Source of the DNA: Nostoc sp. FACHB-280
Lineage (GTDB): Bacteria > Cyanobacteriota > Cyanobacteriia > Cyanobacteriales > Nostocaceae
Length of the DNA: 64,000 nt
Assembly (NCBI RefSeq): GCF_014697615.1
Contig: NZ_JACJSD010000022.1
Location: forward strand, 1 to 64,000
Reading direction: 5' to 3'
Of this stretch, positions 1 through 64,000 are shown piece after piece (the first letter of the stretch is position 1; every line of letters starts with the position of its first letter). Made by a program: the position numbers and the translations under genes. Under the pieces are notes generated by a model. The model saw nothing but the letters and a program-made list of their open reading frames with translations. It made no database searches and was not told the origin of the DNA.

Positions 1-1
1 A

Positions 2-115
2 GCAAGAACTTATTCTGATTTAGCGAAAGCGATTGAAAATGCTTTTAGCCAAGTCTCATTAAATGACATTTATAATTGGTTTACACATTCTTGTTACTGC
101 ACCTCACCAGAGTAG
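2..115 (+). CDS. C-terminal end of an IS630-type transposase (partial, cut by window edge)
   Basis: An open frame enters from the left edge and stops with TAG at 113-115. Its 37 visible residues include AIENAFSQVSLNDIYNWFTH followed by a Cys-rich end (CYCTSPE). This pattern is typical of the last helices of IS630/Tc1-like DDE transposases in cyanobacteria, which catalyse cut-and-paste transposition at TA sites. The catalytic DDE residues lie outside the window, so it cannot be judged whether the copy is intact. I saw no convincing terminal inverted repeat in the 100 bases after the stop. The family call rests only on my recognition of the tail. Confidence 0.6.
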   Translation, partial: ARTYSDLAKAIENAFSQVSLNDIYNWFTHSCYCTSPE

Positions 116-229
116 AAAACGCTATATAAGTTCAATAGGCAATAGGAAATAATACTATTGCCGTTTACTGTCTCACTAGGGATTTTGTAATAATTAGAGA
201 CATAACCCCTAAGTTGTTCTTGACGACCT

Positions 230-838
230 ATGACCCCAGATGAGATTAAAACAGCATTGCAAACAGCCTTTAAGCGTTGTGATGTAGCCAGCTGTCCTCT
301 CTCTGAAACGCAGAAACAGATATTACTGCAAGTAGTCAAGCAAATTTCTCAAGATTCCACATACGATATTGCTAACCCTTTAGACGAATTAGATTCCGAA
401 GAACTGTTAGCATTCTTAAAATTTGTCAAAACAGAAGAACAACAAAACCGCACATGGAAAGTGCAACTACTCAATGATTGGCTGCATAGTCAAGACTCAG
501 GCGCAGTCCAATTCATCCGCGAACGCTATGGTTTGCAATGGTTGAATCGAGTCGAGTCATATCATTTTGATAAATATGCTGATTTTGAAGATGCACTCAA
601 GTTAAGAGTAGGCGATCGCATCGAAGTTTCCAACGCCCTCTGGGAATGGGTACAAGACAATGGCCCTTGTCCACGAGAATGGTTTCTCTGCACTGTAATT
701 CACATCGATGAAATCAGCGATACTAACAACTCTTCTCAAAATTGCATTATTCGCTTTTATAACGGTTCTGAATTTGAAATTCAAGGCATTTATGATTGGA
801 ACCGCTATAATTGGCGCTGGCCTCAAAATCAAAAATGA
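230..838 (+). CDS. Hypothetical protein, 202 aa
   Basis: I do not recognise a named family. The protein is soluble, acidic and Trp/Tyr-rich, with no signal peptide or membrane segment. The N-terminal half (about residues 1-95) looks helical. The C-terminal half (about 120-202) holds a compact beta-type region with WEWVQDNGPCPREWF and IRFYNGSEFEIQGIYDW, resembling a small SH3- or Tudor-like barrel, though that is inference. It starts with ATG soon after the transposase remnant and ends 20 bases before a MITE-like element. Coding is supported by the intact 202-codon frame and a HIP1 site inside it. Confidence 0.75.
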   Translation: MTPDEIKTALQTAFKRCDVASCPLSETQKQILLQVVKQISQDSTYDIANPLDELDSEELLAFLKFVKTEEQQNRTWKVQLLNDWLHSQDSGAVQFIRERYGLQWLNRVESYHFDKYADFEDALKLRVGDRIEVSNALWEWVQDNGPCPREWFLCTVIHIDEISDTNNSSQNCIIRFYNGSEFEIQGIYDWNRYNWRWPQNQK

Positions 839-857
839 ACTCAATTTTTGTAGTATG

Positions 858-978
858 TAGCAATCCTAAATCATTTGTGAAATTCTCTTTCTTTTCTTTC
901 TTTTCTTTCTTTGTGTCCTTTGCGTCCTTTGCGGTTCGTTAAAAAGAATACTTTTTCACAACTCAGATAGGATTGCTA
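858..978. repeat. MITE-like element, family B (ends TAGCAATCCTA)
   Basis: Inverted ends TAGCAATCCTA (858-868) and TAGGATTGCTA (968-978) bound a 121-base non-coding segment. The inverted homology continues inward to a matching TTGTGAAA block after a short mismatched stretch, giving about 26-base imperfect ends. The interior has a CTTTCTTTT microsatellite and the motif GCGTCCTTTGCGGTTCGTT. A second copy with the same ends and interior lies at 51964-52211, interrupted by another element. There is no coding capacity, so mobility would need an enzyme supplied in trans. Confidence 0.7.
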
Positions 979-997
979 TATATATTTGTTGCACTCC

Positions 998-1375
998 TCA
1001 ACTTTCCTCCTGAAGCCTACGCCGTAAATCATCCAGTGATGATTCTACTTCAGTAATCTCTAAATCTTGACTATTATTTATTTCCACATCCTCTTCAATA
1101 TAAAACTCAATGCTGAGTTTAAATTTTATTTTGCCATTTTTCCAGTTTTGCGAACCTAGTGTTAGGATTTTGCAGTCTATCCCTTTATGAGAGAAATAGT
1201 CACCTGATGGAAATTGAATTTTTTGATTATTTAATCCTTGTTGTAACTGATTTGATAAATTCTGATTAGATGATTGACTTGTTCCAGACTTAATTCGGCG
1301 GATTTTATAAATGTTATCTCCAATTTCTACAACGTCATCATCATTACATTCTATAAGTTTGAATATATCTTCCAT
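998..1375 (-). CDS. KGK-domain family protein
   Basis: A protein of 125 residues starting MEDIFKLIECNDDDVVEIGD, the usual opening of the cyanobacterial KGK family. It ends with a segment like WKNGKIKFKLSIEF and an acidic tail EVESSLDDLRRRLQEES. The function of the family is unknown. I prefer the ATG at 1373-1375 because GAGG lies just upstream of it; the frame stays open 20 codons further upstream without a better signal. The gene lies 139 bases downstream of the dynamin-like gene on the same strand, so co-transcription is possible. Lys-Gly-Lys itself is here Lys-Asn-Gly-Lys. Confidence 0.7.
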   Translation of the reverse strand: MEDIFKLIECNDDDVVEIGDNIYKIRRIKSGTSQSSNQNLSNQLQQGLNNQKIQFPSGDYFSHKGIDCKILTLGSQNWKNGKIKFKLSIEFYIEEDVEINNSQDLEITEVESSLDDLRRRLQEES

Positions 1376-1514
1376 ATCACCCTCGATTTTAAAATTAATC
1401 ATCGCTTTGATGGTCACAGATACCCAACTTTTCAAATAAGTCAGGTATCTTCTGATTCACCAATAAATTAGGCAGCAAATATCTCAAGTTTTACCTTGTT
1501 TTCATCGCGCTTAA

Positions 1515-3980
1515 TCAATCTTGAATTTGTACCATCCCATCCAACAAACCATCAGAAATTACTACACCATTACTTGCAGCAATCTTTTCTACAGCATCTA
1601 ATTCATTTAGATTAATTACTGGCAATAAATAGTCATATAATTGCATTGCCTGTAAACAACTATTCATTCCCGATACTGCTGTGTTATAACTCTCTATTTT
1701 TTGTTCCACAGCACTTAGCAAGCGGCGATTCTGCAAAATTTTCTCTTCTGCTTCGTGTTGTAAAGTCTGTTCTAAATAAACACGCGCTTGGGGATATTGC
1801 TGTAAAATATCATCCGCTTGTTGTTCCGCCATTGGTAACAATTGTGTTTTGAGAATTTGATTGATAGTTTGGCGAAAAGATGTCCGAATAGTATAGGAAA
1901 CTTTAGGTTCAAAATCTAACTTTAACAATTGCCGAATTGCTGGTTCAGCTTCAATCATACTTTCACAGTCATAACTTTGGGAAGTTTGCTGCAAAGTTTG
2001 GCGAAATTGATAGATAGAAAAAGTGCCTTCATCATAAAATCTCGGACTTTCGCGCACGAAGCGATCGCATTCTACACTAGCTGCACTTACTAAAGCTAAC
2101 GTTACCTGTTTTTCGATGGCTTTGATGTTTTGTTCAATCCCACCATCATTCCCCAATAAACGATATAACTGACGATAGTATTCAGTTTTGCGAATTGTCT
2201 CAATTAAGCGTTGAAAGAAATTAGCAACTAATTGTTCAGAGGAATTGACTAAAATATCTTCCAACTGATTGGATAAATAATAAAATGCCTCGACTAAAAT
2301 CGCTAGTAATGGTGCAGTTGCATTCCGCAGATGACTCAAAGTTGCACGACGATAAGCATCAGCTACAGAAAACGTATCTAGCAATTCATCTAAACGCCGA
2401 ATCATCCGTGATTGCAATTGACGGAAATCAGCTTCAAAGGTATCACAACTATTATTAATGACTTGGTTGATTTCTGCGATAATATGTTGATTAAAATCTT
2501 TACCAATTTCCTGTAGTTGTTGGTTGAGTCGCTGTAATTCCTGCGACTTCATCGCCTCAATTTCCCTTGGTTGACTGTCTAAATCTCGATAAACTGACTG
2601 ATAATTTTTTTTCAGTTTAATACAAATGCCTTCTAAATCATCAGCCAGGTTTTGAAACAACATCGGCCGCTTTTCTTCTGTGAGATAGCGGGTAATAGCT
2701 GTGCGAAATTCTTCAATTCCACTATCGAGAATTAGTTGATTAATTAAAGGTGTACCTTGTTCAGCTAAGATACGCAAATAATTTTGATTGGGAGTTTCAA
2801 ACCCATTCAAAGAAATCCGAAAGTTAGTATGAGAAAGCTTACCAGAAGTCACACAATAGTTATTAAATGCGTAGACAAACTGTGGTGTTTCTTCTTCTCC
2901 ATTCAAACCTTTAACACTTTCTGCAAAGATAGAATCTAAACCAAATCTATTTTGTATGCTTGTCTGTTTAATTTGACTACCATAAAAACCAAGTAAGCCA
3001 CTGGTTTTATAAACTCTGCTGGTATCACGGAACTGGCTGCTAATTAAATCATCCAATCGCTGCCTTAATTGGGTATTGTACCAAGTTTCGTCGATGCGGT
3101 TGAAGACATAAAAGACGCGATCGCGGATTCCACCATTTTCCCGCATTGTTTCTAAAAGCAGCGTTTCTTCTTTTGTCATATCACCAGCCGATGCAGGTTT
3201 CAGCACACACACCACTGCTGAAGTATCTGGATGTTGAATTTTAGCGTAAGTTAACTGTGCATCTTTCTCTACAGGTGCATCAATTCCTGGTGTATCAATA
3301 ATAACGTTGCCATCTTCTAATAAAGGATGATTGCAATAATATTCAATTCGCTTTAAAACAGCACTATTACTTCCGCGTCTTGCATATCCTGCGGCTTCTT
3401 TTAAATTGGAAAAATTAAATGTCTCCATTGAATAAGTTGCATTATTAACTGTATGAATATGCTCCCGGTTTGTTTCATAACCTGCTAACAATAAAATTAA
3501 TGCTTTGGCTTGTTTCGCTCGTTCCGAACGACTTTCGCCACCTTCCTGTTGTAGAATTAATTCACAGCCTTGATTGAGCAAAGTAATCACTTCATCTTGA
3601 TTGATATTTACTGCTGTGGTAAATCCTAGTTGCTGACATAAATAACTTGCTTGTTCTCGAATTTCCGCTTCACTTAAAAACGTCAGTACGACTCTTTCTT
3701 GATCTAGTTCTGCATATTCAATTTTGCATTCTGTCCCTGTGGCATGACCTTCTGCACTATACAGTAATTCTCTCTCCAAGAGTGCATTAATTAGCATAGA
3801 TTTACCTGCACTAAATGCACCTGCAAATACAATTTCAAACTTTGGAGAAATAGCCTTGCCTAAAGAAGTTTGTACAGGTGTGATATCCTGAGAACGTAAA
3901 GCAGGTTCTTGCTGAAAAAGTTGTAAGATTAATTCAACTTGCTCTTTTAAATTTGCACATTGAATCGGCAAGCTAGTCAT
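1515..3980 (-). CDS. Bacterial dynamin-like GTPase (dynamin superfamily), 821 aa
   Basis: A large GTPase of the bacterial dynamin-like type. The P-loop GAFSAGKS is at residues 54-61, a G2-type Thr falls near 81 (HATGTE), G3 is DTPG at 229-232 and G4 is NRID at 294-297. The rest (about 440-821) is predicted to be long helical, coiled-coil stalk. Dynamin-like proteins bind and remodel membranes on GTP hydrolysis; Nostoc punctiforme BDLP is the structural prototype, and this protein is longer than that 693-residue form. No transmembrane helix is obvious, so a membrane paddle is not identified. The ATG at 3978-3980 has no strong Shine-Dalgarno sequence. The KGK gene follows downstream. Confidence 0.9.
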   Translation of the reverse strand: MTSLPIQCANLKEQVELILQLFQQEPALRSQDITPVQTSLGKAISPKFEIVFAGAFSAGKSMLINALLERELLYSAEGHATGTECKIEYAELDQERVVLTFLSEAEIREQASYLCQQLGFTTAVNINQDEVITLLNQGCELILQQEGGESRSERAKQAKALILLLAGYETNREHIHTVNNATYSMETFNFSNLKEAAGYARRGSNSAVLKRIEYYCNHPLLEDGNVIIDTPGIDAPVEKDAQLTYAKIQHPDTSAVVCVLKPASAGDMTKEETLLLETMRENGGIRDRVFYVFNRIDETWYNTQLRQRLDDLISSQFRDTSRVYKTSGLLGFYGSQIKQTSIQNRFGLDSIFAESVKGLNGEEETPQFVYAFNNYCVTSGKLSHTNFRISLNGFETPNQNYLRILAEQGTPLINQLILDSGIEEFRTAITRYLTEEKRPMLFQNLADDLEGICIKLKKNYQSVYRDLDSQPREIEAMKSQELQRLNQQLQEIGKDFNQHIIAEINQVINNSCDTFEADFRQLQSRMIRRLDELLDTFSVADAYRRATLSHLRNATAPLLAILVEAFYYLSNQLEDILVNSSEQLVANFFQRLIETIRKTEYYRQLYRLLGNDGGIEQNIKAIEKQVTLALVSAASVECDRFVRESPRFYDEGTFSIYQFRQTLQQTSQSYDCESMIEAEPAIRQLLKLDFEPKVSYTIRTSFRQTINQILKTQLLPMAEQQADDILQQYPQARVYLEQTLQHEAEEKILQNRRLLSAVEQKIESYNTAVSGMNSCLQAMQLYDYLLPVINLNELDAVEKIAASNGVVISDGLLDGMVQIQD

Positions 3981-4479
3981 TTTTAATACCCCGAAGATTA
4001 CATATATATTAGTAATGATTAAATATGCAAAACCTCAGTAAATCTACTTGCATATAAATGACTTGACAAATCATCTCCTGACTGATTGAAGAAGTCGCAG
4101 CAAAAGAAACTAGAAACGAATATTATGTAGTCTTGAAGTAGGAAATCACCTTTGTCTCAGGTACTGATATGAGTCTTATCTTGATATCTGTATTCTGTTT
4201 TGGTAAATAATTTTGTTTGATATTTTAAATGAATGTATCAATTTTTGGGATGCTAACTAAATTGTCTACCTTCAATCTGAGCTAGTAATAAACTCTATCT
4301 AAAGAGAGATGAAATAAAGCGTATTATGATATAAGCAAATGCCGTTTTTGTTTATGTAATCAACGTCAACTATTGCCATTAACTCTGAGCGATAGATTTC
4401 ATTTTGTTAGCAACCAACATCTTCTAGACTGCTAAGTTGAAAACTTAACTTAAAGTAACAGTTTGTATTTTAATTTTAA
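3981..4479. other. Intergenic region, about 500 bases, no gene seen
   Basis: AT-rich DNA between the dynamin-like gene and tRNA-Arg. It should contain the promoter of the GTPase gene. A TTGACA-like string near 4052 points the wrong way for that gene. A short AAGTT/AACTT stem near 4434-4452 lies downstream of the tRNA but has no U tract. I see no conserved small ORF. Confidence 0.5.
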
Positions 4480-4552
4480 CGAGCGCGGCAGGGTTCGAAC
4501 CTGCGGCCGATTGCTTAGAAGGCAATTGCTCTATCCACTGAGCTACGCGCCC
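4480..4552 (-). tRNA. tRNA-Arg (anticodon TCT)
   Basis: The complementary strand folds as a cloverleaf. The acceptor GGGCGCG pairs with CGCGCTC with one G-T pair. The D arm starts TAGCTCAGTGG. The anticodon stem ATTGC/GCAAT encloses loop CTTCTAA, giving anticodon TCT, which reads AGA. The T arm contains GGTTCGAACC, and G is the discriminator. CCA is not encoded. Confidence 0.97.
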
Positions 4553-4888
4553 AAGCTAAAGTCATGGCTGTGACTAGAGCCATCAATAACAATTATATCG
4601 TTATCGCCCCTAAGAAGCAATCAAAAATTGCAGATTTGCCATAGCAAGGCTAAGATGCTAGTCGAACAAAGCAAATCAGTTATTGATTAGCTATATTGGG
4701 TGGTCAAGGCAAGTTATTTGCATTTTAGTGGAGATATCCTTTGGGTAGCTTACACTAGGGTGGCTAAAGAGCGATCGCGCCACTGACCCTAATTACGTAC
4801 TAAGTAATCGCACTCTTGGCGATGTTACTAAATCAGATTATAGATCGCATATCCACAAAGCCCCTGTGAGGAGTTATTTTAGCGTGCC
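4553..4888. other. Intergenic region, 336 bases, no gene seen
   Basis: This stretch separates tRNA-Arg (minus) from the gene at 4889 (plus), so it should carry two divergent promoters. It contains a HIP1-like GCGATCGC near 4769 and an AGGAG at about 4869 that is 15 bases from the next ATG, too far for an ideal ribosome site. No ORF, repeat or riboswitch is evident. Confidence 0.5.
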
Positions 4889-5548
4889 ATGTTTATTCTC
4901 AAACGGCAGGATGTTGAAATATCAAGCATTCAGCACCCAAAAAGGGATCAGCAAGTGCCGATCCTCCATTATCAGGGGCAAACCTTTCGGTTGATTAGTT
5001 TATTTAAAGCTAATCAAGAAGAAGAAGCTCGCGCCTTGTGGAGAGATTTGACAGATAATCGCGGTAAAGCTTGTGTCTTACTAGAAGAGCCAGATCGTTT
5101 TAGCATCTGGGGTAAAATCCGCTTAGAACAGCTAGATGGTGATACTGGTGGTCATGGTAAGACAGACATACTCATTCAAGCCAGTATTTTGCTACTACAA
5201 GCGGTACATCTGGATATTGAAGAGTTTTTAGGCGCTCGTCAATTAACATTATTTGAAAAAGATATGGGGGAAGTTTTTCGACAGCAGAAATTTCCTGAAG
5301 CTTCTTCCCCCGAATCTGTTAAGCATTTAGTGACCATAGATCCCTTAGAAGACACCAAACTTCCAGCTTGGCAAGAAAATCATGTAACTACGTTTTTACA
5401 GGAACTGCACAAGCTAGGAAAAACTTATTTTGGTAATGCCAACTTTGCCAATAAAGTAGCCGATAGGTTACAGGATATGGCAGAAGGCGAGCGATCGCTA
5501 TTTATCTCTTGGCTAAATCAATCTTCCCTCAACAAACTCTGGCAATAG
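4889..5548 (+). CDS. Conserved cyanobacterial protein of unknown function, 219 aa
   Basis: A soluble protein without signal peptide or membrane helices, opening MFILKRQDVEISSIQHPKRD. The N-terminal half contains a beta-rich stretch (ILHYQGQTFRLISLF, FSIWGKIRLEQL). The C-terminal half is helical and ends in SLFISWLNQSSLNKLW. I recognise it as widely kept in Nostoc-type genomes (I think as the Npun_F0813 family, from memory), but no activity is known to me and I see no catalytic motif. The next gene starts 178 bases downstream, so it is probably transcribed alone. Confidence 0.8.
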   Translation: MFILKRQDVEISSIQHPKRDQQVPILHYQGQTFRLISLFKANQEEEARALWRDLTDNRGKACVLLEEPDRFSIWGKIRLEQLDGDTGGHGKTDILIQASILLLQAVHLDIEEFLGARQLTLFEKDMGEVFRQQKFPEASSPESVKHLVTIDPLEDTKLPAWQENHVTTFLQELHKLGKTYFGNANFANKVADRLQDMAEGERSLFISWLNQSSLNKLWQ

Positions 5549-5725
5549 CCAGCAAAACCATGAATTGTAAAGTATGAAGCCTGAAAAACTCACTTATATC
5601 CTGAATTTTTGCAAAAAAAGCTTTTTTGCTCCCATAGCGACCAAGGCACATACCAATAAATTCTCACTTTATCTTCAGACTTCAGACTTCCAACCTTCCA
5701 GCGTGCATATACATAGTCAATTCCT

Positions 5726-6577
5726 ATGAGTAGCTCTTACAACAATTCTCTGCGTTCTAAATCTATATTCAGTAATCGTAATATTATCTTGGCCGGAATT
5801 GCCTGGGCGGTAGCGGCACTATTATATTTTTTGCTATTTAGTGCTAAAATTCCAGGAGCCAACGGCGTAGAAAGTCGTGCCGAATGGTATGTAATTGGCA
5901 CAAATATTTTTGAAGCGTTAGCTTACTTGGGTGCTGGTATTTTATGCTTAAGGAATTGGCGTAGCCCCCAAATCGTCAGTAGTCGAAATGTGTGGTTGGC
6001 AATTGCCATTGGTATGCTTTCTTATTTCCTGGGAGGGATATTTTTTGGCTATACAGAAATAATTTTAAAAGAAGAACCGGATGTATCCATTGGCGATGTA
6101 TTTTTTGTATTGACTTATATTTCCCTGGGCGTAGGCATGATCTTAGCTGTGGCATCAAGACGTATTAATCTCGAAAAATGGCAATGGCTGATTGTTGCAG
6201 CCATCGGAGTCTTTGGTAGTTTGGTGGCATGGTGGATTTCAATGCAACAAACAACACCAACAGAACTACTAGCCGCAATTTTGAATTGGTTTTACGTTGT
6301 GAGTGATGTATTGTTGCTGATTATTGCAACAACCTTACTCTTGGCTTTTTGGGGTGGACGGGTAGCTCAATCTTGGCGAATGATTGCAGCGGCCGCGTTT
6401 TCGCTTTACATTGCAGATATGTGGTTTAAATTCGCTCAAGGGCCTAATTATCAAAGTGGAGACATATTAGAAGTGTTTTGGGTGTTTAGTGGAGTGTTAT
6501 TCGGTATGGGCGCAGTCCTAGAACATGACGCATCATTGAGCCGGACTCGCCGGGAGCGTGGACGTAAACGAGCTTAG
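5726..6577 (+). CDS. Polytopic membrane protein, 283 aa
   Basis: About seven to eight hydrophobic segments (roughly residues 20-42, 58-78, 90-112, 125-144, 155-173, 186-208, 218-236 and 247-265) are followed by a basic tail, RTRRERGRKRA. There is no recognised transporter motif. The layout resembles the membrane-embedded sensory regions of cyanobacterial signalling proteins, but no output domain is attached. It ends two bases before the GTG start of the HTH gene at 6580, so the two are very probably one transcript and may work together. Function unknown. Confidence 0.8.
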   Translation: MSSSYNNSLRSKSIFSNRNIILAGIAWAVAALLYFLLFSAKIPGANGVESRAEWYVIGTNIFEALAYLGAGILCLRNWRSPQIVSSRNVWLAIAIGMLSYFLGGIFFGYTEIILKEEPDVSIGDVFFVLTYISLGVGMILAVASRRINLEKWQWLIVAAIGVFGSLVAWWISMQQTTPTELLAAILNWFYVVSDVLLLIIATTLLLAFWGGRVAQSWRMIAAAAFSLYIADMWFKFAQGPNYQSGDILEVFWVFSGVLFGMGAVLEHDASLSRTRRERGRKRA

Positions 6578-6579
6578 AT

Positions 6580-7587
6580 TTGGTGTCTACCGTGAGAAAA
6601 CTAACAGAATCAGATAAACAAGAAATTCTTAAGTTATATCGAGAAACTGCTGAAACGACCTCGACTTTAGCAGAACGTTATGACGTGAGCAACTCAACCA
6701 TCAGTCGTCTGCTCAAAAGTACCTTACCGGAAGATGAGTACGAATACTTAGTTTCTTTGAAACGGGCAGCTCGGACTCCTGAAGGCAGGGCGCAGGTAAA
6801 TTATGAGCAGTTGCCTTTGCTGGTACCAAAAGAGCCAGAAATCGAACCGCCTCAGAGCGAAAGCAAACCAATAGAGTTGCCCAAGCTCAAGTCACAAGAG
6901 CCAGTCATTGAAGCCGCATCAGAATCAGAGGATGATGAGGACTCAAATTCTGGTGTTAGAAGAGTGCGGCGGCGTTCCTCGGCAACTACAGAAAAACCAA
7001 AGCCAAAATTGGTGAAAAAAGCTGAAATTCCGCCAGAACCAGCACCGGAAATTGCCAGCATTCCTAGTCCGATACCGGAAGAAGAACGTCCCAAAGTTGT
7101 GGCTTTTGCCGATATTCTGGGCGAAGAACTGCTCGATGAGTCTGAAGATTTAGATGATCTAGACGATGATTTAGATGATGACGATTTAGATGATGATGAT
7201 TATGAGGAGGATGACGATGACTTTGACGAGCCAAGACCTTTAGTTACAAGACGCAGGTTAGGTGAAGCACCAGTCCAAGTTTTGCCATTGTCGGCGGCTA
7301 ATTTACCGAGAACTTGTTATTTAGTAATTGACCGTTCTGCCGAGTTAATTACTAGACCACTCAAAGATTTTGGTGATTTGGGGCAAATTCCGACTCTGGA
7401 AACTCAACAGCGCACTCTGCCGATATTTGATAACCATCGCGTAGCCAAACGTTTCTCGACAAAGCGCGATCGCGTAATTAAAGTTCCTGATAGTAGAATG
7501 CTACACAAGACACGGACTCACCTCCAAGCCAAAGGCATCACTCGCCTGTTAATTGATGGTCAAGTCTACTCTTTGTCTGCACTTTAA
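6580..7587 (+). CDS. HTH protein with long acidic linker, 335 aa
   Basis: The N-terminus (about residues 8-45) is a transposase-like helix-turn-helix: SDKQEILKLYRE, then LAERYDVSNSTISRLLKS. A Pro/Glu/Lys-rich disordered stretch follows, then a nearly pure Asp/Glu run (about 188-220), and a conserved-looking C-terminal domain (about 228-335) with TCYLVIDRSAELITRPLKDFG and a basic end. The start is GTG at 6580, with a second GTG at 6589 also possible. It is not a transposase, since it has no DDE domain. A DNA-binding regulator is the natural guess, and the coupled membrane gene upstream could be its signal input; both are inference. Confidence 0.8.
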   Translation: MVSTVRKLTESDKQEILKLYRETAETTSTLAERYDVSNSTISRLLKSTLPEDEYEYLVSLKRAARTPEGRAQVNYEQLPLLVPKEPEIEPPQSESKPIELPKLKSQEPVIEAASESEDDEDSNSGVRRVRRRSSATTEKPKPKLVKKAEIPPEPAPEIASIPSPIPEEERPKVVAFADILGEELLDESEDLDDLDDDLDDDDLDDDDYEEDDDDFDEPRPLVTRRRLGEAPVQVLPLSAANLPRTCYLVIDRSAELITRPLKDFGDLGQIPTLETQQRTLPIFDNHRVAKRFSTKRDRVIKVPDSRMLHKTRTHLQAKGITRLLIDGQVYSLSAL

Positions 7588-7658
7588 CTAAAAGGCAGGA
7601 GACAGGAGGCAGCAGGTAGAAGGACAATATTACTTACCTGTCACCTGTTCCCTGTTTC

Positions 7659-8606
7659 CTAATTGTGCGTGTAAACAGCAGCAGTAAAACGCTTCGCTAA
7701 ATTCACAATGTCTTGTTTGCGAGCAACTTGATTTACCCAGAGTTGAGGTATACCCTCAATACCGTAGTAAATTCCCGCTAACCCACCCGTGACAGCCGCA
7801 GTTGTATCTGTGTGTCCGCCCAAATTTACAGCTTTTAACACTGCTTCTGCATAAGATGAGCTATTTAACAAACACCATAAAGATGCTTCTAGGGTATCAA
7901 TGACATAGCCGCCAGATTTAATCTCTTCAATTGGTAAGCTGGCTATTTCACCACTGAATACTCTAGCAAAATGGGGCATTTCTGCCAGGAATTGCGGTGC
8001 AGAATAAATACTTTGAATTTTCTCTAAGCCTTGAGCGTAAGCGGTGGGTAAATTAGCGCCTTGCAGCAGTTCAATGGCGATACTAGTATAAATGCCGCAG
8101 GCCATTTGCGATCGCACATGAGCATGGGTAATGCAAGACACTTGATGCACCCGCGAAATCAATTCCGGGAAATCTAAGGTTTTATGGCAATAAGCCATCG
8201 GTAAAGTTCTCATCAAAGAACCATTACCATTACTCATTTCGCTGGTTCCCCCAGCCTCTAAAGGTGGAACCCCTTGGTTAATTCGCATAATAGCCGCATG
8301 AGTACTCTGGCCGATGCCAAATATTTCCCCTCTGGGAGTCCAGTAAGCTTGCTTGTACCACCGCCAAAAAGACAAAGCAATAGCATCCAAAGAATACCCT
8401 CGACAAAGGCTTTCTGCCAAGCAAAACGTTAGAGAACTATCATCAGACCAAGTTCCCGGCGGTTGATGCCATGTGCCGTAACCCAGCATCTTCGTGACAG
8501 GGAATTTCATTCGTTCAGCGCGGCTTGTAAACTCCACCGGCACACCCAAGGCATCACCGACACATAAACCCATCAAACCCGACAATGTTTGTGTAGCGGT
8601 TTGCAT
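7659..8606 (-). CDS. ADP-ribosylglycohydrolase family protein (DraG-like), 315 aa
   Basis: The dinuclear-metal ADP-ribosylhydrolase fold is clear: GDALGVPVEF near residue 17, WSDDSSLTFCLAESL near 54, NGNGSLMRTLP near 130 and the C-terminal GGHTDTTAAVTGGLAG near 269. These Asp, Thr and Ser residues bind the metal ions in this family. It removes ADP-ribose or related groups from proteins or small molecules; the target here is unknown. DraG reactivates nitrogenase reductase in some bacteria, but no nif genes or DraT partner are present here. The ATG is at 8604-8606. It is convergent with the HTH gene and stands alone. Confidence 0.88.
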   Translation of the reverse strand: MQTATQTLSGLMGLCVGDALGVPVEFTSRAERMKFPVTKMLGYGTWHQPPGTWSDDSSLTFCLAESLCRGYSLDAIALSFWRWYKQAYWTPRGEIFGIGQSTHAAIMRINQGVPPLEAGGTSEMSNGNGSLMRTLPMAYCHKTLDFPELISRVHQVSCITHAHVRSQMACGIYTSIAIELLQGANLPTAYAQGLEKIQSIYSAPQFLAEMPHFARVFSGEIASLPIEEIKSGGYVIDTLEASLWCLLNSSSYAEAVLKAVNLGGHTDTTAAVTGGLAGIYYGIEGIPQLWVNQVARKQDIVNLAKRFTAAVYTHN

Positions 8607-8669
8607 TATGCCATCTCCACGAAAATTGCCAAAACTTCATAGCCAGAACACAAGCAGCCCAATATCCAC

Positions 8670-8819
8670 AGGACTTACGCATCAAAATTTTCTGTGGGGA
8701 TTGGGTGTGAGGGTGAAAGGGGATGGGGTGTAAGGGTTTTGAATACTTACACCCTTACACCCTCATACCCCTGCACCCTGTTCTAAAACCTTATTTTTTC
8801 GTTTTTTTGCGTAAGTCCT
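8670..8819. repeat. MITE-like element, family A, intact copy (ends AGGACTTACGCA)
   Basis: Perfect 12-base inverted ends, AGGACTTACGCA (8670-8681) and TGCGTAAGTCCT (8808-8819), enclose a 150-base non-coding element. The interior is G-rich on one side (GGGTGTGAGGGTG) and C-rich on the other (CACCCTTACACCCTC), so the whole element can fold into a long hairpin. A related copy with the same interior starts at 12144, and a copy with the same ends but a different interior lies at 52003-52120. It sits in the upstream region of the ADP-ribosylglycohydrolase gene. Confidence 0.75.
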
Positions 8820-9233
8820 AATCCATAAATCACACCCAACCCTGATAATCGCCTTTGGGTACTGAATTCTGATGAATTTACTTTATATATTTCTGCCATA
8901 GCTTATTGCTATTACTGCTACAGGCAATTGTTAGGCATTAGTTGAAATTGCAAAATTATCAATTTCCATTGAATCGTTCATGTAAGAAAAAATTCACTTT
9001 TCTTCCGTTTCTGTGCCAGTTTTTTAAGCGCCTACTCGCAAAAGTTCCGGTTGCGATAAATCTTGCTGCGAATATCAGCAAATTTTATGCCAGCTAAAAT
9101 AGTAAATCTACTATTAGCTTTTGGGCATTAATCATCACAGCTTTTTTTGGGGAATCAAAAATTATTTGGAACTTTCATACACAATTTACGACTTAGAAAA
9201 TAACAGTAATAATTAACAAAATTGAACAAAATT
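8820..9233. other. Intergenic region, about 410 bases, no gene seen
   Basis: AT-rich upstream region of the barrel protein gene at 9234. It probably contains a long 5' leader or distal promoter. No strong Shine-Dalgarno sequence, riboswitch or repeat was seen beyond the MITE that ends at 8819. Confidence 0.45.
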
Positions 9234-9770
9234 ATGAAAGGTTTACTTCGGTCTTTCGTGGCAATTTCAGCATTGTCCTCTTTAGTTATTGCACCCTTGA
9301 TGATGAATGCCGGACAAGCAGCAGCTCAAGATAAAAAAGGGACTGATGCTAGTTACATTGGTGCTGGTGTTGCAGCAGGTGTTACCAATGGCGGACTCAA
9401 CAACGATGCGGCTAACTTAGGTGGTAATCTCACAGGTAGAGTCAAATTAGGCAACCTCCCAGTTTCTGCACGCGGTAATGTTCTCTGGAATGATCAGACG
9501 ACTAGTATTATTCCAGAAGTTTCCGTAGACGTGCCTATTGCTAATAGAACTAATGCCTATGTTACTGGTGGTTATTCTTTTGTCGAAAAAGATGGTTCAC
9601 CCAGTCCTTTAGGTAATAGAGATTCTGTTGTGGTGGGTGCTGGTGTCGAATCAGAAGTTGCGAATAATTTCTTGATTTACACAAATGCCAAAGTGGGACT
9701 ACGTGCTTATCAAAATAGTCCAGCTTCTGCTGTTAGCATCAATGGTGGTATTGGCTATCGTTTTAAATAA
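9234..9770 (+). CDS. Small outer-membrane beta-barrel-type protein with signal peptide
   Basis: The protein has a Sec signal peptide (basic MKGLLRSF, hydrophobic core, cleavage after about QAAAQ). The mature part of about 145 residues is Gly/Asn-rich with alternating strands (YIGAGVAAGVTNGG, NAYVTGGYSF, VVVGAGVESEV) and ends in an aromatic C-terminal residue pattern, INGGIGYRFK. This is typical of small cyanobacterial outer-membrane barrels. I chose the ATG at 9234 over a TTG four codons upstream because it gives a clean signal peptide; neither has a good ribosome site. The gene at 31473 has a similar design and may be a paralogue. Function unknown. Confidence 0.75.
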   Translation: MKGLLRSFVAISALSSLVIAPLMMNAGQAAAQDKKGTDASYIGAGVAAGVTNGGLNNDAANLGGNLTGRVKLGNLPVSARGNVLWNDQTTSIIPEVSVDVPIANRTNAYVTGGYSFVEKDGSPSPLGNRDSVVVGAGVESEVANNFLIYTNAKVGLRAYQNSPASAVSINGGIGYRFK

Positions 9771-9828
9771 CTAACTCTCTCGGAAGTGAGAAGTTAATCT
9801 TTCAATAGACGTAATTTTTGTGAGTAGT

Positions 9829-9850
9829 TCTAACATTTATAAATGTTAGA
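9829..9850. repeat. Perfect 22-base palindrome downstream of the barrel gene
   Basis: TCTAACATTTATAAATGTTAGA reads the same on both strands apart from the usual loop constraint. It lies 58 bases after the stop codon of the barrel gene and about 330 bases before sir. It could be a weak terminator hairpin or an operator for a dimeric regulator. There is no following T run, which weakens the terminator reading. Confidence 0.5.
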
Positions 9851-10182
9851 AAATAAAGATTTATTAGCTACAACTCATACTTAAGGATGTTGGGATAATT
9901 CCAGTTCAACATGGTGAATGGTGTTGTTGAACTTTGAAGGTTGACGGAATATCAGACTTTATCCGTAAAAGTCAACGAAAACCAACAAACTTAAAGTTGA
10001 TTTATACCACCTACTTCTATATGCTGGTTTTGTTAAGTGTAAAACTATCGACAAAGCCGGCTTTTCGCCGTGTTACAATTGTCGTATTCCTCATATTTCC
10101 GACCGAATTACCGGGAATCACTGAGCCAAAAACTTAGCCTTGGGTTTCATCCCTGCTTTATTGAGAATACTATACAACTCTC
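9851..10182. other. Upstream region of sir, 332 bases
   Basis: No convincing gene. A 67-codon frame beginning with TTG at 9934 has no ribosome site or recognisable product and is not annotated. I looked for an NtcA-type GTA-N8-TAC site and did not find a clear one. The sulfite reductase promoter should lie here. Confidence 0.4.
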
Positions 10183-12141
10183 ATGGTTAAATCTGCTCCT
10201 CCTCCACTCGCCAACCGTAAGCCCTCAAAAGTAGAAGGCATCAAAGAAAATAGTAATTTTTTGCGTGAACCTGTAGCAACGCAGATTCTTGAGGATACTA
10301 CTCACTTTAGTGAAGATGCGGTGCAAATTCTCAAGTTTCATGGCTCCTACCAGCAGGATAACCGCGATAATCGCGTCAAGGGGCAGGAGAAAGATTACCA
10401 ATTTATGCTGCGGACAAAGAACCCAGGGGGGTTTGTACCGCCACAATTATATTTGGCTTTAGATAAGCTGGCTGATGAATATGGCAACCACACATTAAGA
10501 GCTACTACTCGTCAAGGGTTCCAAGTGCATGGCATCTTAAAGAAAAATCTCAAGGCTGCCATTGCGACTATTGTTAAAAATCTAGGTTCGACTTTGGGCG
10601 CTTGTGGAGATATTAACCGCAACGTCATGGCTCCACCAGTACCTTTCAAAAATCGCGCTGATTATCAGTATGCTTGGGAATATGCCCAAAACATTGCTGA
10701 CTTGCTATCTCCTCAAACTGGTGCTTATTACGAAATTTGGCTAGATGGCGAAAAAGCTATCAGTGCAGAAGAAAATCCAGAGGTGAAGGCGGCGCGGCAA
10801 AGTAATGGTAGCGGCACAACTTTTACTGACAGTGAAGAACCTCTGTATGGTACTTACTATATGCCGCGCAAATTCAAAGTTAGCGTGACAGTACCGGAAG
10901 ATAATTCCATTGATTTATATTCCCAAGACTTGACTTTGGTAGTTATTACCAACTCTCAAGGGGAACTAGAAGGATTTAATGTCTTTGCTGGTGGCGGTTT
11001 AGGCAGAACCCATAATAAAGAAGAAACATTTGCCAGGTTAGCAGACCCCATTTGCTATGTAGATAAAGCAGATGTTTACGAAATTGTCAAGGCCATTGTG
11101 GCGACTCAGAGAGATTATGGCGATCGCACTGACCGCCGTCACGCTCGTTTAAAATACTTAATCAATGATTGGGGTGTAGATAAATTCCGCGCCAAAGTTG
11201 AGGAATATTTTGGTAAGCCAGTCGCCCCCTTTAAACCACTGCCAGAATTTAAATATGAAGACTTTCTTGGTTGGCAAGAACAAGGCGATGGCAAGTTATT
11301 TTTAGGTATCTCCATCGACAATGGGCGGGTAAAAGATGAAGGTTCATTGCAACTCAAAACCGCCTTGCGGGAAATTGTCGAAAAATTTCACCTACCTATC
11401 CGCTTAACACCCCACCAAAACCTGATTTTCTGCGACATTGCCCCAGAAAACCAAGCAGCCATCCAAGAAATTCTCGACCGTTGCGGTGTTGTCTCTGACC
11501 CCGGTAAAATTGAACCTCTGTTTCGCTATGCAATGGCTTGTCCAGCTTTGCCTACCTGTGGCTTGGCTATTACCGAATCAGAACGGGCAATACCAGGAAT
11601 TTTAGAACGAGTCCGGGCGTTATTAGATAAAGTTGGTTTACCAGATGAGTCTTTTGTCATCAGAATGACAGGCTGTCCTAATGGTTGCGCTCGTCCTTAC
11701 ATGGCAGAATTAGGTTTTGTTGGTAGTGCGCCAGAATCTTATCAAGTTTGGTTGGGCGGTTCACCACATCAAACAAGATTGGCACAACCAATAGTCGAAA
11801 AGTTGCACCACAACGACATTGAAAGCTTTTTAGAACCAATTTTTGTTTTCTTCAAGAAATCACGCCAAGCAGAAGAAAGCTTTGGCGATTTTTGCTCACG
11901 GGTTGGTTTTGATGCTATTCGTGAATTTTCAGCACAGTATCAGCCGGAAACTATCGCCGTCACCACCGCAGAAACTTCAGCACCAGCCAAAAAGAAAGCT
12001 GCACCCAGCCGCTCCCGTCCCCGCATTAGCCTTTATGATGATGTTTACAGCAAGTTGAAGGAAACTGCTACCAGTCAAGGTAAATCAATGACAGAAATCG
12101 TCAATGAAGCCTTGAAGATTTACTTGCAGATAGATAAGTAA
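10183..12141 (+). CDS. sir: Ferredoxin-sulfite reductase with RHH-like C-terminal extension, 652 aa
   Basis: Catalyses six-electron reduction of sulfite to sulfide with ferredoxin, in assimilatory sulfur metabolism in the cytoplasm. Two nitrite/sulfite reductase half-domains are present. The siroheme-4Fe4S cysteines are visible as CPALPTC (Cys453 and Cys459) and GCPNGC (Cys498 and Cys502). The N-terminal segment [14 protein letters not shown] and the [14 protein letters not shown] motif match plant-type Sir. After a Lys/Pro-rich linker (about 595-610), the last 41 residues ([16 protein letters not shown], then [14 protein letters not shown]) look like a ribbon-helix-helix DNA-binding unit. 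Family A MITE sequence starts two bases after the stop codon. No other cys genes are adjacent. Confidence 0.95.
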
Positions 12142-12143
12142 CT

Positions 12144-12326
12144 AGGACTTACGCACCAAAATTGTCTGTGGAGATTGGGTGTAAGGGTGAAGGGGTATGA
12201 GGTGTAGGTATTCAAAACTCCTACCCCCCTACGGTGAAGTCAAAATTCAAAAGAAATAGAATTTTTGAATTTTGACTTGATTTTGCCCCTAAACCCTGCT
12301 CTAAAAACTTCATTTTTCGTTTCTTT
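12144..12326. repeat. MITE-like element, family A, degenerate copy after sir
   Basis: The left end AGGACTTACGCA (12144-12155) is intact and the first 60 or so bases match the copy at 8670. The right part (CTAAAAACTTCATTTTTCG) still matches, but the TGCGTAAGTCCT end is lost. A 42-base hairpin (12237-12278) occupies the middle in place of the C-rich arm. The element begins two bases downstream of the sir stop and could now serve as its 3' end. Confidence 0.65.
12237..12278. repeat. 16-bp perfect inverted repeat inside the degenerate MITE
   Basis: AAGTCAAAATTCAAAA (12237-12252) and TTTTGAATTTTGACTT (12263-12278) pair perfectly around a 10-base loop. AT-rich and without a T tract. It is absent from the intact copy at 8670-8819, so it was probably inserted or grew secondarily. 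It could stabilise the sir transcript end. Confidence 0.7.
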
Positions 12327-12349
12327 AAACAATTAACTTGATTTCAGGA

Positions 12350-13147
12350 TTACTCTATTTCTTCACAACGAATTAATAACTTTTCCATCGCCTCTGCTAA
12401 AGAAATTAAATCTTTCCAAGAAGAACCAGTGACTAAATTTTGCGCGTGTGCTAGTCGGTTGCGTAATTGTTCAGCAGATTTAAGGAAGCGTTCACCAAAT
12501 CGTTTTGACTTTAATTCCAGTTGTTCCAGCAGTTCTGGTTGATTTAACACTAATTCTCGTTTGTCACAAAACTGGAGATAATCTAATAAATCTGTGGCTT
12601 CGTTTCTTTCTTGACTTTCTCGCCACAGCCGTTTAGCAATTTCTACCCGTTCTGGTTTGAGGAATTTTTGCCAAGAATCTTGGGGATAATAAAGCCTTAC
12701 CAGTCGGAGTAAGTTCATTTCTAGCAATGTGACCAAGCCAAATAGTAGCATTCGCACTGGTGCTTTTTGTAAGTCGCCACAAGTCACAATTCCACTAACT
12801 TGATTGCAATCTAAGACAAATAAGCGAGGAGTTTGCCGCAAAATCGGTAATAACTTCATCAGTGGCGTAGAAATGGCTATCAGTTCTTGGGAATGAAACA
12901 CTCGTTGATAGTCGCCGCATTTACCCGATTTTGCTTGGATTAAACAAGAGCGTTCAATATAACCAGTGATATTGTCTCCCGTTTCAATACCGACCACATC
13001 AAAATCCTGTGCTTCCATCCATTGCAAAACCTCTACTACCTCTGCTTGGGAGGACACAGCTTTTAGAGGTTCTGCTACATACTCGATTGTAATGTTGTTC
13101 TCAAACAAACTCCGCAGGTCTTGCGATCGCGATTTTAGGTGTTTCAT
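12350..13147 (-). CDS. CBS-type domain protein with HEPN-like C-terminal region, 265 aa
   Basis: About residues 30-140 look like two CBS half-motifs (FDVVGIETGDNITGYIERSCL; LFVLDCNQVSGIVTCGDLQKAP), a fold that usually binds adenine nucleotides. The C-terminal third is helical and contains ERFLKSAEQLRNRLAHAQ. The RNxxAH pattern there is the active-site motif of HEPN-type ribonucleases and also occurs in non-catalytic HEPN proteins. The gene is monocistronic, with no partner such as an MNT nucleotidyltransferase or antitoxin beside it. A nucleotide-sensing RNase is conceivable but unproven. The ATG is at 13145-13147. Confidence 0.65.
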   Translation of the reverse strand: MKHLKSRSQDLRSLFENNITIEYVAEPLKAVSSQAEVVEVLQWMEAQDFDVVGIETGDNITGYIERSCLIQAKSGKCGDYQRVFHSQELIAISTPLMKLLPILRQTPRLFVLDCNQVSGIVTCGDLQKAPVRMLLFGLVTLLEMNLLRLVRLYYPQDSWQKFLKPERVEIAKRLWRESQERNEATDLLDYLQFCDKRELVLNQPELLEQLELKSKRFGERFLKSAEQLRNRLAHAQNLVTGSSWKDLISLAEAMEKLLIRCEEIE

Positions 13148-13286
13148 CTACCTTGAGCCATAAGACATCCGCAGGATTAGTATTTCACTCTCGGCGGCTT
13201 TCTGTCAGTGCAAGCTAAGAACCAATCCTCTAATCAGTAGTTGCACAAAACTCAACTCATTCGTGGAGGTAGGGAACAGGTAACAG

Positions 13287-13300
13287 TTCGACAAGCTCAG
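13287..13300. repeat. Dispersed repeat core TTCGACAAGCTCAG
   Basis: The same 14 bases occur at 47347-47360 and a variant (CTTCGACTTCGCTCAG) at about 48986-49001. The motif is common in intergenic DNA of filamentous cyanobacteria. Here it lies between the CBS/HEPN gene and the csbD-like gene, inside a GGTAACAG-rich stretch. Confidence 0.5.
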
Positions 13301-13445
13301 GGTATCACTGGTAACAGGACAGGAATATGCGTAAATCTGTCTAAAGATATTAATAATAATTAATTGTTATATCACTTGATAGATACATCAAAATAGAAAA
13401 TCCTGATATTTTTTCCTTAGTTTACAAATAGTCAAGGTAAAAAAT

Positions 13446-13628
13446 ATGAGTATCGAAAATCGCATCGAAGCAACTGCTAAAAATATTGAAGGTAAAGTAC
13501 AGGAAGTAGTTGGTGAAGTTACAGGTAATCCCGCAGATAAAGCTGAAGGTAAAGCTAAACAAGCGGAGGCGAACGTAATTCACACCACAGAAAACATCAA
13601 AGATGAACTTAAAAAAGCTATAGACTAA
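13446..13628 (+). CDS. CsbD family stress-response protein, 60 aa
   Basis: A small, highly charged helical protein with the CsbD pattern NRIEATAKNIEGKVQEVVGE, then GNPADKAEGKAKQAEAN. CsbD-like proteins accumulate under general stress in many bacteria; the molecular role is unknown. Full length for the family. The ATG at 13446 follows an A-rich leader. It is convergent with the GlsB/YeaQ-type gene across a shared hairpin. Confidence 0.88.
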   Translation: MSIENRIEATAKNIEGKVQEVVGEVTGNPADKAEGKAKQAEANVIHTTENIKDELKKAID

Positions 13629-13752
13629 GTTATAGAGTAAGTTCTGAGTGCTGAGGAGAAAGCTAGTATATTCAATGCTTTGAGTAATCAATACTGTACT
13701 CAGCTATGAGACTAAGGCTATAATTTTGTTGTTCAGCTTTTATTTTTATACA

Positions 13753-13785
13753 AAAAACTCCACTTTAGATACAAGTGGAGTTTTT
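13753..13785. terminator. Bidirectional terminator hairpin
   Basis: AAAAACTCCACTT pairs with AAGTGGAGTTTTT around a 7-base loop, with A and T runs on both outer sides. It lies between the convergent csbD-like (+) and GlsB/YeaQ-like (-) genes, so it can end transcription from both. Confidence 0.85.
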
Positions 13786-13842
13786 GATATATTATGATTG
13801 ATTGTAACAACAAAATCAGCCTAACCATAATTTTTTATTCAA

Positions 13843-14115
13843 CTAATAACTGGGGCGATTAGTAAGTAAACTCCAGATAAAAATAGCAATAATTGCGCCA
13901 ATAATGGCAACAATTACCCCCGGAATACTCAGTGTTGCCGCAGTAAATTGGAACCTGCCAGTTTCTAACAATGTCACCAGAGTTCCACCAATTAAAGCAC
14001 CGATGATTCCTAAAACCATAGTTGCCAAAATGCCACCACCTTGACGGCCAGGATAAATAGCTTTAGCAATGGCTCCAGCAATCAAACCTAAAATAATCCA
14101 AGCAATAATATTCAT
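13843..14115 (-). CDS. GlsB/YeaQ/YmgE family small membrane protein, 90 aa
   Basis: Three hydrophobic segments (about residues 3-19, 29-49 and 63-84) with Gly-rich stretches: IILGLIAGAIAKAIYPG, GGGILATMVLGIIGALIGG and IVAIIGAIIAIFIW. This is the classic pattern of the transglycosylase-associated (GlsB/YeaQ) family, often stress-induced; enzymatic activity has not been shown for the family. The ATG is at 14113-14115. Its neighbour csbD is also a stress-type gene, though on the other strand. Confidence 0.88.
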   Translation of the reverse strand: MNIIAWIILGLIAGAIAKAIYPGRQGGGILATMVLGIIGALIGGTLVTLLETGRFQFTAATLSIPGVIVAIIGAIIAIFIWSLLTNRPSY

Positions 14116-14256
14116 AATTAATTCTGCAAAGATTCTCCCAGTATGTTATTGAGAGCTACTTGCTTTTCCTTCTACCTCAAGAAATAAGTATTATGGCAAG
14201 ATAAGTATAATGTCTTCTTTAATCTACTTTTGTTGACAATCTATGTCGGATAATTT

Positions 14257-14502
14257 ATGAATAAAACCCCCCGGATTCGGATACCACCTGAAGTTAGGCA
14301 ATATGTATTTCAACGTGATAAATGTCAATGTCAAAGCTGCGGTAAGACTGATTTAGAAACTAATTTGACCATTGACCATATCATTCCTTTGGCGCGTGGT
14401 GGTCAAAATGATATCAGCAATTTACATACTCTTTGCTTGACTTGTAATCTCAAAAAATCCGACAAAACAGATCAGCGTTTTCGACGACATTTTCAAAGTT
14501 AG
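14257..14502 (+). CDS. HNH endonuclease domain protein, 81 aa
   Basis: A compact HNH fold: CQSCG zinc pair near residues 26-29, the catalytic-type DHIIPLARGG near 44-53, NDISNLHTLC, then CLTCNLKKSDK. The two CxxC pairs bind structural zinc and the DH...N...H residues bind the catalytic metal. It is a stand-alone domain without intein or restriction-enzyme partner, as is common in cyanobacteria. The ATG is at 14257. The DNA target is unknown. Confidence 0.88.
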   Translation: MNKTPRIRIPPEVRQYVFQRDKCQCQSCGKTDLETNLTIDHIIPLARGGQNDISNLHTLCLTCNLKKSDKTDQRFRRHFQS

Positions 14503-14537
14503 GCTAATCTAGAAGAGGCTGTTAGTTTTGAATTTGT

Positions 14538-14786
14538 ATGTCTCGTAAAGTCAACAGCAATTCTCGTAGATTTGGTAAACTTAAAACCCCGGCATTGTAT
14601 TTATTAGCTGCGATCGCTATTTTAGCGGCTGCCTTTCCTAAACTGTATGAAATTAAAACAAAAGCGGGGATTAACATCTCAGGTAGTTATCATGCTGGCA
14701 CATTTTTAGAAAAGCACACGTTTGGTTTATTTAGGTGTGAATGGCTTTATCCATATCGCTGCGATCGCCGCAATGGCAAAGTTTAA
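14538..14786 (+). CDS. Small hypothetical protein with one membrane segment, 82 aa
   Basis: A basic N-terminus (MSRKVNSNSRRFGKLK) is followed by one hydrophobic segment (about residues 18-36, ALYLLAAIAILAAAF) and a short tail with two Cys. The segment could be an uncleaved signal anchor. No family is recognised. It begins 35 bases after the HNH gene on the same strand and may be co-transcribed with it. Coding status is plausible rather than certain. Confidence 0.5.
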   Translation: MSRKVNSNSRRFGKLKTPALYLLAAIAILAAAFPKLYEIKTKAGINISGSYHAGTFLEKHTFGLFRCEWLYPYRCDRRNGKV

Positions 14787-14828
14787 CAGCTAAACTATAT
14801 TAGCCGTAAATCACTCCTCACAAACAAG

Positions 14829-14857
14829 ATACCCGACTGATGAAATAAGTCGGGTAT
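14829..14857. terminator. Hairpin with CCCGACT core between convergent genes
   Basis: ATACCCGACT pairs with AGTCGGGTAT around a 9-base loop. It separates the 82-aa gene (+) from the sugar transferase gene (-). The core CCCGACT/AGTCGGG is shared with the hairpins at 43182, 56664 and 57369. There is no long T run on either side. Confidence 0.7.
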
Positions 14858-14898
14858 TTGAATGAGTATATTGTGACAAATTTAAAATTAGATTTTTA

Positions 14899-15948
14899 CT
14901 AAACAGCGCCACTCTTTTTGTTAAACAAAATAGCAACAGTTTTGAAAATTAACTTTAAATCGTACAGCAAACTCCAATTTTTTTGATATTGCAAATCCAA
15001 GCGAATTACATCTTCAAAACTGCGGACTGTAGACCGACCATTAACTTGCCATTCTCCAGTCATTCCTGGTTTGACATCTAAACGTTGCCACTCTGGTACT
15101 TCATAACGTTCAACTTCATCAGGTGTTGGTGGTCTAGTACCTACTAAACTCATATCACCTTTGAGAACATTCCAAAATTGTGGTAATTCATCTAAACTTG
15201 TGCGCCGTAAAAATCGCCCAACCTTGGTAATTCTGGGGTCGTTGTCATTCTTAAAAAATGCCCCCTGGACTTGGTTTTTGACTAAAGCTTTTTTGGCTTC
15301 CGCATCTACACACATAGAGCGAAATTTCCAAATTTTAAATCGCTTACCCATCCAGCCACATCGGGTTTGACTAAAGAAAATCGGGCCAGGATCATCAATT
15401 GTAATTGCAATAACAATCGGGATCAGCAACATTCCTGTAATTACTAAACCCACTAGTGAACCCACTATATCAATCAAGCGTTTCATCCAAGAGGCTATAG
15501 AGGGGTGAGTAGTAGGAAGTTGCTCTAGTTTACGAGAACTATTTTTAGAGACTTCTATATCATTTTCTGCTGCGATAAATGCGGCTTCGCCACTAGACTC
15601 CATCGGAAAAACTTGATCTAATCCTGTCAGAGTTAGTACCGCCATAACTTGGGGGGTAACATCTCGCAGAATTAGGGTAATTCCTCTTTCTTGAGCAATT
15701 TTGTAATTACTAACCAGAGCGCCTAAACCACTACTGTCCATAAAAATCGTCTGGTGAAAATCAACGATGATTTTCTTCAGGTGTGGGTTAGTTGCGATGA
15801 GGTCTTGGCAGGTTTGTTTAAAGCCGACTGCTTCTATCACGCTTAACCGCGCCGATACCTGCACTATCGCCGTTTCATTGAGGGAAGTAACTGGGAAATT
15901 TACCTCTGTGGGTTGGCTAGTCATGAAGCTCTGCACTTTCGTTGCCAT
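14899..15948 (-). CDS. STAS domain fused to an exopolysaccharide sugar-phosphate transferase, 349 aa
   Basis: Residues about 20-128 form a STAS (anti-sigma-factor antagonist) domain with the phospho-acceptor region FMDSSGLGAL, Ser72 or Ser73 being the likely phosphosite. After a linker, residues 150-349 are a polyprenyl-phosphate sugar-1-phosphate transferase: a membrane segment (about 163-190), then KIWKFRSM, DELPQFWNVLKGDMSLVGTRP-type signature and a C-terminal hydrophobic end. The enzyme half starts lipid-linked synthesis of exopolysaccharide. The STAS half suggests control by a partner-switching kinase/phosphatase, which is inference. No polysaccharide cluster is adjacent. The ATG is at 15946-15948. 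Confidence 0.88.
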   Translation of the reverse strand: MATKVQSFMTSQPTEVNFPVTSLNETAIVQVSARLSVIEAVGFKQTCQDLIATNPHLKKIIVDFHQTIFMDSSGLGALVSNYKIAQERGITLILRDVTPQVMAVLTLTGLDQVFPMESSGEAAFIAAENDIEVSKNSSRKLEQLPTTHPSIASWMKRLIDIVGSLVGLVITGMLLIPIVIAITIDDPGPIFFSQTRCGWMGKRFKIWKFRSMCVDAEAKKALVKNQVQGAFFKNDNDPRITKVGRFLRRTSLDELPQFWNVLKGDMSLVGTRPPTPDEVERYEVPEWQRLDVKPGMTGEWQVNGRSTVRSFEDVIRLDLQYQKNWSLLYDLKLIFKTVAILFNKKSGAV

Positions 15949-16233
15949 GTAAATTTAATCTGCCAAACATTATTTTGTCCTAGAAAATCACTGAACCTCA
16001 AATTTCAGGGGTAGGAACAAAGACTGAATTGTTTGCTGTAGTTGGAGTGGTGAGGACGTTTTAAAGCATAAGGCCAAGAAAAGTAATATTTTTACCTTCT
16101 GCTCCTTTTTGCTTTTGACTGTAGTTATCTAGGTTTAGAGCCGAGATTGCCAAGGACGATTCACAATAGAACAAGAACACAAAAATGTACTTGTTTTGAT
16201 ATCGCCACGGCGCGATCGCTTTGCTACTATCCC

Positions 16234-17031
16234 ATGACTGCTAACACTACAGAACCTACCGCACGACTGATTGAGGTCTTTTCTGCTATTCAAGGGGAAG
16301 GATTGAATGTCGGGACACGTCAAATTTTTATTCGCTTTGCTTTGTGTGACTTACGCTGTCATTTTTGCGATAGCTCCCACACATGGAATGCACCCACTAC
16401 CTGTAAGGTAGAACGATCACCTGGATCACGAGAGTTTGAAATTCACTCTAATCCCGTCCCCTTAACCATATTACTCGACTGGATTAAACATCAAAATCTA
16501 CCGTTGCTACACGATAGCATTAGCCTGACTGGCGGTGAGCCACTTTTACATGCCCCTTTTTTGCATGAATTTCTGCCCCAAGTGCGATCGCTTACTGGTT
16601 TACCAATATACCTAGAGACTGGGGGACATCGCCCAGAACAACTGGCGATGATTTTGCCTTACCTAGACTCTGTGGGTATGGATTGGAAACTGCCTAGCGT
16701 TAGCGGCGAGACTTATTGGCAAGAACATACAAAATTTCTCCAATTATGCCACAACAACCCATCTTTAGATATTTTTGTCAAGATAATAATTTCGCAAAGT
16801 ACCAATCCTGATGAGTTGCAAAGAACAGCTTTACTGATAGCAGATATCAATCCCAAGGTTCCTGTTTTTTTACAACCAGTTACCCCCTTACCGGCTTCTG
16901 AACAGTTCACTACTACCCCCTTACTCGCCCCAAATCCTGACCAAGTGCTGATGTGGCAAGCTTTAATGAAAAAGTTTGTGCCTCATGTCCGGGTTGTGCC
17001 GCAAACTCATAAAATGCTCAATCAATTGTGA
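16234..17031 (+). CDS. queE: 7-carboxy-7-deazaguanine synthase (radical SAM), 265 aa
   Basis: Radical SAM enzyme of queuosine/7-deazaguanine synthesis, converting 6-carboxytetrahydropterin to 7-carboxy-7-deazaguanine. Seen: the opening LIEVFSAIQGEGLNVGTRQIF, the 4Fe4S motif CDLRCHFC (Cys-x3-Cys-x2-Cys), SLTGGEPLLH and ETGGHRP. The length matches QueE. I chose the ATG at 16234; the frame stays open to a TTG at 16147 but the extra 29 residues do not fit the family. Other queuosine genes are not in the window. QueE-like paralogues with other substrates exist, so the precise substrate is inferred. Confidence 0.85.
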   Translation: MTANTTEPTARLIEVFSAIQGEGLNVGTRQIFIRFALCDLRCHFCDSSHTWNAPTTCKVERSPGSREFEIHSNPVPLTILLDWIKHQNLPLLHDSISLTGGEPLLHAPFLHEFLPQVRSLTGLPIYLETGGHRPEQLAMILPYLDSVGMDWKLPSVSGETYWQEHTKFLQLCHNNPSLDIFVKIIISQSTNPDELQRTALLIADINPKVPVFLQPVTPLPASEQFTTTPLLAPNPDQVLMWQALMKKFVPHVRVVPQTHKMLNQL

Positions 17032-17208
17032 AGAAAAAGTGTTGAGTGCTAAGTGCTGAGTCGTGTGAAACTTTGATGAAGATTTTCCTGTATCAAAACC
17101 GTATTCTATTAAGTAACAATGTGATATTGACTACCTTAATTTTTCGATAACCTTTCTTTAATCTAGAAGTCCAAAGCTGAAACCACTGTGTCTTTTTGCA
17201 AGGTATAC

Positions 17209-18702
17209 ATGATTTCTGTCAAGCATTGGATTTCTGGATTTAGTCTTTCCCTGGTCACTGCCATAGTTAGTGTTACAGGATCAGCCACAACTGCTAGTGC
17301 AGTTTCTTTGGTTAATGGCATCACAATTCCTGGTGGTAGTACAGATTTATCTGCTTCTAGTACGAATAGCGCCAACACTAATCGCCTGGGATTTTTCTCT
17401 GACCTGTACTACGATCGCTCCAATAATGTGTACTATAGCCTCGCCGATCGCGGCCCCGGTGGTGGTGTCATCAGCTACAACCCACGAGTGCAGAAATTTT
17501 CTTTGGATGTTGACCAAAATACAGGAGCTATCAGTAATTTCCAGTTACTAGACACGATTATCTTCACCCAAAATGGTCAAAATTTTAACGGATTAAATCC
17601 CGGAATCCTCAATGGAAATGCCAGCCTTCTTGGTCGCAGTTTTGACCCAGAAGGATTTGCGATCGCCCCGAATGGGAATTTCTACGTTTCCGATGAATAT
17701 GGCCCCTCTGTCTACGAATTTAGCCCGACTGGTTCTTTTATCCGGGCATTTAACACCCCCAGTAATCTGATCCCCAGACAAAGTGACAATACAATTAACT
17801 ACGTTGATGGTCGTCCCACAATTGCCACTGGTCGTCAAGACAATCGCGGCTTTGAAGGCGTAACCCTCAGCCCAGACGGTAGCCGCCTATTTGCCATGCT
17901 GCAAGACCCGTTAGTTAACGAAGGTTCCCCCGATGGACGGCGCAGTCGCAATTTACGGATAGTTGAATTTGACACCAACACCGGGAATAGTACTGCTCAA
18001 TACATCTATCAATTAGAAAGCTTGACAGATATTAATGCTCGTATTCCTGGAACAAGTGATGATTTTGGAGCTAATTCTCAAGGGCGCAATATTGGTATTA
18101 GCTCCATTACAGCCTTGAACAATAACGAATTTTTAGTCCTGGAGCGGGATAATCGTGGTGTGGGTGTGGAAGATCCCACAGGTGCGACTCCTGTTGCTAG
18201 TAAACGCATCTACAAAATTGATTTGACTGATGCAACCAACGTGGCTGATATTAGCTTGACAGGCATCAATGATTTACCTACTGAAATCACACCAGTCACT
18301 AAGATTTTGTTTGCTGATATTGCCGAATTTCTGAGAAATGCTGGACAACCCATTCCCGAAAAATTTGAAGGTTTGGCAATTGGGCCGCAACTTGCTGATG
18401 GTTCTTACGCCTTGATTGTGGGGACAGATAACGACTTCAGCGTGACCCAAAATGGACAGAATGTACAATTTGACGTGTGTACAGATGGGACTAACTTCTC
18501 TCAAGTCCCCATTGATAGCGGTTGTCCTACAGGACAGTCTTTAATTCCGACCTTTGTTTATGCCTTAAAAGCTAGTCAACAGGAATTAGCTGGATTTGTA
18601 CCACCAAAAAAAGTTCCTGAACCAACCACAACGGCGGGACTAATTTTACTGGCTGCTAGTAGTTTATTTGTGAAGCGACAGTTTAAATCTTTGCAAAAGT
18701 AA
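17209..18702 (+). CDS. Exported phytase-like esterase domain protein with PEP-CTERM anchor, 497 aa
   Basis: A Sec signal peptide (about residues 1-30, ending TTASA) precedes a large beta-propeller-like domain of the 'esterase-like activity of phytase' type: RLGFFSDLYYDRSNNVYYSL, ADRGPGGG, FDPEGFAIAPNGNFYVSDEYGPSVYEF-type repeats and NRGFEGVTLSPDG. The extreme C-terminus is a PEP-CTERM sorting signal: VPEP, a hydrophobic stretch (AGLILLAASSLFV) and basic KRQFKSLQK. Such proteins are processed by exosortase and reach the cell surface. The ATG at 17209 has AAGG seven bases upstream and is preferred to the GTG at 17188. The substrate is unknown. Confidence 0.85.
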   Translation: MISVKHWISGFSLSLVTAIVSVTGSATTASAVSLVNGITIPGGSTDLSASSTNSANTNRLGFFSDLYYDRSNNVYYSLADRGPGGGVISYNPRVQKFSLDVDQNTGAISNFQLLDTIIFTQNGQNFNGLNPGILNGNASLLGRSFDPEGFAIAPNGNFYVSDEYGPSVYEFSPTGSFIRAFNTPSNLIPRQSDNTINYVDGRPTIATGRQDNRGFEGVTLSPDGSRLFAMLQDPLVNEGSPDGRRSRNLRIVEFDTNTGNSTAQYIYQLESLTDINARIPGTSDDFGANSQGRNIGISSITALNNNEFLVLERDNRGVGVEDPTGATPVASKRIYKIDLTDATNVADISLTGINDLPTEITPVTKILFADIAEFLRNAGQPIPEKFEGLAIGPQLADGSYALIVGTDNDFSVTQNGQNVQFDVCTDGTNFSQVPIDSGCPTGQSLIPTFVYALKASQQELAGFVPPKKVPEPTTTAGLILLAASSLFVKRQFKSLQK

Positions 18703-18714
18703 ATAAATTATTTT

Positions 18715-18737
18715 TTGGGTGGGTACTGCCCACCCAA
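18715..18737. terminator. GC-rich hairpin between convergent genes
   Basis: TTGGGTGGG pairs with CCCACCCAA around a 5-base loop, 12 bases after the phytase-like gene stop and 15 bases before the end of the DUF3318 gene. It lacks a long T tract on either strand, so termination strength is uncertain. Confidence 0.6.
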
Positions 18738-18752
18738 GATAATTCTTTGTAG

Positions 18753-19397
18753 TTACAGTCCGCTATCTTCGGGAGTGCGAGATTTAGCTTTTGCCTTGTT
18801 GGCGCTGCGTTTGAGGGCAGAAAGTCGTGCTTCATAACGAGACCGTTGGCGTTTGCTGGGAGTAGTATCAATTAAGGTTTTCAAGGCACTACCGAGACTC
18901 TTGTAAGCATTGGGGAGACTGTAACCAAAACGAGTTGCTAGTGCGATCGCTTTTTCATCAGCATCCAGCAATTCTCGCATTTGCTTTTCACCATTATTTT
19001 TTTGATAAAGTCGCCAACCAGAAACGCCACATAGCGCCAAGGCTAACACCAGCAACAATCCATCTTGTACCCACAATTCACCCACAGCACCGCCTAAACC
19101 AATAGCCAATGCTGCCATTTCCCAACCATCTTTGGGAATTGTGTCCATTTGAATGCGGGCAACTTCATGCCAGAACAGCAGATTACGCTGATCCATTGCG
19201 AGAGCATCCCATTTCACCAAGTCAATTTGAATTTCTACTTGGTCTTTACCAATTTCTTCGCTGCGGATCAGGGGTGGATTGACCTCAGTTGTGCCTTCAA
19301 CTGTGACCCAGCTTTGCAATTCTGGTGGTAATAAGCCTTTTAATCGCCGGAGTTCACTCATTTCTGCTTTGGCAGAGGAGGTTGCATAGGATGTCAT
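18753..19397 (-). CDS. DUF3318 family cyanobacterial protein, 214 aa
   Basis: The protein opens with an SSAKAEMSELRRLKGLLPPELQSWV segment typical of the cyanobacterial DUF3318 family. One or two hydrophobic segments lie in the middle (about residues 93-125, AALAIGLGGAVGELW and GLLLVLALALCGVSG). The C-terminal half is charged and helical with a very basic end. The string LLFWHEVARIQ shows a His-Glu pair but not a full HExxH metalloprotease motif. Probably an inner- or thylakoid-membrane protein; role unknown. The ATG is at 19395-19397. Confidence 0.8.
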   Translation of the reverse strand: MTSYATSSAKAEMSELRRLKGLLPPELQSWVTVEGTTEVNPPLIRSEEIGKDQVEIQIDLVKWDALAMDQRNLLFWHEVARIQMDTIPKDGWEMAALAIGLGGAVGELWVQDGLLLVLALALCGVSGWRLYQKNNGEKQMRELLDADEKAIALATRFGYSLPNAYKSLGSALKTLIDTTPSKRQRSRYEARLSALKRSANKAKAKSRTPEDSGL

Positions 19398-19474
19398 AAA
19401 ATCCAGCCCTAGAAAATTTCAGTATATAGAGAGGGTATCACTTTGGAGTATAGCTATTTAAGTGGTGATCCGCC

Positions 19475-20032
19475 TCAGTCACTTGGAAAAGTCCCCCGCT
19501 TTTTTCTGGCCTCCATCGCCTTTTCTAACAGTTCCAGTAAACCGGGTGCTTCTTCCTGAATCGTGAGTAACATTCTTTCGCCAATTTCCACGTTTCCAGG
19601 ATCTTCCCCTGTAGCCATTACTTCTTTCAACCGCGGAATAGCTATACCATCAACAATTTGAATTAATCCACTCAAACAACGTTGAAATTGCTTTTCTGTC
19701 AAAATCGAGTCTTCCAGGGGAAATTCAATAATCGCCCGGATTTCGCCATCAGATGGGTCATATTCCCATTGCAGCATTTTGGTTTCCCAAGAAATGGCTA
19801 ACATAGTCTGGAGAATTACCGCTTTGTAAGGATGGTCTTGCACTCCAGCCAAAACTTGAGGCGCAAAAATGCGGAAAAACTTTCCCTCCTCATCCAGTTG
19901 AACAACTATCAGAAAATCTTCTAGGTTATCAGCTTCCACCCCTGTGATAATACGGTCTTCTTCATCATCAAAGCGGTAGTCCCAACCTAGTTTGTCTAAG
20001 TAACTGGCAATCTGTTCGAGATTTGCTCCCAT
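19475..20032 (-). CDS. YbjN/type III chaperone-like domain protein, 185 aa
   Basis: A soluble acidic protein: EQIASYLDKLGWDYRFDDEED, then LVVQLDEEGKFFRIFAPQ and LEYDPSDGEIRAIIEFPLED-type strands. This alternation of helix and sheet matches the YbjN-like sensory-chaperone fold common in cyanobacteria. The ATG at 20030-20032 has GAGG at the right distance; the open frame extends 44 codons upstream without signals, and I reject that extension. Function unknown. It lies 77 bases from the DUF3318 start on the same strand, so the two may be co-transcribed. Confidence 0.75.
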   Translation of the reverse strand: MGANLEQIASYLDKLGWDYRFDDEEDRIITGVEADNLEDFLIVVQLDEEGKFFRIFAPQVLAGVQDHPYKAVILQTMLAISWETKMLQWEYDPSDGEIRAIIEFPLEDSILTEKQFQRCLSGLIQIVDGIAIPRLKEVMATGEDPGNVEIGERMLLTIQEEAPGLLELLEKAMEARKKRGTFPSD

Positions 20033-20533
20033 AAAAGCCTCGTAAGAAATGGTGGAGCGGCTGTCACCAAAACTAGTGTAACCTGCTAGGGGTCTATGTT
20101 TAGGTTGATGTGGCGACTTCTGCTTGTTGAGAAGTATGCAATAAATTACTGCATAATTTCGCAATTTTTCGACTGATATGTCTAAATTCTATGAAATAAG
20201 AAAATGATGTTCGAGAAAGTACCCATAAGGACAAAATATTTTGCAATTTTTGTATCTCAATAATCAGTCTTTCAAGTAATAGCTAAAAACTCCAATATCA
20301 TGAGTCATAAAAAACCAGATAAATTGCCAATTTTTAGTAAAAAATATACCCCATTATTTTTTAATAAGTCGGTGTAATCAAGCTTAATGATCACCAAAAT
20401 CAAATAAAACTGCTCTACAACACAGGTGCTAAAAAACCTCCAAAAAGTTTTATATTACAAACATCGACTTATTTTTTACCAAAATATTGTAGTCGTCAAC
20501 ACATTTTTTAGGGTTTAATATTCACGAAAGTTT
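20033..20533. other. Divergent intergenic region, about 500 bases, no gene seen
   Basis: AT-rich region between the YbjN-like gene (-) and the amino-acid binding lipoprotein gene (+). It should hold both promoters. I checked for an NtcA-type GTA-N8-TAC site and saw none that was convincing. Confidence 0.45.
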
Positions 20534-21613
20534 ATGTGGAAATCAGCTTGGATTCTGGCGATCGCACCTTTAATCTTGACACTTGCTGCTTGTAGTAAAG
20601 AATCAGGCCAAACAGCAAATACAGCCACTACTCCTAGTAGTAGTTCTGCAACACAAGCAACTAGCAATCGTTGGAATACAATCAAAAGCCGTGGTCAATT
20701 GATTTGTGGTGTAAGTGGGGAAGTTCCAGGATTTAGTTTTGTAGCTACTGACGGTAAATACAGTGGGATCGATGTAGATATTTGCAGAGGTGTAGCAGCA
20801 GCTTTGTTTGATAACCCAGATGCAGTAGAATTTCGCAATCTCAATGCTAAAGAGAGATTTACAGCCCTCCAAACAGGCGAAGTCGATATTCTTAGCCGCA
20901 ATACCACTTGGACACTCAGTCGTGATACCTCAGTAGGTTTAGAATTTGCACCTGTTGTCTTTTATGACGGTCAAGCCATTATGGTTCGCAAAAATAGCAA
21001 TATTAAGTCCTTGGCAGACTTAAAAGACAAAGCAATTTGCGTGCAAACTGGTACAACTACCGAACAAAACTTAGCCGACCAGATGCGGAAACGCGGTATT
21101 ACTTACAAACCCGTTGTTTTTGAAGATGTGAATGTTACCTTTGCGACCTACGCTGAAGGTCGTTGTGATGGAATTACAGCCGACCGTTCTGCTTTAGTTG
21201 CACGAGGTTCACTCCTACCTAAACCGGAAGATAATGTCATTCTTGATGAAGTTATCTCCTCAGAACCTTTAGCACCAGCAGTCGCCAAGGGAGATACAAA
21301 GTGGGGTGATGTTGTCAAATGGGTAGTTTATTCCCTTGTTAAAGCCGAAGAATTGGGTATTAATTCTCAGAATGTCGCTCAATTTGCCAATAGTAATGAT
21401 CCAGATATTAAACGCTTTTTAGGTACAGAAGGCAACTTAGGTGAAGGACTCGGTTTAACTAACGATTTTGCAGCTAGAGTGATCAAACACGTTGGTAACT
21501 ACTCAGAAGTATACGATCGCAACCTCGGCCCCAAAACTAAACTCAATCTTGCTCGTGGCCAAAATCAACTCTGGTCAAAAGGCGGGTTACTTTATTCTCC
21601 ACCATTTAGATGA
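20534..21613 (+). CDS. Polar amino-acid ABC transporter substrate-binding lipoprotein, 359 aa
   Basis: A lipoprotein signal (LTLAAC lipobox, Cys20) is followed by a Ser/Thr-rich linker and a type II periplasmic binding domain: RGQLICGVSGEVPGFSF, YSGIDVDICRGVAAALF, EVDILSRNTTWTLSRD and KAICVQTGTTTEQNL. This is the BztA/AapJ/NatF-like group that delivers acidic and neutral polar amino acids to an ABC permease in the inner membrane. No permease or ATPase gene is next to it, so it must work with components encoded elsewhere. The ATG is at 20534. Exact substrate not determinable here. Confidence 0.9.
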   Translation: MWKSAWILAIAPLILTLAACSKESGQTANTATTPSSSSATQATSNRWNTIKSRGQLICGVSGEVPGFSFVATDGKYSGIDVDICRGVAAALFDNPDAVEFRNLNAKERFTALQTGEVDILSRNTTWTLSRDTSVGLEFAPVVFYDGQAIMVRKNSNIKSLADLKDKAICVQTGTTTEQNLADQMRKRGITYKPVVFEDVNVTFATYAEGRCDGITADRSALVARGSLLPKPEDNVILDEVISSEPLAPAVAKGDTKWGDVVKWVVYSLVKAEELGINSQNVAQFANSNDPDIKRFLGTEGNLGEGLGLTNDFAARVIKHVGNYSEVYDRNLGPKTKLNLARGQNQLWSKGGLLYSPPFR

Positions 21614-21847
21614 AGTATCAAGTGTGAAACTGCATATAACAAACAAGAATTTCTTGTTAGGTCGCTATGACGAAGGTTACACCAATCCCTAGTTAATTCT
21701 CACTGAATTTACCGCCTGAAGTTAGGAATTGAAACAGATGCTTATCCAGAGTCGCCCAGATCAGTAGACGTTCTGTTTGGCTACTCTTAAGCTACCTTCG
21801 TCATCACCGCCACAGTTTACAAATACCCCAGCATTAACTGTAAATCT

Positions 21848-22105
21848 TCAGGTGGATTTAGGTGGTGTGGATGAATAGTTAGCGATCGCCGCAATATAAA
21901 CTAAATGCACTAACAACACTATTGCCCAACCTGCTGTTAAAAACGGCAACCATTCCCATTTAGCGGCTTTCAGGTTATGGAAGAACCACAGACCAGAATT
22001 AATTGTCGCAGCTACAGCAACATGAACAGCAAAATTCATCCGGTCATCTATTCTACGAAATTCAGGATCATTGCGATCGGGTTTGCGAGGCCAACGAGGA
22101 GGCAT
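21848..22105 (-). CDS. 2TM-domain membrane protein, 85 aa
   Basis: A short protein with a charged N-terminus (PRWPRKPDRNDPEFRRIDDRMN) and two hydrophobic segments (about residues 24-40 and 52-75). This matches the small 2TM-domain family often found alone or fused to regulators. The ATG at 22103-22105 has AGGAGG directly upstream. Role unknown. Confidence 0.78.
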   Translation of the reverse strand: MPPRWPRKPDRNDPEFRRIDDRMNFAVHVAVAATINSGLWFFHNLKAAKWEWLPFLTAGWAIVLLVHLVYIAAIANYSSTPPKST

Positions 22106-22196
22106 AAATATTTGTTACAAATTTGAATACACTTGATTATTTTAAGGTGTCAGGATGCAAAGCTGTTAAATCTTTGTGAGATCAACCACAATAAAT

Positions 22197-22580
22197 TTAA
22201 CTGAAAGAACTTTTGTAAGCAGACTCTATAGTTCTTAACAACTCTGGAATGTCATAGGGTTTAGCAATAAAATGAGCAATTCCCAAAGAAGAAGCTAATT
22301 CGTCTAGATAACCATGTGCTGTGGCTAAAACCACCGCTATTTTTATCCCCTGCGCTTGGAGGCGTTGATATACTTCAATCCCTGAGAGCTTGGGCATTCT
22401 ATTATCTAAAATTAGTAAATCTGGTTGCTCCTGAATCACTGTTTCTAAGGCTTCTTCACCATTTCTTGCTTCTTTTACCTCCCAACCTTCCTCTTCCAAC
22501 AGAAAACTCAGCATAGCTCGACTATCATCATCATCATCGGCAATGAGGATTTTGCGTTTATCTGTATTGTTACTGTTCAT
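22197..22580 (-). CDS. CheY-like response regulator receiver, 127 aa
   Basis: A single receiver domain: acidic pocket DDDDD at residues 15-19, phospho-acceptor Asp59 in LLILDNRMP, switch Thr87 in LATAH and Lys107 in AKPYD. There is no output domain. Its start overlaps the end of the GAF/pseudokinase gene by 11 bases (22570-22580), so the two are translationally coupled. An active histidine kinase must phosphorylate it unless the upstream protein does so in an unusual way. Confidence 0.93.
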   Translation of the reverse strand: MNSNNTDKRKILIADDDDDSRAMLSFLLEEEGWEVKEARNGEEALETVIQEQPDLLILDNRMPKLSGIEVYQRLQAQGIKIAVVLATAHGYLDELASSLGIAHFIAKPYDIPELLRTIESAYKSSFS

Positions 22581-23775
22581 CTTTGATTTTTGTGATTGGT
22601 AGATAGATAACCTGGGAAGTTGATATTGATGGAGAGATATTTAAGCCAGAATTAACTATGAAACTGATTTGCGCTAATTCAGAGTGAGAAATTACCTTAA
22701 CTACTACTTTTACTATTCCATTCTTCCCAGCAGAATCAAAAGCTTGCAGAAAATAATGTAGCAATTGGCGTAAAAGGCTTCGGGGATCAGCCACTACTGT
22801 GATTGGTTCATACCAGTCAGTAACTACTTGTACCTGACGAATGACAGCTTCGTTAGAAAGAAGATCCACTAAATCAGATATATAAGCAGTTAAGCAAACA
22901 GGTTGGAGTGTACCAATCTCGAAGGATGCTAAATTGCGCCAAATTTCCGCACGACGGCGAAATATTTGAATTGATTGTTCAGCTTGACGTAGCAATTGTA
23001 TCGCGTAGTCTAAACGGTTAACTGCTACCATCCGCGAAATGACTTCCATTTTTAAGCGTGCAGCCTGATTTGCTTGGATGATATCTTGACGTAATTCTTC
23101 GAGTGGTTGGTATTCGTTAGGGTTAGACTCTAAAACTCGCCGCACATCTTTTTCTAAGTGGGCGATTAATAATTCTGCTTCAATACCATGAGAAGCACAT
23201 AGCAATATTTCTTTTAAGCGTTGTCTAGCATCTGCACGCCGGAGGGAGATACTCAAAACTCCAATAATTTCTTGTTTGTCATCCCGTAGAGGAATTCCCT
23301 GACAAGTGAACGGATGAAACCCATCAATAAAATGTTCGGCACTAATAATTTCTATATAATCTGCTTCTGCTAATGGCGTACCAATACCATTGGCACCTGC
23401 TACAGCTTCTGATAGCAAGGAACCAGGCCCCGGAAAAGGTTCTGGCCCTTGTACAGTTTGTTTATCACCCACAACATCGAGTAAAATCGCATCACTGTTA
23501 CCCAACATCACTGCATGGCGATCAGTCCCAGCTGCTTGTGAGAGCATCCGAATATAAGGTGCAGCAATTTGAATTAAAGTTTGCTTTTTCTCGATTAAAC
23601 GCTCTGTATCTAGGATTGATAGTTTTTCCGCTTGCAGAGCCTGAGAGTTAGCACCTTGGAGATGCGATCGCTCCCAAGCACGATAAATGTTCGAGCGCAA
23701 CATTTCAGCGGGAATCGCACCAGTCGATTTGTATATGCGTCGAGCTTCTAAGACATCAATTTCTAGAGGGGACAT
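22570..23775 (-). CDS. AcoR/DhaR-like GAF sensor with degenerate kinase-like C-terminus, 401 aa
   Basis: The first 200 residues match the sensor half of AcoR/DhaR-type sigma54 activators: YRAWERSHLQGANS, a GAF region with GANGIGTPLAEADY, AEHFIDGFHPFTCQGIPLRDD and IGVLSISLRRADAR. No AAA+ domain follows. The C-terminal half has a helical stretch (about 225-285), then a region shaped like a histidine-kinase ATPase (VCLTAYISDLVDLLSN, LLRQLLHYFLQAFDSAGKNG). It lacks the phospho-His, the N-box Asn and the DxGxG glycines, so it looks like a pseudokinase. It is coupled to the receiver gene downstream. The signal is unknown. Confidence 0.8.
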   Translation of the reverse strand: MSPLEIDVLEARRIYKSTGAIPAEMLRSNIYRAWERSHLQGANSQALQAEKLSILDTERLIEKKQTLIQIAAPYIRMLSQAAGTDRHAVMLGNSDAILLDVVGDKQTVQGPEPFPGPGSLLSEAVAGANGIGTPLAEADYIEIISAEHFIDGFHPFTCQGIPLRDDKQEIIGVLSISLRRADARQRLKEILLCASHGIEAELLIAHLEKDVRRVLESNPNEYQPLEELRQDIIQANQAARLKMEVISRMVAVNRLDYAIQLLRQAEQSIQIFRRRAEIWRNLASFEIGTLQPVCLTAYISDLVDLLSNEAVIRQVQVVTDWYEPITVVADPRSLLRQLLHYFLQAFDSAGKNGIVKVVVKVISHSELAQISFIVNSGLNISPSISTSQVIYLPITKIKDEQ

Positions 23776-24228
23776 AAACAGTCAACATCCCTTAGCTGAT
23801 CAATTTCAGCTTGATACTTTTATCTTAAGTTGTTATAGCAACTTTTTGATAACGCGCAAATTCTCTTACTAACCTCAATACCAAAGTAAACTTCTGTAAC
23901 AGAAAGGCTTAATTGCTGATTTATTCTTGAGTTTTTTGTGATTAATTTATTATCAAAAATATTTAAAAATCTCTATTTTGTTGAGAAAAATTAGGAATTT
24001 TATAGTTCACAAAAACAAAATTATTTAATATTATATTTGCAAATTTTTATTTATAAATCCAATAAATATCTTAAAGTCCAAATATCCAATATTATCAGTA
24101 ATACATCAACCATTTGGGTGACATCTGAATTTATTTGTGTCAGCAATCATTCTCCTATTTGATAGAGGAAGCCAATAAATCAAGTGGTGAATATGGTAAT
24201 AACCATAAAATGTAGGTAGGTGGCAGCA
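23776..24228. other. Divergent intergenic region, about 450 bases, no gene seen
   Basis: Very AT-rich DNA between the GAF/pseudokinase gene (-) and the DUF2795 gene (+). No ORF with coding character, strong hairpin or known riboswitch was seen. Promoters for both flanking genes should lie here. Confidence 0.45.
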
Positions 24229-24426
24229 ATGGCTAAGGCAAACCCAGTAGAAATTCAAAAACACTTAAAGGGAATGGATTATCCGGCAAGTAAGCAAGAA
24301 TTAGTTCAACATGCTCAAAAGCAAGGAGCAGATCGCAAAGTTCTATCATTATTAGAACAACTGCCAGATAATGAAGAGTTTGAAAATCCCACCGATGTCA
24401 ATAAAGCCATAGGTGAGATTGAATAG
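24229..24426 (+). CDS. DUF2795 family protein, 65 aa
   Basis: A small soluble protein with the DUF2795 pattern: NPVEIQKHLKGMDYPASKQELVQHA, then LSLLEQLPDNEEFENPTDVNKAIGEI. Full length for the single-domain family. The ATG at 24229 is preferred to the GTG three codons upstream; AGGTGG lies close upstream. Role unknown; similar small proteins are often stress-associated. Confidence 0.82.
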   Translation: MAKANPVEIQKHLKGMDYPASKQELVQHAQKQGADRKVLSLLEQLPDNEEFENPTDVNKAIGEIE

Positions 24427-24545
24427 ACTAGTATTCAATGATTTGTGCAAGACTTTTTTGGCTGTCATTAGTGATTTATTCTGTGTAATTACAAATGACT
24501 AAGAACAACTGACTAAAGACAGCCATAACGCAAAATCTCTCTAAT

Positions 24546-25055
24546 TTATAGTTCCGATGCAGAATAATCTCCAGATTTCCCACCACTTTTACTAATTAAA
24601 TAAATTGACTCAATTTGAATCGACTTTTCTAAAGCTTTCGCCATATCGTATAAAGTCAACGCCGCAACAGACACAGCCGTTAAAGCTTCCATCTCCACAC
24701 CAGTTTCCGCTTTGGTTCTAACCGTAGCTTGGATGTGATAACCAGGTAATTGAGAATCGGGGGTAATTTCCACAGTCACCTTCTGCAATGGCAGGGGATG
24801 ACACAAGGGAATTAAATTCGATGTTTGTTTGGCAGCCATAATCCCAGCTATCCGCGCCGTGGCTAACACATCGCCTTTAGGCGTATTACCCTCCTGAATG
24901 GCATTGAACGTTTCTCGCAGCATCCGCACCTTGGCAACGGCAACAGCTTGGCGGACTGTAGACGCTTTGCCAGAAACATCTACCATCTGTGCTTGTCCTT
25001 GGGAATCTAGATGACTTAACTCGGCAGAAAAATTTTTTTGAGAATTGTCTTGCAT
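24546..25055 (-). CDS. moaC: Cyclic pyranopterin monophosphate synthase MoaC, 169 aa
   Basis: Acts with MoaA in the first step of molybdenum cofactor synthesis, forming cyclic pyranopterin monophosphate. Hallmarks seen: [56 protein letters not shown] and [11 protein letters not shown]. Family length is 155-170. The ATG at 25053-25055 is 37 bases from a divergent tRNA gene. MoaA and other moa genes are not in the window. Molybdenum cofactor is needed for nitrate reductase in cyanobacteria. Confidence 0.96.
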
Positions 25056-25092
25056 TGTTAGGGAAGATGGTGCTAATATATTTTTCTGGCAG

Positions 25093-25166
25093 GGGCGTGT
25101 AGCTCAGTGGACTAGAGCACGTGGCTACGGACCACGGTGTCGGGGGTTCGAATCCCTCCTCGCCCG
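25093..25166 (+). tRNA. tRNA-Arg (anticodon ACG)
   Basis: Cloverleaf: acceptor GGGCGTG with CTCGCCC (one T-T mismatch at pair 6-67), D arm GCTC/GAGC, anticodon stem CGTGG/CCACG around loop CTACGGA giving anticodon ACG, T arm GGGGGTTCGAATCCCTC and discriminator G. The wobble A is normally edited to inosine by TadA to read CGN codons. CCA is not encoded. Confidence 0.96.
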
Positions 25167-25182
25167 TTAAATAAAGTAAAAG

Positions 25183-25227
25183 AGCAAAAGGCAAAAAGAT
25201 TATATTCTATTGCCTTTTGCTTTTTTT
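25183..25227 (+). terminator. Terminator of tRNA-Arg(ACG)
   Basis: AGCAAAAGGCAA pairs with TTGCCTTTTGCT around a 15-base loop, followed by a run of T residues. A typical intrinsic terminator, 16 bases after the tRNA. Confidence 0.88.
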
Positions 25228-25572
25228 AATTCATAATTTATTATGCCTTAAGAGATAAGGTATATCTGCAAAATAGTGGAATAATATTAATGAATTCTAA
25301 TAAGAATGCGGTCTATTCAATAGAGATGTATACCAAAAACTCAAGTTGTGATATTATTTATCGTGTTTAATAAAAATTAAAATTTTTGATTTTACAATAG
25401 AATTTAAACTTAGGCAAAGCAAAAAAATACGCCTAATGCTTACCCCCTGAAAACCAAATTTATCGAAAAATTAAATCACTAATGCCAAAAAAATTGGTAC
25501 TTACTTTTTTTATTTATATAAATATTCTTTATAAAGATTTCATCATATAGTTAATATTTCAAGAGGCATAGT
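25228..25572. other. Intergenic region, 345 bases, no gene seen
   Basis: AT-rich upstream region of the sucrose phosphatase gene, with several TATATAAAT-like strings near 25518. It may hold the promoter. No repeat or ORF is evident. Confidence 0.45.
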
Positions 25573-26322
25573 GTGAAACAGTTTCTTTTTATCACGGATC
25601 TGGACTATACACTTGTAGGTGATGACGATGCAATGGCAAAACTAAATCAGCAGCTAGAATTGCATCGTCAGCAACACGGTACTAAAATTGTTTATTCAAC
25701 TGGTCGCTCACCTTTTCTTTATCAAAAACTTGCAGCAGAAAAAACCCTATTAGCGCCAGATATACTTGTTTGTTCTGTAGGGACAGAAATTTATATCAAT
25801 GGTAGTCAAGACCCAGATGCCAGATGGTCTGATAAACTGTCTCAAGCTTGGGATAGAAATTTAGTAAAAACAATATCTGCAAATTTTACTGAATTGAAAC
25901 CTCAACCAGAAAGTGAACAAAGAGATTTTAAAGTTAGCTATTTTTTGGATGAAAAAATAGCTGGAAAAATCGTACCAGAGTTAGAACGTGCTTTGTTAGA
26001 GCAAGGATTAGATATTCAAGTTATTTATAGCGGTGGACAAGATGTAGATATTTTGCCACGTCATGCAAATAAAGGTATGGCAATGACCTTTGTACGACAA
26101 CATTTAGAAATAGATGTAGCAAAAACCGTTGCTTGTGGAGATTCGGGTAACGATATTGCTTTGTTTGCTAACAGGAAAGAGAAAGGTATTATTGTCGGTA
26201 ATGCCAAACAGGAACTTCTAGATTGGCATAAGGCTAACCCAAATCAAAATCGTTATTTAGCAACAGCCAAGTTTGCCAGTGGTATTGCAGAAGGATTGCA
26301 GCATTTTGGATTTCTGGAGTGA
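25573..26322 (+). CDS. sppA: Sucrose-6-phosphate phosphatase, 249 aa
   Basis: HAD-superfamily phosphatase: motif I DLDYTL at residues 9-14 with nucleophile Asp9, motif II Ser/Thr in YSTGRSPF, Lys in HANKGMAM, and motif IV GDSGNDIALF. The cap sequence with ICSVGTEIY-like strands and DVDILPRHANKG fits the sucrose-phosphatase subfamily, which releases sucrose from sucrose-6-phosphate made by sucrose-phosphate synthase. The start is GTG at 25573 with AGAGG suitably upstream. Sucrose is a compatible solute and a carbon carrier to heterocysts. A related sugar-phosphate phosphatase activity cannot be excluded. Confidence 0.85.
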   Translation: MKQFLFITDLDYTLVGDDDAMAKLNQQLELHRQQHGTKIVYSTGRSPFLYQKLAAEKTLLAPDILVCSVGTEIYINGSQDPDARWSDKLSQAWDRNLVKTISANFTELKPQPESEQRDFKVSYFLDEKIAGKIVPELERALLEQGLDIQVIYSGGQDVDILPRHANKGMAMTFVRQHLEIDVAKTVACGDSGNDIALFANRKEKGIIVGNAKQELLDWHKANPNQNRYLATAKFASGIAEGLQHFGFLE

Positions 26323-26387
26323 TTAACTGAAGAATGAAAAAACTGATTTTGGCAATGATGTCTGAATTTTAATTTTTTAGAGATTTG

Positions 26388-26413
26388 TAGAGAAGCAAAA
26401 TTTTGCTTCTCTA
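26388..26413. terminator. Perfect 26-base palindrome between convergent genes
   Basis: TAGAGAAGCAAAA (26388-26400) pairs exactly with TTTTGCTTCTCTA (26401-26413). It lies between the sucrose phosphatase (+) and MFS (-) genes. A GTAGAGAAGC-type stem at a convergent junction fits a two-way terminator, although T runs are short. Confidence 0.65.
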
Positions 26414-26441
26414 AACTTCAAAACTTTTCAGCGACAAACAT

Positions 26442-27683
26442 TTAACTCACGTCAACATTATTCAACGAAAAGGCATCTTCACCGCGGCCAAGAGCAAAGC
26501 GTAAGGAACTAGTGAGATTTTTGTTGGATAAGGTGAGGAAAATTAGTAGTGCTAAAAAGGTGAGTGCTGCACTATAACCAAACATATTACGATAGCCGAC
26601 AAACTCACTGACATAGCCAAAAATCGGAGCAGCGATCGCAATTCCTAAGTCAAATCCAGCCATACAAATGGCAAAAACTTGCCCTCGTTCTTGGGGTAGT
26701 GAACGGTCTGCCATCATCGTGACGATCATTGAAATCATCGTACCACCACCGCAACCTTCGGCGATCGCAGAGATTAGAAAAGCATTGGTGCTGTTAGCTT
26801 GCCATAGTAATGCACAAGCCAAGCTGTAAGCTGCAATCCCAAAGGTAATAAACAAACCGCGACCGAAGCGATCGCTGGCTTTACCTGCAAACACCCTGAT
26901 TGCAAAACTAGAAATGGCCGCAACTGTGAAAAACCAGCCGCCATTAAAATTTACTTCAGTAGATTTAATAAATAACGATACAAAGACATGCACCGCACCA
27001 ACAGAACTACCCACCAGTAACATCACCAACGCGGGAACTCTTACCCTGGGACTAACCAAAATTTGCCAAAAATCAATGTGTTGGCGTTCTGATTGTGGTT
27101 GTGTGATGACGGGTGGATTGATAACTTGTGATGCACACAACAGTCCAATTACAGCGACTGCGGCGGTAAACAAAAATAAAGGTGAGTAGCCAAAACTGTC
27201 TTGTAAATATCCTCCCAGTGCTGGCCCAATGGCTAAACCAACGGGTGCGGTTAAACTCATATAACTAATAATTTCACCACGAATTGCCACGGGTGCTAAA
27301 TCAGCTACCAAAGCACTGTAACCCGTGGTAAATGCTGCAATGCTAATGCCATGAAAAATCCGCAGGAAGAATAATATAGGAATCGACGTAAAGGCTAAAT
27401 AACCAAAAGGTGCGATCGCTGCTACTGTGAGTCCAATCAATAAAACCAGTTTACGTCCACGCTGGTCGGCTAGTTTTCCCAGCATTGGACGAAACAGCAA
27501 TAACCCAATGGCAAAGCTACCCATAACTATGCCAATTTCTTGCTTACTACCACCCACATCTTGAATGTATAGCGGTAGCGTCGGTAAAAAAGCAGCAGTG
27601 CTTGACCAGAATAACAAACCTGCCGTAAACAAAATCAGCAGGTTTCGCCGGAGTTCGGCATTAAATGTATTAAAAGCTTTCAA
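26442..27683 (-). CDS. MFS transporter (drug efflux-like), 413 aa
   Basis: Twelve hydrophobic segments with the MFS loop motif GKLADQRGRKLVLLIGL between helices 2 and 3, and a second-half copy AGKASDRFGRGLFITFG. The motif in helix 5 (APVGLAIGPALGGYLQD) is like the antiporter motif C, suggesting export of a small molecule or drug. The start is TTG at 27681-27683; an upstream stop prevents a longer frame and the next in-frame Met is inside helix 2, so TTG is the best choice despite a poor ribosome site. Substrate unknown. Confidence 0.88.
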   Translation of the reverse strand: MKAFNTFNAELRRNLLILFTAGLLFWSSTAAFLPTLPLYIQDVGGSKQEIGIVMGSFAIGLLLFRPMLGKLADQRGRKLVLLIGLTVAAIAPFGYLAFTSIPILFFLRIFHGISIAAFTTGYSALVADLAPVAIRGEIISYMSLTAPVGLAIGPALGGYLQDSFGYSPLFLFTAAVAVIGLLCASQVINPPVITQPQSERQHIDFWQILVSPRVRVPALVMLLVGSSVGAVHVFVSLFIKSTEVNFNGGWFFTVAAISSFAIRVFAGKASDRFGRGLFITFGIAAYSLACALLWQANSTNAFLISAIAEGCGGGTMISMIVTMMADRSLPQERGQVFAICMAGFDLGIAIAAPIFGYVSEFVGYRNMFGYSAALTFLALLIFLTLSNKNLTSSLRFALGRGEDAFSLNNVDVS

Positions 27684-27952
27684 GGGAGATGCAAAGAACG
27701 CTAACTATCATTGTTCTAATATTTTTACGTAAGTTAAAATTTTTCGCCAACACTTCCCGTATTTGAGTAGGTATCAAAGCACATTAATACAAACGTGGGA
27801 GTATTAATGCAGAAGCAAGTAGGTTGGGTGAAGGCACATATAGAGATAGTGAAGACAAAACAGTAAATCTATATCGTGTCTTCCACCAACACCAAATCAT
27901 GTTTTTTAGATGATTTCTTCTATAAAGAAAATAATTGTAGCGTTAATTTTAC

Positions 27953-28522
27953 TCAGCGTTCTTCAAACACGACATCTTCGTAAAGTTCTGTAATTGTTGC
28001 CTCAAAATTAATACTCTTGAGTTGAACAGTTTGTTCTTGGGAAGTGTATGTTTGTAGAACCCAAAAACCATCATCATTCAACCGAAAACACTCAACTCGT
28101 TGGCGTTTTGTATTAATTAAAACGTATTCTTTTAAGGTTTCTATGGTTTGATAATCTGCGAATTTATCACCCCTGTCAAATGCTTCTGTAGAGTCAGATA
28201 AAACTTCAACAATCAAACAGGGGAATCTTTTATGTCCGGGTGTTTCTTGGTCTCTTGAATCACAAGTTACCATCACATCAGGATAGTAATATCGATTCAA
28301 AGATTCAATTCGAGCTTTCATATCAGCAATGTAAACCCGGCAACCAGAACCACGCACATGATTTCGCACAAGAGCAAACAGGTTGCCTGCTATGGTCACA
28401 TGAGGGTCACTAGCTCCAGCAATTGCGTAAATGTAGCCGTCGATATATTCATGTTTAATGGAGCTTTTTTCCTCCATTTGCAGATATTCTTCGGATGAAA
28501 TGTAGTTGGGTGAGGCTATCAT
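27953..28522 (-). CDS. Uma2 family (DUF820) putative endonuclease, 189 aa
   Basis: A PD-(D/E)XK-like fold of the Uma2/DUF820 family, greatly expanded in cyanobacteria. Seen: YISSEEYLQMEEKSSIKHEYIDGYIYAI, RVYIADMKARI, YYPDVMVTCD, LIVEVLSDSTEAFDRGDKFADYQ and KEYVLINT. The Asp in YYPDV and Glu in LIVEVLS are the predicted catalytic pair. Natural targets are unknown. The ATG is at 28520-28522. A second member lies at 42605. Confidence 0.9.
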   Translation of the reverse strand: MIASPNYISSEEYLQMEEKSSIKHEYIDGYIYAIAGASDPHVTIAGNLFALVRNHVRGSGCRVYIADMKARIESLNRYYYPDVMVTCDSRDQETPGHKRFPCLIVEVLSDSTEAFDRGDKFADYQTIETLKEYVLINTKRQRVECFRLNDDGFWVLQTYTSQEQTVQLKSINFEATITELYEDVVFEER

Positions 28523-28577
28523 AATCAGTTAAAAGATAAAACAGAAAAACCTACTCTTAATGTTAATTACCCATTAA

Positions 28578-29597
28578 TCAAGTTTGGTTATTTTTATTTT
28601 CAACTACTTCTCTGACTCGATAAATAGGTCTTCCCTGAGATTCATGGTAGGTACGCATCAGTAACTCTGCCAACAGACCAAAACAAAACAGTTGCACACC
28701 AGTTACTAATAACAAAACTGCCAAAATCAACAATGGGCGATTGCCAATCATTTCACCCATTGCTAACTTGAGAAAAGTTAAATACATTCCTATCCCCACG
28801 CCCAAAACCATTGAACTCAAACCCAATAACCCAAAAACGTGCATTGGGCGGGTGAGGAACTTTTTCATAAACAAAATAGTTAACAAATCCATCAACACGC
28901 GAAAAGTCCTGGAGATACCGTACTTACTCCGACCAAATCGCCTCGCGTGGTGACGTACAGGCATTTCGGTAATTCTTGCCCCTTCAATATATGCCAGTGC
29001 TGGCAAAAATCGGTGCAGTTCCCCGTAGAGATTCATATCTGCTACCAATTCTGAGCGATAGGCTTTGAGGGAACAGCCATAGTCATGAATATAAACGCTA
29101 GTAGTGCGACGAATCAGCCAGTTAGCAATTTTAGAAGGAAGTAAGCGATTAACTGCCCCATCTTGCCGTTTTTGCCGCCAACCACTAACTAAATCGTAGC
29201 CTTCATCTAACTTAGCCAATAACATCGGGATATCAGCCGGATCATTTTGCAAGTCAGCATCTAAAGTGACAATTGCTTTACCCACCGCATAGTTAAACCC
29301 GGCAGACATCGCTGCGGTTTGTCCGTAATTGCGCCGCAGAATTACCGCCTTTAAATCACTGCGAATTTGCGCTTGTTGTTTGAGAAATTCTGCCGAACCA
29401 TCTGTAGAACCATCATCAACACAGATGATTTCATAACTAATTTGACTATTAGATAAAATAGATGCGATCGCCTCGATTAAATGTGGTAAACTCTCTACCT
29501 CATCACGTACCGGCACCACCACCGACACCGCAGGTACATTTGCAGAAATCGCCTGATTTTCCTCACTCATTCTTTCTGGAATCAACCCACTCCTCAT
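28578..29597 (-). CDS. GT2 family membrane glycosyltransferase (dolichyl-phosphate/undecaprenyl-phosphate sugar transferase type), 339 aa
   Basis: The N-terminal GT-A domain shows VSVVVPVRDEVESLPHLI, EIICVDDGSTDGS, RRNYGQTAAMSAGFN and the metal-binding DADLQNDP. Two C-terminal hydrophobic segments (about residues 240-275 and 285-310) follow, as in ArnC/GtrB-type polyprenyl-phosphate glycosyltransferases acting in the cytoplasmic membrane. The first ATG overlaps the stop of the NlpC/P60 gene as ATGA, arguing for translational coupling; a second Met nine codons on is possible. Probably transfers sugar to a lipid carrier for envelope glycans; donor unknown. Confidence 0.9.
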   Translation of the reverse strand: MRSGLIPERMSEENQAISANVPAVSVVVPVRDEVESLPHLIEAIASILSNSQISYEIICVDDGSTDGSAEFLKQQAQIRSDLKAVILRRNYGQTAAMSAGFNYAVGKAIVTLDADLQNDPADIPMLLAKLDEGYDLVSGWRQKRQDGAVNRLLPSKIANWLIRRTTSVYIHDYGCSLKAYRSELVADMNLYGELHRFLPALAYIEGARITEMPVRHHARRFGRSKYGISRTFRVLMDLLTILFMKKFLTRPMHVFGLLGLSSMVLGVGIGMYLTFLKLAMGEMIGNRPLLILAVLLLVTGVQLFCFGLLAELLMRTYHESQGRPIYRVREVVENKNNQT

Positions 29598-30316
29598 AAC
29601 TCTCTGCGTCCTCTGTGTCTTTGTGGTTCGTAACTTTGCACAACTCGGCCAGCACCGCGTAGTTGCTGATAATATGACCGACTCACCGCATCTCCCTGTT
29701 CCGAGAGAACATCAATACCTATACCATTACGTCCTTGTGCTTTACCTGAACTATGAATATAAGCACCATGACCTAAATAAAGTCCGACATGGGTGGCTTT
29801 TTCTGGAGTACCAAAAAATACCAAATCCCCTGGTTCTAATTCCGTTAACTTGACTGGTTGGACAAAAGCTTCTTGCTGATAAGCGTCTCTTGGTAGCCAA
29901 ATTCCCACCGAGACAAACGCCGCCTGCATCAAACCAGAACAATCATAATTTGGCCCCACTGTCCCGCCCCAAAGATACTCATTAGATTGCTCCATCGCTT
30001 TTTGGGTAAAAGCAATAATTTGGGGAAGTAATTTTTTAATTTCAGTTTCCGCCCATCTTGTAGCTTGATACTGTACAGTAGCAGGTTGTAATAAACCCAA
30101 ATCTGCCAACGACACCCAGCCTGGATAATCATCCTCACATAAATACACCTCTACTGCTTGCCCTTGATGATTTGATGTTACCTGTAAATGTCGCCCAACA
30201 GCAGCTTGAGTTGCCAGACGTTGACACTCAGGAGAATCATATAAGTTGAGGTTAGCGAGACATTGATATTCAGAGGCTGTCAAATTGAGGATTTGGAATT
30301 CTGAATTAGAGAGCAT
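29594..30316 (-). CDS. NlpC/P60 gamma-D-glutamyl-L-diamino acid endopeptidase with SH3b domains, 240 aa
   Basis: Cleaves the gamma-D-Glu to diamino-acid bond of peptidoglycan peptides. With the ATG at 30314-30316, the catalytic triad falls at Cys126 (NYDCSG), His176 (ATHVGLYLG) and His188 (AYIHSSG), the same numbering I remember for the crystallised Anabaena and Nostoc enzymes; this supports the start over a longer frame to 30349. Residues 1-80 form bacterial SH3-like substrate-recognition domains. There is no signal peptide, fitting a cytoplasmic cell-wall recycling role. The last 11 residues (EPQRHRGRREL) are encoded by a dispersed DNA repeat. The GT2 gene overlaps the stop. Confidence 0.92.
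   Translation of the reverse strand: MLSNSEFQILNLTASEYQCLANLNLYDSPECQRLATQAAVGRHLQVTSNHQGQAVEVYLCEDDYPGWVSLADLGLLQPATVQYQATRWAETEIKKLLPQIIAFTQKAMEQSNEYLWGGTVGPNYDCSGLMQAAFVSVGIWLPRDAYQQEAFVQPVKLTELEPGDLVFFGTPEKATHVGLYLGHGAYIHSSGKAQGRNGIGIDVLSEQGDAVSRSYYQQLRGAGRVVQSYEPQRHRGRREL
29598..29634. repeat. Dispersed CGCAGAG-type repeat inside the NlpC/P60 coding end
   Basis: The plus strand reads CTCTCTGCGTCCTCTGTGTC then TTTGTGGTTCG, the usual form of a repeat seen intergenically elsewhere in this window (about 914-943, 48971-48990, 51925-51960, 52140-52172). Here it is in frame and encodes the terminal EPQRHRGRREL of the endopeptidase. Confidence 0.65.
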
Positions 30317-30322
30317 TATTCG

Positions 30323-31261
30323 ATGGTTTTCTTTAGAAAAGACGAACAACTAGAAAATTTGGGTAATGGCATTTTAGAAGCAACTTGGGCAACATTTCCG
30401 ACATTAGCCCAAAATCAAATTGCTTTGACTTGGATTGTCTATGATCCACCAGCACCTGTAAATACTGGTGGCGCTTTAACTCCTGATGCCTTTTGGAATC
30501 ACCCAGTCCGTGGTTTTACTTATCGCGGTGTAGAACGGATTTATCCCGCGAGTGTGGTTAAGTTATTTTACTTGGTAGCTGTAAATGAATGGTTAGAAAA
30601 AGGCATGATCCAAACCTCGAAGGAATTGGAGCGAGCCTTGGGCGATATGATAATTGATTCTAGTAATGATGCCACAAGTTTAGTTGTAGATATTTTGACT
30701 GGTACCACTTCGGGGCCAGAGTTACCACCAGGGCCGTTTGAAACTTGGAAGCAACAACGCCATATTGTTAACCGTTACTACCAATCTTTGGGTTGGGAAG
30801 AAATGGAGACGATAAATGTTTGTCAAAAAACTTGGGGTGATGGCCCTTATGGACGGGAACGGGCTTTTTATGGGGAGATGTTTGATAATCGCAATATGTT
30901 GACTACCCATGCGATCGCTCGTTTACTACATAGTATCGTGGGTGGGGTCGCAGTTGCGAGTGGGCGATCGCAAGCCATGATGAATCTACTCAAACGCAGT
31001 ATCAACCCCGAAGATTTACCTAAAGATGTTGAAGAAGACCAAATCACAGGCTTTATCGGTAGTGGTTTACCGCAAAATTCCCAAATTTGGTCAAAAGCTG
31101 GTTGGACAAGTCAGGTTCGTCACGATGCAGCGTATATCGAAATACCTGATCAACGTCCTTATTTACTAGTGGTGTTTACTGAAGGTAAAGCCAACGCCAA
31201 AAGCCGCGAAATTCTCCCCTTTGTCTCAAAACTCATTGCCGAAGCCATTAGCAATCTTTAA
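30323..31261 (+). CDS. Serine hydrolase, class A beta-lactamase-like, 312 aa
   Basis: Penicillin-binding/beta-lactamase fold: SxxK motif S77-V-V-K80 in YPASVVKLFYLV, SxN-type motif SSN at 113-115 in IDSSNDATS, and a KTG-like KAG in IWSKAGWTSQV. There is no signal peptide at the N-terminus, which is unusual for a beta-lactamase and suggests a cytoplasmic or esterase role. The ATG at 30323 is only six bases from the start of the divergent NlpC/P60 gene, so each promoter must lie inside the other gene. Related annotated proteins are called serine hydrolases; beta-lactam hydrolysis is not implied. Confidence 0.85.
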   Translation: MVFFRKDEQLENLGNGILEATWATFPTLAQNQIALTWIVYDPPAPVNTGGALTPDAFWNHPVRGFTYRGVERIYPASVVKLFYLVAVNEWLEKGMIQTSKELERALGDMIIDSSNDATSLVVDILTGTTSGPELPPGPFETWKQQRHIVNRYYQSLGWEEMETINVCQKTWGDGPYGRERAFYGEMFDNRNMLTTHAIARLLHSIVGGVAVASGRSQAMMNLLKRSINPEDLPKDVEEDQITGFIGSGLPQNSQIWSKAGWTSQVRHDAAYIEIPDQRPYLLVVFTEGKANAKSREILPFVSKLIAEAISNL

Positions 31262-31472
31262 AGTTTCTAGCAGTCTTGAATCAATTCCCAACCATTCTTC
31301 CCTACTCCCCACTTCCTACAACTTAATTTTTTCATATTTCACTTTCATCACCTACGTCCTTCTCAGGATGTAGCAAATAAATTTGTGCGTTAAAGTCTAG
31401 CCATTGCCGGATTTTGCGGAGTATAACCGTAAAATTCAGGATTTTGACGGCAATATTCTGTTAGGAGTGAAT

Positions 31473-32210
31473 GTGAAAACTATTTTTCTGCGTAAAAGTG
31501 TTGTTTTATTACCGGGGTTAGTTACTTTTGCGGTCTTGAGTTGGATTTTTTCTGCTAATGCCCAGACAGTAGACACGGCAAATACTCAGCAGTTGACGGA
31601 TTCTTCTATTACCTCATCCCAACAATTTCCCAGTACTTACACTCAAGAATCTTCGAGTCCCGTCCTCACACCGATTCCGGGAACAGTCGCCACCTCATCT
31701 ACAGCCTTGATTCCTCAACCTGTTGAAGCCACTACTCAACCTTCAAGTGTTCCAGAAGTTGCCCAATCAGATGTTGTAAATGTCGGTAGACGTACTCGTG
31801 GCGGTAGAAGTTACATAGGTGTTGGCGCTAATATTGGCTTAAGTGGGGGTGAGACATCTTTAGGTGATGGTAACTTTGCCGTTCTGAGTAAGGTTGGAAT
31901 CACAAATGCCTTTTCTATCAGACCTTCAGCCGTATTTGGTAACAACACCACAATTTTGATTCCCGTCACCTACGATTTTTCTCTGCAACAAGACGAATTT
32001 ACTGAGCCTTTACCCATCGCTCCCTATGTAGGAGTTGGTGCTGCTATTAACACTGGTGATAATTCACAAGTTGCTTTCTTAGTATCGGGCGGTATTGATG
32101 TACCCCTAAACGCCCAATTTACAGCCACAGCATCTGTAAACGCCGGATTTTTTGATCAAACCGATGTGGGTTTGTTGGTAGGAGTTGGTTACAATTTCAG
32201 CGGCTTCTGA
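31473..32210 (+). CDS. Outer-membrane beta-barrel-type protein with signal peptide, 245 aa
   Basis: The GTG at 31473 with AGGAG five bases upstream gives a clean signal peptide (MKTIFLRKSVV, hydrophobic core, cleavage after SANAQ). A Ser/Thr/Pro-rich linker (about residues 35-105) follows, then a barrel-like domain with strands SYIGVGANIGLSGGETSLG, FAVLSKVGITNAFSIRP and PYVGVGAAINTG, ending GVGYNFSGF with a C-terminal Phe as in outer-membrane proteins. The TTG-initiated longer frame from 31404 is rejected. It resembles the protein at 9234 (SYIGxG, final GIGYRFK/GVGYNF) but adds the linker. Function unknown. Confidence 0.78.
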   Translation: MKTIFLRKSVVLLPGLVTFAVLSWIFSANAQTVDTANTQQLTDSSITSSQQFPSTYTQESSSPVLTPIPGTVATSSTALIPQPVEATTQPSSVPEVAQSDVVNVGRRTRGGRSYIGVGANIGLSGGETSLGDGNFAVLSKVGITNAFSIRPSAVFGNNTTILIPVTYDFSLQQDEFTEPLPIAPYVGVGAAINTGDNSQVAFLVSGGIDVPLNAQFTATASVNAGFFDQTDVGLLVGVGYNFSGF

Positions 32211-32235
32211 TTACTGAAGTTAAAAGTAAAAAGGC

Positions 32236-32268
32236 AAAAGGCAAAAGAATTTTTTCTTTTGCCTTTTT
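32236..32268 (+). terminator. Intrinsic terminator after the barrel gene
   Basis: AAAAGGCAAAAG pairs with CTTTTGCCTTTT around an 8-base loop, with flanking A and T runs. It lies 26 bases after the stop and can also serve the convergent binding-protein gene. Confidence 0.85.
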
Positions 32269-32353
32269 ATAGCCGTAGTCACTGAGCTTAGGATAATGTT
32301 AATGACTCAGAGCCTTATATTTACTGGTTTTATACTCAGCACTCAGCACTTTG

Positions 32354-33664
32354 CTACTTAGGTGTAACTTTATCAATGGCGGTGATTTTGCCGTTGTCTC
32401 CTACAGTCCAAACATCATACACACCAAGAACATCGCCGTTTTCGTCCACATCTACGTTACCGCTTGCACCTTGGTAGTTGATTGTTTTACCTTCTTTGAG
32501 TAGCTTTAACCCTTCACAAACATCAGTAACTTCGGTACCAGAGCCAGCGGCAACTTCTCGGATTTTACTGGAAATGCCCACACCTGTGTTTTCTTTAGCG
32601 GCTTGTGCTGCTAAGACTAGTAATGCAGCTGCATCCCAGGCTTGGGGTGCATATTCTCCAGGTGAACCGCCTTTTTTCTCTTTCCACAATTTGTTGAATG
32701 CTTCTAAGGCTTTACCATCAGAACCCGGTACTGTCCCTAACGCCCCGGTTAAGATAAATTTGCCATCGCTACCTTTACCCACTTGTTCAGGGAAGGTAGG
32801 TGATTTCACGCCATCGGTGAGCAGAATTTGTACGCCTTTGGTCAAACCTTGTTGATAGGCTGCTTTTAACAGCAGACTACCTGTTTCTGCATAAAGTACA
32901 GCGACTACTGCATCTGGCTTACCAGCAAACGCCGCCGCTGCTTCAGTATCAAAGGTTTGGGCTTTGGGGTCGTAACGAACTGGGTTATTTTTATTAACTA
33001 CTGTGCCGCCTAATTTTTCAAAAGTTTCGACAAAAGCTTTTTCAAAACCCACACCGTAATCGTTGTTAATCACGACTGTAGAAACGCGTTTAAAACCTTT
33101 TTTGTTAGCTAATTGTGCTAGTGCTAATGCTTGGTAAGTATCGGGGGGTGCAGTCCGCGCCCAAAAACCTTTAAAGTCGCCTTTTTTCGCTTTATCCGTA
33201 AAGACGGGACTGGTGCTACCAGGAGATATAATCATGACTTTATTCGGTACAGCAACGGAAACTGCTGCTGTGGAAACACTACTAGCAAAGGAGCCAACTA
33301 CACCAGCAACTTTATCTAGTGTTGCCAGTTTGGTCATCCCAGCCGCACCAGCTTTGGGGTCAGTTTGGTCGTCTACCTGTACGAGGGTGACGTTTTTACC
33401 ATTGACTCCGCCACAGGCGTTAACTGTATCAACTAGCAATGGTACAGAACCTACCATCTGCTGTCCAATAGAAGCTAAGTCACCTGTTGTTGGTAATAGA
33501 GTGCCAATTTTTAACCCGTCAGTACTGCTGGTGGTAGTTGAGTTAGCAGTTGGGCTGGTGGTACTAGTGCTATTGTTGGTGTTGGCATTTTCGCAAGCTG
33601 CCATCAAAAAGCCTGTGGCTATGGTAGCTACACTCAAGGCTAGGGCTGTAGTAATTCTTGGCAT
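32354..33664 (-). CDS. Branched-chain/neutral amino-acid ABC substrate-binding lipoprotein (NatB/LivJ-like), 436 aa
   Basis: Lipoprotein signal with lipobox FLMAAC (Cys24), a Ser/Thr/Asn-rich tether, then a type I periplasmic binding domain: LKIGTLLPTTGDLASIGQQM, DDQTDPKAG, VVGSFASSVSTAAVSVAVPN, VINNDYGVGFEKAF and AVLYAETGSLLLKAAY. It belongs to the LivJ/NatB group that feeds neutral amino acids to an ABC permease. No permease genes adjoin it, as is usual for the scattered Nat genes of Anabaena. The ATG is at 33662-33664. The name natB is likely but cannot be fixed without comparison. Confidence 0.9.
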   Translation of the reverse strand: MPRITTALALSVATIATGFLMAACENANTNNSTSTTSPTANSTTTSSTDGLKIGTLLPTTGDLASIGQQMVGSVPLLVDTVNACGGVNGKNVTLVQVDDQTDPKAGAAGMTKLATLDKVAGVVGSFASSVSTAAVSVAVPNKVMIISPGSTSPVFTDKAKKGDFKGFWARTAPPDTYQALALAQLANKKGFKRVSTVVINNDYGVGFEKAFVETFEKLGGTVVNKNNPVRYDPKAQTFDTEAAAAFAGKPDAVVAVLYAETGSLLLKAAYQQGLTKGVQILLTDGVKSPTFPEQVGKGSDGKFILTGALGTVPGSDGKALEAFNKLWKEKKGGSPGEYAPQAWDAAALLVLAAQAAKENTGVGISSKIREVAAGSGTEVTDVCEGLKLLKEGKTINYQGASGNVDVDENGDVLGVYDVWTVGDNGKITAIDKVTPK

Positions 33665-33858
33665 AATTTACTTTCACTCCTCTGAAATGCGGGAGCCTGA
33701 AAGTCAGATTCAAACTATGTTTCAGATAGCTCAATCTTAACAGACTCCAAATGTTAAATAATAACATCTACCATGAGGAGTATCTGTGTTAATGCTGACA
33801 TTAATATTAATATTTGTTTAATACTTAGCAGTACTGAGTGCAATTTACTGCCGAAAAA

Positions 33859-33950
33859 CGGAGAGGGAGGGATTCGAACCCTCGGTACGGAGTTGCCTGC
33901 CGTACAACAGATTAGCAATCTGCCGCTTTCGACCACTCAGCCACCTCTCC
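33859..33950 (-). tRNA. tRNA-Ser (anticodon GCT)
   Basis: A class II tRNA on the complementary strand. Acceptor GGAGAGG pairs with CCTCTCC, the anticodon stem GCAGA/TCTGT holds loop TTGCTAA with anticodon GCT, a long variable arm TACGGCAGGCAACTCCGTA follows, the T arm is GAGGGTTCGAATCCCTC and the discriminator is G. CCA is not encoded. Confidence 0.97.
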
Positions 33951-34225
33951 AGGGTCACGAATATTTATGATAGCAGATTTTTTGGGAAAGTCAAACAATT
34001 TTTAGAAGGCAGTGACCAGGAGGCAGAAGGCAGGAGATAAAAACATTACTTTTCCTAATATTTAGGCTCTGAAAATGTCTTAATTTATGTAACTACAGGT
34101 ATATGGTCAATAGTCATAAAAACAACTATTAACCATTGAATAGAAGGGCTGAAAGAAACCAAACTAAAAGCCTCTTAACTTCTGCTTTCTGCCTTACCTT
34201 AACGATCAATACTCACGCCAATTAC

Positions 34226-36581
<2,356 letters not shown>

Positions 36582-36696
36582 TTAAACCTACTGTTGTTCA
36601 ATATTTCTTAATGGTTTTGTCGTTCTCATTATACGTTGCAATCCGTTACATTTGGCAGTAATTGTGCGGTTGCTTGGGAAAAAACTTCTGTTAAGA

Positions 36697-36731
36697 GGTT
36701 ACAGGTTATAGGTTATAGGTTACAGATTACA
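36697..36731. repeat. Heptamer tandem repeat (GGTTAYA)4 plus GATTACA
   Basis: GGTTACA, GGTTATA, GGTTATA, GGTTACA and GATTACA run in tandem, five heptamers in 35 bases, between crtP (-) and the NagZ-like gene (+). Such short tandemly repeated repetitive sequences are characteristic of heterocystous cyanobacteria. Confidence 0.85.
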
Positions 36732-36808
36732 GGAAAAATTTGTATAACACCTTATTGCAAAGGTAGATTTTTATACAAAATTTTATTTAGAAAAACAGGT
36801 ACAAAATT

Positions 36809-37897
36809 ATGTCAATCTCACGAGAGCTAGAACTATTTGGAAATCACGTAATTTTGGGGGTTTCCGGCACAACATTGAGTGATGATGATAAGCGGGCGCT
36901 GGGTGAATTAAAACCAGTCGGAGTCGTATTTTTTGGGAAAAACTTTATAGATGGCGTTCCTTATGAGATTTGGTTAGAAAGTTTTCAAGAACTCATCGAC
37001 CAAATTCGAGAATATGCGGAACGTGATTCGATGTTCATGAGTTTAGATCATGAAGGTGGGCGTGTAGTTCGCACACCTTTACCTATTACACGATTTCCTT
37101 ATGCAATGCTATTGCGATCGCAAGCTAGAGAAGTAGCAAAAGCAACAGCTAGAGAGTTGAAATCACTGGGAATTAATATCTCTTGGTCGCCTGTGGCCGA
37201 TGTTTATTCTAATCCTCTCAACCCAGTAATTGGGGCGCGTGCTTTTGGCAATACACCAGAAACCGCAGCCCAATATGCGTTGGAATATTATCTAGGGTTG
37301 CAAGAGTCTGGTATTTTAGGATGCGCCAAGCATTTTCCGGGACATGGAGACACCAGCACCGATTCTCACGTTGAGTTACCAGTGCTGAATTTAACTGTAC
37401 AAGATTTGCGCGATCGGGAACTGATACCTTTCAAAGCTTTGATTGCAGCGCAAATTCCCTTAATTATGACAACTCATATCTTGTTTCCTCAAATTGACCC
37501 AGATGTGCCAGGCACTATCTCACAACCAATTCTGAAAAATATTTTACGAGAAGAACTAGGGTTTGAGGGTGTTGTCGTATCTGATGATTTGGATATGAAA
37601 GCAATTTCCGATATGTTTACCCAAAGCGGTACTGTCGCACGCGCCTTTAACGCTGGGTGTGACTTGTTTATTTTGTCGCGGAATATCAATTCATCGTCTT
37701 TGGAACGTACTTATTATATGGCGAAAGATTTTGCTGATGCTCTCAGTCAAGGTAGCTTGCAGCAAGAGGTAGTAACAGCCGCTAGACAGAGAATTGAAAA
37801 TTTATTAGCCCAAACACCACAATATATTGTTCATGCTTTGGATAAAGCTACATTACTACGACACGCAGAATTAGCGATCGCTTGTACTTTCCAATAA
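36809..37897 (+). CDS. Glycoside hydrolase family 3 beta-N-acetylhexosaminidase (NagZ-like), 362 aa
   Basis: GH3 TIM barrel with the NagZ catalytic loop KHFPGHGDTSTDSH, whose His-Asp pair acts as acid/base, and nucleophile Asp in VVVSDDLDMKAI. MSLDHEGGRVVRTPLPIT and the NPVIGARAFG loop bind substrate. NagZ enzymes remove N-acetylglucosamine from muropeptides during cell-wall recycling. No signal peptide, so cytoplasmic. The ATG is at 36809 without a strong ribosome site. With the NlpC/P60 gene at 29.6 kb it gives the window two wall-recycling enzymes, though not linked. Confidence 0.92.
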   Translation: MSISRELELFGNHVILGVSGTTLSDDDKRALGELKPVGVVFFGKNFIDGVPYEIWLESFQELIDQIREYAERDSMFMSLDHEGGRVVRTPLPITRFPYAMLLRSQAREVAKATARELKSLGINISWSPVADVYSNPLNPVIGARAFGNTPETAAQYALEYYLGLQESGILGCAKHFPGHGDTSTDSHVELPVLNLTVQDLRDRELIPFKALIAAQIPLIMTTHILFPQIDPDVPGTISQPILKNILREELGFEGVVVSDDLDMKAISDMFTQSGTVARAFNAGCDLFILSRNINSSSLERTYYMAKDFADALSQGSLQQEVVTAARQRIENLLAQTPQYIVHALDKATLLRHAELAIACTFQ

Positions 37898-37916
37898 AGC
37901 TATTTCAAACTCTTAT

Positions 37917-37991
37917 CCTCTCTGCGACTCCGCGCGGCAGTCGCTTCAAGTCGGCAAAGCCGCCCAACGCGCTGCCTTGCCTCTGCGTGAG
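37917..37991. repeat. Dispersed CTCTGCG-type repeat between NagZ-like and Rpn-like genes
   Basis: CTCTCTGCGACTCCGCGCGG ... GCCTCTGCGTGAGA, GC-rich compared with its surroundings and with inner complementary pieces (CGCGGCAG/CGCTGCC). It ends 10 bases before the next ATG, so it forms the 5' leader of that gene. Confidence 0.6.
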
Positions 37992-38001
37992 ATAAATAAT
38001 A

Positions 38002-38880
38002 ATGACCAGATTCATTCACGACCAATTCGCTAAAGATTATCTAGAAGAATTACTCACCCCTTATGGCGAAGTTCAAGCAGCACGACGAGTTGCAGGCGAA
38101 GTTAGAGAAATAGACGTTTATTTCATTCCCCGACAACCTGGTAACATCTCAGAAACCCTTGGTTTATTGGGAAAATTCGCTACTACCTCAGCTTTATTTG
38201 AACCCTTTCGGAATCCTGCGGCGGCTACAGAAATCTGTGATTGTCTTTTAAAATTATTAGAGGTACGTGGCGATTTACAACGGCAAGCAAATCGAAACAA
38301 CACCCGCATTCAAGAATCTGATTTACCAAAATTATGGATTCTTACGCCGACAGCATCAGCATCACTTCTATCAGGATTTGGTGCTAACCCCAAAGCTGGT
38401 TTTCTGCCCGGTGTTTACTTCATGGCAGAATACTTACGTACAGCCATAGTCGCAATTCATCAGTTACCTATCATTCCCGAAACTTTGTGGTTGAGAATTA
38501 TTGGCAGAGGGAATGTACAGAAACAAGCAATTGATGAACTAGAAGCACTTTCTCCTGATAATCCTTTCCGAAAAGCAGCATTAGAATTACTGTACAACTT
38601 GCAACAAAATTTACAATTTACGCAAAATCAAGACCAAGAAGATAGGGAGTTAGTTATGCGGTTAACACCACTTTATCAACAAGATAGAGAACAGGCTACA
38701 CAACGAGGAATTCAGCAAGGTGAACGCTTAGTTGTGGAGAATTTGCTGAAGGTTCGCTTTGGTGAATTAGATAATCAATTGCAAGCAATTATTGAACCTT
38801 TATTAGCTTTATCTCCAGAAGAATTTACTCCTTTGCTGTTGCAATTATCGCGGGAAGAATTAATTGCTAGGTTTTGTTAG
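38002..38880 (+). CDS. Rpn/PD-(D/E)XK nuclease-like cyanobacterial protein, 292 aa
   Basis: The N-terminal 50 residues (HDQFAKDYLEELLTPYGEVQ, then GEVREIDVYFIP) resemble the start of Rpn-type PD-(D/E)XK proteins and Nostoc proteins often labelled 'flagellar assembly protein H' without basis. REIDVYF supplies a plausible catalytic Asp. The C-terminal part is helical: REQATQRGIQQGERLVVENLLKVRFGELD is the tail commonly seen in Rpn-like transposon-derived proteins. Nuclease activity is inference. The gene is bracketed by two dispersed repeats (37917-37991 and 38914-39008). The ATG is at 38002. Confidence 0.72.
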   Translation: MTRFIHDQFAKDYLEELLTPYGEVQAARRVAGEVREIDVYFIPRQPGNISETLGLLGKFATTSALFEPFRNPAAATEICDCLLKLLEVRGDLQRQANRNNTRIQESDLPKLWILTPTASASLLSGFGANPKAGFLPGVYFMAEYLRTAIVAIHQLPIIPETLWLRIIGRGNVQKQAIDELEALSPDNPFRKAALELLYNLQQNLQFTQNQDQEDRELVMRLTPLYQQDREQATQRGIQQGERLVVENLLKVRFGELDNQLQAIIEPLLALSPEEFTPLLLQLSREELIARFC

Positions 38881-38913
38881 GTTATACTAGATAAGGCTTG
38901 TAAATTTACTTTT

Positions 38914-39008
38914 AACCGCAGAGACTCGTGGAGGTAAACGCAGCGAAAAGTTGCGTGCGGGGGTTCCCCCCGTTGAGCAAACTTTTAAAGACAAAGGTAT
39001 GCAGAGTC
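38914..39008. repeat. Dispersed repeat AACCGCAGAG ... GCAGAG with GC-rich hairpin
   Basis: This begins AACCGCAGAGACTCGTGGAG and contains the hairpin AAAAGTT ... CGGGGGTTCCCCCCG ... AACTTTT, ending ATGCAGAG. It belongs to the family of GCAGAG-type intergenic repeats of this genome. It lies between the Rpn-like and radical SAM genes. Confidence 0.6.
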
Positions 39009-39061
39009 TTTTTTCTTTTTTTTGATATAAAAATTGGGAACAATCTAAAATCTAAAATTGC

Positions 39062-40708
39062 ATGACATCATCTGTATTTGCTGCTGAACGACTTTTATTT
39101 ACTCCTACTACTCCTGATACTGATGCGATACCTTTAATTTTTGCTTTTCCTAATGAGTACAGTGTGGGTATTACTAGCCTTGGCTATCAGATAGTTTGGG
39201 CAACTTTGGCAATGCGCGATGATGTGCAGGTGAGTCGTCTATTTACTGATATTCATGAACAACTTCCAAGACAGCCGGAAATTATTGGTTTTTCGATTTC
39301 TTGGGAATTAGATTATGTGAATATTTTAAATTTACTGGAATCTTTAGATATTCCGATTCGGGCAAAGTTACGAAATGATGCTCATCCGGTAATTTTTGGT
39401 GGTGGCCCAGTTCTCACGGCTAATCCTGAACCTTTCGCTGATTTTTTTGATATCATCTTGTTAGGAGATGGGGAAAATCTGCTGGTTAATTTTATTGAAG
39501 CTTATAAAGAAGTTAGACACGCTCCTAGACAAATTCAGCTAAAAAGATTGGCACAAGTACCAGGAATTTATATTCCGAGTTTGTATGAGGTGGAATATCA
39601 AACGTCTGATGGTGAGGTAAAGTCAATTCAGCCAATTGATGCAGATGTTCCGGCAATTGTGCAGAAGCAAACTTATCGTGGAAATATTCTCTCAGCTTCA
39701 ACGGTGGTAACTGAAAAAGCTGCTTGGGAAAATATTTACATGGTGGAGGTAGTAAGAAGTTGTCCGGAAATGTGCCGCTTTTGTTTGGCAAGTTATCTGA
39801 CTTTGCCATTTAGAACTGCTAGTTTAGAAGGTTCATTAATTCCCGCGATTGAACGAGGTTTAAAAGTTACAAATCGCCTGGGATTATTGGGTGCTTCTGT
39901 TACTCAACATCCAGAGTTTGAGGAGTTGTTAAATTATATTAGTCAGCCAAAATATGATGATGTGCGGCTGAGTATTGCTTCAGTCAGAACTAACACAGTA
40001 ACGGTGCAGTTGGCGGAAACTTTGGCAAAACGAGATACGCGATCGCTTACCATAGCTGTAGAAAGTGGTTCTGATCAACTGCGGCAAATCATCAACAAAA
40101 AGCTGCAAAATGATGAAATCATCCAAGCGGCGATAAACGCCAAAGCTGGCGGACTCTCAAGCTTGAAACTCTATGGGATGGTGGGTATTCCTGGGGAAGA
40201 GGCGGAAGATTTAGACGCAACTGTGGCGATGATGCGGAGTATGAAAAAAGCTGCGCCTGGATTAAGGTTAAGCTTTGGCTGTAGTACCTTTGTCCCGAAA
40301 TCTCATACACCATTTCAATGGTTTGGGGTAAATCGTCAAGCAGAGAAGCGGTTGCAGCTTTTACAAAAACAACTCAAACCGCAGGGGATAGATTTTCGCC
40401 CAGAAAGTTATAACTGGTCTATCATACAGGCTTTGTTATCGCGGGGCGATCGCAGATTATCCCAACTTCTCGAACTCACCCGCGGCTTTGGCGACTCATT
40501 GGGTAGTTATAAACGCGCCTTCAAGCAACTTAAAGGACAAATCCCCGACTTAGATTTTTACGTCCATACTAACTGGTCAACATCCCAAGTCTTACCTTGG
40601 AGCCACTTGCAAGGGCCGCTACCGCAGTCTACACTACTAAAGCACTTGGATGAGGCGACAAGTCATTTCCGTTCATCCTCTAAAGAACTACAACCGTTAA
40701 ATTCGTAG
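39062..40708 (+). CDS. B12-binding-like radical SAM protein, 548 aa
   Basis: An N-terminal cobalamin-binding-like region (about residues 20-150: YQIVWATLAMRDDVQVSRLF, EIIGFSISWELDYVNIL, VIFGGGPVLTANPEPFA) precedes a radical SAM core with 4Fe4S motif CPEMCRFC. Further core elements are LLGASVTQHPEF and LTIAVESGSDQLRQIINKKL. The gene family is widespread in cyanobacteria and its reaction is unknown to me; methylthiotransferase or methyltransferase chemistry is possible. The ATG is at 39062. A small CPXCG protein gene starts 11 bases after the stop, so the two form an operon. Confidence 0.88.
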   Translation: MTSSVFAAERLLFTPTTPDTDAIPLIFAFPNEYSVGITSLGYQIVWATLAMRDDVQVSRLFTDIHEQLPRQPEIIGFSISWELDYVNILNLLESLDIPIRAKLRNDAHPVIFGGGPVLTANPEPFADFFDIILLGDGENLLVNFIEAYKEVRHAPRQIQLKRLAQVPGIYIPSLYEVEYQTSDGEVKSIQPIDADVPAIVQKQTYRGNILSASTVVTEKAAWENIYMVEVVRSCPEMCRFCLASYLTLPFRTASLEGSLIPAIERGLKVTNRLGLLGASVTQHPEFEELLNYISQPKYDDVRLSIASVRTNTVTVQLAETLAKRDTRSLTIAVESGSDQLRQIINKKLQNDEIIQAAINAKAGGLSSLKLYGMVGIPGEEAEDLDATVAMMRSMKKAAPGLRLSFGCSTFVPKSHTPFQWFGVNRQAEKRLQLLQKQLKPQGIDFRPESYNWSIIQALLSRGDRRLSQLLELTRGFGDSLGSYKRAFKQLKGQIPDLDFYVHTNWSTSQVLPWSHLQGPLPQSTLLKHLDEATSHFRSSSKELQPLNS

Positions 40709-40719
40709 TCAAAATTTGA

Positions 40720-40911
40720 ATGCAAACCACTGCTGAGTATTACTGCGCCTTTTGCGGCGAACCAAACTTAACCTTTATTGACTTGAGTGCGGGGGGACAA
40801 CAATCTTATGTTGAAGATTGTCAAGTTTGCTGTAACCCCAATATTTTGTATATCCGGGTTGATGAAGACACCTTAGATATCGAAATCGATACCGAATACG
40901 ACGAAGGCTGA
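40720..40911 (+). CDS. CPXCG-type cysteine-rich small protein, 63 aa
   Basis: A small acidic zinc-ribbon-like protein with CAFCGEPN near the N-terminus and CQVCCNPN in the middle, separated by LTFIDLSAGGQQSYVED. This matches the cysteine-rich CPXCG family, here with Ala in place of Pro in the first knuckle. The acidic C-terminus is EDTLDIEIDTEYDEG. It begins 11 bases after the radical SAM gene. A role in metal binding or protein interaction with that enzyme is inference. Confidence 0.85.
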   Translation: MQTTAEYYCAFCGEPNLTFIDLSAGGQQSYVEDCQVCCNPNILYIRVDEDTLDIEIDTEYDEG

Positions 40912-41016
40912 TATATTTTGGATTTTAGATTTAGAATCGCTGTGTATCCCTTGGGTGAATCACTACCATCTGTCACCATCATTTTTTCTTGGTATGAGTT
41001 TTAGGTTTTGCTGTTC

Positions 41017-41481
41017 ATGCTGCACTTCAACCATTCATCTGTAATTAATGCGCCAATAGAAGTAGTTTGGCAATTTCACGAAAGACCAGATATCCTGCAA
41101 ATGCTAACTCCACCTTGGCAACCAGTCCAAGTAGTCCGGCGAGAGGGAGGACTGCAAATAGGTGCTATTACAGAGTTTCGTTTGTTTCTGGGATTAGTAC
41201 CTTTAACTTGGTTAGCGCGTCACACCCAATGCGAACCATATCACCTATTTGTCGATGAACAAATATCTGGCCCCTTTGAAACTTGGATACATCGCCATGA
41301 ATTTCTCTCCGAAGATGGTAAAACCAAGTTAACAGACGCAATTTCCTACTCTATGCCAGGGGGAGATACAGTTGAATTTATTAGTGGTTGGCTAGTACAA
41401 AGTCAACTAGAAGCAATGTTTCGCTACCGCCATTATGTAACGAAGCGTGAATGCGAGGGCAAAGGTAATAATTGGTGGTAA
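41017..41481 (+). CDS. SRPBCC/START-like domain protein, 154 aa
   Basis: A ligand-binding fold of the polyketide cyclase/SRPBCC type: HFNHSSVINAPIEVVWQFHERPDILQMLTPPW is the typical opening, and later strands are FEISGPFETWIHRHEFL-like with a C-terminal helix (LVQSQLEAMFRYRHYVTK). Members bind small hydrophobic ligands. The ATG at 41017 is preferred to the TTG at 41008. It lies 105 bases after the CPXCG gene on the same strand. Confidence 0.85.
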   Translation: MLHFNHSSVINAPIEVVWQFHERPDILQMLTPPWQPVQVVRREGGLQIGAITEFRLFLGLVPLTWLARHTQCEPYHLFVDEQISGPFETWIHRHEFLSEDGKTKLTDAISYSMPGGDTVEFISGWLVQSQLEAMFRYRHYVTKRECEGKGNNWW

Positions 41482-41668
41482 AAATAGAGATTAGAGGCTA
41501 GATCCTAGAAGCTATAGTAAGTTTTATCCTAATTTATGGAATTTCTCTCAAAATCGGTCAACTGGTAGAAGCAGAATCTATCTTATAAGAGAGGTTGAAT
41601 TTTCCTAGATTGTTAATGATAGTAGCAAGACATTCAAACAAACTATCACTGACTTTTTAGGTAAAAAA

Positions 41669-42076
41669 ATGTTGGGAACATTTCTTATAACTCTAGCTAC
41701 CGCACTCAGCTTACTAATTGTTGACTTAGTTGTGCCTGGTGTTAATATTGCTAACTTTCCTTCAGCGTTAATTGCTGCTGTTGTTATTGGCTTACTCAAT
41801 AGTTCTGTCAAGCCAGTACTTTCTACCCTATCTTTACCATTAAACTTGTTAACCTTCGGCGCATTCTCGTTGGTTGTAAATGGTATTTGTTTCACATTAG
41901 CAGCATTTTTAGTACCTGGGTTTAGCGCACATGGAATCCTCGCGTTTATTCTCGGCCCAGTAGTTTTATCTTTAGCTAACACCTTCATTGGTAACTATTT
42001 TGCTGAAAGAAATCTGTCTTTAACAGGCAACACTTCAAAAACAGGTGAACTACCTCAAGGTAATCCTCAGCAATAG
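41669..42076 (+). CDS. Phage holin family 4 (4-TMS superfamily IV) membrane protein, 135 aa
   Basis: Four hydrophobic segments (about residues 4-22, 30-50, 58-82 and 88-112) with the family pattern NFPSALIAAVVIGLLNSSVKPVLSTLSLPLNLLTFGAFSLVVNG. These small proteins are chromosomally encoded in most bacteria and despite the name are not evidence of a prophage. The ATG at 41669 follows AGGTAAAAAA. Possibly co-regulated with the Pmp3-like gene 120 bases downstream; both are envelope stress-type proteins. Confidence 0.88.
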   Translation: MLGTFLITLATALSLLIVDLVVPGVNIANFPSALIAAVVIGLLNSSVKPVLSTLSLPLNLLTFGAFSLVVNGICFTLAAFLVPGFSAHGILAFILGPVVLSLANTFIGNYFAERNLSLTGNTSKTGELPQGNPQQ

Positions 42077-42196
42077 TAGCAATATTATCGGCGGCAAAAA
42101 CTATGCAGAATTAACATAATTCCTGAGACAGAGTTTGTCATGAAGTTAATTCTGGACAATATGAGTTAATCAATTTGAAACAGTAACAACAAACCC

Positions 42197-42382
42197 ATGA
42201 AACTATTACGCTTTTTACTGGCTCTTTTATTGCCTCCTTTGGGCGTTTTCCTGACAGTTGGTGTTGGCCCAACTTTAGTAATTAACATTCTGCTGACTTT
42301 GCTTGGTTGGCTTCCTGGCAGCATTCATGCACTATGGGTAGTTGCTAAGAGAGAAGAAGCATTTAATAGCGGAACTTACTAA
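42197..42382 (+). CDS. YqaE/Pmp3 family membrane protein, 61 aa
   Basis: Two hydrophobic segments joined by the family signature: RFLLALLLPPLGVFLTVGVG, then NILLTLLGWLPGSIHALWVV. Pmp3/YqaE proteins are small plasma-membrane proteins linked to salt and cold stress and membrane potential. Full length. The ATG is at 42197. A terminator follows at 42451. Confidence 0.93.
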   Translation: MKLLRFLLALLLPPLGVFLTVGVGPTLVINILLTLLGWLPGSIHALWVVAKREEAFNSGTY

Positions 42383-42450
42383 ATTTAGTTAGGCAAGAGG
42401 ATTTACATCTTTCTATCGAACAAACCTCTCTCAATAAGGACAATCAATTA

Positions 42451-42480
42451 AGGGTAGACTATGGAAATCTACCCTTTTTA
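42451..42480 (+). terminator. Intrinsic terminator after the Pmp3-like gene
   Basis: AGGGTAGA pairs with TCTACCCT around a 9-base loop and is followed by TTTT. It lies 68 bases after the stop of the small membrane protein gene. Confidence 0.8.
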
Positions 42481-42604
42481 TTATGTTTTTCTTAATATTT
42501 AGATAGCTCCACTTACTTAAGCTAATATAATGTTGATTGCATATTAAATAAGACATATAATTAGATGCTATGCAAGCAAGCATAGTAAAGGTTTGTCAAA
42601 AGAT

Positions 42605-43141
42605 ATGCTCCAGTCAAGTACTAAGATTTCGCTTGCAGAGTTTCTTTCCCAACCTCAAATAGAAGCTTCTCCTGCATTGGAACTAATTGATGGGCGAGTT
42701 GTTCAAAAAACAATGCCAACCTTATTTTATTCCAGGCTACAACGTAACCTAGTAAATTATATTAACGATCGCACCGATAAATTTGAAGCTGTGCAGGAGC
42801 TACGTTGTATTGTACCGCCTTACTCACCAGTGCCAGATATTGCGATTATTGCTTGCGATCGCCTGAGTGATGCAGATGGCCCATTTAATGGAGCGCCAGA
42901 TTGGTTAATTGAAATTCGCTCACCAGACCAAAGCACTTTAGACTTACAAAATAAGATTCTCCACTGTCTTAGTAATGGAACACAACTTGCTTGGTTAATT
43001 GACCTGGCTCGTCAGCAAATATGGGTTTGGCAAGGAGATGACTTACCGATAATTTTTGCAGGAGGAGATTTCCTCCCAAGTTTGGGTATTCTCCCAGAAA
43101 TTACAGTTAATGCTGTTATGGCGATGACTAGGGGAAAATAG
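42605..43141 (+). CDS. Uma2 family (DUF820) putative endonuclease, 178 aa
   Basis: Second Uma2 protein of the window: ISLAEFLSQPQIEASPALELIDG, YSRLQRNLVNYIND, YSPVPDIAIIACDRL and PDWLIEIRSPDQSTLDLQNKI. Asp in VPDIAII and Glu in WLIEIRS are the predicted PD-(D/E)XK pair. The N-terminus is more diverged than in the copy at 27953 and the two are not recent duplicates. The ATG at 42605 is chosen over a TTG four codons upstream. A strong palindromic hairpin follows. Confidence 0.9.
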   Translation: MLQSSTKISLAEFLSQPQIEASPALELIDGRVVQKTMPTLFYSRLQRNLVNYINDRTDKFEAVQELRCIVPPYSPVPDIAIIACDRLSDADGPFNGAPDWLIEIRSPDQSTLDLQNKILHCLSNGTQLAWLIDLARQQIWVWQGDDLPIIFAGGDFLPSLGILPEITVNAVMAMTRGK

Positions 43142-43181
43142 CTGTTGTATGAGTACGTTGTTAACTAAATCGTACTTACTC

Positions 43182-43214
43182 AGAACCCCGACTTCTTCAA
43201 GAAGTCGGGGTTCT
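43182..43214. terminator. 33-base palindromic REP-like hairpin (CCCCGACTT core)
   Basis: AGAACCCCGACTTCTT (43182-43197) and AAGAAGTCGGGGTTCT (43199-43214) pair perfectly. It lies between the convergent Uma2 (+) and coiled-coil (-) genes. A nearly identical element is at 57369-57401 and related ones are at 14829 and 56664. Confidence 0.85.
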
Positions 43215-43234
43215 TATGATTTTGATGTTGGTAT

Positions 43235-44017
43235 CTAGTTTTTATCTGCGGGTTCTTTGTCTTTAAACAAATCAGCAGTTGCAAGGAGTAATTCGCGTAA
43301 GGTTTGTTTGAGTTGGAGTTCTTTTTTAGCGATGGCTGTACCAGCTTCGCCTAGTTTATCTTCTAACTGCGATCGCTTCTGTGATACCTGTGTCGCTAAA
43401 ACTTCCGCTTGGGGACGAGCTTGGTCATACCAACTTCTGGCATCATTGAGATAATTTTGAATTTCGTCGGAACGTCCGCCATAACGTGCGGCTAAATTTG
43501 CGCGGACAATGGCTAATTGTGCTTGCAACTGAGCGTAACGTTTTCTTAGTAACGACACTTCATCACTATTTTTGACAGCATTCACAGCCGAGTCAATCAC
43601 ATTTTTGGTATCAGCCGTATTTTGTTTACCTGTTTCCTCAATCTCGGCTAATATTACATCTACGTCTTGCTGAAGTTTTTCTTCTTCACTATCTAATTGC
43701 GCCTGTAACCTTTGCAGTTCTGACTGAGTTTGAATAATAGTTTCGTGTCTTTTGTGGTTCACACCTTCCAACGCACCTTCTATAGAAGCTGTTACCTCTT
43801 CCTTGATTTCAGTTCCTCTTTCTTGCAGAGTTTCAATCACAGCTGCAACCGCATCTTTAACCAGTCCCCGTAATTCAGTTGAACCTTCTTTCAACTCAGA
43901 CGCTACTTGCGAAACTGCTGATTTGACAATTTCTCTTACTCTTTCAGTCCGTAACTGACCAGTTTCTTTAGCTTGTCTCAAGTCAGTTTGAATTTGTTCT
44001 TTGATATTTTTAACCAT
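43235..44017 (-). CDS. Coiled-coil protein of unknown function, 260 aa
   Basis: Almost entirely helical and charged: NIKEQIQTDLRQAKETG, VREIVKSAVSQVASELKEG, ASIEGALEGV, a strong coiled coil (about residues 95-180) and LAARYGGRSDEIQNYLNDARSWYDQA. No signal peptide or membrane segment. The shape recalls apolipoprotein-like or stress-related helical proteins. The ATG at 44015-44017 is preferred to a TTG two codons upstream. It is divergent from the cytochrome c6-like gene. Confidence 0.75.
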   Translation of the reverse strand: MVKNIKEQIQTDLRQAKETGQLRTERVREIVKSAVSQVASELKEGSTELRGLVKDAVAAVIETLQERGTEIKEEVTASIEGALEGVNHKRHETIIQTQSELQRLQAQLDSEEEKLQQDVDVILAEIEETGKQNTADTKNVIDSAVNAVKNSDEVSLLRKRYAQLQAQLAIVRANLAARYGGRSDEIQNYLNDARSWYDQARPQAEVLATQVSQKRSQLEDKLGEAGTAIAKKELQLKQTLRELLLATADLFKDKEPADKN

Positions 44018-44128
44018 TTTCAACTCGTGTTATTTAGCTAATTTGGATAAATTTATTTAGTTTAGTCATCTCTGACATCTAAATTCTGACGTATTCTATT
44101 GGGAATAGGCACTTCCTTTAGATAGAAA

Positions 44129-44143
44129 ATGATAAATTATCAT
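44129..44143. promoter_or_regulatory. Palindrome ATGATAAATTATCAT, possible metalloregulator operator
   Basis: Seven-base arms ATGATAA and TTATCAT around a single A lie in the divergent region, 98 bases before the cytochrome gene ATG and 112 before the coiled-coil gene start. It resembles Fur/Zur-type boxes (TGATAAT-N-ATTATCA) with shorter spacing. Which regulator and which gene it serves is inference. Confidence 0.4.
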
Positions 44144-44240
44144 TATGTATCCGTAGTTTTATTGATATAGCAAATGTCGGGTATCACTATGCACATAATT
44201 ATGAGAAGATAAACTTTGAAATTACAGTTACTCTCAAGCA

Positions 44241-44618
44241 ATGATTACCGCCAAAGCACAAATTAAAGTGATGAGAACTAACTTGCTCAAAATGCTGCAA
44301 ATCTTATGTTTAATTCTCTTGTTATTTACTACCACTTTTACCTTGCCAGCAAATGCGAGTGACACAGCTGACGGCGCACAAATATTTAGCGTGCATTGTG
44401 CTGGGTGTCATATTAACGGCAGTAACATTATCAGACGCGGAAAAAATTTAAAAAAGCAGGCACTCAAGAAATATAATATGGATTCCATAGAGGCAATTAC
44501 ATCTATTGTCACCAATGGCAAAAGTAATATGTCTGCTTACAAAGACCGCCTGAGTGAACAAGAGATTCACGACGTTGCGGTTTATGTTCTAGAACAAGCA
44601 GCCAAAGATTGGCGTTAG
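44241..44618 (+). CDS. Cytochrome c6-like protein, 125 aa
   Basis: Signal peptide (hydrophobic LLKMLQILCLILLLFTTTFT, cleavage after PANA), then a class I c-type cytochrome: heme motif CAGCH (Cys53, Cys56, His57), distal Met in KSNMSAYKDRL, and LKKQALKKYNMDSIEAI and VAVYVLEQAAKDW typical of cytochrome c6. It would carry electrons in the thylakoid lumen or periplasm. It differs from usual PetJ at NMSAY (normally AMPAF), so it may be one of the c6-like paralogues of unknown role. The ATG is at 44241; an ATG ten codons on is also possible. Confidence 0.88.
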   Translation: MITAKAQIKVMRTNLLKMLQILCLILLLFTTTFTLPANASDTADGAQIFSVHCAGCHINGSNIIRRGKNLKKQALKKYNMDSIEAITSIVTNGKSNMSAYKDRLSEQEIHDVAVYVLEQAAKDWR

Positions 44619-44700
44619 ATAATTATCAATTCAATTAAGTAAGTCGGTGGGAAAAACATAAATATATCCATAAAAGTTACTTAAACTAAAACCCTCTTTC

Positions 44701-44735
44701 CTTCTGCCTTCTGCCTTCTGCCTCCTGCCTCCTGC
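44701..44735. repeat. Heptamer tandem repeat (CTTCTGC)3(CTCCTGC)2
   Basis: Five consecutive heptamers in the leader of the aldo/keto reductase gene. The same units recur at 54461-54481 and as single or inverted copies near 7595, 34011 and 34183. Confidence 0.88.
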
Positions 44736-44773
44736 CTTTTCTCAACTACAAATATTTACGTCGCTCTACTTAT

Positions 44774-45796
44774 ATGGTGCTACTACCTACAGAAAGTCGT
44801 TTGCAACTAACTCCTGATTTAAACATTTGTCGGATATTAAATGGAATGTGGCAAGTATCTGGCGCACATGGACATATTCAACCACAAGCGGCAATACAAG
44901 CTATGTTTCAATATATGGATGCAGGTTTTACTACTTGGGATTTAGCCGACCATTATGGCCCGGCTGAAGATTTTATTGGAGAATTTCGCCAGCAACTAAT
45001 TGCGACTAGAGGGAAAGAAGCTTTAGCCAACTTACAAGCTTTCACAAAATGGGTTCCTCGTCCTCGGAAAATTACGAAAAAAGTAGTTGAGGAAAATATT
45101 AATATTTCCTTGCGGAGAATGCAGGTTGAATCTTTAGATTTAATTCAATTTCACTGGTGGGAATATAATGATAAAAATTATTTAGATGCTCTGAAGTTTA
45201 TGGCAGAATTGCAAACTGAGGGCAAAATAAAACATTTAGCTTTGACAAACTTTGATACAAAACACCTGCAAATTATCGTCAATGCAGGAATTAAAATTGT
45301 TTCTAATCAAGTGCAGTTTTCTTTAGTTGACCGCCGTCCAGAAGTGGCAATGGTGGAATTTTGTCATGAACATAACATTAAACTGTTAACTTACGGGACA
45401 GTTTGTGGTGGTTTCTTATCAGAGAAATATTTAGGTCAGTCGGAACCCCGAAACTTTGATTTAGGTACAGCCAGCTTACGCAAATACAAAAATATGATTG
45501 ATGCTTGGGGTGGTTGGCAATTATTTCAAGAATTGCTAGTGACACTGAAAGAAATTGCTGATAAATATGGTGTCAGTATTGCGAATGTTGCTGTACGTTA
45601 TATTTTAGATAAACCAGCCGTAGGAGGTGTGATTGTTGGCGCAAGGCTGGGTGTATCGGAACATATCGAAAATAACGCTAAAGTATTTGGTTTTAGTTTA
45701 GATCAGGAAGATTGCGATCGCATTGATCAAATTTCGCAAAAATCCCGCGATTTATATAGAATTATTGGCGATTGTGGCGATGAATACCGCAGATAA
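44774..45796 (+). CDS. Aldo/keto reductase, 340 aa
   Basis: NADPH-dependent (beta/alpha)8 oxidoreductase: ICRILNGMWQVSG, WDLADHYGPAEDFIGEF with catalytic Asp and Tyr, QAFTKWV with the Lys, IQFHWWEY with the His, SNQVQFSLVDRRPE, and VGGVIVGARLGVSEHIENN for cofactor binding. The group is the AKR family common in plants and cyanobacteria. The substrate is unknown. The ATG at 44774 follows a heptamer-repeat leader. Stands alone. Confidence 0.92.
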   Translation: MVLLPTESRLQLTPDLNICRILNGMWQVSGAHGHIQPQAAIQAMFQYMDAGFTTWDLADHYGPAEDFIGEFRQQLIATRGKEALANLQAFTKWVPRPRKITKKVVEENINISLRRMQVESLDLIQFHWWEYNDKNYLDALKFMAELQTEGKIKHLALTNFDTKHLQIIVNAGIKIVSNQVQFSLVDRRPEVAMVEFCHEHNIKLLTYGTVCGGFLSEKYLGQSEPRNFDLGTASLRKYKNMIDAWGGWQLFQELLVTLKEIADKYGVSIANVAVRYILDKPAVGGVIVGARLGVSEHIENNAKVFGFSLDQEDCDRIDQISQKSRDLYRIIGDCGDEYRR

Positions 45797-45867
45797 TTGG
45801 TAATTCTGAATGATACGTCAAGGCGATATCTGAAAAGCTGAATATACTAGTTATTTTATTTCAGACT

Positions 45868-46338
45868 TCAGATTTCATACATTTGTTTATGCCTAGCTAA
45901 AAGCTGAAGATATTTGGTATTTGTCTTCGCCTCTAGCCATTTAGCTTTAAAAATAGCGGCTGATTCTGCTTTTACTGGGTCTACTTCTAATGGTAATACT
46001 TCTTTGTTTGAACTTCCGCCGCCGGAAGTTTTTTTGTATTTTCTGCCGCTTTTATGATTAGCATAACGGCGAGAACGAGTATAACCCATTTGAATAAACT
46101 TCCGCGCCATATCTGCTCCCACAAAATCGTCTTGTTCGAGATAATGTAGAAACATCTCATAGATTTTTTCACTGGACTGTCTAGCAATTTCAGGTGTTTT
46201 GAACCGCCAATAAGGGAGAATTTCAGATTTATAAGGTTCAACCAAAAGTACACCCTGTTCGCCTTTACCAACGCGGTATAATTCAGGGTGTTGGCGAAAA
46301 TCAATTTTTTGGAAGTCTAAAGAATAATCAAAATCCAT
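45868..46338 (-). CDS. DUF4385 family protein, 156 aa
   Basis: A small soluble basic protein: DFQKIDFRQHPELYRVGKGEQGVLLVEPYKSEILPYWRF is the family signature, and MARKFIQMGYTRSRRYANHKSGRKY is a basic segment. Full length for DUF4385. The function is unknown. The ATG is at 46336-46338. A second long frame on the same strand overlaps it but has no family resemblance. Confidence 0.85.
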   Translation of the reverse strand: MDFDYSLDFQKIDFRQHPELYRVGKGEQGVLLVEPYKSEILPYWRFKTPEIARQSSEKIYEMFLHYLEQDDFVGADMARKFIQMGYTRSRRYANHKSGRKYKKTSGGGSSNKEVLPLEVDPVKAESAAIFKAKWLEAKTNTKYLQLLARHKQMYEI

Positions 46339-46421
46339 AATAATTTAAAGTAAACTCTGTTTAAGAGTTCAACTTCTACCCTAGTAAGGAAATTTATTCT
46401 GCCCTCTTATCTAGCTGTCGT

Positions 46422-46892
46422 ATGAAAAGTATCCTTGCGCCTGGACATTTGCGGAAAGTGCATCACATTGCTCTCAATGTCAAAGATATGCAAGCTTCCC
46501 GTCACTTTTACGGTAAGATTTTAGGCTTACATGAATTGACGGGTAAGCAAGTCCCCGCAACTTTAGTGGAACTTGTCGCTGAAGGGAAAGTTGCCAACTT
46601 TGTTACTCCCGATGGTGTAATTTTAGATTTATTTTGGACACCTGATCTCAATCCACCCCATCCAGACCCAGAACAGAGTTTTACAAGAGCCTATCATCTG
46701 GCGTTTGATATTGATCCGCGATTATTTGAGACGGCACTAGCAGTTTTAGAGGAGAATAAAGTAGCGATCGCACATGGGCCTGTTTCTCGTCCTACAGGTA
46801 AAGGTGTGTACTTTTATGATCCTGATGGATTTATGATTGAAATTCGTTGCGATCCTCAACCTGAACCAAAAGTACCGAGTGCTAATTACTAA
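46422..46892 (+). CDS. VOC family (glyoxalase/dioxygenase-like) protein, 156 aa
   Basis: Single vicinal-oxygen-chelate fold: HIALNVKDMQASRHFYGKILGL (first metal His), AYHLAFDIDPRLFETAL (second His) and GVYFYDPDGFMIEIRC (Glu). The metal-binding triad is complete. The reaction is not determinable; such proteins include glyoxalase-like and resistance enzymes. The ATG is at 46422. A small gene follows 33 bases downstream. Confidence 0.9.
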   Translation: MKSILAPGHLRKVHHIALNVKDMQASRHFYGKILGLHELTGKQVPATLVELVAEGKVANFVTPDGVILDLFWTPDLNPPHPDPEQSFTRAYHLAFDIDPRLFETALAVLEENKVAIAHGPVSRPTGKGVYFYDPDGFMIEIRCDPQPEPKVPSANY

Positions 46893-46925
46893 TTCAGTAT
46901 TTCAATAATTCCTTTTCATTTAACA

Positions 46926-47204
46926 ATGCAGATATTTCAAGTCATCGAAGCAGCACTCACAAAACCACCAATTCCCCACGAACCATACAAGCAATCACTC
47001 AAAGCTTGGGCGATGTATTGCTTGCGTGATAGAGGTTTCAAAGTTGTTTATGCTCAAAATGCTGATTTTGCCATTGAACCCAAAGGCGGAGATAAAATCT
47101 ATTTTAAAGTGACCAATAATGCCGATGATGTAGATAAGTCCTGCGCTTGGATAGTTTGGGATAGTGTCGCTAAAACCGCCAGCTTGATTCCACCATCATC
47201 TTGA
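46926..47204 (+). CDS. Small conserved hypothetical protein, 92 aa
   Basis: A soluble protein (MQIFQVIEAALTKPPIPHEP, then YKQSLKAWAMYCLRDRGFKVVYAQNADFAIEP and KIYFKVTNNA) with a small alpha/beta layout resembling a restriction-endonuclease-like core fold, though no catalytic motif is clear. It follows the VOC gene by 33 bases and is probably co-transcribed. I do not know the family. Confidence 0.7.
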   Translation: MQIFQVIEAALTKPPIPHEPYKQSLKAWAMYCLRDRGFKVVYAQNADFAIEPKGGDKIYFKVTNNADDVDKSCAWIVWDSVAKTASLIPPSS

Positions 47205-47345
47205 TGAGGTTGACAAGGGAACAGGGAACAGGGAAGTATTTTTCCACACCACTTGAAACCCATGATTCTCAAAGGGTTTAGTAAGGGTTTTTGTTCATTT
47301 AGGGATCTGCGGGTTAATAGGGTTGCAACTAGACGGGTTTCGACA

Positions 47346-47410
47346 CTTCGACAAGCTCAGTGCATCGCTTCGCTCAACCCTCGACCCTTGGGAGTTGAGC
47401 GAAGTCGAAA
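47346..47410. repeat. Dispersed repeat with CTTCGACAAGCTCAG and hairpin
   Basis: CTTCGACAAGCTCAG (47346-47360) is followed by the stem CTTCGCTCAAC (47368-47378) pairing with GTTGAGCGAAG (47394-47404). It lies between the small gene and the 3' end of treH, after a GGGAACA tandem (47217-47230). The motif recurs at 13287 and about 48986. Confidence 0.65.
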
Positions 47411-47446
47411 CTCGGTTTACTGGTACTTTATTTTCATGCAAGTCCC

Positions 47447-48961
47447 TTACACCCTTACACTCTCCCCATAACCCAAAGCTAGAAGTTCTAAAATTACGCC
47501 ATTAGTCCAACCGAAACCTATTTCATTGGAACTGTAACCAAAACAAATTTCATCAGAAACTTGAGCAGAACAACGCTCAACGTCATATTTTTCGACGAAG
47601 AAACCAAATCTAGTAAATTCTTTCATCGCCATAGCGAGGAATTTATCAGCAATATCTTGGCTTTCCGTATGATATCCATAGCGGCGCAGTCCCAGGACAG
47701 CAATTAATGTGAGGGGAGACCAGCCAAAAGGTGCGTCCCATTGATTTCCGGTGACATGAGAACTGGTAAAAATTCCCCCTGGCGCGGCGAATATTGGCAA
47801 ATTCTGCACAATTCTTGCGGCTTGTGTGGGTGAAGCAAGTCCTGTCCAGAGAGGATAAAAGGTGGTAGCAAATTCATAATGACGACGATCGCCACTATGA
47901 AAATTATAGTCTAGGTACAGTCCTGTTTCTTCATCCCACAAGTATTGATTGATACGCTCACGGCGAAGACTGGCGCGATCGCTCCATTGTTTTCGCAGGT
48001 CTGGATTACCTAAAATCTCGTGAATTTGCGCTAAGTCTTGCTCTATTTGATACAGCAAACAATTTAAACAAACAGGCGCATAGTGGATAATATCAACACT
48101 GAAGGGGCCAAAGCGGTTGGAAATATCAAATCCAGACTCACGCATAGAGCGATCGCCTTTGTAAAATAAGTCTGTGAGTTCGTCTTTTTCGCGGTCATAA
48201 TACAAATTCACATCATAATCATCAATCTCAAATTTTTGATAATACTCCTTGACACGTTCGTAGTGGCTGCGTCCGGCTTCATCCCGTTCCGAAAACAAAA
48301 CTTCGGGGGCTGGCCCTTCTCCTAAAGCAAAATATCGGGATAAACCTGTGGCGGGATTGAGATGTGGCGGTACTACCCAGTAGTAATAAAACTGTTCTAA
48401 TAAGGGCAAGGTTGATTTTAACCATGCTATGTCTTGGGTATGTTGAAACAACGCCAGCACCATCAAACTGAGGACAGGGGGTTGCGATCGCGTCAGCATA
48501 TAGGTACGGTTGGCATTAAGGATAGTGCCGTAATGCTGGACTTGATAAAGTAATTGATCAACTTGACTTTGAGCTAATTCCCATTCTTCATCCCGCAGTA
48601 AGCCCAGCAAAATAAAATAACTGTCCCAGCCATACATCTCGTTAAAACGTCCACCAGGAACGACATAAGCGCCGGGGAGATATAACAAGCCGTGTTCTTG
48701 AATATCTGCAACTTCGTTGGGTAAGGTGCGAATTTCGATTTGCTGCATTTCGGTTGCAGATAGCGATCGCTCTAACACAGACTTGACTGTATTACAGTCT
48801 TCTTGGGGAGATATGTAAATTAACCACGGGGTATTGGCTTGGTGTTCTAGTTTGGTGTCTTGGGCTGATTCTAGTAAGTGTTGATGGGAACGGGTGAGGG
48901 TTTTCCAGGTTTGTTTGATGTAGGTGCGGACTTGTGTTTGTGTGGTGAGTTGTATAGTCAT
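47447..48961 (-). CDS. treH: Trehalase (GH37 type), 504 aa
   Basis: Hydrolyses trehalose to two glucose. Both GH37 signatures are visible: PGGRFNEMYGWDSYF near residue 101 and QWDAPFGWSPLTL near 408. Further family blocks are LNANRTYMLTRSQPPVLSLM and GFVEKYDVE-like residues near the C-terminus (GYSSNEIGFGWTNGV). There is no signal peptide, so it is cytoplasmic. It is third in the minus-strand cluster treZ-treY-treH, known in Anabaena to govern trehalose level under dehydration. The gap to treY (144 bases) carries a dispersed repeat. The ATG is at 48959-48961. Confidence 0.94.
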   Translation of the reverse strand: MTIQLTTQTQVRTYIKQTWKTLTRSHQHLLESAQDTKLEHQANTPWLIYISPQEDCNTVKSVLERSLSATEMQQIEIRTLPNEVADIQEHGLLYLPGAYVVPGGRFNEMYGWDSYFILLGLLRDEEWELAQSQVDQLLYQVQHYGTILNANRTYMLTRSQPPVLSLMVLALFQHTQDIAWLKSTLPLLEQFYYYWVVPPHLNPATGLSRYFALGEGPAPEVLFSERDEAGRSHYERVKEYYQKFEIDDYDVNLYYDREKDELTDLFYKGDRSMRESGFDISNRFGPFSVDIIHYAPVCLNCLLYQIEQDLAQIHEILGNPDLRKQWSDRASLRRERINQYLWDEETGLYLDYNFHSGDRRHYEFATTFYPLWTGLASPTQAARIVQNLPIFAAPGGIFTSSHVTGNQWDAPFGWSPLTLIAVLGLRRYGYHTESQDIADKFLAMAMKEFTRFGFFVEKYDVERCSAQVSDEICFGYSSNEIGFGWTNGVILELLALGYGESVRV

Positions 48962-48970
48962 ATTTATTTC

Positions 48971-49020
48971 ACGCAGAGACGCATACTTCGACTTCGCTCA
49001 GTAACCAGAGGCGCGGAGAG
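48971..49020. repeat. Dispersed CGCAGAG/TTCGACTTCGCTCAG repeat between treY and treH
   Basis: ACGCAGAGACGCATACTTCG is followed by ACTTCGCTCAGTAACCAGAG and GCGCGGAGAG. It combines two repeat motifs seen elsewhere (CGCAGAG and the CTTCGAC...CTCAG core) and lies immediately upstream of the treH start. Confidence 0.6.
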
Positions 49021-49105
49021 GAATTAAGAGGGATTTTATTTGTATATTTAGAGATTGCTTTAACCTCTTGTGGGGTGGGCATCTTGCCCGCCACTGTTTT
49101 ATTAA

Positions 49106-51874
49106 TCACTCAGTAATTAGTAAGGCTACGGGGAAGTGGGAGAGGGTTTGGGAGATGGGGAGAGTGTCTCCAGGTTGTAGGGTTTGGTGGGTGAGGAGGT
49201 TTTGCCAAGTTTTGGCGGGGAGTTTTAGGTGTGTATCTTGCCATACTGACTCGCCTAGTGGGGGTTGTCCGGGTGGGGTGAGGCTGGTGAGGAAGCGGGG
49301 GACAATGGCGATCGCGGTTTGCTTGCCGTGTTGGCGGGCAAAGGCGATGATATGGTTGGCGTGAGTTCCGTGGACTTCTAGTGGTTGGTATTCGCCGTTT
49401 TGGAATAAGGAGAGATATTTTGTTCTGGCTTTGAGTGCTTGCAGTGTTAAAAACAGTTTGATTCTACCGTCGGTTTTCTGAGTTAGTAGTTCGGGAATGC
49501 AGTCGAGAATATCTGTTTTGATTTGTGCTTGGATGGTACTCAAATAACTACGTCGCAATTCAAAATCTACGGGACGGCGGTTATCGGGATCAACTAAGCT
49601 GAAATCCCACAGTTCTGTTCCTTGGTAGAAGTCGGGAACTCCAGGTGCAGTAATTTTAAGAAGGGTTTGAGAAAGAGAATTAAATATGCCATATTCGGCA
49701 ATTTTTTCTTGAAAGGGACGGAACTTATCTAAAAATTCCCGTGATAAGTTGGGGTCTAGTATTTTCTGTACAAAGGTTGTACAAGCTGCTTCGTATTCGT
49801 TATCGGGGCGTAACCATGCGGTGTGAACTTTCGCTTCCCGGATGGCTTTAATCATGTATTCTTGCACTCGTTCCACGAAGGAGGCTTGTTCATGTTCTGC
49901 AAAGGGAAATGCGCCAACTAGGGTTTGATAGAGGAAGTATTCATCGTTGCGATCGACTAAGCTACGATGTGATTGATTAAGTTCACTCCAATGATTTACT
50001 TGTTGTTCCCATTCTTGAGGAATTTCTGACAACACATTTAACCTCGCTCTCACATCTTCGCCGCGCTTGGTATCATGGGTGGCGGTGGCGTTCATGGTAT
50101 GCGGCCAGTTTGCTTGGTGCTGGTGGTTAAAGTTATGAAATTGCTCAATATTAATTCCAAAATGGCTGGGGTTTCCGCCGACTTCATTCAGTGAAATTAG
50201 ACGGTTGTAAACATATAAAGTAGTATCTTCTACACCTTTAGCCATGAGTGGCCCAGTATATTGCTGCATTCGCAAAACAAAATAAATCCACTGTTCTTTT
50301 TCTGTTTGGCTGAGAGATTCATCAAACTGCAACAGCAAGACTTTTTCTAAAAAGTTCATTTCATGTTGCAACAGAGGTACTTGTTTTCTCGCTGTGTTAA
50401 TTACTTGTTGAATGCAGGCTTTATCTGTGTCGGAAATTGCATCGGGAGTAATATAAGTACGGTAGATGGGGAATAATGTCAGAAGTTCTGCGATCGCTCG
50501 TTTCAAACCATTCAATGTAAAATCATTGCCATAGCGATATTTGCTGGCAATATTCTTCAGCAAACTAGCTAAATTATCCACATCACCCGCTAAATTCTTT
50601 TCTAATATGAGATGCTTTTTCTCTTTAACCAGTGATGGATAATTGACCCTTGCACCGATAAATGAATGGTAAATTTTATTAAATACAGCTTGATTTTGTG
50701 CTTGACAAAATACACCATTGACATAATTCAAAAAGTCATATCCCGAAGTACCTTGAATCTGCCAATTATTTGGTAAACCTTCTGTAAGTTCTAAAATCTT
50801 TTCCACTGTAATATAAACATCACCCATTTTTTCGCGCAGTCTTTCTAAATACTGCGTTGGGTTATATAGTCCATCAATATGATCAATTCTTAAGCCAGTA
50901 AATACACCGTCCTCTACCAGCTTATGAATCAAACTATGAGTGTTGTTAAACACGCGCATTTCTTCAACTTTCACTGAGATGAGTTCATTAACAGTAAAGA
51001 AACGGCGATAGTTCATTTCCTCTGCGCCAACTTTCCAGAAGGCGAGACGATAAAACTGGTCGTTGAGTAAGTCATCGAGTAAGTTAAAACTTTCCGAATT
51101 ACCAGGTTCACCATTAAAACTTTTTAGGTTTTCGTCAATGAATTCCCGGATATCACCATTAGTGCTGTAGAGTTCCCAAATCAAACCTTTGATAAAAGCA
51201 ATTTGGTCTTGACGCTGTTTACCAGTAACTTCCGAAGGTACACTTTTGAGAACGTAGAGAACGCCTAAAAGTTTAATAAATTCAGGATGATTTCTCCCCA
51301 GTGTGCGGGTGAGTTTACCAAGATTGTAAGTCAGAAATTTGCTATAAGACTCTAACCGCAATGGTAATTTTAAGCTGTAATAGTTAACAGTTAAACCATT
51401 CTGCTCATATTGAATTTGAATATCTCCCTTTTCTAAAGCTTCACCATAAAAATCTCCTAATAGTGGTGCAAGAATGCGCTCTTGGCTATTAGCAAAAGGC
51501 GAGTTCCAACAAACATCAAAATAATCGGTATAACTCGAATCTACACCATGTTCTAACACATCCATTAAGTAGGGATTTTCGCTACTATAAGCCATGTGAT
51601 TCGGCACAATATCTTGTAGCCAACCCATCCCCAAAGCTTGTAATTCTGCCACTAAAGCTGCAAAATCGTCCGTAGTTCCCAATTGCGGATTTAACTGTGC
51701 AGCATCCACCACATCATAACCATGTGTACTCCCAGTTCTCGCCTTAAAAATTGGCGAAGCATACAAATCAGAAATGCCTAAATCTGATAAATAAGATGCG
51801 ATCGCTCTAGCATCCTCAAAGCCAAACTGGGGTGTAAACTGAATTCTATAAGTTACTTTTGGGATTCGCATCAT
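49106..51874 (-). CDS. treY: Malto-oligosyltrehalose synthase, 922 aa
   Basis: GH13 enzyme that isomerises the reducing-end glucose of maltooligosaccharides to a trehalose unit. Typical blocks: RIPKVTYRIQFTPQFGFEDA at the start, SDLYASPIFKARTGSTHGYDVVD, QDIVPNHMAYSSENPY, GLRIDHIDGLYNP with the catalytic Asp, YITVEKILELTEGLP-type Glu block, and TMNATATHDTKRGEDVRARL. The length suits the family. The ATG at 51872-51874 (or the next codon) is preferred; the frame stays open to 51949 but that part is encoded by a dispersed repeat. treZ lies 321 bases upstream across nested MITEs, treH downstream. Confidence 0.95.
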   Translation of the reverse strand: MMRIPKVTYRIQFTPQFGFEDARAIASYLSDLGISDLYASPIFKARTGSTHGYDVVDAAQLNPQLGTTDDFAALVAELQALGMGWLQDIVPNHMAYSSENPYLMDVLEHGVDSSYTDYFDVCWNSPFANSQERILAPLLGDFYGEALEKGDIQIQYEQNGLTVNYYSLKLPLRLESYSKFLTYNLGKLTRTLGRNHPEFIKLLGVLYVLKSVPSEVTGKQRQDQIAFIKGLIWELYSTNGDIREFIDENLKSFNGEPGNSESFNLLDDLLNDQFYRLAFWKVGAEEMNYRRFFTVNELISVKVEEMRVFNNTHSLIHKLVEDGVFTGLRIDHIDGLYNPTQYLERLREKMGDVYITVEKILELTEGLPNNWQIQGTSGYDFLNYVNGVFCQAQNQAVFNKIYHSFIGARVNYPSLVKEKKHLILEKNLAGDVDNLASLLKNIASKYRYGNDFTLNGLKRAIAELLTLFPIYRTYITPDAISDTDKACIQQVINTARKQVPLLQHEMNFLEKVLLLQFDESLSQTEKEQWIYFVLRMQQYTGPLMAKGVEDTTLYVYNRLISLNEVGGNPSHFGINIEQFHNFNHQHQANWPHTMNATATHDTKRGEDVRARLNVLSEIPQEWEQQVNHWSELNQSHRSLVDRNDEYFLYQTLVGAFPFAEHEQASFVERVQEYMIKAIREAKVHTAWLRPDNEYEAACTTFVQKILDPNLSREFLDKFRPFQEKIAEYGIFNSLSQTLLKITAPGVPDFYQGTELWDFSLVDPDNRRPVDFELRRSYLSTIQAQIKTDILDCIPELLTQKTDGRIKLFLTLQALKARTKYLSLFQNGEYQPLEVHGTHANHIIAFARQHGKQTAIAIVPRFLTSLTPPGQPPLGESVWQDTHLKLPAKTWQNLLTHQTLQPGDTLPISQTLSHFPVALLITE

Positions 51875-51963
51875 ATTTTTACTTGATATAAATAGGTTGA
51901 AAAAGAGGTTCAGGGGAAAACACTCTGCGCCCCTCCGCGTTGACTTCACGTAACTCTGCGTTA

Positions 51964-52211
51964 TAGTAGTCCTAAATCATTTGTAAAATTTCTATATCTT
52001 TTAGGACTTACGCAAAATATCTCTCAAACTCTCATTTCTCCGTGAACTCTGCGCCTCTGTGGTACCCTGCGGGAAGCCGCTTGCGCGTCTACGATTTTCC
52101 GTAGCTTGTGCGTAAGTCCTGTCTTTTTCTTCTTTCTTCCCTTTGCGTCCTTGGCGTTCTTGGCGGTTCGTTTCCATATCTATGTTTTTCACAACTCAGA
52201 TAGGATTGCTA
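51964..52211. repeat. MITE-like element, family B, interrupted copy
   Basis: The left end TAGTAGTCCTAAATC (51964-51978) differs at two of 15 bases from the copy at 858, and the right end TTTTTCACAACTCAGATAGG ... ATTGCTA (to 52211) is identical to it. Removing the family A insert (52003-52120) leaves 130 bases, close to the 121 of the other copy. The right end overlaps the treZ stop codon and last three codons. Confidence 0.75.
52003..52120. repeat. MITE-like element, family A, inserted in family B copy
   Basis: Perfect ends AGGACTTACGCA (52003-52014) and TGCGTAAGTCCT (52109-52120) bound a 118-base element. The interior (CTCTGCGCCTCTGTGG, CGTAGCTTG) differs from copies 8670 and 12144, so the ends are shared by at least two interior types. 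It lies in the treZ-treY intergenic region. Confidence 0.75.
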
Positions 52212-54019
52212 TACAAAACTAAACTCATAGCCGCCAACACAACCTCCTCCCCCACAGAAAGTTTGTCAGGCGCTTGATAACCTGAGTCTAATAACTTCCG
52301 CGCACTTTGCTGAATTGGTAAACTCACCGCCACCGATGACGAATTAAAATTCATCGCAAATACCACCTCACCCGACTCGCACCAACGCCGGACAACAACT
52401 AATTTTTTCTCTTCATCACTAGTTGCTGCAATACTGTCGCGGTCATAATTCAATAACGCAGGATGAGTTTGGCGTAAATGAATTAACTGACGATACCAAT
52501 TCCATAAAACCTTGTGTTTTCCTTGGTGACGCAATTCCCAGTTAAGTTTACACCGCAGAAATGTCTGTGCAGATTCGGGATCTGGTGGATCTTCCGCATA
52601 GTGGAACGCCTCAAACTCTTGCTTACGTCCAGCACGCACAGCTTGAATCAACTCAGGGTCAGAGTGACTGACAAAATAGATGAAGGGTGCAGTTTCGCCA
52701 TATTCTTCACCCATGAATAGTAACGGTAAGTAAGGTGATAACAATACAGCACCAGCCGCTAATTTCAAACCTGCAAAGGAAATTCGCTCAGATAAGCGTT
52801 CCCCCTTCATTTGATTACCAATTTGATCGTGATTTTGAATACAAACTGAAAACTGAGATAATGGGCGATCGCGGCAAGATATCCCATGAAAACGCTTACG
52901 GTGGGGTGCATATCGCCAATCATAGACAAAAGTATCTTGGTAAGCTTTAGCTAAATCGGCACACTTACCGAAATCTTGATAATACCCTTGGCGATCGCCT
53001 GTTAACAATGTATGCAATGCGTGGTGGAAATCATCACTCCACTGTGCATCAATTCCATATCCTCCCAATTCTGGCGGACGTACAATTTGCGGGTTATTCA
53101 AGTCACTTTCTGCAATTAAATAACGTTTCCATGTCCCCCCTTGGCAAAAGTTATGCACAACTTCCGCCAATTCCCATAAAACATGCTTTGCACCCAAATC
53201 ATAAATTGCTTGAATTGCATCCAGCCGCAAAGCATCTATATGAAAGTCTCCCAACCAATACAGCGCATTTTGAATAAAATAATTTCGCACACCTTGGCTA
53301 TAAGAATCATCGAAATTCATCGCGTTGCCCCAAGGTGTCTTATAAGTTTTAGTAAAATAGGGCGCAAATTGACCCATATAATTACCTTCTGGGCCAAAGT
53401 GGTTATAAACCACATCCAGCACTACAGCAATGCCATTTTCGTGACAAGCATTCACAAACCGTTTGAAATCGGCTGGACTACCGTAGGAATTTTGTACCGC
53501 ATACAGGTAAACGCCATCATATCCCCAGTTACGATATGCCAAATCAGGCTGAATATGATCATCGCCCGGAAATTGGGCAATGGGCATAATTTCAATCGCG
53601 TTAATTCCTAACTCCCGCAGTTCTGGTAAACGGGGAATAATTGCAGCAAAGGTTCCTTCTGGGGTGAATGTCCCGACATGAAGTTCATAAAAAATCATCG
53701 ATTCTAAGGGAATACCCGTCCAGGTTGTATCTGTCCAATCAAAATGATGATCTACAACTTGAGAAGCACCGTGAACTCCTTGGGGTTGAAACTGCGAAGC
53801 TGGGTCAGCAAAAGCTTCTTGCTCATTTAATTTATATCGATACAGTGTACCTGGATACACATCATTGATTTTTACTTGCCAGTATCCTTCTGCTTGCGGT
53901 TTTAGCGGAATTAACTGCGGTTCTGGCGTTAAAATCTCTATCTCAACACTGTTTAATGTGGGAGACCAAACAGTAAACTCACACTCGCCGTTACCTAAGT
54001 AGTGAGCGCCAATTTTCAC
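52196..54019 (-). CDS. treZ: Malto-oligosyltrehalose trehalohydrolase, 607 aa
   Basis: GH13 enzyme releasing trehalose from the product of TreY. An N-terminal CBM48-like domain (KIGAHYLGNGECEFTVWSP) precedes the barrel: YELHVGTFTPEGTF, VVLDVVYNHFGPEGNY, HIDALRLDAIQAI (nucleophile about Asp267), YLIAESDLN (acid/base about Glu304) and IQNHDQIGN. The start is GTG at 54017-54019 with GGAGG seven bases upstream; the frame is open to a TTG at 54064 but lacks a site. The final residues Asn-Pro-Ile and the TGA stop fall in the end of a family B MITE. First gene of the treZYH cluster. Confidence 0.94.
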   Translation of the reverse strand: MKIGAHYLGNGECEFTVWSPTLNSVEIEILTPEPQLIPLKPQAEGYWQVKINDVYPGTLYRYKLNEQEAFADPASQFQPQGVHGASQVVDHHFDWTDTTWTGIPLESMIFYELHVGTFTPEGTFAAIIPRLPELRELGINAIEIMPIAQFPGDDHIQPDLAYRNWGYDGVYLYAVQNSYGSPADFKRFVNACHENGIAVVLDVVYNHFGPEGNYMGQFAPYFTKTYKTPWGNAMNFDDSYSQGVRNYFIQNALYWLGDFHIDALRLDAIQAIYDLGAKHVLWELAEVVHNFCQGGTWKRYLIAESDLNNPQIVRPPELGGYGIDAQWSDDFHHALHTLLTGDRQGYYQDFGKCADLAKAYQDTFVYDWRYAPHRKRFHGISCRDRPLSQFSVCIQNHDQIGNQMKGERLSERISFAGLKLAAGAVLLSPYLPLLFMGEEYGETAPFIYFVSHSDPELIQAVRAGRKQEFEAFHYAEDPPDPESAQTFLRCKLNWELRHQGKHKVLWNWYRQLIHLRQTHPALLNYDRDSIAATSDEEKKLVVVRRWCESGEVVFAMNFNSSSVAVSLPIQQSARKLLDSGYQAPDKLSVGEEVVLAAMSLVLYSNPI

Positions 54020-54332
54020 ACAGCATCCTCCGCTTAAATGATGTTCTGGATAAGTGTTTGACAACTGTAAATGTCATCAAGTCAACATTTTTCAGTTATC
54101 TGCCAGATAGCATCATGGTATTTTTCTCAGTTATTCCACCAGTGCCAAAAGATATATTTGGTAGTAAGCATTTGGAAATAAAAAGACCAGCCTCCCACAG
54201 CTGGTCTATTAAATGTTTTTCGCGTTGTCTTCTCAATAGAGTTAAAACCCGATTGCGCGTTCCCAAAATGCAACGGGCAACTTTTCTTAACAATATTGTA
54301 ACAGCCAACACAGTTTTTTCTTAAAAATTCAC
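54020..54332 (-). ncRNA. Possible structured leader or small RNA upstream of treZ
   Basis: On the minus strand this region has a hairpin CCCGTTGC/GCAATCGGG (54277-54248, one bulge) followed by a strong stem AGACCAGC/GCTGGTCT (54207-54184) with a T-rich tail (TTTTTATTT). The second looks like an intrinsic terminator about 165 bases before the treZ start. Either a small RNA begins downstream of the rqcH terminator and ends here, or this is an attenuator in the treZ leader. I recognise no known RNA family. Confidence 0.35.
54184..54207 (-). terminator. Terminator-like hairpin upstream of treZ
   Basis: Read on the minus strand, AGACCAGC pairs with GCTGGTCT around an 8-base loop and is followed by TTTTATTT. 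Its place before treZ rather than directly after rqcH is unusual, because rqcH already has a terminator at 54333-54364. Confidence 0.75.
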
Positions 54333-54364
54333 TAAAAAAAGATAAAGCCCGTTCAGATGGGCTT
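54333..54364 (-). terminator. Terminator of rqcH
   Basis: On the minus strand AAGCCC pairs with GGGCTT around an 8-base loop and is followed by TATCTTTTTTT. It lies about 120 bases after the rqcH stop, beyond tandem repeats. Confidence 0.8.
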
Positions 54365-54411
54365 CCATCTTTGAGAATATTTCAACTAACCCGGAAGGTA
54401 GAGGGGATTTA

Positions 54412-54481
54412 GGGGACAAGGGGGACAAGGGAGACAAGGGAGAAGAATAGCAATTGATAACTTCTGCCTTCTGCCTCCTGC
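54412..54481. repeat. Nonamer and heptamer tandem repeats after rqcH
   Basis: GGGGACAAG, GGGGACAAG and GGAGACAAG (54412-54438) are tandem nonamers. CTTCTGC, CTTCTGC and CTCCTGC (54461-54481) are tandem heptamers identical to those at 44701. All lie in the 3' flank of rqcH. Confidence 0.8.
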
Positions 54482-54486
54482 CTCAT

Positions 54487-56214
54487 TCAATGACTATTGA
54501 CTAACTGCGGTTTTCCCCAGAGAATGCGTTCTTGTTTATAAATAGCAATTCCTGGTTTGGCTCCTTTGGGTTTGTAGACGTACTTGGGCTGAGTATAGAC
54601 TACTGGTACTTGGTCGCTTTGACGAGCGCGGCTGTAGTAGGCGGCGAGGTTGGCTGCATATTGCAGATCATCTGTGTCGGGGACAGCGCCCGCTTCTAAA
54701 CGCATGAGAATATGGCTTCCGGGAATTTCTTGGGCGTGGAACCACAAGTCATAATCTCCCGCCACCCGAAAAGTTAATTGGTCATTTTGGCGATTATTGC
54801 GACCAATTAAGATTTCCCAACCGTTAGGAGTGCGATAACGACGGAAGTTGGCGATAGCAGTTTCGTTAGTGTTACGATCGCGGTATTGTGGATCTTCTAA
54901 ATATTTTTGTCCAATTAGCTCATCACGGATTTCTTCTAAAGCTTGCAAATCTTCGGCTGTTTCGTAGTTTTCAATTTGCGCGATCGCAGCTTCTACTTGT
55001 TCTAAATAATCAATCTCTGATTGTACTTCTAACAATAACGGTTCCACTGCTAAACGAGCGCGTTTGAGTTTTTGGTGCTGCTTGTAAAAATTTTGAGCAT
55101 TCTGCACACCGTTTTTATCTGGCTGAAGTGCGATCGCTACTGGTTCACCTGTTTCAAAATCAGGTAGGGTGATTTCTTGCATTCCCGGTTGCCAATTTTG
55201 CAAGTTAGCCATCAACAAATCTGCTTTTTGGCGATAATCATCCGCTTGATCTGATTGCTGCAAACGGGTGGTAAAGGCTTGGGCTTTGATTTTTAACTTC
55301 GTCAGAATATTTTGTAACTTCTGACTTAGTTGATGGCGCAATTGAGCAAATACCTGTTGGTTGAGTTGGTCGGTGTAATACTTATTCAGCAAGGCTTGGG
55401 TATCTTTGACTGGCGCAACCGCACCCCAACCCATCACGGTGTAACCAGTTGCTGTCCAAGCTGGTTGGAATTTACCAACATTTAAAGCTTGTAGCCATTC
55501 TTGCCAACATTCAAAGAGTTTTTGCCAATCGTCAGAACTTAGTTGATCAGTAGTTGTGTCTGGTGCAATACTCGCAGCTAACAGCAGAGAATCTACCAGT
55601 GATGCACTTAACCCGCTATAACTTTTGATGAGTTGACGCTTAATTGCACCGGGAACTAAACTCACCCTTTCTTGCCAACGTGCTTGAGATTCGCCCAAAT
55701 TGGGAACCGGGCCTGTAAGTTTGGGGGGAAATTCGTAAAGCTGTCCAGTTTGAATTGGTCGGACACTCGATTGCTGCTCACTAACTTGATGGGCAGCCGT
55801 AATGATGAAATTATTGGCATCAGTCAAAATCGCATTACTGTATTTGCCCATAATTTCCACATACAAGTGATATAGGGCAGATTCTCCCGGACGACGGGCA
55901 AATTGTAAATCAATCGCCCTCTCCCAAGGTGCGATCGCTTCAATCGCAATTAAAGCCAAGCCACCCAATTGATGTACTAGTTGCTGGCTAAAAGTAAAAG
56001 TATCAGGCGATCGCGGCGGCGGATCACCGATGCAAATCCGTGCAGCTTGGGGATGCCAAGAAATTTCCAGCCAACCCCGTTGTTTCAGGGTGCGTAATGC
56101 GATAGAAATAGTGTAGCGATCGCGCTGATAAACTTGTTCTAAACGCGATGGCAGCCAGTAAGCGCGTAGTTCGCTACAAGCAGAAGTCAGGGTGGTAAAG
56201 TCAACTGGTTGCAC
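54487..56214 (-). CDS. rqcH: Rqc2/NEMF homologue RqcH (NFACT protein), 575 aa
   Basis: Ribosome quality control protein that binds stalled 50S subunits and directs alanine tailing. The N-terminal NFACT-N (FbpA-like) domain covers about residues 1-280, a long coiled coil about 285-430, and the C-terminal NFACT-R domain contains YDLWFHAQEIPGSHILMRLE and VVYTQPKYVYKPKGAKPGIA. Length matches RqcH. Older annotations call it a fibronectin-binding protein; there is no signal peptide. The start is GTG at 56212-56214. It is divergent from the small exported protein gene. Confidence 0.93.
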   Translation of the reverse strand: MQPVDFTTLTSACSELRAYWLPSRLEQVYQRDRYTISIALRTLKQRGWLEISWHPQAARICIGDPPPRSPDTFTFSQQLVHQLGGLALIAIEAIAPWERAIDLQFARRPGESALYHLYVEIMGKYSNAILTDANNFIITAAHQVSEQQSSVRPIQTGQLYEFPPKLTGPVPNLGESQARWQERVSLVPGAIKRQLIKSYSGLSASLVDSLLLAASIAPDTTTDQLSSDDWQKLFECWQEWLQALNVGKFQPAWTATGYTVMGWGAVAPVKDTQALLNKYYTDQLNQQVFAQLRHQLSQKLQNILTKLKIKAQAFTTRLQQSDQADDYRQKADLLMANLQNWQPGMQEITLPDFETGEPVAIALQPDKNGVQNAQNFYKQHQKLKRARLAVEPLLLEVQSEIDYLEQVEAAIAQIENYETAEDLQALEEIRDELIGQKYLEDPQYRDRNTNETAIANFRRYRTPNGWEILIGRNNRQNDQLTFRVAGDYDLWFHAQEIPGSHILMRLEAGAVPDTDDLQYAANLAAYYSRARQSDQVPVVYTQPKYVYKPKGAKPGIAIYKQERILWGKPQLVNSH

Positions 56215-56283
56215 AACAAATCATTGGCGTTCAAACGTCGATGCTCAGTATATGCTATCTTGTCTAGCTCTGATTGGCATACT

Positions 56284-56607
56284 ATGAAAAAGATAAAATC
56301 TTCCACATCCTCCCGCCTTCTCATAGCTACAGTCGTCACTACAGGCGTATTGTCATTAATCACTCCAGTTAATGCTCAACAAACTCCTGAAACTGTAGCT
56401 AACGGCATTTACCATCCGCGAGAGGCAGAATTTTTCCGTGAGGGAAGGGACAAATTTGAACGAGAAATAGAATTTTTATCAACAAATAGCATTTCTGCTC
56501 CCGAAAACATCCTCAAAATTACTCCAGCAAAAACACCCGTAATTCAGCAACCAACTCTAGAAAACCCTCAATCTTTACCAGGTAAAAAAGCTCTACCGTC
56601 AAATTAA
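56284..56607 (+). CDS. Small exported hypothetical protein, 107 aa
   Basis: The signal peptide (MKKIKSSTSSRLLIATVVTT, then GVLSLITPVNAQ) is clear. The mature part has a charged segment (YHPREAEFFREGRDKFEREIEFL) and a Pro/Thr-rich low-complexity tail ending KKALPSN. No family is recognised. The ATG at 56284 is preferred over a frame open from 56209, because only it gives a signal peptide. A strong terminator follows. Confidence 0.7.
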   Translation: MKKIKSSTSSRLLIATVVTTGVLSLITPVNAQQTPETVANGIYHPREAEFFREGRDKFEREIEFLSTNSISAPENILKITPAKTPVIQQPTLENPQSLPGKKALPSN

Positions 56608-56663
56608 TCACAACCTCATCTACCTGGATATTATTGCAGACAAACAAAAGAATTACCAAATTT

Positions 56664-56700
56664 ATATCCCCGACTTTTTTAAAAAGTCGGGGATATTTTT
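56664..56700 (+). terminator. Intrinsic terminator with CCCCGACTT palindrome
   Basis: ATATCCCCGACTTTTT pairs with AAAAAGTCGGGGATAT and is followed by TTTT. It is 57 bases after the exported protein gene. The core matches the REP-like elements at 43182 and 57369. Confidence 0.9.
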
Positions 56701-56855
56701 TCTGATGAATACTTTCACCAGAATTTATAACTTTAAATACAATGCCATCTTTCTAGAGATACTAAAATTTTCCCTAAAGTTTGTCTATATTTTGAGCATA
56801 ATTTTGTTGCTAAAAGGTAGCAAAAGTTAACTAGTGATTTCTAGAGGATTAAAGT

Positions 56856-57347
56856 ATGAGTTTGCTACTTACAACATTCACCCAACACCTAAACTTTTCC
56901 CAAACACAACTAGAATCTATCCTGTTAAAATCACTGAATGAAGTACTAAATTTGCCGGAATTGCAACAAGAATTAGCAAGTTTAGATATTAAATTACTCA
57001 AAGAAACATTACCCACAGCCGGAGCAGTTTTAGCCCAAGAATTACCACCTTTTTATAACTGGTTAAAAAATGAGTTGGGTGTTAAACGTGTTCCCGAAAG
57101 TCCAGATCATGCAACTGCGTGGGTAATTGGTTTTGTGAACAATCAAGAAAGTTTAACTCACTTAGTTGAATTACACCGTCCAGTACCACGTCTAGCTTTA
57201 GAAGCTTCAGTTCCTCGCCTGATAGGGTTGTTTGACGGTGTAGAAAATGCAGCAGTTAGAAAAGAATGGCAAAAAGCGATCGCAGCTTTATGCTTAGTCT
57301 TAGTAGTCGATGCTCGTGAACAAGAGAAAATCTCTGTCGCAGCTTAA
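56856..57347 (+). CDS. Conserved hypothetical protein, 163 aa
   Basis: A soluble helical protein: LNFSQTQLESILLKSLNEVLNLPELQQELASLDIKLL, then PTAGAVLAQELPPFYNWLKNELG and PRLIGLFDGVENAAVRKEWQKAIAALCLVLVVDAREQEK. No motif I can assign. The ATG at 56856 has AGAGG eight bases upstream. The gene ends about 100 bases before the 3' end of pilQ, with a palindromic element between. Confidence 0.75.
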   Translation: MSLLLTTFTQHLNFSQTQLESILLKSLNEVLNLPELQQELASLDIKLLKETLPTAGAVLAQELPPFYNWLKNELGVKRVPESPDHATAWVIGFVNNQESLTHLVELHRPVPRLALEASVPRLIGLFDGVENAAVRKEWQKAIAALCLVLVVDAREQEKISVAA

Positions 57348-57368
57348 AAACTTATGCCGTGAACAACA

Positions 57369-57401
57369 AGAACCCCGAATTCTTCAAGAAGTCAGGGTTC
57401 T
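57369..57401. repeat. 33-base REP-like palindrome, diverged copy
   Basis: AGAACCCCGAATTCTT and AAGAAGTCAGGGTTCT form a hairpin with two mismatches. It matches 31 of 33 bases of the element at 43182-43214. It lies between the convergent 163-aa gene (+) and pilQ (-), so it probably works as a terminator. Confidence 0.8.
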
Positions 57402-57444
57402 TGGTGCTGTAACCTGTCACCTACAACCTATCACCTACTACAAT

Positions 57445-59829
57445 TTACCGCTTAGGCGCACCAAATCCACGACGCTCAAGCACACTCCGCACCTCTGGGC
57501 TAGGTGTGTAATTGTACCCGTAAGAAGAATTTTCCGAATCATCCATAACTTGAGGTGTAAGTAATACAATTACCTCATTACGCTGATTATTTTTGTTTGT
57601 TCTTCTAAACAATGAACCAATCAGTGGTAAATCTCCTAAAATGGGTATTTTAGAAACAGTTACCCGGTCTTGGTCTTGAATAATCCCTGAGAGAATTAAA
57701 GTCTGACCATCACGTAAACGAATCAAGCCAGAATTGAGCGATCGTTCAGAAACTAAGAATATACTTTGACTATTACCACCAACATTAATTTCTGCGGAAG
57801 ATTGAGGAGCTTTAACAATAGGGGCTACAGATAATGAAACAAAACCATTATCATCAATTCGGTCAACTTTGACAGCTAATGTTAAACCCACACTTGTTTT
57901 TTCAGCAGTAACAGTTTGTACAGCAGTATCACTACCACGAGTTATTTCATTTCTAATGTTTCCTACTACTTCTTGAGTCAGGTTAACATTGGCAGTCTGA
58001 CCTTCTTGCACAATCAATGTCGGGTCGGTCAAAATTTTGGCATTGCCACTTGTCACCTGAGCTTGCAAACTAGCCAAGAAACGTTTAGGGAATTGATATA
58101 AAGAAGGTAGTCCGTATGTGTAGGTATCTGGTGTCTGACCAGTGACTTGGCTAGTGTATCGAGTTGGTTCGCCAGTAACAGGATCAAATGCAGTGGGGAC
58201 AGCAGTAACTGTTCCAGGAGTTCCTTGTGTAAATGCTGTCAGTCCCGGTTGTAATGGATTTGTACTTACACCAGCACTGGGAGTTCCTGTATTTGGGTTA
58301 TTTTGGTTAAGGAAAATATTTCCTCCTTGAAGTGGGTTACTAGTAACGGGAGTACCAGTCACGTTATTTGCTACTTCAGCACTAGTAGCTGGTCTAGAAC
58401 CACCAAAATTTAGAACTGCTGCACCACCATCATTAGTAAAGTAATTATTGCCAACCCCAAAAGAGAAACTAGTGTTAGTGTTATGGGTGTTTAAAAGGTT
58501 AACATCAATAATTTTGACATTGACTACTACTTGACGACGGCGAACATCAAGTTGAGTTAGTTGAGAAATTGCTATATTAATTTGTTTGGCAGGGCCAATC
58601 AATGTTATGGAATTTGTCCGCTCATCACCTAATGCTTGTAAACCTCGTAGCAAAGGTGTTGTATATTGAGAATCAGCAAGCGTGAGACGTTCAATTCTTG
58701 TTTCAGTGGTTGTCTGACTTTGAGTTACTGGAGCCGCACTACTACCCACAGGCACAGCAGTCACATTGGTTACTTGCCGTTCTCTGGTGACAGCACTTTC
58801 AGCCCCCATCCCTACTAAAAAGTTCAAAGCAACTCCGACATTGACCTGATTCAGCCGCAAACTACGTACAATCACATCACGGGTTGAATTAGGTAATTTC
58901 GCTCCTACAAAAACTGTACGACCATTTCGATTCGCTTCTAACCCACTTAAACGCAAGACATAGTTAAACACATCTTGCACAGGCTCGTTCTCTATGTCCA
59001 AAGAAATTGTTTGAGAGCCAGCAGCATTAGGAGCAGCACCTTGCTGACCTCCAGCAGCATCACCACTGATATAAGCCAAATTCAAATTAGCTGCACGGGC
59101 CAAAAGTGATAATACTTCGCGCACTGGTGCATCTCGCAACACCAGCCGTGGCACACGTTCTTGGGTTCCTAAATCAATCACACTCGGAGAAGCATCTGTA
59201 GCAGAAATAGCGATGTCTCCGACCGGTGGCGCAACGGCTCTGGGCAAGAACGGCGGTGCTTGGCTGACAGGTTGACCAGGCCCAGCCGCTTGGGCTGGTC
59301 TGCCATCAATACTAATTTCTGGGTTAGGAACCAGAACATCTGGCCTTTGGCTTGGTTGCACTGGCACAGACACATTTGTTGCAGGTACTGTTGGTGTTGT
59401 AGGTGTTGCCGCTACTGTACCTGTGGATGGTGTAAAGCCAAGGGTGATTCTGTCATCTTTGCGTACTACTGGTTGACCACTAGGTGCATCGTTATCACCA
59501 GTGACGATGACTCGAATGCTATTAGCATCTAGCTGCACAACTTCGACAGAGGCAATTCCTGATGCAGGTTTATCTTGACGGAAGTTATTACCACCTGCCA
59601 ATCGTAGTTGAGCGTTAATTACATCAGAAACTAAAGTTTTACCCCTTTTGGTTGTAAAAACCTGGGGGCGAGAAGTTGAAGATGTTTTTAAAACTACGTT
59701 AATGCCACCATCAACAGCATTTAACTTAACATCATTAACTTGAGTTACCTGCGCCCATCCTGGTTGAGCTGCCAAAAATGTTAAAGCAGCAGCACCCAAT
59801 ATTAAGCTATTACCGTGAAGCTGTTTCAC
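57445..59829 (-). CDS. pilQ: Type IV pilus secretin PilQ with AMIN domain, 794 aa
   Basis: Forms the outer-membrane pore of type IV pili. A signal peptide (about residues 1-26, AALTFLAAQPGWA) precedes an AMIN domain (about 30-130), a Pro/Thr-rich linker, STN/N0 and N1 secretin domains (about 220-460), an Asn/Gly/Thr-rich insert (about 470-570) and the secretin core with NVNLTQEVVGNIRNE and GQTLILSGIIQDQDRVTVSKIPILGDLPLIGSLF. The start is GTG at 59827-59829 with AGGAA upstream. Last gene of pilM-N-O-Q. Pili serve motility, DNA uptake and hormogonium function. Confidence 0.96.
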   Translation of the reverse strand: MKQLHGNSLILGAAALTFLAAQPGWAQVTQVNDVKLNAVDGGINVVLKTSSTSRPQVFTTKRGKTLVSDVINAQLRLAGGNNFRQDKPASGIASVEVVQLDANSIRVIVTGDNDAPSGQPVVRKDDRITLGFTPSTGTVAATPTTPTVPATNVSVPVQPSQRPDVLVPNPEISIDGRPAQAAGPGQPVSQAPPFLPRAVAPPVGDIAISATDASPSVIDLGTQERVPRLVLRDAPVREVLSLLARAANLNLAYISGDAAGGQQGAAPNAAGSQTISLDIENEPVQDVFNYVLRLSGLEANRNGRTVFVGAKLPNSTRDVIVRSLRLNQVNVGVALNFLVGMGAESAVTRERQVTNVTAVPVGSSAAPVTQSQTTTETRIERLTLADSQYTTPLLRGLQALGDERTNSITLIGPAKQINIAISQLTQLDVRRRQVVVNVKIIDVNLLNTHNTNTSFSFGVGNNYFTNDGGAAVLNFGGSRPATSAEVANNVTGTPVTSNPLQGGNIFLNQNNPNTGTPSAGVSTNPLQPGLTAFTQGTPGTVTAVPTAFDPVTGEPTRYTSQVTGQTPDTYTYGLPSLYQFPKRFLASLQAQVTSGNAKILTDPTLIVQEGQTANVNLTQEVVGNIRNEITRGSDTAVQTVTAEKTSVGLTLAVKVDRIDDNGFVSLSVAPIVKAPQSSAEINVGGNSQSIFLVSERSLNSGLIRLRDGQTLILSGIIQDQDRVTVSKIPILGDLPLIGSLFRRTNKNNQRNEVIVLLTPQVMDDSENSSYGYNYTPSPEVRSVLERRGFGAPKR

Positions 59830-59897
59830 AGTTCATTCCTCACTTTATAAACATTTTTAAGCAACAATTTTTGAGAAAAAGCACTTTAGCACTGCTA

Positions 59898-60665
59898 TTA
59901 CTTTTTAGGAGGCTCTTTCGGAGCAAGTGCGGCTAAGTCTTCTGGTGTAAGTGGCATCAAAGCCTGTAATTGGAAAGATGTAGTTAAAGGTGGCGGCCCT
60001 ACCTGACGTATGGCTTTACCTGTTTGGGATGTAGCTTGTACTGGAGCTAGTACTGACTGATAATCTCTAACGATTAACAAAGGCTGCAAACGCTCTATAT
60101 TCCGCAAAATTGATTGGGTTTGTTCATAAGTACCAACAAATTCAACATTAATACTTATGCGTTTAAGTTTGTTATTTACTGCTACACCTAATGAACCATC
60201 TATAATTGGTTCGGCTTTAGTAGTAGCAGGGGCAAACTTCTGGAGTTTAGCTTTGACAGCATTGGGAGGAACTTGAGCATTGCCAGACTCAATCAACCGA
60301 TTTAAATCTAAGAGCAGAGTATCTAAAGTTTTTTCATTAGCAAACAAACCTAAAACCTGAATTTGCTGTTGTTTGGCATCAGCTAAATCTTTTTTTACTT
60401 GGTCAATTTGTTTGAGAGTAGCTTTTTTCTGGTCAATTTGCCCTTGTAATTCTCCACTTTTGGCTTGCTGTTGCTGATAGGTATCCCATGCTGGCATAAC
60501 AAAGTTCAGCACTATAAATAAGGCTCCAGCAAGACCTACTACCCCCGCTATACCTCCAATAATTTGGGGAGTGAAGGCAATACCAAATAGGACGGGGTAG
60601 GGCGATGCTCCTGAGTCAAATTCCTCACCCTGATCTGCAAAATTCAAATCTTCACTCAGCGTCAT
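59898..60665 (-). CDS. pilO: Type IV pilus alignment protein PilO, 255 aa
   Basis: Inner-membrane protein with one N-terminal transmembrane helix (about residues 35-57, IIGGIAGVVGLAGALFIVLNF), a periplasmic coiled coil (QQQAKSGELQGQIDQKKATL) and a C-terminal ferredoxin-like domain (LKRISINVEFVGTYEQTQSIL). It pairs with PilN. The ATG overlaps the pilN stop as ATGA (60662-60665), so translation is coupled. No pilP follows; pilQ comes 68 bases downstream. Confidence 0.93.
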   Translation of the reverse strand: MTLSEDLNFADQGEEFDSGASPYPVLFGIAFTPQIIGGIAGVVGLAGALFIVLNFVMPAWDTYQQQQAKSGELQGQIDQKKATLKQIDQVKKDLADAKQQQIQVLGLFANEKTLDTLLLDLNRLIESGNAQVPPNAVKAKLQKFAPATTKAEPIIDGSLGVAVNNKLKRISINVEFVGTYEQTQSILRNIERLQPLLIVRDYQSVLAPVQATSQTGKAIRQVGPPPLTTSFQLQALMPLTPEDLAALAPKEPPKK

Positions 60666-61426
60666 TTTGGGATGACTCCTGTTTGTTGCATAGTGCGAAT
60701 TCGAGCTACTAATCCTACCGTGCCTTTTTGTTCCAACTCCCGAACTAAATCGGAAGCAGGAACATCGCTTAAACTCGATTGGATTGTATATTTAACTATT
60801 TGTGGCGGTTTGATGGGAACTTTAGATGTACTCGCAGTTGGTGGTAATGGTGCATCTACTAAGTTGGCAGTGGTAATTCTGCTGTCGGAAGCTTTCAAAA
60901 ATTGAGACTGTTGCAGACTCAATAAGAAATCGTTGACATCGTTAAAAGTCCGCGCGACTCCGGTGATTTCGATACCACCAGCCGGGTTTGCGGGTGGCTG
61001 ACCTTCTGCGGCTGGAGTAGGTGGAATTTGTTTGACGTTTTCTATTTGTACTGTAGCTGGAATGCGATCGCGCAAATCTTGTAACATCGCTGACCAAGGT
61101 CGAATTTGGTCAAATACAGTGACTAAACTTTGAGTTTCCCCTTTAACAGCATTTGTTTCTTCCTTGATTTTGTTAATATTTCCTATTTCTGTATCTAATC
61201 TAGTGACTTCTTGCTGTAACTGTGCTATGTTCTGCTCTAGTTCACCGTTCTTCCCTTGCAGTATCCACCAACCAGCCCCAGCAAAAATCGGTAAACATAA
61301 ACCCAAACCAACCCCTAAGAAAATTGGTTTCGGATCGCCCACCGAAAGCTTTTTACCGGCTTTTTTGTCACTCTTGTTTTGGTAAATCGGTCGGTCTTTG
61401 AGAAAGTTAACATCTAAACTGTACAT
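60662..61426 (-). CDS. pilN: Type IV pilus assembly protein PilN, 254 aa
   Basis: A short cytoplasmic N-terminus (YSLDVNFLKDRPIYQ, the conserved PilM-binding segment) is followed by a transmembrane helix (about residues 38-58, IFLGVGLGLCLPIFAGAGWWIL), a coiled coil (NGELEQNIAQLQQEVTRLD) and a ferredoxin-like domain. The ATG at 61424-61426 has GGAGGTG nine bases upstream and lies 4 bases after the pilM stop; the open frame to 61456 is rejected. It anchors PilM to PilO. Confidence 0.93.
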   Translation of the reverse strand: MYSLDVNFLKDRPIYQNKSDKKAGKKLSVGDPKPIFLGVGLGLCLPIFAGAGWWILQGKNGELEQNIAQLQQEVTRLDTEIGNINKIKEETNAVKGETQSLVTVFDQIRPWSAMLQDLRDRIPATVQIENVKQIPPTPAAEGQPPANPAGGIEITGVARTFNDVNDFLLSLQQSQFLKASDSRITTANLVDAPLPPTASTSKVPIKPPQIVKYTIQSSLSDVPASDLVRELEQKGTVGLVARIRTMQQTGVIPK

Positions 61427-61430
61427 TCTG

Positions 61431-62537
61431 TTACACCTCCCGCATTCCGAGGCCAAGTACGATCGCTAAACCAGAACGTTCCAAAGCTGGATATTTTTGT
61501 TCATCAACCTGCAAAGACAATGCCCCAACTGGGTCTATTTGTACAGTTGGCAAGCTTAAGCGTTGTGTGAAGAACTCGTCTAGCTGTTGCAGTCCGCCAC
61601 CTGGCCCAGCCAAAAGGATCTGCGCGATTTCCAAATTTTCACTTTGATTTAAGTAAAAATCGATAGAACGGCGCAGTTCATCCGTTAGTTCTCCTACAAC
61701 TCTCATCATCGCTGCCATCCCAGGGTTGATTCCTGTCACCCCTGTTTGTCCACCATCCATAGGAGTCGCAGGAATAATCATTTCCCGTAAAAGTTCCATA
61801 TCTCGTGATGTAGGTACACTCATTGCCCTAGCTAGGGCTTCTTGCATTTGATAAGTGCCAATTGGCACAGTCCGCGAAAATTGAGGTACTCCGTTCACAA
61901 TGATGGCTATTTCTGTACTGTCGAACTCAATGTCAACTAGTACCACCGCTTCCTGTGGCCCAAATTGCCGCAGTTGGTCGCGGATTGTCCGAATCAGCGC
62001 AAAACTGTTAATCTCTAAAACATCGATTTGCAATCCAGCTTGCTCAAAAGTACTTAAATATGTATCAGTTACCTCCTTGCGGGTGGCTACTAATAATACC
62101 TGTACTTTTTCGATGCCGTCCTCATCTACAAAGTACCCAAGTTTTTGGTAATCTACATCAGCTTCTTCACGAGGATATGGTAAATACAAACCAGCTTCAT
62201 GATTTAACACCATGTCCCGTAATTCTTTGTCATCTAACTCAGCTGGCACTGGAATCAGACGTACGATAGAATCTCGTCCAGGTACGCCGGTCGCAACACG
62301 AGAAGCTTTGATTTTACTTTCAGCTAATCCTTGCTGAATGATTTGCGCCATTGTCGGGGGGTCAGTAATTTGACCATCTGTCACCACACCTTCGGGAACT
62401 GGAACAGATGTAAAAGATTCTAGTTTTAAACCTTGGCGTTGCTTGCGTAACTGAACGATATTTACCCGTTCTGATGCAAGTTCGATGCCAACCCCTTTAT
62501 TAGATTTGCCAAACAGACTATTGAAGCTTTTCACCAC
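61431..62537 (-). CDS. pilM: Type IV pilus assembly ATPase-like protein PilM, 368 aa
   Basis: Actin-like protein of the FtsA fold: GVGIELASERVNIVQLRKQ (phosphate 1), VVLVDIEFDSTEIAII (phosphate 2) and ILLAGPGGGLQQLDEFF (adenosine site). It binds the PilN N-terminus on the cytoplasmic face and links the pilus motor to the alignment complex. The start is GTG at 62535-62537, with a second GTG next to it. First gene of the pil operon; its promoter should lie in the 140 bases shared with the divergent binding-protein gene. Confidence 0.94.
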   Translation of the reverse strand: MVKSFNSLFGKSNKGVGIELASERVNIVQLRKQRQGLKLESFTSVPVPEGVVTDGQITDPPTMAQIIQQGLAESKIKASRVATGVPGRDSIVRLIPVPAELDDKELRDMVLNHEAGLYLPYPREEADVDYQKLGYFVDEDGIEKVQVLLVATRKEVTDTYLSTFEQAGLQIDVLEINSFALIRTIRDQLRQFGPQEAVVLVDIEFDSTEIAIIVNGVPQFSRTVPIGTYQMQEALARAMSVPTSRDMELLREMIIPATPMDGGQTGVTGINPGMAAMMRVVGELTDELRRSIDFYLNQSENLEIAQILLAGPGGGLQQLDEFFTQRLSLPTVQIDPVGALSLQVDEQKYPALERSGLAIVLGLGMREV

Positions 62538-62676
62538 AGTTCCGCCGGACTACTAAATAGAAAATTTCATTTGTCAACGCAGTATATTGCGTTTTTACGG
62601 GTAATTGATTTAGCCTATAATCTCGTTAATTCTCCATAAGCTTTTCATTTCTATCAAGGGTGAAAATACTGGTAAA

Positions 62677-63975
62677 ATGATTCGATTGCAAAAATTCAAA
62701 CAACTAACAGCTTGGGCAATAATTGGTTTATTGACTAGTTGGATTGTTAGTTGCAGCACAGGTAACGTTGGCACAAGTCCAAAAACAGGCACAACAGAAG
62801 CAGCCAACATTGAGTTTTGGACAATGCAACTCCAACCTCAATTTACTGACTACTTTAAAACTTTGATTTCTGATTTTGAGTCACAAAATCCCGGTGTAAA
62901 AATTAACTGGGTTGATGTGCCTTGGGCAGCTATGGAGAACAAAATTCTAACAGCTGTCTCTGCAAAAACGCCACCTGATGTTGTTAACCTAAATCCAGAT
63001 TTTGCATCCCAACTGGCGGGGCGAAATGCTTGGTTAGACTTAGATACAGCAATTCCAAAAGATGTGCGTTCGACTTATTTACCAAACATTTGGAAAGCCA
63101 GCACACTCAATGGCAAAAGTTTCGGAATTCCCTGGTATCTCACAACAAGGCTAACTATTTATAACACTGAATTATTAAAACAGGCAGGTATCAGTAAACC
63201 ACCAACTACCTACGTAGAATTAGCACAGGTAGCACAACAAATCAAAAATAAAACTGGTAAATATGCCTTTTTTATTACTTTTGTACCGCAAGATTCCGGC
63301 GAGGTGATGGAGTCTTTGGTACAAATGGGGGTGACTTTAGTTGATGCTGAAGGTAAAGCCGCTTTTAATTCACCACAAGGTAAAGCTGCATTTCAATATT
63401 GGGTTGACTTGTACAAAAAAGGACTACTACCAAAAGAAGTGTTAACCCAAGGTCATCGTCATGCTATTGATTTATATCAATCTGGTGAAACTGCATTTTT
63501 AGCTTCAGGGCCAGAATTTCTCAAAACAATAGCTAACAATGCTCCAAAAATTGCTCAAGCTTCCGCTATTGCACCACAAATTACTGGTGATACAGGTAAG
63601 AAAAATGTGGCTGTGATGAATATAATTATTCCTCGCGCCAGCAAACATCCTGAAGCAGCCACAAAGTTTGCTTTATTTGTCACAAATGACGCAAATCAAT
63701 TATCGTTTGCAAAAGCAGCAAATGTTTTACCTTCAACTACTAAAGCATTATCTGATAGTTACTTTAAAGATATGCCAGCTAATGCTTCTACTGTTGAAAA
63801 AGCCAGAGTTATTAGCGCAACTCAATTACAGCAAGCTGAGGTTTTAACCCCGACCCTAAAAGACTTTAATAAATTGCAAAAGGCAATTTATGAAAATTTG
63901 CAAGCAGCTATGTTAGGTCAAAAAACTGTTGATCAAGCTGTTGAAGATGCCGCCCAACAGTGGAATAATCGCTAA
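62677..63975 (+). CDS. Sugar ABC transporter substrate-binding lipoprotein (family 1), 432 aa
   Basis: Lipoprotein signal with lipobox IVSC (Cys26 area, SWIVSCSTG), then a family 1 binding fold: NIEFWTMQLQPQFTDYFKTLI, SDFESQNPGVKINWVDVPW, DVVNLNPDFASQLAGR, GIPWYLTTRLTIYNTELLKQAG and ETAFLASGPEFLKTIAN. Such proteins deliver sugars, glycerol-phosphate or osmolytes to MalFG-type permeases. The ATG is at 62677. The window ends 25 bases after the stop, so partner permease genes could lie just beyond. Confidence 0.92.
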   Translation: MIRLQKFKQLTAWAIIGLLTSWIVSCSTGNVGTSPKTGTTEAANIEFWTMQLQPQFTDYFKTLISDFESQNPGVKINWVDVPWAAMENKILTAVSAKTPPDVVNLNPDFASQLAGRNAWLDLDTAIPKDVRSTYLPNIWKASTLNGKSFGIPWYLTTRLTIYNTELLKQAGISKPPTTYVELAQVAQQIKNKTGKYAFFITFVPQDSGEVMESLVQMGVTLVDAEGKAAFNSPQGKAAFQYWVDLYKKGLLPKEVLTQGHRHAIDLYQSGETAFLASGPEFLKTIANNAPKIAQASAIAPQITGDTGKKNVAVMNIIIPRASKHPEAATKFALFVTNDANQLSFAKAANVLPSTTKALSDSYFKDMPANASTVEKARVISATQLQQAEVLTPTLKDFNKLQKAIYENLQAAMLGQKTVDQAVEDAAQQWNNR

Positions 63976-64000
63976 ATTTTGAAAGTTTCAGATTCCCGAC

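Follow-up and report, generated by a model that had tools for sequence, protein, structure and literature searches.

Two unrelated MITE families have very probably inserted in succession at the 3' end of treZ in Nostoc sp. FACHB-280: an element of family B first, and an element of family A into it afterwards. The window, by which we mean the whole 64,000-nucleotide stretch of DNA that was analysed, belongs to a genome of 7.64 Mb in 113 contigs (G000). The site holds three layers, not two, with a 29-bp repeat lying within A and A within B. The features of the window on which the argument draws are as follows.

49106–51874, minus strand: treY, the downstream gene (TIGR02401, 991 bits), its start set by alignment with relatives.
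52196–54064, minus strand: treZ (TIGR02402, 792 bits), whose last four codons, stop codon and third base of a Tyr codon lie within B (52196–52211).
51964–52211, no strand assigned: element B, a TA-flanked MITE whose ends are of IS630 type, interrupted by A; identified from its A-free ortholog in the relative G010 and from IS630-type partners.
52002–52121, no strand assigned: element A, a MITE consisting of T, 118 bp and G, with the ends of an IS701_2-type IS; identified from its inverted ends and from partner IS in G005 and G095.
51962–51963, no strand assigned: TA beside B, first copy.
52212–52213, no strand assigned: TA beside B, second copy, which is also the first two bases of the TreZ Tyr codon.
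51997–52001, no strand assigned: TCTTT, first copy of the A target duplication, present as a single copy in G010.
52122–52126, no strand assigned: TCTTT, second copy of the A target duplication, identified in the same way.
52063–52091, plus strand: 29-bp dispersed repeat within A, replacing two bases of the A copies that lack it; placed by alignment of A copies.
858–978, no strand assigned: second B copy in the window, uninterrupted.

A nest of one MITE-like element inside another had been proposed from the letters of the window, and it is borne out: both end sequences are dispersed through the genome, and TCTTT stands on either side of A. The inverted ends of A, AGGACTTACGCA, are exact at 52003–52014 and 52109–52120. 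The sequence-only reading, which took A to be complete at 52003–52120, was right about these ends, but the boundaries shift outward by one base to 52002–52121 (T...G) because the flanking repeat TCTTT sits at 51997–52001 and 52122–52126. Removing the insert had been said to restore a B of normal size. Once A and one TCTTT are taken out, B at the nest measures 123 bp, which is the length of the A-free B of G010, and 12 of 26 candidate B pairs are 111–123 bp long. The nest had also been placed in the treZ–treY gap; the site is right, but B is not limited to the gap and makes up the 3' end of treZ.

The order of the two insertions can be read from the relatives. Using the end of TreZ as query, we searched 11 genomes of the genus and found treZ in ten of them (none in G006). 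B is present in two of these ten loci and A within B in one. G010 has B at the same site, with A absent, a single TCTTT and flanks close to those of the window; B is absent from the other eight relatives (G001–G005 and G007–G009). B therefore came first and A second, as the nesting had been taken to indicate. In the proposed course of events, B, with its IS630-type IS ends, would have inserted at a TA at the treZ 3' end before the window's genome and G010 split, and A, with IS701_2-type IS ends, would later have entered B in the lineage of the window, duplicating TCTTT. The transposases of such IS may have moved A and B in trans, presumably by cut-and-paste with staggered cuts.

Family A has been mobile within the genus, in keeping with the mobility claimed for it. 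G008 (L224) carries an independent A elsewhere in the treZ–treY gap, flanked by CTATT and bearing its own 29-bp repeat at the other of the repeat's two usual places, and G001 has CTATT once at the place of this A, an empty site. Occupied and empty A sites can thus be paired between relatives at the nest (empty in G010) and at the other place (occupied in G008, empty in G001). Comparison of the gap between strains had been set as a test beforehand, and it yielded A-free sites as well as the target duplication.

Short elements with direct repeats can be lost precisely, and an ancestor with A in B might in this way have given rise to G010 by exact loss of A, one TCTTT being kept. We consider this very unlikely: such a loss requires exact removal of A together with one repeat, whereas gain of A requires one ordinary insertion, and the nesting itself would still mean that B preceded A.

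It is likewise very unlikely that the stretch is a functional unit conserved between the two genes, such as an RNA structure or a spacer, in which the repeats are incidental. Such a unit would fit the RNA hairpin formed by A alone, which is more stable than shuffled sequences on both strands (z −3.3 and −5.1), but this hairpin follows from A's inverted ends. The whole 271-nt stretch folds only weakly better than its shuffles (z −1.71; 10 of 200 folded equally well), no Rfam match was found at E up to 1 in 51500–52700, and no terminator-like site was found at the nest. One promoter-like match lies on the plus strand across the left end of B, where shuffles give a mean of 0.6. The arrangement is also not conserved at tre, and the empty sites contradict such a unit. 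B is present in two of the ten genus loci, in one of them with A inside, and the A end, the B end and the middle of the 29-bp repeat (each at ≤1 mismatch) were absent from the 55 scannable gaps of 80 further treZ loci. Together with the ten genus loci, 65 gaps were scanned and three were positive (window, G008 and G010), the scanned gaps being partly non-independent (L061 and L062 agree in their gaps with G007 and G009, respectively, and look as if they came from the same strains). Least credible of all is a composite, with A already in B, that entered tre as one unit: the 248-bp composite might conceivably be mobilised by the ends of B, but B stands alone at the same site in G010, and the nest in the window is the sole full-length composite match in the genome.

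The successive insertion of B and A leaves one detail of the B site to be accounted for. When positions 52196–52213 of the window are set against the B-free G001 (L226) and G008 (L224), 12 bp, TATGAGGTTTTT, are missing; B stands between two TA whose starts are separated by 12 bp in those two genomes. Simple TA insertion of B does not explain the missing 12 bp. The difference could reflect either a deletion before or after insertion or the joining of B ends to different TA.

At the nest, the left end of B is TAGTAGTCCTA (51964–51974), which has two changes relative to TAGCAATCCTA, and the right end, TAGGATTGCTA (52201–52211), is exact; TA stands outside each. Allowing ≤1 mismatch, the window contains five matches to the B end, three of them exact, against 1.30 expected, and five to the A end against 0.20 expected from shuffles. 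From the window alone, the B end is therefore less striking than the A end, and it is the whole-genome counts that settle the reality of the repeat: the genome holds 82 exact B ends (control 3) and 118 exact A ends (0 for the pattern read backwards). Of the 26 candidate B pairs, 23 are flanked by TA at both ends; three of the rows, all at L191, pair the ends of a single place in different ways. B is short and geneless, has terminal inverted repeats and a TA target duplication, and occurs in many copies, as expected of a MITE. The other copy that had been reported at 858–978 is real, its left neighbour being TG and not TA. Elsewhere in the genome there are further B copies unsplit by A, for example on C28, C31 and C47.

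Two observations on other B sequences may be added. By eye, the treZ-side end of the window's B (52184–52211), CACAACTCAGATAGG, resembles another B subfamily, and the G010 ortholog (L225) has CACGACTCATTTAGG; conversion by a dispersed copy possibly lies behind this end. At L197 and L198, another insert of about 56 bp (GGTGAAGCAGTCC...CCCGGAGGG) is found within the core of two B copies.

For family A, pairing of ends across 100 fetched loci of the genome and the window gave 53 candidate pairs, 27 of which are flanked, at a distance of one base from the 12-bp ends, by perfect direct repeats of 5 bp. Six rows were dropped from the repeat count and from the alignment of A copies, five that overlap another pairing at the same ends and L145, whose removal was poorly justified; 27 of the remaining 47 pairs have the perfect repeat and 20 do not, and as L145 also lacks it, the figure with L145 kept, 27 of 48, is the fairer one. 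Randomly re-paired flanks gave a mean of 0.70 perfect 5-bp repeats and a maximum of 5 in 2,000 trials, and other settings (offsets 0–3, lengths 5–8) at five or more bases never yielded more than two pairs. The bases outside the 12-bp ends of the 47 pairs are T/G in 33, T/A in eight, C/G in three and other in three, the orientation of the pairs having been set partly by those same bases. A is 120 bp long at the nest and 93 bp (91 + 2) in its basic form. It too has the properties of a MITE, being short, geneless and present in many copies with terminal inverted repeats and a 5-bp target duplication.

Long A forms were excluded from the alignment. One of the dropped rows, the 190-bp L020, is possibly an A that encloses another A; by eye, L020 (C19:131222-131377) and L034 (C19:127469-127640) are A copies within older, decayed A copies. 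At 8670–8819 the window itself holds a second A form, about 150 bp long, whose interior differs (GGGTGTGAGGGTG...), and a single A end at 12144–12155 may belong to this longer form.

Both families have matching IS in relatives. A-type ends bound an IS of 1194 bp in G005 (L205, with one mismatch in each end) and three of 1138 bp each in G095 (L303, L304 and L305, with exact ends and identical predicted transposases). In these four IS the 12-bp ends are bordered by T and A, and the 5-bp repeats are GAAGC, GATTA, ACTAT and AATTA, respectively. The transposases of L205 and L303 score 376 and 385 bits against NCBIfam NF049921 IS701_2, exceeding the cut-off of 250, and 81 and 85 bits against the general IS701 model, below its cut-off of 150. 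The IS701 family is described as 1400–1550 bp long with a target duplication of almost always exactly 4 bp (PMC2266710), whereas the partner of A spans 1138–1194 bp between 12-bp ends and has 5-bp repeats. For this reason, we call it IS701_2-type and not a member of IS701. A and its IS have about 13 terminal bases in common, and a 13-base end, TAGGACTTACGCA, is present in 96 of 99 genomes from the taxonomic family (control matches 0 or 1 per strand). The bases next to the 12-bp ends are T...G in most A MITEs and T...A in the full-length IS of G095 (L303–L305).

IS with B ends were found in three other genera (L286, L287 and L289; 1123, 1127 and 1148 bp from TA to TA), and L287 has the same 23 terminal bases at its left end as the B at 858–978. 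The partner has two reading frames. L286 matches Pfam DDE_3 at 50.8 bits (cut-off 28.6), and NCBIfam IS630 is the best model for each frame at scores below its cut-off of 100: the L286 frames, when scanned separately, reach 94 and 65 bits, and a piece of L287 reaches 47. The TA beside the ends, the DDE_3 domain and the two reading frames are IS630-like; B itself differs in being geneless, and the separate frames of its partner lie under the IS630 cut-off. Two further candidates for the B side were set aside: the frame of L214, considered as a B-linked IS630 transposase, has no family match, and L235 fits as a full partner at one end only. In the window's genome, a search for an intact transposase returned contig-end fragments only (C23/C98 with A ends, C19/C82 with B ends); identical fragments at contig ends are as expected of collapsed IS copies.

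The innermost layer, the 29-bp repeat, has 67 matches at ≤2 mismatches in the window's genome (reversed control 0) and is matched in 11 of 11 genus genomes at the same threshold. It is found in A, in B and in other places. In three A subfamilies it occupies one and the same place, and each subfamily also has copies without it; other A copies hold it at a second position, and L015 carries it at both. The copies that bear on this recurrence are L001, L012, L004, L037, L008, L024, L015 and others. The pattern suggests that the repeat inserted repeatedly at a preferred sequence. An attempt to date the repeat from A copies gave no answer, the nearest copies being mixed for its presence: outside the repeat, the copy closest to that of the window is L024 (96%), which lacks it, followed by L008 (93%) and L018 (91%) with it and L052 (93%) without.

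A and B copies have the ends of unrelated IS, yet a 32-bp core is common to both. In the pair compared, L162 (an A copy of 91 bp) and the B at 858–978, 30 of 32 interior bases are identical; the core score of this pair is 54, and 2,000 shuffles reach at most 33. The nested A and the nested B carry more divergent variants of the core:

52141–52172, plus strand: core region of the nested B, carrying a variant of this core.
52045–52063, plus strand: core region of the nested A, a more divergent variant broken by the 29-bp repeat; placed by the A alignment.

A 13-base piece of the core, TTTGCGGTTCGTT, has 136 matches at ≤1 mismatch in the genome, 61 of them exact (control 33). Inspection covered 21 of these exact sites, distributed over 20 loci (L263–L282) that lie mostly outside the loci already fetched. 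At ten of the 21, the flanking 110 bases to left and right hold neither an A end (≤3 mismatches) nor a B end (≤2 mismatches). To the eye, the interior resembles that of A at L268, L270 and L273, which are perhaps decayed A copies, but not at the other seven (L264, L266, L269, L276, L278 and two in L279). The core sites of L263 and L265 have one weak B end only. Because some core copies have neither A nor B ends, the core can be read as a passenger in its own right, one that exists without either pair of ends, sits between the ends of two unrelated IS and serves as a preferred landing place for the 29-bp repeat. We put this forward as a tentative reading that is somewhat doubtful on balance. 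If it is true, MITEs of this lineage would be modular, the same cargo being carried between exchangeable ends, and would not have arisen simply by deletion from a single IS. A core common to two MITE families with unrelated ends makes the origin of MITE interiors testable.

A and B resemble the MITEs described for cyanobacteria (PMC3542288; Anabaena PCC 7120 MITEs and Nezha via PMC10969869): they are short, multi-copy and non-coding with terminal inverted repeats, and they are likewise mostly intergenic and sometimes within genes (PMC3542288, PMC10969869). The MITEs of Anabaena sp. 90 are reported as type II, their genome having yielded no IS whose ends match (PMC3542288); here, by contrast, both families have such IS in relatives, and the nest is ordered by sister genomes. 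The 29-bp repeat is like the Nostoc SDR as described in citing papers (PMC3116915, PMC2884548) in being very short, dispersed and found inside other repeats, a likeness by description only. Among the matches listed, literature searches by the end, core and 29-bp sequences and by words, covering mostly non-subscription literature, returned no description of this nest, and the sequence text searches listed none on cyanobacterial repeats by title. Such elements are ordinary, and it is the order of events that is unusually well documented here. The site offers a dated series, from no element to B to A in B, with every stage kept in a sequenced relative, and the likely transposase type is known for both the A layer and the B layer.

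The nest also bears on the trehalose genes themselves, as a MITE end serves here as the end of a metabolic gene. Close to its 3' end, treZ passes into B within a Tyr codon, and B provides the last four TreZ residues and the stop codon, which read Ser-Asn-Pro-Ile-stop in the window and Ser-Asn-Pro-Lys-stop in G010. TreZ of the B-free G001 and G008 ends in Glu-Val-Phe-stop, and the ends in six B-free relatives (G001, G002, G003, G007, G008 and G009) are LYEVF, LYEV or LYEVEV; G004 and G005 have a more distant TreZ, with 57–58% identity. Rickettsia palindromic elements similarly give in-frame codons to host proteins (PMC10969869); B differs in giving only four terminal residues and a stop, in one gene. 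The TIGR02402 match stops at TreZ residue 580 of 622, so the B-derived change falls outside the modelled enzyme. With treZ and treY both looking intact, the effect of A and B on the trehalose genes would most likely be none or small, and an effect on treY is possible. The two genes are 321 bp apart in the window, and 75, 188, 96 and 49 bp apart in the named relatives without B that have the closest TreZ (L061, L062, L063 and L084, respectively).
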